This document shows positions 1-11,738 of a stretch of 11,738 bases of DNA, one piece after another. A program made the position numbers and the translations under genes. The notes under the pieces are model-generated. The model had not been told where the DNA came from. It did no database searches and saw only the letters and a program-made list of their open reading frames with translations. Origin of the DNA: Spirochaetes bacterium RBG_16_67_19 (GTDB taxonomy: Bacteria > Spirochaetota > Spirochaetia > SZUA-6 > DRHE01); contig MIBK01000237.1 in the NCBI GenBank assembly GCA_001829505.1, positions 3,740 to 15,477 of the forward strand. The letters run 5' to 3'. Positions within the stretch are counted from its first letter, which is position 1. Each line of letters begins with the position of its first letter.

Positions 1-242
1 TCGCCGGCCCTGGCCAGCTCCGCCAGGCGCCGCAGCTCCTCCTCCCCCAGCTCGGCCCCCGGCGCCAGAGCCCCCAGGGCGAAGCCGTGTTCCAACAGGA
101 GTGATTCGGGGAGGGAAAAAGAAGAACCATCGGAGAAGGTCAGGCGAAGACGATCCCCGATGGTTCCGGTTCGGTCGACGGACTGGAGGCGAAGTCTAGC
201 GCTTGGAGAACTGGAAGCGGCGGCGGGCTCCGGCCTGCCCAT
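1..242 (-). CDS. recX: RecX-like regulatory protein, N-terminal part (cut by window edge)
   Basis: An open frame runs from the rpsI 3' end to the left edge with no stop, giving about 80 residues. Past residue 28 it reads like the start of a RecX-family protein: a short beta segment ending in a D-G-S-S-F turn (38-42), then L-P-E-S-L-L-L-E-H-G, an A-L-x-x-G step and an acidic helix E-L-G-E-E-E-L-R-R-L. RecX proteins modulate RecA filaments in the cytoplasm. The only conventional start in frame is the ATG at 240-242, which overlaps the end of rpsI by 47 bases; a GGAG lies 10 bases upstream of it. The first 25 or so residues are low in information, so a shorter product from a rare start is possible. 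The overlap implies co-transcription with rplM-rpsI. The family call rests on a short N-terminal piece only. Confidence 0.6.
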   Translation of the reverse strand, partial: MGRPEPAAASSSPSARLRLQSVDRTGTIGDRLRLTFSDGSSFSLPESLLLEHGFALGALAPGAELGEEELRRLAELARAG

Positions 243-588
243 ACTTCTTGCGCTCCACCGCGCGCGGGTCGCGGGTCAGCAGCCCGTTGGCGCGCAGCAC
301 GGCGCGATTGGCCGGGTCATGGGCGACCAGGGCGCGGGCCAGGCCGTGCTTGCAGGCGTCCGCCTGCCCGCTGGGACCTCCCCCACACACCTTGATCAGC
401 ACGTCGTACTTCTCGCGGCTGGAGGTCACGGTCAGCGGCGCGGTCAGGCTCTTGACCAGCAGGCCGTAGGGGAAGTACTGCTCCAGGGTTTTGCCGTTTA
501 CGGTGATGGCGCCGGAGCCGTCGCGCAGGTAAACCCGCGCGGTGGCGGTTTTCCGCCTGCCGGTGCCGTAGGCCAGGTTCGTTGCCAA
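196..588 (-). CDS. rpsI: 30S ribosomal protein uS9
   Basis: This encodes ribosomal protein S9 of the small subunit, whose C-terminal tail reaches toward the P-site tRNA. The 130-residue length is standard. Family signatures are all present: the N-terminal G-T-G-R-R-K-T-A-x-A-R-V strand, the central G-G-G-P-S-G-Q-A-D-A motif followed by K-H-G-L-A-R-A-L, the D-P-R-x-V-E-R-K-K-Y-G segment, and the universal basic tail ending in S-K-R. The start is a TTG at 586-588, supported by a GAGG ribosome binding site nine bases upstream that overlaps the stop region of rplM. Only 11 bases separate the two genes, the conserved rplM-rpsI order. No sign of damage. Confidence 0.97.
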   Translation of the reverse strand: MATNLAYGTGRRKTATARVYLRDGSGAITVNGKTLEQYFPYGLLVKSLTAPLTVTSSREKYDVLIKVCGGGPSGQADACKHGLARALVAHDPANRAVLRANGLLTRDPRAVERKKYGQAGARRRFQFSKR

Positions 589-599
589 CTGTCGCTACC

Positions 600-1028
600 T
601 CACAAATCGATTTTCTGCGGTTTCTGCGCCGCGTGCGGATGGCTCGGGCCGGCGTAGACCTTCACGTTCTTGAAGAGCTTGCGCCCGAGCGGGCCCTTGG
701 GGAGCATTCCTTTGATCGCCTGCTCCACGGGGAAGGTGGGTCTGCGGGCCAGCCTGCGCCCCAGCGGTTCCTGGCGCACCCCGCCGGCCCAGCCCGTGAA
801 CCGGTAGTAGATCTTATCGGTCAGCTTCTTGCCGGTGACGCGGATTTTCTCCGCGTTGACCACCACGACCCAATCGCCCACTTCCTGGTGGGGAACGAAA
901 GCGGGCTTGTTTTTCCCGCGCAGCACGTGCGCGATGCGGCTGGCGAGGCGCCCCAGGGTCTGGCCGTCGGCGTCCACCAGCCACCACTTCCGCTCGACTT
1001 CCTTGGGATTAACGAATATCGTCTTCAT
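600..1028 (-). CDS. rplM: 50S ribosomal protein uL13
   Basis: This encodes ribosomal protein L13, an early-assembling protein of the large subunit. The product is 142 residues, the usual bacterial length. It shows [15 protein letters not shown] near the N-terminus, the V-G-D-W-V-V-V-x-N-A-E-K-I segment, and the family signature [13 protein letters not shown] followed by [14 protein letters not shown]. The start is the ATG at 1026-1028. No Shine-Dalgarno is visible at normal spacing, and the likely promoter lies so close that the leader would be only about six bases. It is the first gene of the rplM-rpsI-recX unit. Confidence 0.98.
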
Positions 1029-1040
1029 AACAGAGGCAGT

Positions 1041-1069
1041 ATCCTGTCACATACCCTTTTCTTTGTCAA
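1041..1069 (-). promoter_or_regulatory. Probable sigma-70-type promoter of rplM
   Basis: A perfect TTGACA (-35) sits at 1064-1069 on the minus strand, followed after 17 bases by CAGGAT (1041-1046), a weak -10. The predicted start of transcription is near 1034, leaving a leader of about six bases before the rplM ATG. The -35 match is strong and the -10 match is poor. Confidence 0.55.
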
Positions 1070-1090
1070 TACGCCGGGCAATCGCGCTCC

Positions 1091-1339
1091 CTACTGCCCC
1101 TTCTGCTCCTTGCCTTCTTCCTCTTCCTCTTCCTGCTCTTCCTTGCGGCTTTCGATCTTGTCCTTGATGTCCGCCACGCCCACGAAGAAGGAAATCAGGC
1201 CGATAAACACGGCGATCAAGGGCACGCCGCCCTTCAGGAATTGGACGACATCCGGCCACCAGCCCAGCGCCCAGGGAAAGGGAAGCACGGCATAAACGGC
1301 GAAAAGGATCAGCAGTACCCCTATGAATAGCGCGATCAT
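1091..1339 (-). CDS. Small two-helix membrane protein with acidic C-terminal tail, function unknown
   Basis: An 82-residue protein with two hydrophobic helices (about residues 2-19 and 38-55) joined by a short loop containing G-W-W-P-D. The tail is highly charged: V-A-D-I-K-D-K-I-E-S-R-K and then a run of Glu with Gln and Lys. The short, positively charged stretch before the acidic run suggests the tail is cytoplasmic, with both termini inside. The start at 1337-1339 is well supported: GGAGG lies six bases upstream, and a good promoter lies further up. I do not recognise a characterised family. It is separated by 62 bases from rplM, which has its own promoter, so there is no firm functional link. 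Confidence is in its being a real gene. Confidence 0.82.
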   Translation of the reverse strand: MIALFIGVLLILFAVYAVLPFPWALGWWPDVVQFLKGGVPLIAVFIGLISFFVGVADIKDKIESRKEEQEEEEEEGKEQKGQ

Positions 1340-1376
1340 CGGTTTCCTCCCCGTTCTGGTACGTCTATATTCCGCT

Positions 1377-1404
1377 AAGATAACGATTTATGGCGATCTG
1401 TCAA
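1377..1404 (-). promoter_or_regulatory. Promoter of the small membrane protein gene
   Basis: On the minus strand, TTGACA (1399-1404) is followed after 16 bases by TATCTT (1377-1382). Transcription would start near 1370, giving a leader of about 30 bases that contains the GGGGAGG ribosome binding site. This is a conventional leader, unlike several other promoters in the window. Confidence 0.7.
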
Positions 1405-1438
1405 CTGATTGACGGCAAAAAAACCACCGGCCGAGGAC

Positions 1439-1465
1439 TTGCGGGCTCCCCCGTTTTCGTATAAC
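1439..1465 (+). promoter_or_regulatory. Possible promoter of the ferredoxin gene
   Basis: TATAAC at 1460-1465 matches five of six -10 positions. The best -35 candidates are TTGCGG (1439-1444, 15-base spacer) or the same stretch read two bases earlier with a 17-base spacer, both weak. Transcription would start near 1472, ahead of the AAAGGAG ribosome binding site at 1491-1497. Confidence 0.5.
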
Positions 1466-1503
1466 CTTCCGGCTAGCGAATACCCTTACCAAAGGAGTGC
1501 ACC

Positions 1504-1689
1504 ATGAAAGTAAAGATCGACGCCGACCTCTGCACCGGGTGCGGCCTGTGCACCGACAGCGTGCCGGACGTTTTCAAGATGGGCGACGACGTGGCCCAGG
1601 TGCTCAAGGCCGATGTGCCCGCCAACCTGGAAAAGGCTGTCAAGGAAGCGGCGGAGGACTGCCCGGCAGAGGCCATCATCGTCGAGTGA
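1504..1689 (+). CDS. Single-cluster [4Fe-4S] ferredoxin
   Basis: A 61-residue electron carrier of the monocluster bacterial ferredoxin type, cytoplasmic. The four ligands are visible: Cys10, Cys13 and Cys16 in a C-T-G-C-G-L-C arrangement, and Cys53 followed by Pro near the C-terminus. The second ligand is Cys rather than the Asp seen in some homologues, so a full [4Fe-4S] cluster is expected. The protein is acidic overall, with no second cluster motif. The ATG at 1504 is preceded by AAAGGAG with a six-base gap, an almost ideal ribosome binding site. It is transcribed alone: a strong terminator follows 18 bases after the stop. The partner enzyme cannot be inferred from the neighbours. Confidence 0.96.
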   Translation: MKVKIDADLCTGCGLCTDSVPDVFKMGDDVAQVLKADVPANLEKAVKEAAEDCPAEAIIVE

Positions 1690-1707
1690 GCCGACCCGCG
1701 CGAATAG

Positions 1708-1737
1708 AAGCCCGGCCGCGCGGCCGGGCTTTTGTTT
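1708..1737 (+). terminator. Intrinsic terminator after the ferredoxin gene
   Basis: A perfect GC-rich inverted repeat (1708-1731, stem of about ten pairs, A-A-G-C-C-C-G-G-C-C and its complement) runs directly into TTTTGTTT. This is a textbook rho-independent terminator for the plus-strand ferredoxin gene. Confidence 0.93.
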
Positions 1738-1764
1738 GACTTTTCATGGAAAGGCTGCGATTTT
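1736..1764 (+). promoter_or_regulatory. Possible tRNA promoter
   Basis: TTGACT (1736-1741) is followed after 17 bases by GATTTT (1759-1764). The predicted start, around 1771, is within a couple of bases of the mature tRNA 5' end. The -35 overlaps the T-tract of the ferredoxin terminator. The -10 is weak. Confidence 0.45.
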
Positions 1765-1772
1765 ACTTGCCA

Positions 1773-1846
1773 GGGCCCATAGCTCAGTCGGTTAGAGCGG
1801 CGGACTCATAATCCGTTGGTCCGGGGTTCAAGTCCCTGTGGGCCCA
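1773..1846 (+). tRNA. tRNA with anticodon CAT, probably tRNA-Ile2 (lysidine-modified)
   Basis: A complete 74-base cloverleaf. The seven-pair acceptor stem GGGCCCA closes with TGGGCCC at 1839-1845. The D arm is GCTC/GAGC, the anticodon loop CTCATAA carries CAT at 1807-1809, and the T loop is TTCAAGT. The discriminator is A1846 and the CCA tail is not encoded, so it must be added. The anticodon fits fMet, elongator Met or Ile2. The initiator is excluded because there is no run of three G-C pairs in the anticodon stem and the first acceptor pair is matched. C4-G69, C5-G68 and C6-G67 in the acceptor and the TTGGTC variable region resemble bacterial Ile2 tRNAs modified by TilS, which decode AUA. 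Elongator Met is the alternative. Confidence 0.93.
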
Positions 1847-1851
1847 TCCCC

Positions 1852-2739
1852 CTACAGTTGGGTTAAGAGGCGGGCGGCCTCCCGGCCAAGCTCGGAGGAG
1901 GAGTCCAGGCTCACCGCCTTCTGCAGCGCCTCGCGCGCCCCCTGGCTGCGTCCCAGCCCCTGGTAGGAGTAGGAAGAGAGGATCAGCAGCGCCTGGGCGA
2001 AGCTCCCCTCCGGGTTCAGGACGAGCTGGCCTTCGAACAGGGCCAGGGCGTCGGCGAAGGCCAGGCTCTCCAGCAGGAGCTGGCCCTTCAATAAAACGAG
2101 GTCGGTGTATAACGGCTCCTGAGGCTCGAGCTGGGCGCGCTCGAGAGTGCGCAGGGCCAGCGAGGTCCGCTTCTGCCCGCTATAGGCGGAGGCGATATAA
2201 TAGTAGAAGACCCCCTCTTCGCCGGGGTAGGCCGCCTTCAGCGCGTCCTGCAACACCTTCAGCGCCTCGTCCAGGCGCCCCGCTTCCAGCAAGGAGCGGC
2301 CTTCGGAGAGCGCCTCCTCCGAACCGGAGGCCTCCACCCATTCCACCGTGGCCGGTGCCCCGGCCGCGGCCCCGCGCGCGCCCATGGCCGCGGTGCCGTC
2401 GCCCTTGGCCCCTCCGGCGACCGTGCCCTTGACCTTGGCGCTGACCACCTTGCCCAGCTGCCAGGAGGCCACCTTTTTGGAGGCAGCCACCAGGTCGGCG
2501 GCCAGGTAGACGCCCGGCTGGCTTACCGCAAAGCGGGTGGACCCCTGAGCCAGCTCCACAAAGGCGTCCTCTGCGAGGCGTATCCGGGCGCCAACCGGCA
2601 GGCGATCGCCCGGAGCCAGTTCCTTCCAGCTACCGCCGGAGGCCAGCTCTACCAGGCCTTCGGTGTACTCGACGCGCAAGTCCTGCGCCGCCGCGCCCAG
2701 CGCGGCCAGCAGGAAAAGCCCGAGGATCCATTTCTTCAT
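1852..2739 (-). CDS. Secreted FecR-domain / TPR protein (intact copy)
   Basis: A 295-residue exported protein. Residues 1-19 form a signal peptide (M-K-K-W-I-L-G-L-F-L-L-A-A-L-G-A-A-A-Q). Residues about 22-80 resemble a FecR beta domain (an E-G-x-V-E-L start, P-G-D-R-L-P-V-G-A-R-I-R-L, then A-x-V-E-L-A-Q-G). An Ala/Gly-rich linker covers about 108-130. From about 145 to the end there are TPR-like helical repeats. FecR-TPR proteins are thought to sit in the periplasm or at the surface as binding scaffolds; no partner is visible here. A longer frame to 2916 is open, but it overlaps the divergent gene and lacks a signal peptide. The chosen ATG is followed by a clean signal sequence and fits the promoter. 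Its 5' part, to about codon 126, lies in the 651-bp duplication. It ends six bases from the tRNA, facing it. Confidence 0.87.
   Translation of the reverse strand: MKKWILGLFLLAALGAAAQDLRVEYTEGLVELASGGSWKELAPGDRLPVGARIRLAEDAFVELAQGSTRFAVSQPGVYLAADLVAASKKVASWQLGKVVSAKVKGTVAGGAKGDGTAAMGARGAAAGAPATVEWVEASGSEEALSEGRSLLEAGRLDEALKVLQDALKAAYPGEEGVFYYYIASAYSGQKRTSLALRTLERAQLEPQEPLYTDLVLLKGQLLLESLAFADALALFEGQLVLNPEGSFAQALLILSSYSYQGLGRSQGAREALQKAVSLDSSSELGREAARLLTQL
2348..2359 (+). repeat. 12-bp direct repeat at the duplication boundaries (first of three)
   Basis: GTGGCCGGTGCC occurs at 2348-2359, 2999-3010 and 3650-3661, spaced exactly 651 bases apart. The first and last lie in unrelated genes (FecR-TPR linker codons and cytochrome b561 codons) and were probably the original short homology. 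The middle one is at the junction. Beyond the 12 bases the outer copies match at a further 6 of 10 positions, and the switch occurs in that part. Confidence 0.9.
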
Positions 2740-2746
2740 ACCTTGA

Positions 2747-2775
2747 AGGGTATCGCCTCCGGAACGGAAAATCAA
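2747..2775 (-). promoter_or_regulatory. Leaderless-type promoter of the intact FecR-TPR gene
   Basis: On the minus strand, TTGATT (2770-2775), a 17-base spacer and TACCCT (2747-2752) precede the ATG by seven bases. Transcription would start at 2739-2740, on or next to the first base of the start codon. An identical copy is at 3398-3426 in unit B. The GGAGG in the spacer would not be transcribed, so it is not a ribosome binding site. Confidence 0.5.
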
Positions 2776-2786
2776 CGCGGGCGCCC

Positions 2787-2815
2787 TTGCCAACCCGGTG
2801 GACATGCAGCAGAAT
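2787..2815 (+). promoter_or_regulatory. Promoter copy driving the truncated cytochrome b561 fragment
   Basis: TTGCCA (2787-2792), a 17-base spacer and CAGAAT (2810-2815) stand six bases before an ATG at 2822. This is the exact duplicate of the promoter at 3438-3466. If active, it would transcribe rightward through the chimeric fragment and antisense to the FecR fragment of unit B. Confidence 0.5.
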
Positions 2816-2821
2816 GAAAGC

Positions 2822-3160
2822 ATGCCGCTTTTCCTGCCGCCGGGACCGTACGGGGCGCTGTTGCCTCTGCACGCCGGGCTGATGAGCCTGGGCTTCCTGT
2901 TCTCCCTGGCCGGCACCTTCTTCCCCCGCTACCTGAAGCGCCGCAAATGGTGGCTGCAGGCCCATCTGGTGATCTCCGGGCTGGGCGCGGGGCTGGGAGT
3001 GGCCGGTGCCGGCGCCGCGGCCCCGCGCGCGCCCATGGCCGCGGTGCCGTCGCCCTTGGCCCCTCCGGCGACCGTGCCCTTGACCTTGGCGCTGACCACC
3101 TTGCCCAGCTGCCAGGAGGCCACCTTTTTGGAGGCAGCCACCAGGTCGGCGGCCAGGTAG
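2822..3160 (+). pseudogene. Cytochrome b561 fragment fused to antisense FecR sequence
   Basis: The first 64 or so codons are identical to the intact gene at 3473, covering helix 1 and most of helix 2 with His17 and His48. After the junction at 3014-3015 the frame continues for 48 codons through the complement of the duplicated FecR-TPR gene and stops at 3160. The tail is Ala/Pro/Thr/Leu-rich and has no relation to the family. Helices 3 and 4 and two of the four haem ligands are missing, so a working cytochrome is not expected. It retains its own promoter copy, so a short membrane peptide could be made. Confidence 0.85.
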
Positions 3161-3390
3161 ACGCCCGGCTGGCTTACCGCAAAGCGGGTGGACCCCTGAG
3201 CCAGCTCCACAAAGGCGTCCTCTGCGAGGCGTATCCGGGCGCCAACCGGCAGGCGATCGCCCGGAGCCAGTTCCTTCCAGCTACCGCCGGAGGCCAGCTC
3301 TACCAGGCCTTCGGTGTACTCGACGCGCAAGTCCTGCGCCGCCGCGCCCAGCGCGGCCAGCAGGAAAAGCCCGAGGATCCATTTCTTCAT
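2929..3390 (-). pseudogene. FecR-TPR fragment fused to antisense cytochrome b561 sequence
   Basis: This is the second copy of the FecR-TPR 5' end, starting at the ATG 3388-3390. About 125 codons (signal peptide, FecR domain and part of the linker) are identical to the intact gene. After the junction the frame runs 28 codons through the complement of the cytochrome gene (a Pro/Ala/Ser stretch, then basic residues) and stops. All TPR repeats are lost. The signal peptide and the FecR domain itself are complete, so a secreted FecR-only product of 153 residues is possible if the locus is real. Confidence 0.85.
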
Positions 3391-3397
3391 ACCTTGA

Positions 3398-3426
3398 AGG
3401 GTATCGCCTCCGGAACGGAAAATCAA
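3398..3426 (-). promoter_or_regulatory. Promoter copy driving the FecR fragment
   Basis: Exact duplicate of the promoter at 2747-2775: TTGATT at 3421-3426 and TACCCT at 3398-3403 on the minus strand, seven bases before the ATG at 3390. Transcripts from here could read through unit A and on toward the intact FecR-TPR gene. Confidence 0.48.
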
Positions 3427-3437
3427 CGCGGGCGCCC

Positions 3438-3466
3438 TTGCCAACCCGGTGGACATGCAGCAGAAT
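3438..3466 (+). promoter_or_regulatory. Leaderless-type promoter of the intact cytochrome b561 gene
   Basis: TTGCCA (3438-3443), a 17-base spacer and CAGAAT (3461-3466) are followed by six bases and the ATG at 3473, so transcription would begin at the start codon. Upstream in-frame starts (GTG 3449, ATG 3455) fall inside the spacer and would not be transcribed, which decides the start. Confidence 0.52.
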
Positions 3467-3472
3467 GAAAGC

Positions 3473-3907
3473 ATGCCGCTTTTCCTGCCGCCGGGACCGT
3501 ACGGGGCGCTGTTGCCTCTGCACGCCGGGCTGATGAGCCTGGGCTTCCTGTTCTCCCTGGCCGGCACCTTCTTCCCCCGCTACCTGAAGCGCCGCAAATG
3601 GTGGCTGCAGGCCCATCTGGTGATCTCCGGGCTGGGCGCGGGGCTGGGAGTGGCCGGTGCCGGCGCGGCGGTGCAGATGGTGGCCGCCTCGGGCCGCGGG
3701 CACCTGCGCGTCCCGCACGCCATCTCCGGCACCATCACCATGGCCCTGGGCCTGGCGGCGCCCATCCTGGGCAGGGTGATGTTCGAGGGTCACGGCGGGC
3801 TCAGGCCCTACCGCTCCGTGCATCGCTGGATCGGCCGGGCGGCCCTCCTGGCCATGGCCGGCACGATCCTGCTGGGGCTGCTGCGGGCCGGCTGGCTGCG
3901 CTTCTGA
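3473..3907 (+). CDS. Four-helix cytochrome b561-type membrane protein (intact copy)
   Basis: A 144-residue membrane protein matching the core of the cytochrome b561/ferric-reductase transmembrane domain. Four helices are visible at about 11-33, 46-68, 80-101 and 115-138. Each carries one His in the family's position: His17 (L-P-L-H-A-G-L-M), His48 (W-W-L-Q-A-H), His82 (V-P-H-A-I-S-G) and His117 (Y-R-S-V-H-R-W-I-G). The basic loop F-P-R-Y-L-K-R-R-K between helices 1 and 2 is typical. Two b-haems and transmembrane electron transfer are expected; donor and acceptor are unknown. There is no fused DOMON or reductase domain. The start was chosen at 3473 from the promoter geometry; a GTG at 3449 would add eight residues. 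The gene faces ftsK, with one base between the stop codons. Confidence 0.8.
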   Translation: MPLFLPPGPYGALLPLHAGLMSLGFLFSLAGTFFPRYLKRRKWWLQAHLVISGLGAGLGVAGAGAAVQMVAASGRGHLRVPHAISGTITMALGLAAPILGRVMFEGHGGLRPYRSVHRWIGRAALLAMAGTILLGLLRAGWLRF

Positions 3908-3908
3908 G

Positions 3909-6155
3909 TCACTCTCGCTCGGGGCGGGCCAGACCGCTCTCAGGCGTCCGCAGCACGTCGCGCGCCTTGGAGCCCTTGGAAGGGCCGACCACGCCCATGC
4001 GCTCCATCTCCTCCACCAGGCGGGCGGCGCGGTTGTAGCCGATCTTCAGGCGGCGCTGCAGGTAGGAGGCCGAGGCTTTGCCCATGGCCAGCACGATCTG
4101 CAGGGCCTCGTCCATGAGCGGATCGTCCGCGCCGGTGCCGTCGAAATCCTCTTCGGACTCCACCAGGAAAAGGTCCTCGTCCAGGTAGTCCGGCGCGCCC
4201 AACGTCTTGGCGTGGGCGGTGATGGCCTCCACCTCCTCGTCGGACAGGTAGGTGCCCTGCAGGCGCACGGGCACGGGGTCCCAGGCCGCCGAGAACAGCA
4301 TGTCCCCCTGCCCCAGCAGCTTCTCCGCCCCCACCGCGTCGATGATGATGCGCGAGTCGAACTTACTGGCCACCATGAAGGCGATGCGGGAGGGGATGTT
4401 GGCCTTGATCAGGCCGGTGATCACCTCGATGGAGGGGCGCTGGGTGGCCAGCACCAGGTGCAGGCCCACGGCGCGGGCCATGGCCGCCAGGCGGGCGATC
4501 ACCGCCTCCATCTCCTTGCCGGTGGTGGCGATCAGGTCGGCGAACTCGTCGATCACGATCACCCAGTAGGGGATGCGGGGGATGGTGAGCTTGAGCTTGC
4601 CGGCCTTCTTGTTGTAGGCCCGAATGTCCCGCACCCCCATGTGGTCCAGCAGGCCGTAGCGCCTTTCCATCTCCTCCAGGCAGTACTCCAGCACCTGGTA
4701 GGTGCGCTTGGGCTCGGTGACCACGGGGGTGAGCAGGTGGGGGATGTCGTTGAAAGACTTCAGCTCCACGATCTTGGGGTCCACCAGGATGAAGCGCACC
4801 TCCGCAGGGGACTTCTTGTAGAGGATCGAGCAGATGATCGAGTTCACGCACACCGATTTGCCCGAACCGGTGGCCCCGGCGATCAGCAGGTGCGGGGTCT
4901 GGGTCAGGTCGATCACCTGCGCCGCGCCGGCGATGTCCTTGCCCAGGGCCACGGGGATTTCCATGTGCGCGGTCTGGAAGTCCGGCAGGTCGATCATCTC
5001 CTTGAAGGACACGATGGCCCGCTTCTTGTTCGGCACCTCGATGCCCACGGCGTGCTTGCCGGGGATGGGGGCCACAATGCGCACGCGCGAGGCGGCCAGG
5101 CGCAGCGCGATGTTGTCGGAAAGCGCGGCGATGCGGGAGACTTTCACCCCGGCGGAGGGCAGGACCTCGTACATGGTGATCACCGGGCCCTTGCGGATGC
5201 CGGTGACCTCGGCGGTGATCTTGAACTCCTCCAGGGTCTTCATCAGCACTTCCGCGGCGTGGCGGGTCTCGTCGTCGATCTCCCAGTACTGCCCGTCGTG
5301 GTATTCCTTCAGCAGGCCGTGGGTCGGGAAGCGGTACTCGGGTTTGCCCTTCGGCGCGGAGCGGGCAGCCTTGGCTTCAGGCGCGGCAGGCGCGGCGCGC
5401 CCAAGGGGGGCCTCGGCCTCACGGCGGACCTTCGGGGCCACTCTCCGCACCGGGGGCGTGGCCCGCCCTGGGAGCGCCTCGGCTTGAGCATCCGGGGCGT
5501 CGACTCCGATCGCTTCCACCGGGGCCGGCTCTGGCGCCGCTTCCAGGACCGCGGCTATCTCCAGCTCCACGGCTTCCTCGGGATCCTCTTCCGCCCGCTT
5601 CGGCCCCTCCAGGGCCTTGAGCCGGCGCCCATCGCCTCCTGCCAAGGCTTCCGGCCTCCGTGCCTCGAGCGGCGGGGGCAGCCGGAGCCGGGGCGCCTTT
5701 TTCGCCTCCTGTTCCTCCTCCGCCGGCAGGTTGGGAGGCCGGCGTAGGGACAGGACCAGCAGCAGCTCCAGCACGATCAGGGCGAACAGCAGCACCGAAG
5801 CGGGGAAGCGCCCGAGGCTGGCCACCAGCAGGTCCGGAAGGAAGGAGGGCGGCACGCTGCCGTGCAGGGCCACCTTGTGGAACAGGCTCACCGTGACGAA
5901 AGGCAGGAGCAGCAGGTTCAGGACCCCGAAGCGCCGCGGCGAGAAGCGCCGGGACAGCAGCAGGACCGCCAGGGCGATCGGGTACACGGGCACGAAAAAA
6001 GAGGACCAGAGGAAGGTCGAGAACAGGAACCGGCCCGGCGCGGCGGTCAGGCCCTCGACGCCGGTCAGGAACGCCAGCAGGGAGCCGAGGAGGGCCACCC
6101 CGGCGCCGCACAACAGGCCGGCCAGGAGATAGGTCGGGACCAGAGAACGCTTCAA
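3909..6155 (-). CDS. ftsK: DNA translocase FtsK/SpoIIIE
   Basis: A 748-residue septal DNA pump that moves chromosome ends out of the division plane. The N-terminus has about four membrane helices (roughly 8-31, 42-69, 75-95, 110-137). An Ala/Glu/Pro-rich linker of about 140 residues follows. The motor runs from about 285 to 650, with Walker A G-A-T-G-S-G-K-S at 427-434 and Walker B V-I-V-I-D-E-F with D536-E537, plus L-A-T-Q-R-P-S. A winged-helix gamma domain (about 680-737, A-S-A-S-Y-L-Q-R-R-L-K-I-G-Y-N-R-A) recognises polarity sequences on DNA in known FtsKs. The linker is far shorter than in E. coli and near the SpoIIIE size. The start is TTG, with GGGGGAG just upstream. It lies 36 bases after the transglycosylase gene with no promoter visible between them, so it is probably the last gene of that unit. 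Confidence 0.96.
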   Translation of the reverse strand: MKRSLVPTYLLAGLLCGAGVALLGSLLAFLTGVEGLTAAPGRFLFSTFLWSSFFVPVYPIALAVLLLSRRFSPRRFGVLNLLLLPFVTVSLFHKVALHGSVPPSFLPDLLVASLGRFPASVLLFALIVLELLLVLSLRRPPNLPAEEEQEAKKAPRLRLPPPLEARRPEALAGGDGRRLKALEGPKRAEEDPEEAVELEIAAVLEAAPEPAPVEAIGVDAPDAQAEALPGRATPPVRRVAPKVRREAEAPLGRAAPAAPEAKAARSAPKGKPEYRFPTHGLLKEYHDGQYWEIDDETRHAAEVLMKTLEEFKITAEVTGIRKGPVITMYEVLPSAGVKVSRIAALSDNIALRLAASRVRIVAPIPGKHAVGIEVPNKKRAIVSFKEMIDLPDFQTAHMEIPVALGKDIAGAAQVIDLTQTPHLLIAGATGSGKSVCVNSIICSILYKKSPAEVRFILVDPKIVELKSFNDIPHLLTPVVTEPKRTYQVLEYCLEEMERRYGLLDHMGVRDIRAYNKKAGKLKLTIPRIPYWVIVIDEFADLIATTGKEMEAVIARLAAMARAVGLHLVLATQRPSIEVITGLIKANIPSRIAFMVASKFDSRIIIDAVGAEKLLGQGDMLFSAAWDPVPVRLQGTYLSDEEVEAITAHAKTLGAPDYLDEDLFLVESEEDFDGTGADDPLMDEALQIVLAMGKASASYLQRRLKIGYNRAARLVEEMERMGVVGPSKGSKARDVLRTPESGLARPERE

Positions 6156-6191
6156 TGCTCCCCCTACGTTGGTTATCGGAAAATTCGGCCC

Positions 6192-8408
6192 CTAAGGGTA
6201 GAACAGGCGCACGGTATCCCGCGGGGCCAGCCCGTAATACAGCTGCCCATAGCGCACCGCCGAAATCAGGATCTTGCGCACGTAGCGGCGGGTCTCAGCG
6301 AAGGGCACGGCTTCCACTAGCAGGTCGCTGGGCAGGCCGGCGGCGCCGCGCTCCCAGGAGCGCAGGCGGCCGGAGCCGGCGTTGTAGGCCAACAGCGCCC
6401 TGGAAAGGTCCTTGGACCTGGCCGCCAGGCGGGCCAGGTGCCGGGCCCCGATGCGCAGGTTCTGACCCGGGTCGCGCAGGTCCGGTTCCTCGATCTTCAG
6501 CAGGCGGGCCACCTCCAGGGCGGTTTCCGGGAGCAACTGGGTCAGGCCCACCGCCCCCGCGCTGGAGACGATGGCCGGATCGAAGTGGCTCTCCTCGCGG
6601 ACCAGGGCGAAAAAGACCGCCGGGGGCAGGCTCTCCTCACGGCAGACCTCCTCCAGCGCTTCCGCGAAGCCGCGGGGGTAGTACAGGCGCAGCACCTCCT
6701 CGGTGACCGGCCCGCCTTCCAGATAGCGGGCCAGCAGGCGCAGGCTCTGCAGGTACTGGCCCCGGCCGTCCAGCTCCCGCACCGCGCGCAGCAGCAGACC
6801 GGGCTCGGCCCGTGGGGACAGCAGTCGCCGATAGCCCTCCTGGTACAGGCCATGCGCGATGAATCCCAGGAGGAAGGCTTCGGGCACGGTAGCCGCCGCG
6901 GCCCCGGTGGTGCCGCTGGTCCCGGAGGCCGCCGCGTTCCCTGCCGGGGCCTCCTCAGACGCCGAAGCCGGCGGTGCCTGCGGCGGTGATTCCTCGGCAG
7001 TCTCCTCCTCCTCCCTCCCGTCAACCGGCTGGAACGCCGCGCTCTCGGAAGCCGGCAGCCGCGCGGCGGACAGGCGCCCGTGATAGCCTCCCGGGTCCAG
7101 GCGCGCGGCCTCGCGGAAGCTTTCCAGCGGGTCGCCCTCCAGGTCGCCCAGCTCCCGCAGCCGACCTTGCAGGTAGGCCAGCCGTGCTCGCGGCGCCAGA
7201 GCGCGCTGCTGCACAGCCCCAGGCGCCTCCACGCGCTGCATCGCCGTGCGCAGCCTGGCCAGCAGGGCCCATTGCCGCCGCGCCACCATGGCGGAGATCT
7301 CCTGTTCCAGGATGTCGGCGAAATAGTCGGGATCCGCCCAGGCCTGCCCCTCCATCTCCGCCAGAAAGTCCTCCGCGGAGCGCTCCCGGGCCAGGTCCAG
7401 AAGCAGCCAGGAGGCGCGGTCGCGTTGGGCGGAAACCGCGCTGTCCCGCGCCACGCGTCGGAAGGCGGCTTCCGCGGCCGCCCGCTCGCCCGCCCGGCGG
7501 GCCAGTCGGCCGGCCCACTCGGCACCGTTGGAGTCCTCCACCAGAGGGCCCAGGAGCCGGGCGCCCCGCGCGGGCTGCCTTGCCCGCAGGAAGGCCCCCG
7601 CCGCCTCCGGCAGCAGCGGGGCGCGCAGGGCTGGGGACAGCTCGGGGAACGAGCTCTCCAAGGCATCAAGAGCCTCCGCGGCGCGCCCCTCGGCCAGGGC
7701 GGCCTTGGCCCCGAAAAACGCGGCTTCCGCCGGGGAGAAGCGTCCCAGGCGTTCCTCCAGCTGCAGGAAGGACCAGGCGCGCGAGTGAAGCCCGGAGGCC
7801 TGGCGCTGGAAGAACAGCACCCGGAACAGCTCCGGCCAGTCCGGGGCATTCAACCGGCAGGAGGCCGCGGCCCGGAACAGCAGCAGCTCTTCGTCCCCCG
7901 ACCCGGCCAGCCTGTCCAGCCAGGGCAGCAGCTCGGCATCCTTGCGCTGCCAGTACAGGGCCTCGGCCAGCGCCCGCTCGCCTCCGCGGCGCAGCTCCGG
8001 TGAGCGCAGGCCCGGCAGGAAGCGGCGGGCCTGGCTTTCCGCCTCGGCCCATTCCCTTCGCGCCGCGTGCCCCGCCAGCAGGGCCAGGGCCGCCTCCTCC
8101 TTCCACCGCCCCCGCCCCTTTTCCCATTGCAGCGCGAGCAGAGCCCGGGCCTGTCCGGAGTCCCCCGACGCTTCAGCCCAGAAGGACAGGTAGTACGGGG
8201 AGCCCGGTCCGAGGCGGAAGGCCTGGGCCAGCGCCTCGCCCGAAGCCTCGCGCAGGAAGGAAGCGTCCCCGCGGGCGAGGCGCTCCAGGACCTGGGCGAT
8301 GGGCAGGCCCCAGAGGTCTTCCGCCCGGCACTGGGTCAGGGAGAGGACGGAAAGAAGCAGGAAAGGCAGAAGCCTACTTTTTCGGAATGAACAGTCGATG
8401 TCCCGCAA
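6192..8408 (-). CDS. Slt70-type lytic murein transglycosylase
   Basis: A 738-residue exported enzyme that cleaves glycan strands of peptidoglycan to 1,6-anhydro ends. A hydrophobic export signal at about 13-25 ends in L-T-Q-C27, a loose lipobox, so a lipoprotein is possible. Residues about 30-450 are Ala/Leu/Arg-rich helical repeats like the Slt70 superhelix. A low-complexity Glu/Pro/Ala/Gly insert covers about 458-510. The catalytic domain has R-E-E-S with Glu606 as the expected acid/base, G-L-T-Q at 621-624, A-Y-N-A-G from 674 and E-T-R-R-Y-V at 705-710. The only usual start is TTG at 8406-8408, 35 bases inside the upstream LysM gene, and its ribosome binding site is poor; a rarer start further in is possible. 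The overlap suggests translational coupling to the LysM gene. Confidence 0.93.
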   Translation of the reverse strand: MRDIDCSFRKSRLLPFLLLSVLSLTQCRAEDLWGLPIAQVLERLARGDASFLREASGEALAQAFRLGPGSPYYLSFWAEASGDSGQARALLALQWEKGRGRWKEEAALALLAGHAARREWAEAESQARRFLPGLRSPELRRGGERALAEALYWQRKDAELLPWLDRLAGSGDEELLLFRAAASCRLNAPDWPELFRVLFFQRQASGLHSRAWSFLQLEERLGRFSPAEAAFFGAKAALAEGRAAEALDALESSFPELSPALRAPLLPEAAGAFLRARQPARGARLLGPLVEDSNGAEWAGRLARRAGERAAAEAAFRRVARDSAVSAQRDRASWLLLDLARERSAEDFLAEMEGQAWADPDYFADILEQEISAMVARRQWALLARLRTAMQRVEAPGAVQQRALAPRARLAYLQGRLRELGDLEGDPLESFREAARLDPGGYHGRLSAARLPASESAAFQPVDGREEEETAEESPPQAPPASASEEAPAGNAAASGTSGTTGAAAATVPEAFLLGFIAHGLYQEGYRRLLSPRAEPGLLLRAVRELDGRGQYLQSLRLLARYLEGGPVTEEVLRLYYPRGFAEALEEVCREESLPPAVFFALVREESHFDPAIVSSAGAVGLTQLLPETALEVARLLKIEEPDLRDPGQNLRIGARHLARLAARSKDLSRALLAYNAGSGRLRSWERGAAGLPSDLLVEAVPFAETRRYVRKILISAVRYGQLYYGLAPRDTVRLFYP

Positions 8409-9273
8409 TGATCAGGTCCGGGTTGGGGATCTTGTTGGCCTTGGCCAGCCTGGGATACAGCCAGGGGTTGCGATAATAGGTGCCGGCCAGGTCCCAGAGG
8501 GTGTCGCCCCAGACGATCCGGTACCAGATTCCTTCGGCTGTGGAGGGCTGCGCGGCCGTCTGGCCCGCCGGGGCCACCTGGGCCGGGGAAGCCGCGGGTT
8601 GCGCCGCAACCGGGGCGGCCGCGGGCTTCTCGGCGGGCTTGGGCGGCACCGGTTCCGGCCTCGTGACCTCACCCCCGCCGCCGAACAGGCGCGGGATGCG
8701 CTCCCCGTCCAGGAGGCGGTAGATCAGGTAGGCGGCCCCGGCCAGGACCAGCAGTCCCAGCAGGACGAAACCGATCACGGCCAGCACGCGCGGCCGGCGG
8801 GGCTCCAGGGGCGCCTTGCGCCGGTCCTCCGTCCCGACCGGATAGGACTCGCCGGCCAGGCCTTTCCGGCCGAAGGGCTCCTCAACCGGCGCGGGGCGGA
8901 CCTGGGTTTCCCCTTCCAGATCCAGGTCCTCCAGGGGCGAGGTATCCCCGGTTGCAGGCAGACTCACCGACAGGCTCTGCTTCTCGCCGCTCATTGGATC
9001 CGAAGCGAAGGCTTCCAGGTTCCCGCTCGAGTCCAGGCCCAGCTGCAGCTCGATCTCCGGCTCCCGCTTGGGGGCGGGCTGGATGTTCTCGATCATGAGG
9101 CTGCCGATGAAGGCCTCGGCCCCCTCCAGGGAGCCCCGGTACAGATCGATCTGCACGGAGTCCTGGTTGTCCCTCGAGGTGGTCACCACCAGCTTCTTGC
9201 GGCCGGTGAAGTCCTCTTCGAGCACCGAATAGAAGGAACCGTCGGCCAGCTTGATCCCGATCTCGCTGCCCAT
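8374..9273 (-). CDS. Hsp70 substrate-domain-like / transmembrane / LysM protein
   Basis: A 299-residue inner-membrane protein with three parts. Residues about 2-105 read like the beta-sandwich substrate-binding domain of DnaK: T-T-S-R-D-N-Q-x-S-V-x-I-x-L-Y-x-G, then I-G-S-L-x-I-E-N-I-Q-P-A-P-K-x-x-P-E-I-E-L and D-S-S-G-N-L-E-A-x-A-x-D. There is no ATPase domain. An acidic linker leads to R-R-P-R and one helix at about 163-186, so the N-terminus should be cytoplasmic. A Pro/Ala/Lys-rich periplasmic spacer precedes a C-terminal LysM domain (about 249-297, W-G-D-T-L-W-D-L-A and N-P-D-L-I-I-A-G-H-R-L-F-I-P). ATG 9273 was chosen because transcription should begin there; TTG 9279 would add two residues. 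The function is unknown; context points to the cell envelope. Confidence 0.85.
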   Translation of the reverse strand: MGSEIGIKLADGSFYSVLEEDFTGRKKLVVTTSRDNQDSVQIDLYRGSLEGAEAFIGSLMIENIQPAPKREPEIELQLGLDSSGNLEAFASDPMSGEKQSLSVSLPATGDTSPLEDLDLEGETQVRPAPVEEPFGRKGLAGESYPVGTEDRRKAPLEPRRPRVLAVIGFVLLGLLVLAGAAYLIYRLLDGERIPRLFGGGGEVTRPEPVPPKPAEKPAAAPVAAQPAASPAQVAPAGQTAAQPSTAEGIWYRIVWGDTLWDLAGTYYRNPWLYPRLAKANKIPNPDLIIAGHRLFIPKK

Positions 9274-9279
9274 GTTCAA

Positions 9280-9308
9280 ATCGTAGCCCTCCGCCCCTGC
9301 TTTGTCAA
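9280..9308 (-). promoter_or_regulatory. Leaderless-type promoter of the LysM-transglycosylase-ftsK unit
   Basis: On the minus strand, TTGACA (9303-9308), a 17-base spacer and TACGAT (9280-9285) place the predicted start of transcription at 9273, the A of an ATG. The GGAGGG seen upstream of the alternative TTG start lies inside the promoter spacer and would be absent from the message. Confidence 0.62.
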
Positions 9309-9336
9309 CGTTGGCCCGGCAAAATGCGGGCTTTCC

Positions 9337-9366
9337 TTGACATTATCGGCACTTTCGCAAAACAAT
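9337..9366 (+). promoter_or_regulatory. Possible leaderless-type promoter of the TPR/Mrr-like gene
   Basis: TTGACA (9337-9342), an 18-base spacer and AACAAT (9361-9366) place the start of transcription at about 9373-9374, the first base of the ATG. It is back to back with the LysM promoter; the two -35 boxes are 28 bases apart. The -35 is perfect and the -10 matches four of six positions. Confidence 0.5.
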
Positions 9367-9373
9367 CAGGGAA

Positions 9374-10696
9374 ATGTCGGCTTGGCTGTACCTCCTGGCC
9401 GCCGGCGCCGTCCTCGGCACCGCCGCTTTCCTGTGGCTGCGCAGGGACGGGGGCGGGAGCGGTCGCCGCAGCCGCCTGGCGGAAGTGCGCGAAGCCAACC
9501 GGCGGCTGGTGCAGAACCCCCGCGACCCGGAGGCGCTGGCCGTTTTGGCCTCCGCGGCCTTCGAGGAGCAGGATTTCCCCCGCGCCTTCCAGCACTACCA
9601 GGTCCTGCTGCCCCTGGCCAGCGCCGGCGCACCGAAAGACTCCTTCCAGGTCACCCTGCGCTACGCCCAGGCCGCCCGCAACAGCGGCAAGATGGAGGAA
9701 GCCTACCAGGGCTTCCTGCTGGCCCTCGACCTGGACAAGGAGAGCTTCGAGGTCAGCTACAACCTGGGCGTGCTGGAATACGGGCGGAAGAACTACACCC
9801 GGGCCGTCGGCTTCCTGCGCCAGGCAGCCGCCGCGCAGCCGGACCACGCCCAGACCCTGAAATACCTGGGGCACGGCCTGTTCCAGCTCAAGCAGCACAA
9901 GGAGGCGGCCGCGGCGCTTTCCCGGAGCCTGGACCTGGAGCCGGAGGACACCGGCGCCCAGTTCGCGCTGGCCCGCTCCTACTACGGCCTGAGCTCCAAC
10001 GAGCCGGCCCTGGCCATCTTCTCCCGCCTGCGCACCGACCCGCAGTACGGCGCCCAGTCCTCGCTGTTCGCGGGCACCATCCACATGAACACCAAGCAGG
10101 CCGCCCGGGCCCTGGAGGACTTCGCCATCGGGCTGCGCCACCCGGGAACGCCGGCCAACGTGACCCTGGAGCTCCAGTACCGGAAGGCCGCGGTGCACGC
10201 CCGGGAAGGCGACATTCCCGCCGCCCTGGCCCTGTGGAAGGAGATCCTGGCCGTCCAGGCGGACTACCGCGACGTGCAGGAGTTGAGCGCCCGCTACCAG
10301 GAGGTGCACTCCAGCCGGCACTTGCAGGATTACCTGCTGGCCTCCAGCGCCGAGTTCCTCAGCCTGTGCCGCAAGGTGGCCGTGAAGTACTACCCGGGGG
10401 GCGCCGCCAAGCTGCTGTCCATCGGGCTGCAGCGCGCCGAGTACGCCGACCTGCTGGCCCAGGTGCGCACCCCCCAATGGGAGGAGCTGGTCCTGTTCCG
10501 CTTCCTGCGCACGAGCGGCTCCGTGGGCGAGCTGATGCTGCGGGACTTCTACGCCCGGCTGAAGGAGGTGCGCGCCGGCCGCGGGGTCTGCCTCACCGCG
10601 GGCGGCTTCTCGGAGCAGGCCGCGGCCTTCGTGGAGGCCCGGATGATCGACCTGGTGGAAAAAGAGGGCCTGGTCAAGCTGTTCCGCCGCATCTAG
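9374..10696 (+). CDS. Membrane-anchored TPR protein with degenerate Mrr-like C-terminal domain
   Basis: A 440-residue protein. One N-terminal helix (about 3-22) followed by R-R and then basic residues anchors it, with the bulk probably cytoplasmic. Residues about 50-310 are tandem TPR units (for example 123-156, 157-190 and 192-222). The last 110 or so residues resemble the catalytic fold of Mrr-type restriction endonucleases: S-G-S-V-G-E-L-M-L-R-D-F-Y-A-R-L, then G-V-C-L-T-A-G-G-F-S-E-Q-A-A-A-F and I-D-L-V-E-K-E-G-L-V-K-L-F. The strand that should carry Q-x-K instead reads R376-F-L378, so nuclease activity is unlikely. A role as a protein or nucleic-acid binding scaffold is inference. The ATG has no well-spaced ribosome binding site, which fits a leaderless message. 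It diverges from the LysM gene and converges on rsmG. Confidence 0.85.
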   Translation: MSAWLYLLAAGAVLGTAAFLWLRRDGGGSGRRSRLAEVREANRRLVQNPRDPEALAVLASAAFEEQDFPRAFQHYQVLLPLASAGAPKDSFQVTLRYAQAARNSGKMEEAYQGFLLALDLDKESFEVSYNLGVLEYGRKNYTRAVGFLRQAAAAQPDHAQTLKYLGHGLFQLKQHKEAAAALSRSLDLEPEDTGAQFALARSYYGLSSNEPALAIFSRLRTDPQYGAQSSLFAGTIHMNTKQAARALEDFAIGLRHPGTPANVTLELQYRKAAVHAREGDIPAALALWKEILAVQADYRDVQELSARYQEVHSSRHLQDYLLASSAEFLSLCRKVAVKYYPGGAAKLLSIGLQRAEYADLLAQVRTPQWEELVLFRFLRTSGSVGELMLRDFYARLKEVRAGRGVCLTAGGFSEQAAAFVEARMIDLVEKEGLVKLFRRI

Positions 10697-10709
10697 GCAT
10701 GGATGCCGA

Positions 10710-10744
10710 AGCCGGCGCCGCCAGGGATGGCGACAGCGCCGGCT
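10710..10744. terminator. Hairpin between convergent genes, possible bidirectional terminator
   Basis: A nine-base inverted repeat, AGCCGGCGC (10710-10718) and GCGCCGGCT (10736-10744), encloses a second stem CGCCA/TGGCG with a GGGA loop. It fills almost the whole gap between the two stop codons and could end transcription from both sides. There is no T-tract on either strand, so it is not a classical intrinsic terminator; it may instead protect 3' ends. Confidence 0.5.
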
Positions 10745-11416
10745 CTAACCCCGCACGAGCACAAGGTGGCGCTCCTCCCCTTCCAGGAAGGGCACGCGCA
10801 GGGGCACCACCGCCGCCTCCAGCGGGCTTCGCCCCGCCTCCCCGGCCGATAACCCCGCGGCCCGCAGTTCCGCCTCGATGCGCTCCCGCCGGCCCTTGTA
10901 GGCCGCGATGACGCCTCCCGGGGCGAGCACGCGGCGCAGCGCGGGAAGCTCCCGGTCCAGAGGGCTCCAGGCCCGGAAGGTGACCAGGTCGAAGCGCTCC
11001 TCCAGCCCGCGCAGCTGCATCTCCAGAACCCGGACGTTGGCCAGCCCCAGCAGCGCCACCACGTTGCCCAGAAAAGCGGCCTTGCGCGCGGAGCGCTCCA
11101 GCAGCACGAAACGCGAGTCCTCCAGGAACAGGGCCAGGGGCAGGCCGGGGAAGCCCGCGCCGCTGCCCACGTCCAGCACCGTCCGGCGCGGAGAGAGGCG
11201 GGCGAGCACCGGCAGCCCGGCCAGCGAGTCCAGGAAGTGGCGCACCACCAGATCGTCTCCGGAGGCCTTCACGAACCCGTAGCGCCGGTTCCAAAGCTCC
11301 AGCTCCAGCCGGTAGCGCTCCAGGGCCTGCAGGCGGGCCGGAGGGCAGTCGATGGCGAGGAGCTCCAGGCCTTCGGCTATCAAGGCCTCGCTCCGCCCTT
11401 CCCCTCTTCCCTGCAC
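10745..11416 (-). CDS. rsmG: 16S rRNA (guanine-N7)-methyltransferase RsmG
   Basis: This is the SAM-dependent enzyme that methylates a guanine in the 530 loop of 16S rRNA (G527 in E. coli numbering), formerly GidB. The 223-residue product has the family landmarks: W-N-R-R-Y-G-F-V-K (42-50), H-F-L-D-S-L (60-65), and the SAM-binding loop L-D-V-G-S-G-A-G-F-P-G-L-P (81-93). Later come L-L-E-R-S-A-R-K-A-A-F-L, F-R-A-W-S-P-L-D and L-A-P-G-G-V-I-A-A-Y-K-G. The start is uncertain. GTG at 11414-11416 is four bases after the mnmG stop, with a weak ribosome binding site. A TTG at 11381-11383, with GGAG seven bases upstream, would drop 11 residues that the family does not need. Position after mnmG is the conserved order. 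Confidence 0.95.
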   Translation of the reverse strand: MQGRGEGRSEALIAEGLELLAIDCPPARLQALERYRLELELWNRRYGFVKASGDDLVVRHFLDSLAGLPVLARLSPRRTVLDVGSGAGFPGLPLALFLEDSRFVLLERSARKAAFLGNVVALLGLANVRVLEMQLRGLEERFDLVTFRAWSPLDRELPALRRVLAPGGVIAAYKGRRERIEAELRAAGLSAGEAGRSPLEAAVVPLRVPFLEGEERHLVLVRG

Positions 11417-11420
11417 CGGC

Positions 11421-11738
11421 TCAGCCGTCCTTCCGCAGCAGGATCAGCAGCACCGCCAGGTCCGAGGAGCGCACTCCCGAGATGCGGGAGGCCTGGCCCA
11501 GGGAAAGCGGGCGGATGCGCTGGAGCTTGTCCCGGGCCTCGCTGGAAAGGCCCGGGGCCCCGGCGTAGTCGAAGCCCGCGGGAATGCGCAGGTCCTCCAA
11601 CCGGCGGAAGCGCTCCACCTGCGCCTCCTGGCGGCGGATGTAGCCCTCGTACTTCACCTCCAGCTCGGCCAGCTCCAGCCAGGGCAGCCCGCTCAGCTGC
11701 GGGCGGAAGGGCAGCAGGTCCCGGATGCCCACGCCCGG
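11421..11738 (-). CDS. mnmG: tRNA uridine-5-carboxymethylaminomethyl modification enzyme MnmG, C-terminal end (cut by window edge)
   Basis: The last 105 residues of MnmG (GidA), which with MnmE modifies the wobble uridine of several tRNAs. Visible are the C-terminal helical domain motifs: E-V-K-Y-E-G-Y-I-R-R-Q, the I-P-A-G-F-D-Y segment, G-L-S-S-E-A-R-D-K-L, and the signature P-L-S-L-G-Q-A-S-R-I-S-G-V. The FAD-binding N-terminus lies beyond the right edge. The GTG at 11730-11732 is an internal codon rather than a start, since the frame stays open to the edge with family-like residues. It is upstream of rsmG with a four-base gap, so the two are co-transcribed. Confidence 0.96.
   Translation of the reverse strand, partial: PGVGIRDLLPFRPQLSGLPWLELAELEVKYEGYIRRQEAQVERFRRLEDLRIPAGFDYAGAPGLSSEARDKLQRIRPLSLGQASRISGVRSSDLAVLLILLRKDG

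What the first reader, a model, noticed from the sequence alone, without database searches (positions are those of the whole stretch)
2363..3664. Perfect 651-bp tandem duplication spanning a divergent promoter and two gene 5' ends
2363-3013 and 3014-3664 are identical over the full length by reading. The unit covers the 5' parts of the FecR-TPR and cytochrome b561 genes and everything between them. Because both genes face outward, the duplication leaves one intact copy of each (FecR-TPR from unit A, cytochrome from unit B), so it costs the cell nothing and could persist. No divergence at all means it is either very recent, kept identical by recombination, or an assembly artefact.
Basis: seen in the sequence. 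Interest (0 to 1): 0.72.

Follow-up and report, generated by a model that had tools for sequence, protein, structure and literature searches.

The report
False tandem duplication from genome assembly
The perfect 651-base tandem repeat is really in the deposited sequence, but it most likely arose when assembly software joined sequence ends wrongly, not in the bacterium, because other joins of the same shape in the same draft genome cut into genes for conserved proteins.

Summary
The repeat is there as described: offset 651, exact over 2363-3015. It is most likely an assembly artefact. The window is a gap-free stretch of a 245-contig draft genome and is bounded by N runs on both sides. In 66 stretches (887 kb) of that genome I found four more tandem duplications, in genes resembling NuoF/HydB, Lon, an ABC ATPase and an aldo/keto reductase; four more stretches (41 kb) had none. 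In 71 stretches (1.01 Mb) of relatives none had a unit of 80 bp or more. In the four cases where both breakpoints are visible, ours included, the junction has one geometry: a 10-12 bp exact match between the two ends, then right-hand sequence, then a switch to left-hand sequence at base 6 (the 5-base overshoot is resolved in three, compatible in ours). In-cell slippage or recombination should switch inside the matching tract; a fixed overshoot looks like software. No reads were available, so depth and junction support are untested, and no relative's DNA with both genes side by side was seen.

The parts
2363..3013 (.). repeat unit A (651 bp)
   Evidence: identical to 3014-3664
3014..3664 (.). 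repeat unit B (651 bp)
   Evidence: identical to 2363-3013
2348..2359 (+). 12-bp tract GTGGCCGGTGCC at the left breakpoint (in the intact TPR gene)
2999..3010 (+). same 12-bp tract at the inferred false junction
3650..3661 (+). same 12-bp tract at the right breakpoint (in the intact cytochrome b561 gene)
3011..3016 (+). switch zone: right-type bases 3011-3013, bases 3014-3015 shared by both, first left-type base 3016
   Evidence: TPR families, no FecR match; 31 database proteins, of which P0022 is the window's own and the other full-length ones are 58-92% identical (where only the 7999 best candidates were scored)
3449..3907 (+). intact cytochrome b561-like protein, 152 aa; its start lies in unit B
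   Evidence: PF03188 E=4.6e-6
2798..3160 (+). chimeric ORF: cytochrome N-terminal part running into antisense TPR gene, 120 aa; no Pfam match
2929..3390 (-). chimeric ORF: TPR protein N-terminal part running into antisense cytochrome, 153 aa

Best explanation
The tandem repeat is a local assembly error. Shown: the assembly is gap-rich, and several joins in it have the same geometry. Inferred: when the scaffolder or gap closer joined sequence ends, it took a chance 10-12 bp match between the end of an already placed stretch and the start of the same stretch for a true overlap, kept the first sequence to its end (5 bases past the match), and then wrote the stretch out a second time. The real locus would have one unit: TPR gene, a single divergent intergenic region, cytochrome b561.
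For: 1) Window = G000:C237:3740-15477, with N runs at 3663-3739 and 15478-15512. The 66 own-genome stretches (887 kb) had 245 N runs of 120 distinct lengths. 2) Besides ours, 4 tandem duplications (offsets 84, 228, 324, 396) lie in those 66 stretches. Relatives: 0 with a unit >=80 bp in 71 stretches, 1.01 Mb; p=0.025 for 5 v 0, p=0.051 leaving out the case given to me (which counts the 41 kb without a case). 3) They sit inside genes of conserved proteins: 108 aa repeated within the Nuo51 FMN-binding domain of a NuoF/HydB-like protein, both copies aligning to the same residues 277-380 of the best solved relative 7t2r_B; 132 aa including the AAA domain of Lon; 76 aa in an ABC ATPase; 28 aa in an aldo/keto reductase-like protein (that name is my reading, no family scan). 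4) The 4 scorable junctions each follow a 10-12 bp exact match. In random pairs such a match near the break occurred in 42 of 375,038, and in 86 of 375,165 with in-frame offsets. In all 4 the first left-type base is +6; in 3 the right-type run reaches +5. 5) Of 6 family relatives, 3 (G001, G004, G006) have the cytochrome gene, once each, beside FtsK and without a duplication. 6) Precedent: passages of PMC7111523.
Against: No reads, depth or assembly graph were available, and the assembler is unknown. The excess over relatives is statistically modest. G001, G004 and G006 lack the TPR gene at this locus, so no relative's DNA with both genes side by side in single-unit form was seen. In the Lon case the two copies differ at 2 of 396 bases, which plain re-use of one stretch would not give without strain mixing. 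In ours the switch is resolved only to between +3 and +6. For L089 the script reports a lone right-type base at +22, which I read as a variant. L120 (contig start) could not be scored. Ours, unlike the others, leaves its genes intact. Absence of the chimeric proteins from the database is no evidence, since the window's own chimeric ORFs are absent too.
Confidence: 0.93

Rival explanations
1. A real, very recent tandem duplication formed in the cell by replication slippage or template switching between two short direct repeats (GTGGCCGGTGCC), harmless because one intact copy of each divergent gene remains.
For: 12-bp direct repeat at both breakpoints; intact genes kept; zero divergence fits a recent event.
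Against: The switch is not inside the matching tract but after 3 mismatching bases. The same geometry recurs in three unrelated duplications of the same assembly, which repeat parts of conserved proteins. The assembly is gap-rich.
Confidence: 0.05
2. Chimeric molecules made in the laboratory (PCR or whole-genome amplification template switching) that were then assembled.
For: Short homologies at the four scorable junctions. Two proteins that look chimeric and contain sequence of these two genes occur in other records: P0053 and P0054.
Against: Extending a 3' end that carries several mismatched bases, at a constant distance, is not expected of a polymerase. Chimeric molecules are random and rare, so assemblers tend to drop them (both general knowledge, not tested).
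Confidence: 0.02

Closest known systems
Local assembly errors / duplicate sequence at scaffold joins in metagenome assemblies (PMC7111523; passages seen)
   Same: Duplicate sequence at joins in scaffolded assemblies; incorrect protein-coding genes result.
   Different: The passages describe duplicates flanking inserted Ns, and wrong repeat numbers. Here the ends were merged without Ns on a short imperfect overlap, with a 5-base overshoot.
In vivo tandem duplication at short direct repeats (general knowledge; only a search listing seen)
   Same: Tandem head-to-tail copy with short homology at the junction.
   Different: The junction switches outside the homologous tract, at a distance shared by unrelated loci.

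Membership tests
assembly (scaffold-join) artefact | same kind of event elsewhere in the same assembly | tested here: met
   4 further tandem duplications in 66 stretches, 887 kb; none in 4 further stretches, 41 kb
assembly (scaffold-join) artefact | rarer in related genomes | tested here: inconclusive
   0 with unit >=80 bp in 71 stretches, 1.01 Mb, of relatives; p 0.025, or 0.051 without the given case
assembly (scaffold-join) artefact | fixed geometry not expected of biology | tested here: met
   first left-type base at +6 in 4 of 4 scorable cases of 5; overshoot of 5 resolved in 3
assembly (scaffold-join) artefact | breaks conserved genes | tested here: inconclusive
   met for the NuoF/HydB-like, Lon and ABC ATPase cases; the window's own case leaves its genes intact
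assembly (scaffold-join) artefact | no read support for the junction, single-copy depth | not testable with these tools
   no reads available
in vivo short-repeat tandem duplication | direct repeat at both breakpoints | tested here: met
   12 bp
in vivo short-repeat tandem duplication | switch lies within the shared tract | tested here: not met
   3 right-type bases after the tract, then 2 shared bases, then left-type
in vivo short-repeat tandem duplication | both units present in single molecules | not testable with these tools
   no reads available

The most novel reading that the evidence does not exclude
A lineage with an unusual in-cell process that creates many perfect tandem duplications by priming on a 10-12 bp match with a constant 5-base overhang of mismatched sequence, so that the genome really carries them, perhaps as population polymorphisms.
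Probability: 0.02. Interest if true: 0.75.

Novelty: not a real feature. Interest (0 to 1): 0.08.

Why it matters
It warns that this draft genome, and perhaps others made with the same pipeline, contains false in-frame duplications inside genes for conserved proteins that pass as long open reading frames. The geometry (10-12 bp match, 5-base overshoot, near-perfect copy) may serve as a screen for such joins in gap-rich draft assemblies. As biology it is ordinary.

Tried and rejected
Offsets that are multiples of 3 in 5 of 5 cases looked meaningful, but exact runs of 10 bp or more are about 4-5 times commoner at in-frame offsets in this genome (493 v 128 and 93, every fifth offset from 80 to 700), so this carries little weight. 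Searches for related DNA in genome contigs and viral contigs gave no relative. Searches of the protein database with both chimeric ORFs (511 candidates, 1762 candidates) found no protein carrying either junction, but the window's own chimeric ORFs were not returned either, so this decides nothing. The N-terminal extensions of P0023 and P0029 show a conserved intergenic region in near relatives, but would look the same with or without a duplication. Shared sequence flanking the N runs was looked for in 46 own stretches (182 runs, 1500 bases each side): the longest exact match was 33 bp. The first version of the junction statistic mis-scored L089, because its recorded match starts past one differing base (one search gave 2); redid it in register. 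Paper searches were seen as listings only; of PMC7111523 only the passages were seen. No search here was aimed well enough to say whether this geometry has been described in print. The survey looked only at direct repeats with a matched length of 60 or more and offsets up to 5000, and stretches were cut at 20 kb, so shorter units and the rest of the genome were not examined.

Full report
At offset 651 the window matches itself exactly over 2363-3015 (653 bases), so 2363-3013 and 3014-3664 are identical. The two outer boundaries look native: a strict pattern across them was found in 16 of 31 TPR-protein homologues (the window's own P0022 among them) and 15 of 21 cytochrome homologues; the others differ there by substitutions or small gaps, and P0051 starts after the breakpoint.

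The window is a gap-free piece of a gapped draft. It is G000:C237:3740-15477, from a 3.8-Mb, 245-contig assembly given as 83.67% complete and 3.9% contaminated, and N runs lie immediately on both sides. In 66 stretches (887 kb) of this genome there were 245 N runs with 120 distinct lengths; I take these for scaffold gaps, though stretches withheld by the operators also read N. Among the relatives sampled, G006 had nine runs of exactly 100, G001 one run of 2,934 that equals the length of its contig C4, and the others none.

The duplication is not alone. The same 66 stretches hold four more tandem duplications: L053 (unit 324, perfect), L089 (offset 228, 211 bp perfect), L114 (unit 396, 394 of 396) and L120 (offset 84, perfect, at a contig start). 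Four more stretches (41 kb) had none. In 71 stretches (1.01 Mb) of family, order and class relatives the only hit with adjoining copies was a 54-bp unit in L032; three other short direct repeats (62, 67 and 84 bp, copies apart) were listed. The contrast gives p=0.025, or 0.051 without the case I was handed: suggestive, not strong by itself.

Their content is telling. L053 repeats 108 residues inside the Nuo51 FMN-binding domain of a NuoF/HydB-type protein; the best solved match, 7t2r_B, aligns its residues 277-380 to both copies. L114 repeats 132 residues that include the AAA domain of Lon, and L089 repeats 76 residues of an ABC ATPase. Several such events in conserved proteins of one genome are hard to accept as biology.

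The junctions share one geometry. Comparing left end (L), junction (J) and right end (R) in register gives an exact tract of 12, 10, 12 and 10 bp common to all three in L029 (our case), L053, L089 and L114. After it J follows R, and the first base that is L-type is the sixth in all four. In L053 and L114 the last R-type base is the fifth. In L089 the R-type run also ends at the fifth, apart from one lone later base (+22) that I read as a strain variant; the script printed that base as the last. In ours the last R-type base is the third, and the next two are shared. L120 could not be scored. Random pairs have a tract of 10 bp or more near the break in 42 of 375,038 tries, or 86 of 375,165 with in-frame offsets, so the tract matters in forming the joins. 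An in-cell event primed or recombined on that tract should switch within it; a constant 5-base overshoot is what an overlap-joining rule could leave behind. That is a lead about which software, not a test.

Relatives: of six in the family, G001, G004 and G006 (one other genus) have the cytochrome gene, once each, next to FtsK and without a duplication; no TPR-gene match lies in those stretches. G002, G003 and G005 have no cytochrome match. So these loci show the neighbourhood without a repeat, but are not single-unit versions of the gene pair. The pair itself seems to be shared with close uncultured relatives, judging by matching contig lengths for the two proteins (36754, 6958, 4801, 4071) and conserved N-terminal extensions; their DNA was not seen.

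Precedent in print: the passages of PMC7111523 seen describe local assembly errors in metagenome assemblies, scaffolding that leaves duplicate sequence despite overlap, and wrong repeat numbers.

What remains open: no reads or assembly graph were available, the software is unknown, and the two differing bases in the Lon copies need strain mixing or another cause.

Noticed in passing
L053 (G000:C6) 7960-8607: Perfect 324-bp in-frame tandem duplication inside a NuoF/HydB-like gene; same junction geometry.
   Followed up: yes
L114 (G000:C27) 9348-10139: 396-bp in-frame tandem duplication in a Lon protease gene; the copies differ at 2 bases.
   Followed up: yes
L089 (G000:C245) 10010-10448 and after the N run 10583-10707: 228-bp-offset duplication in an ABC ATPase gene; after the gap a diverged copy of sequence from before it follows, perhaps a second strain.
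   Followed up: partly
L120 (G000:C33) 1-170: Perfect 84-bp tandem duplication at a contig start in an aldo/keto reductase-like gene (my reading of the translation); geometry could not be scored.
   Followed up: partly
P0053 and P0054 (database proteins, other records): P0053 equals the first 81 residues of the TPR protein and then runs into an unrelated tail; P0054 ends in antisense cytochrome sequence. Possible chimeric contigs.
   Followed up: partly
window 9374-10696: TPR protein with a C-terminal match to the Mrr restriction-endonuclease domain (PF04471, E=1.9e-6).
   Followed up: no
G001:C4 (L154): One run of 2,934 Ns in the G001 stretches equals the length of this contig, so it appears to read N throughout.
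   Followed up: no
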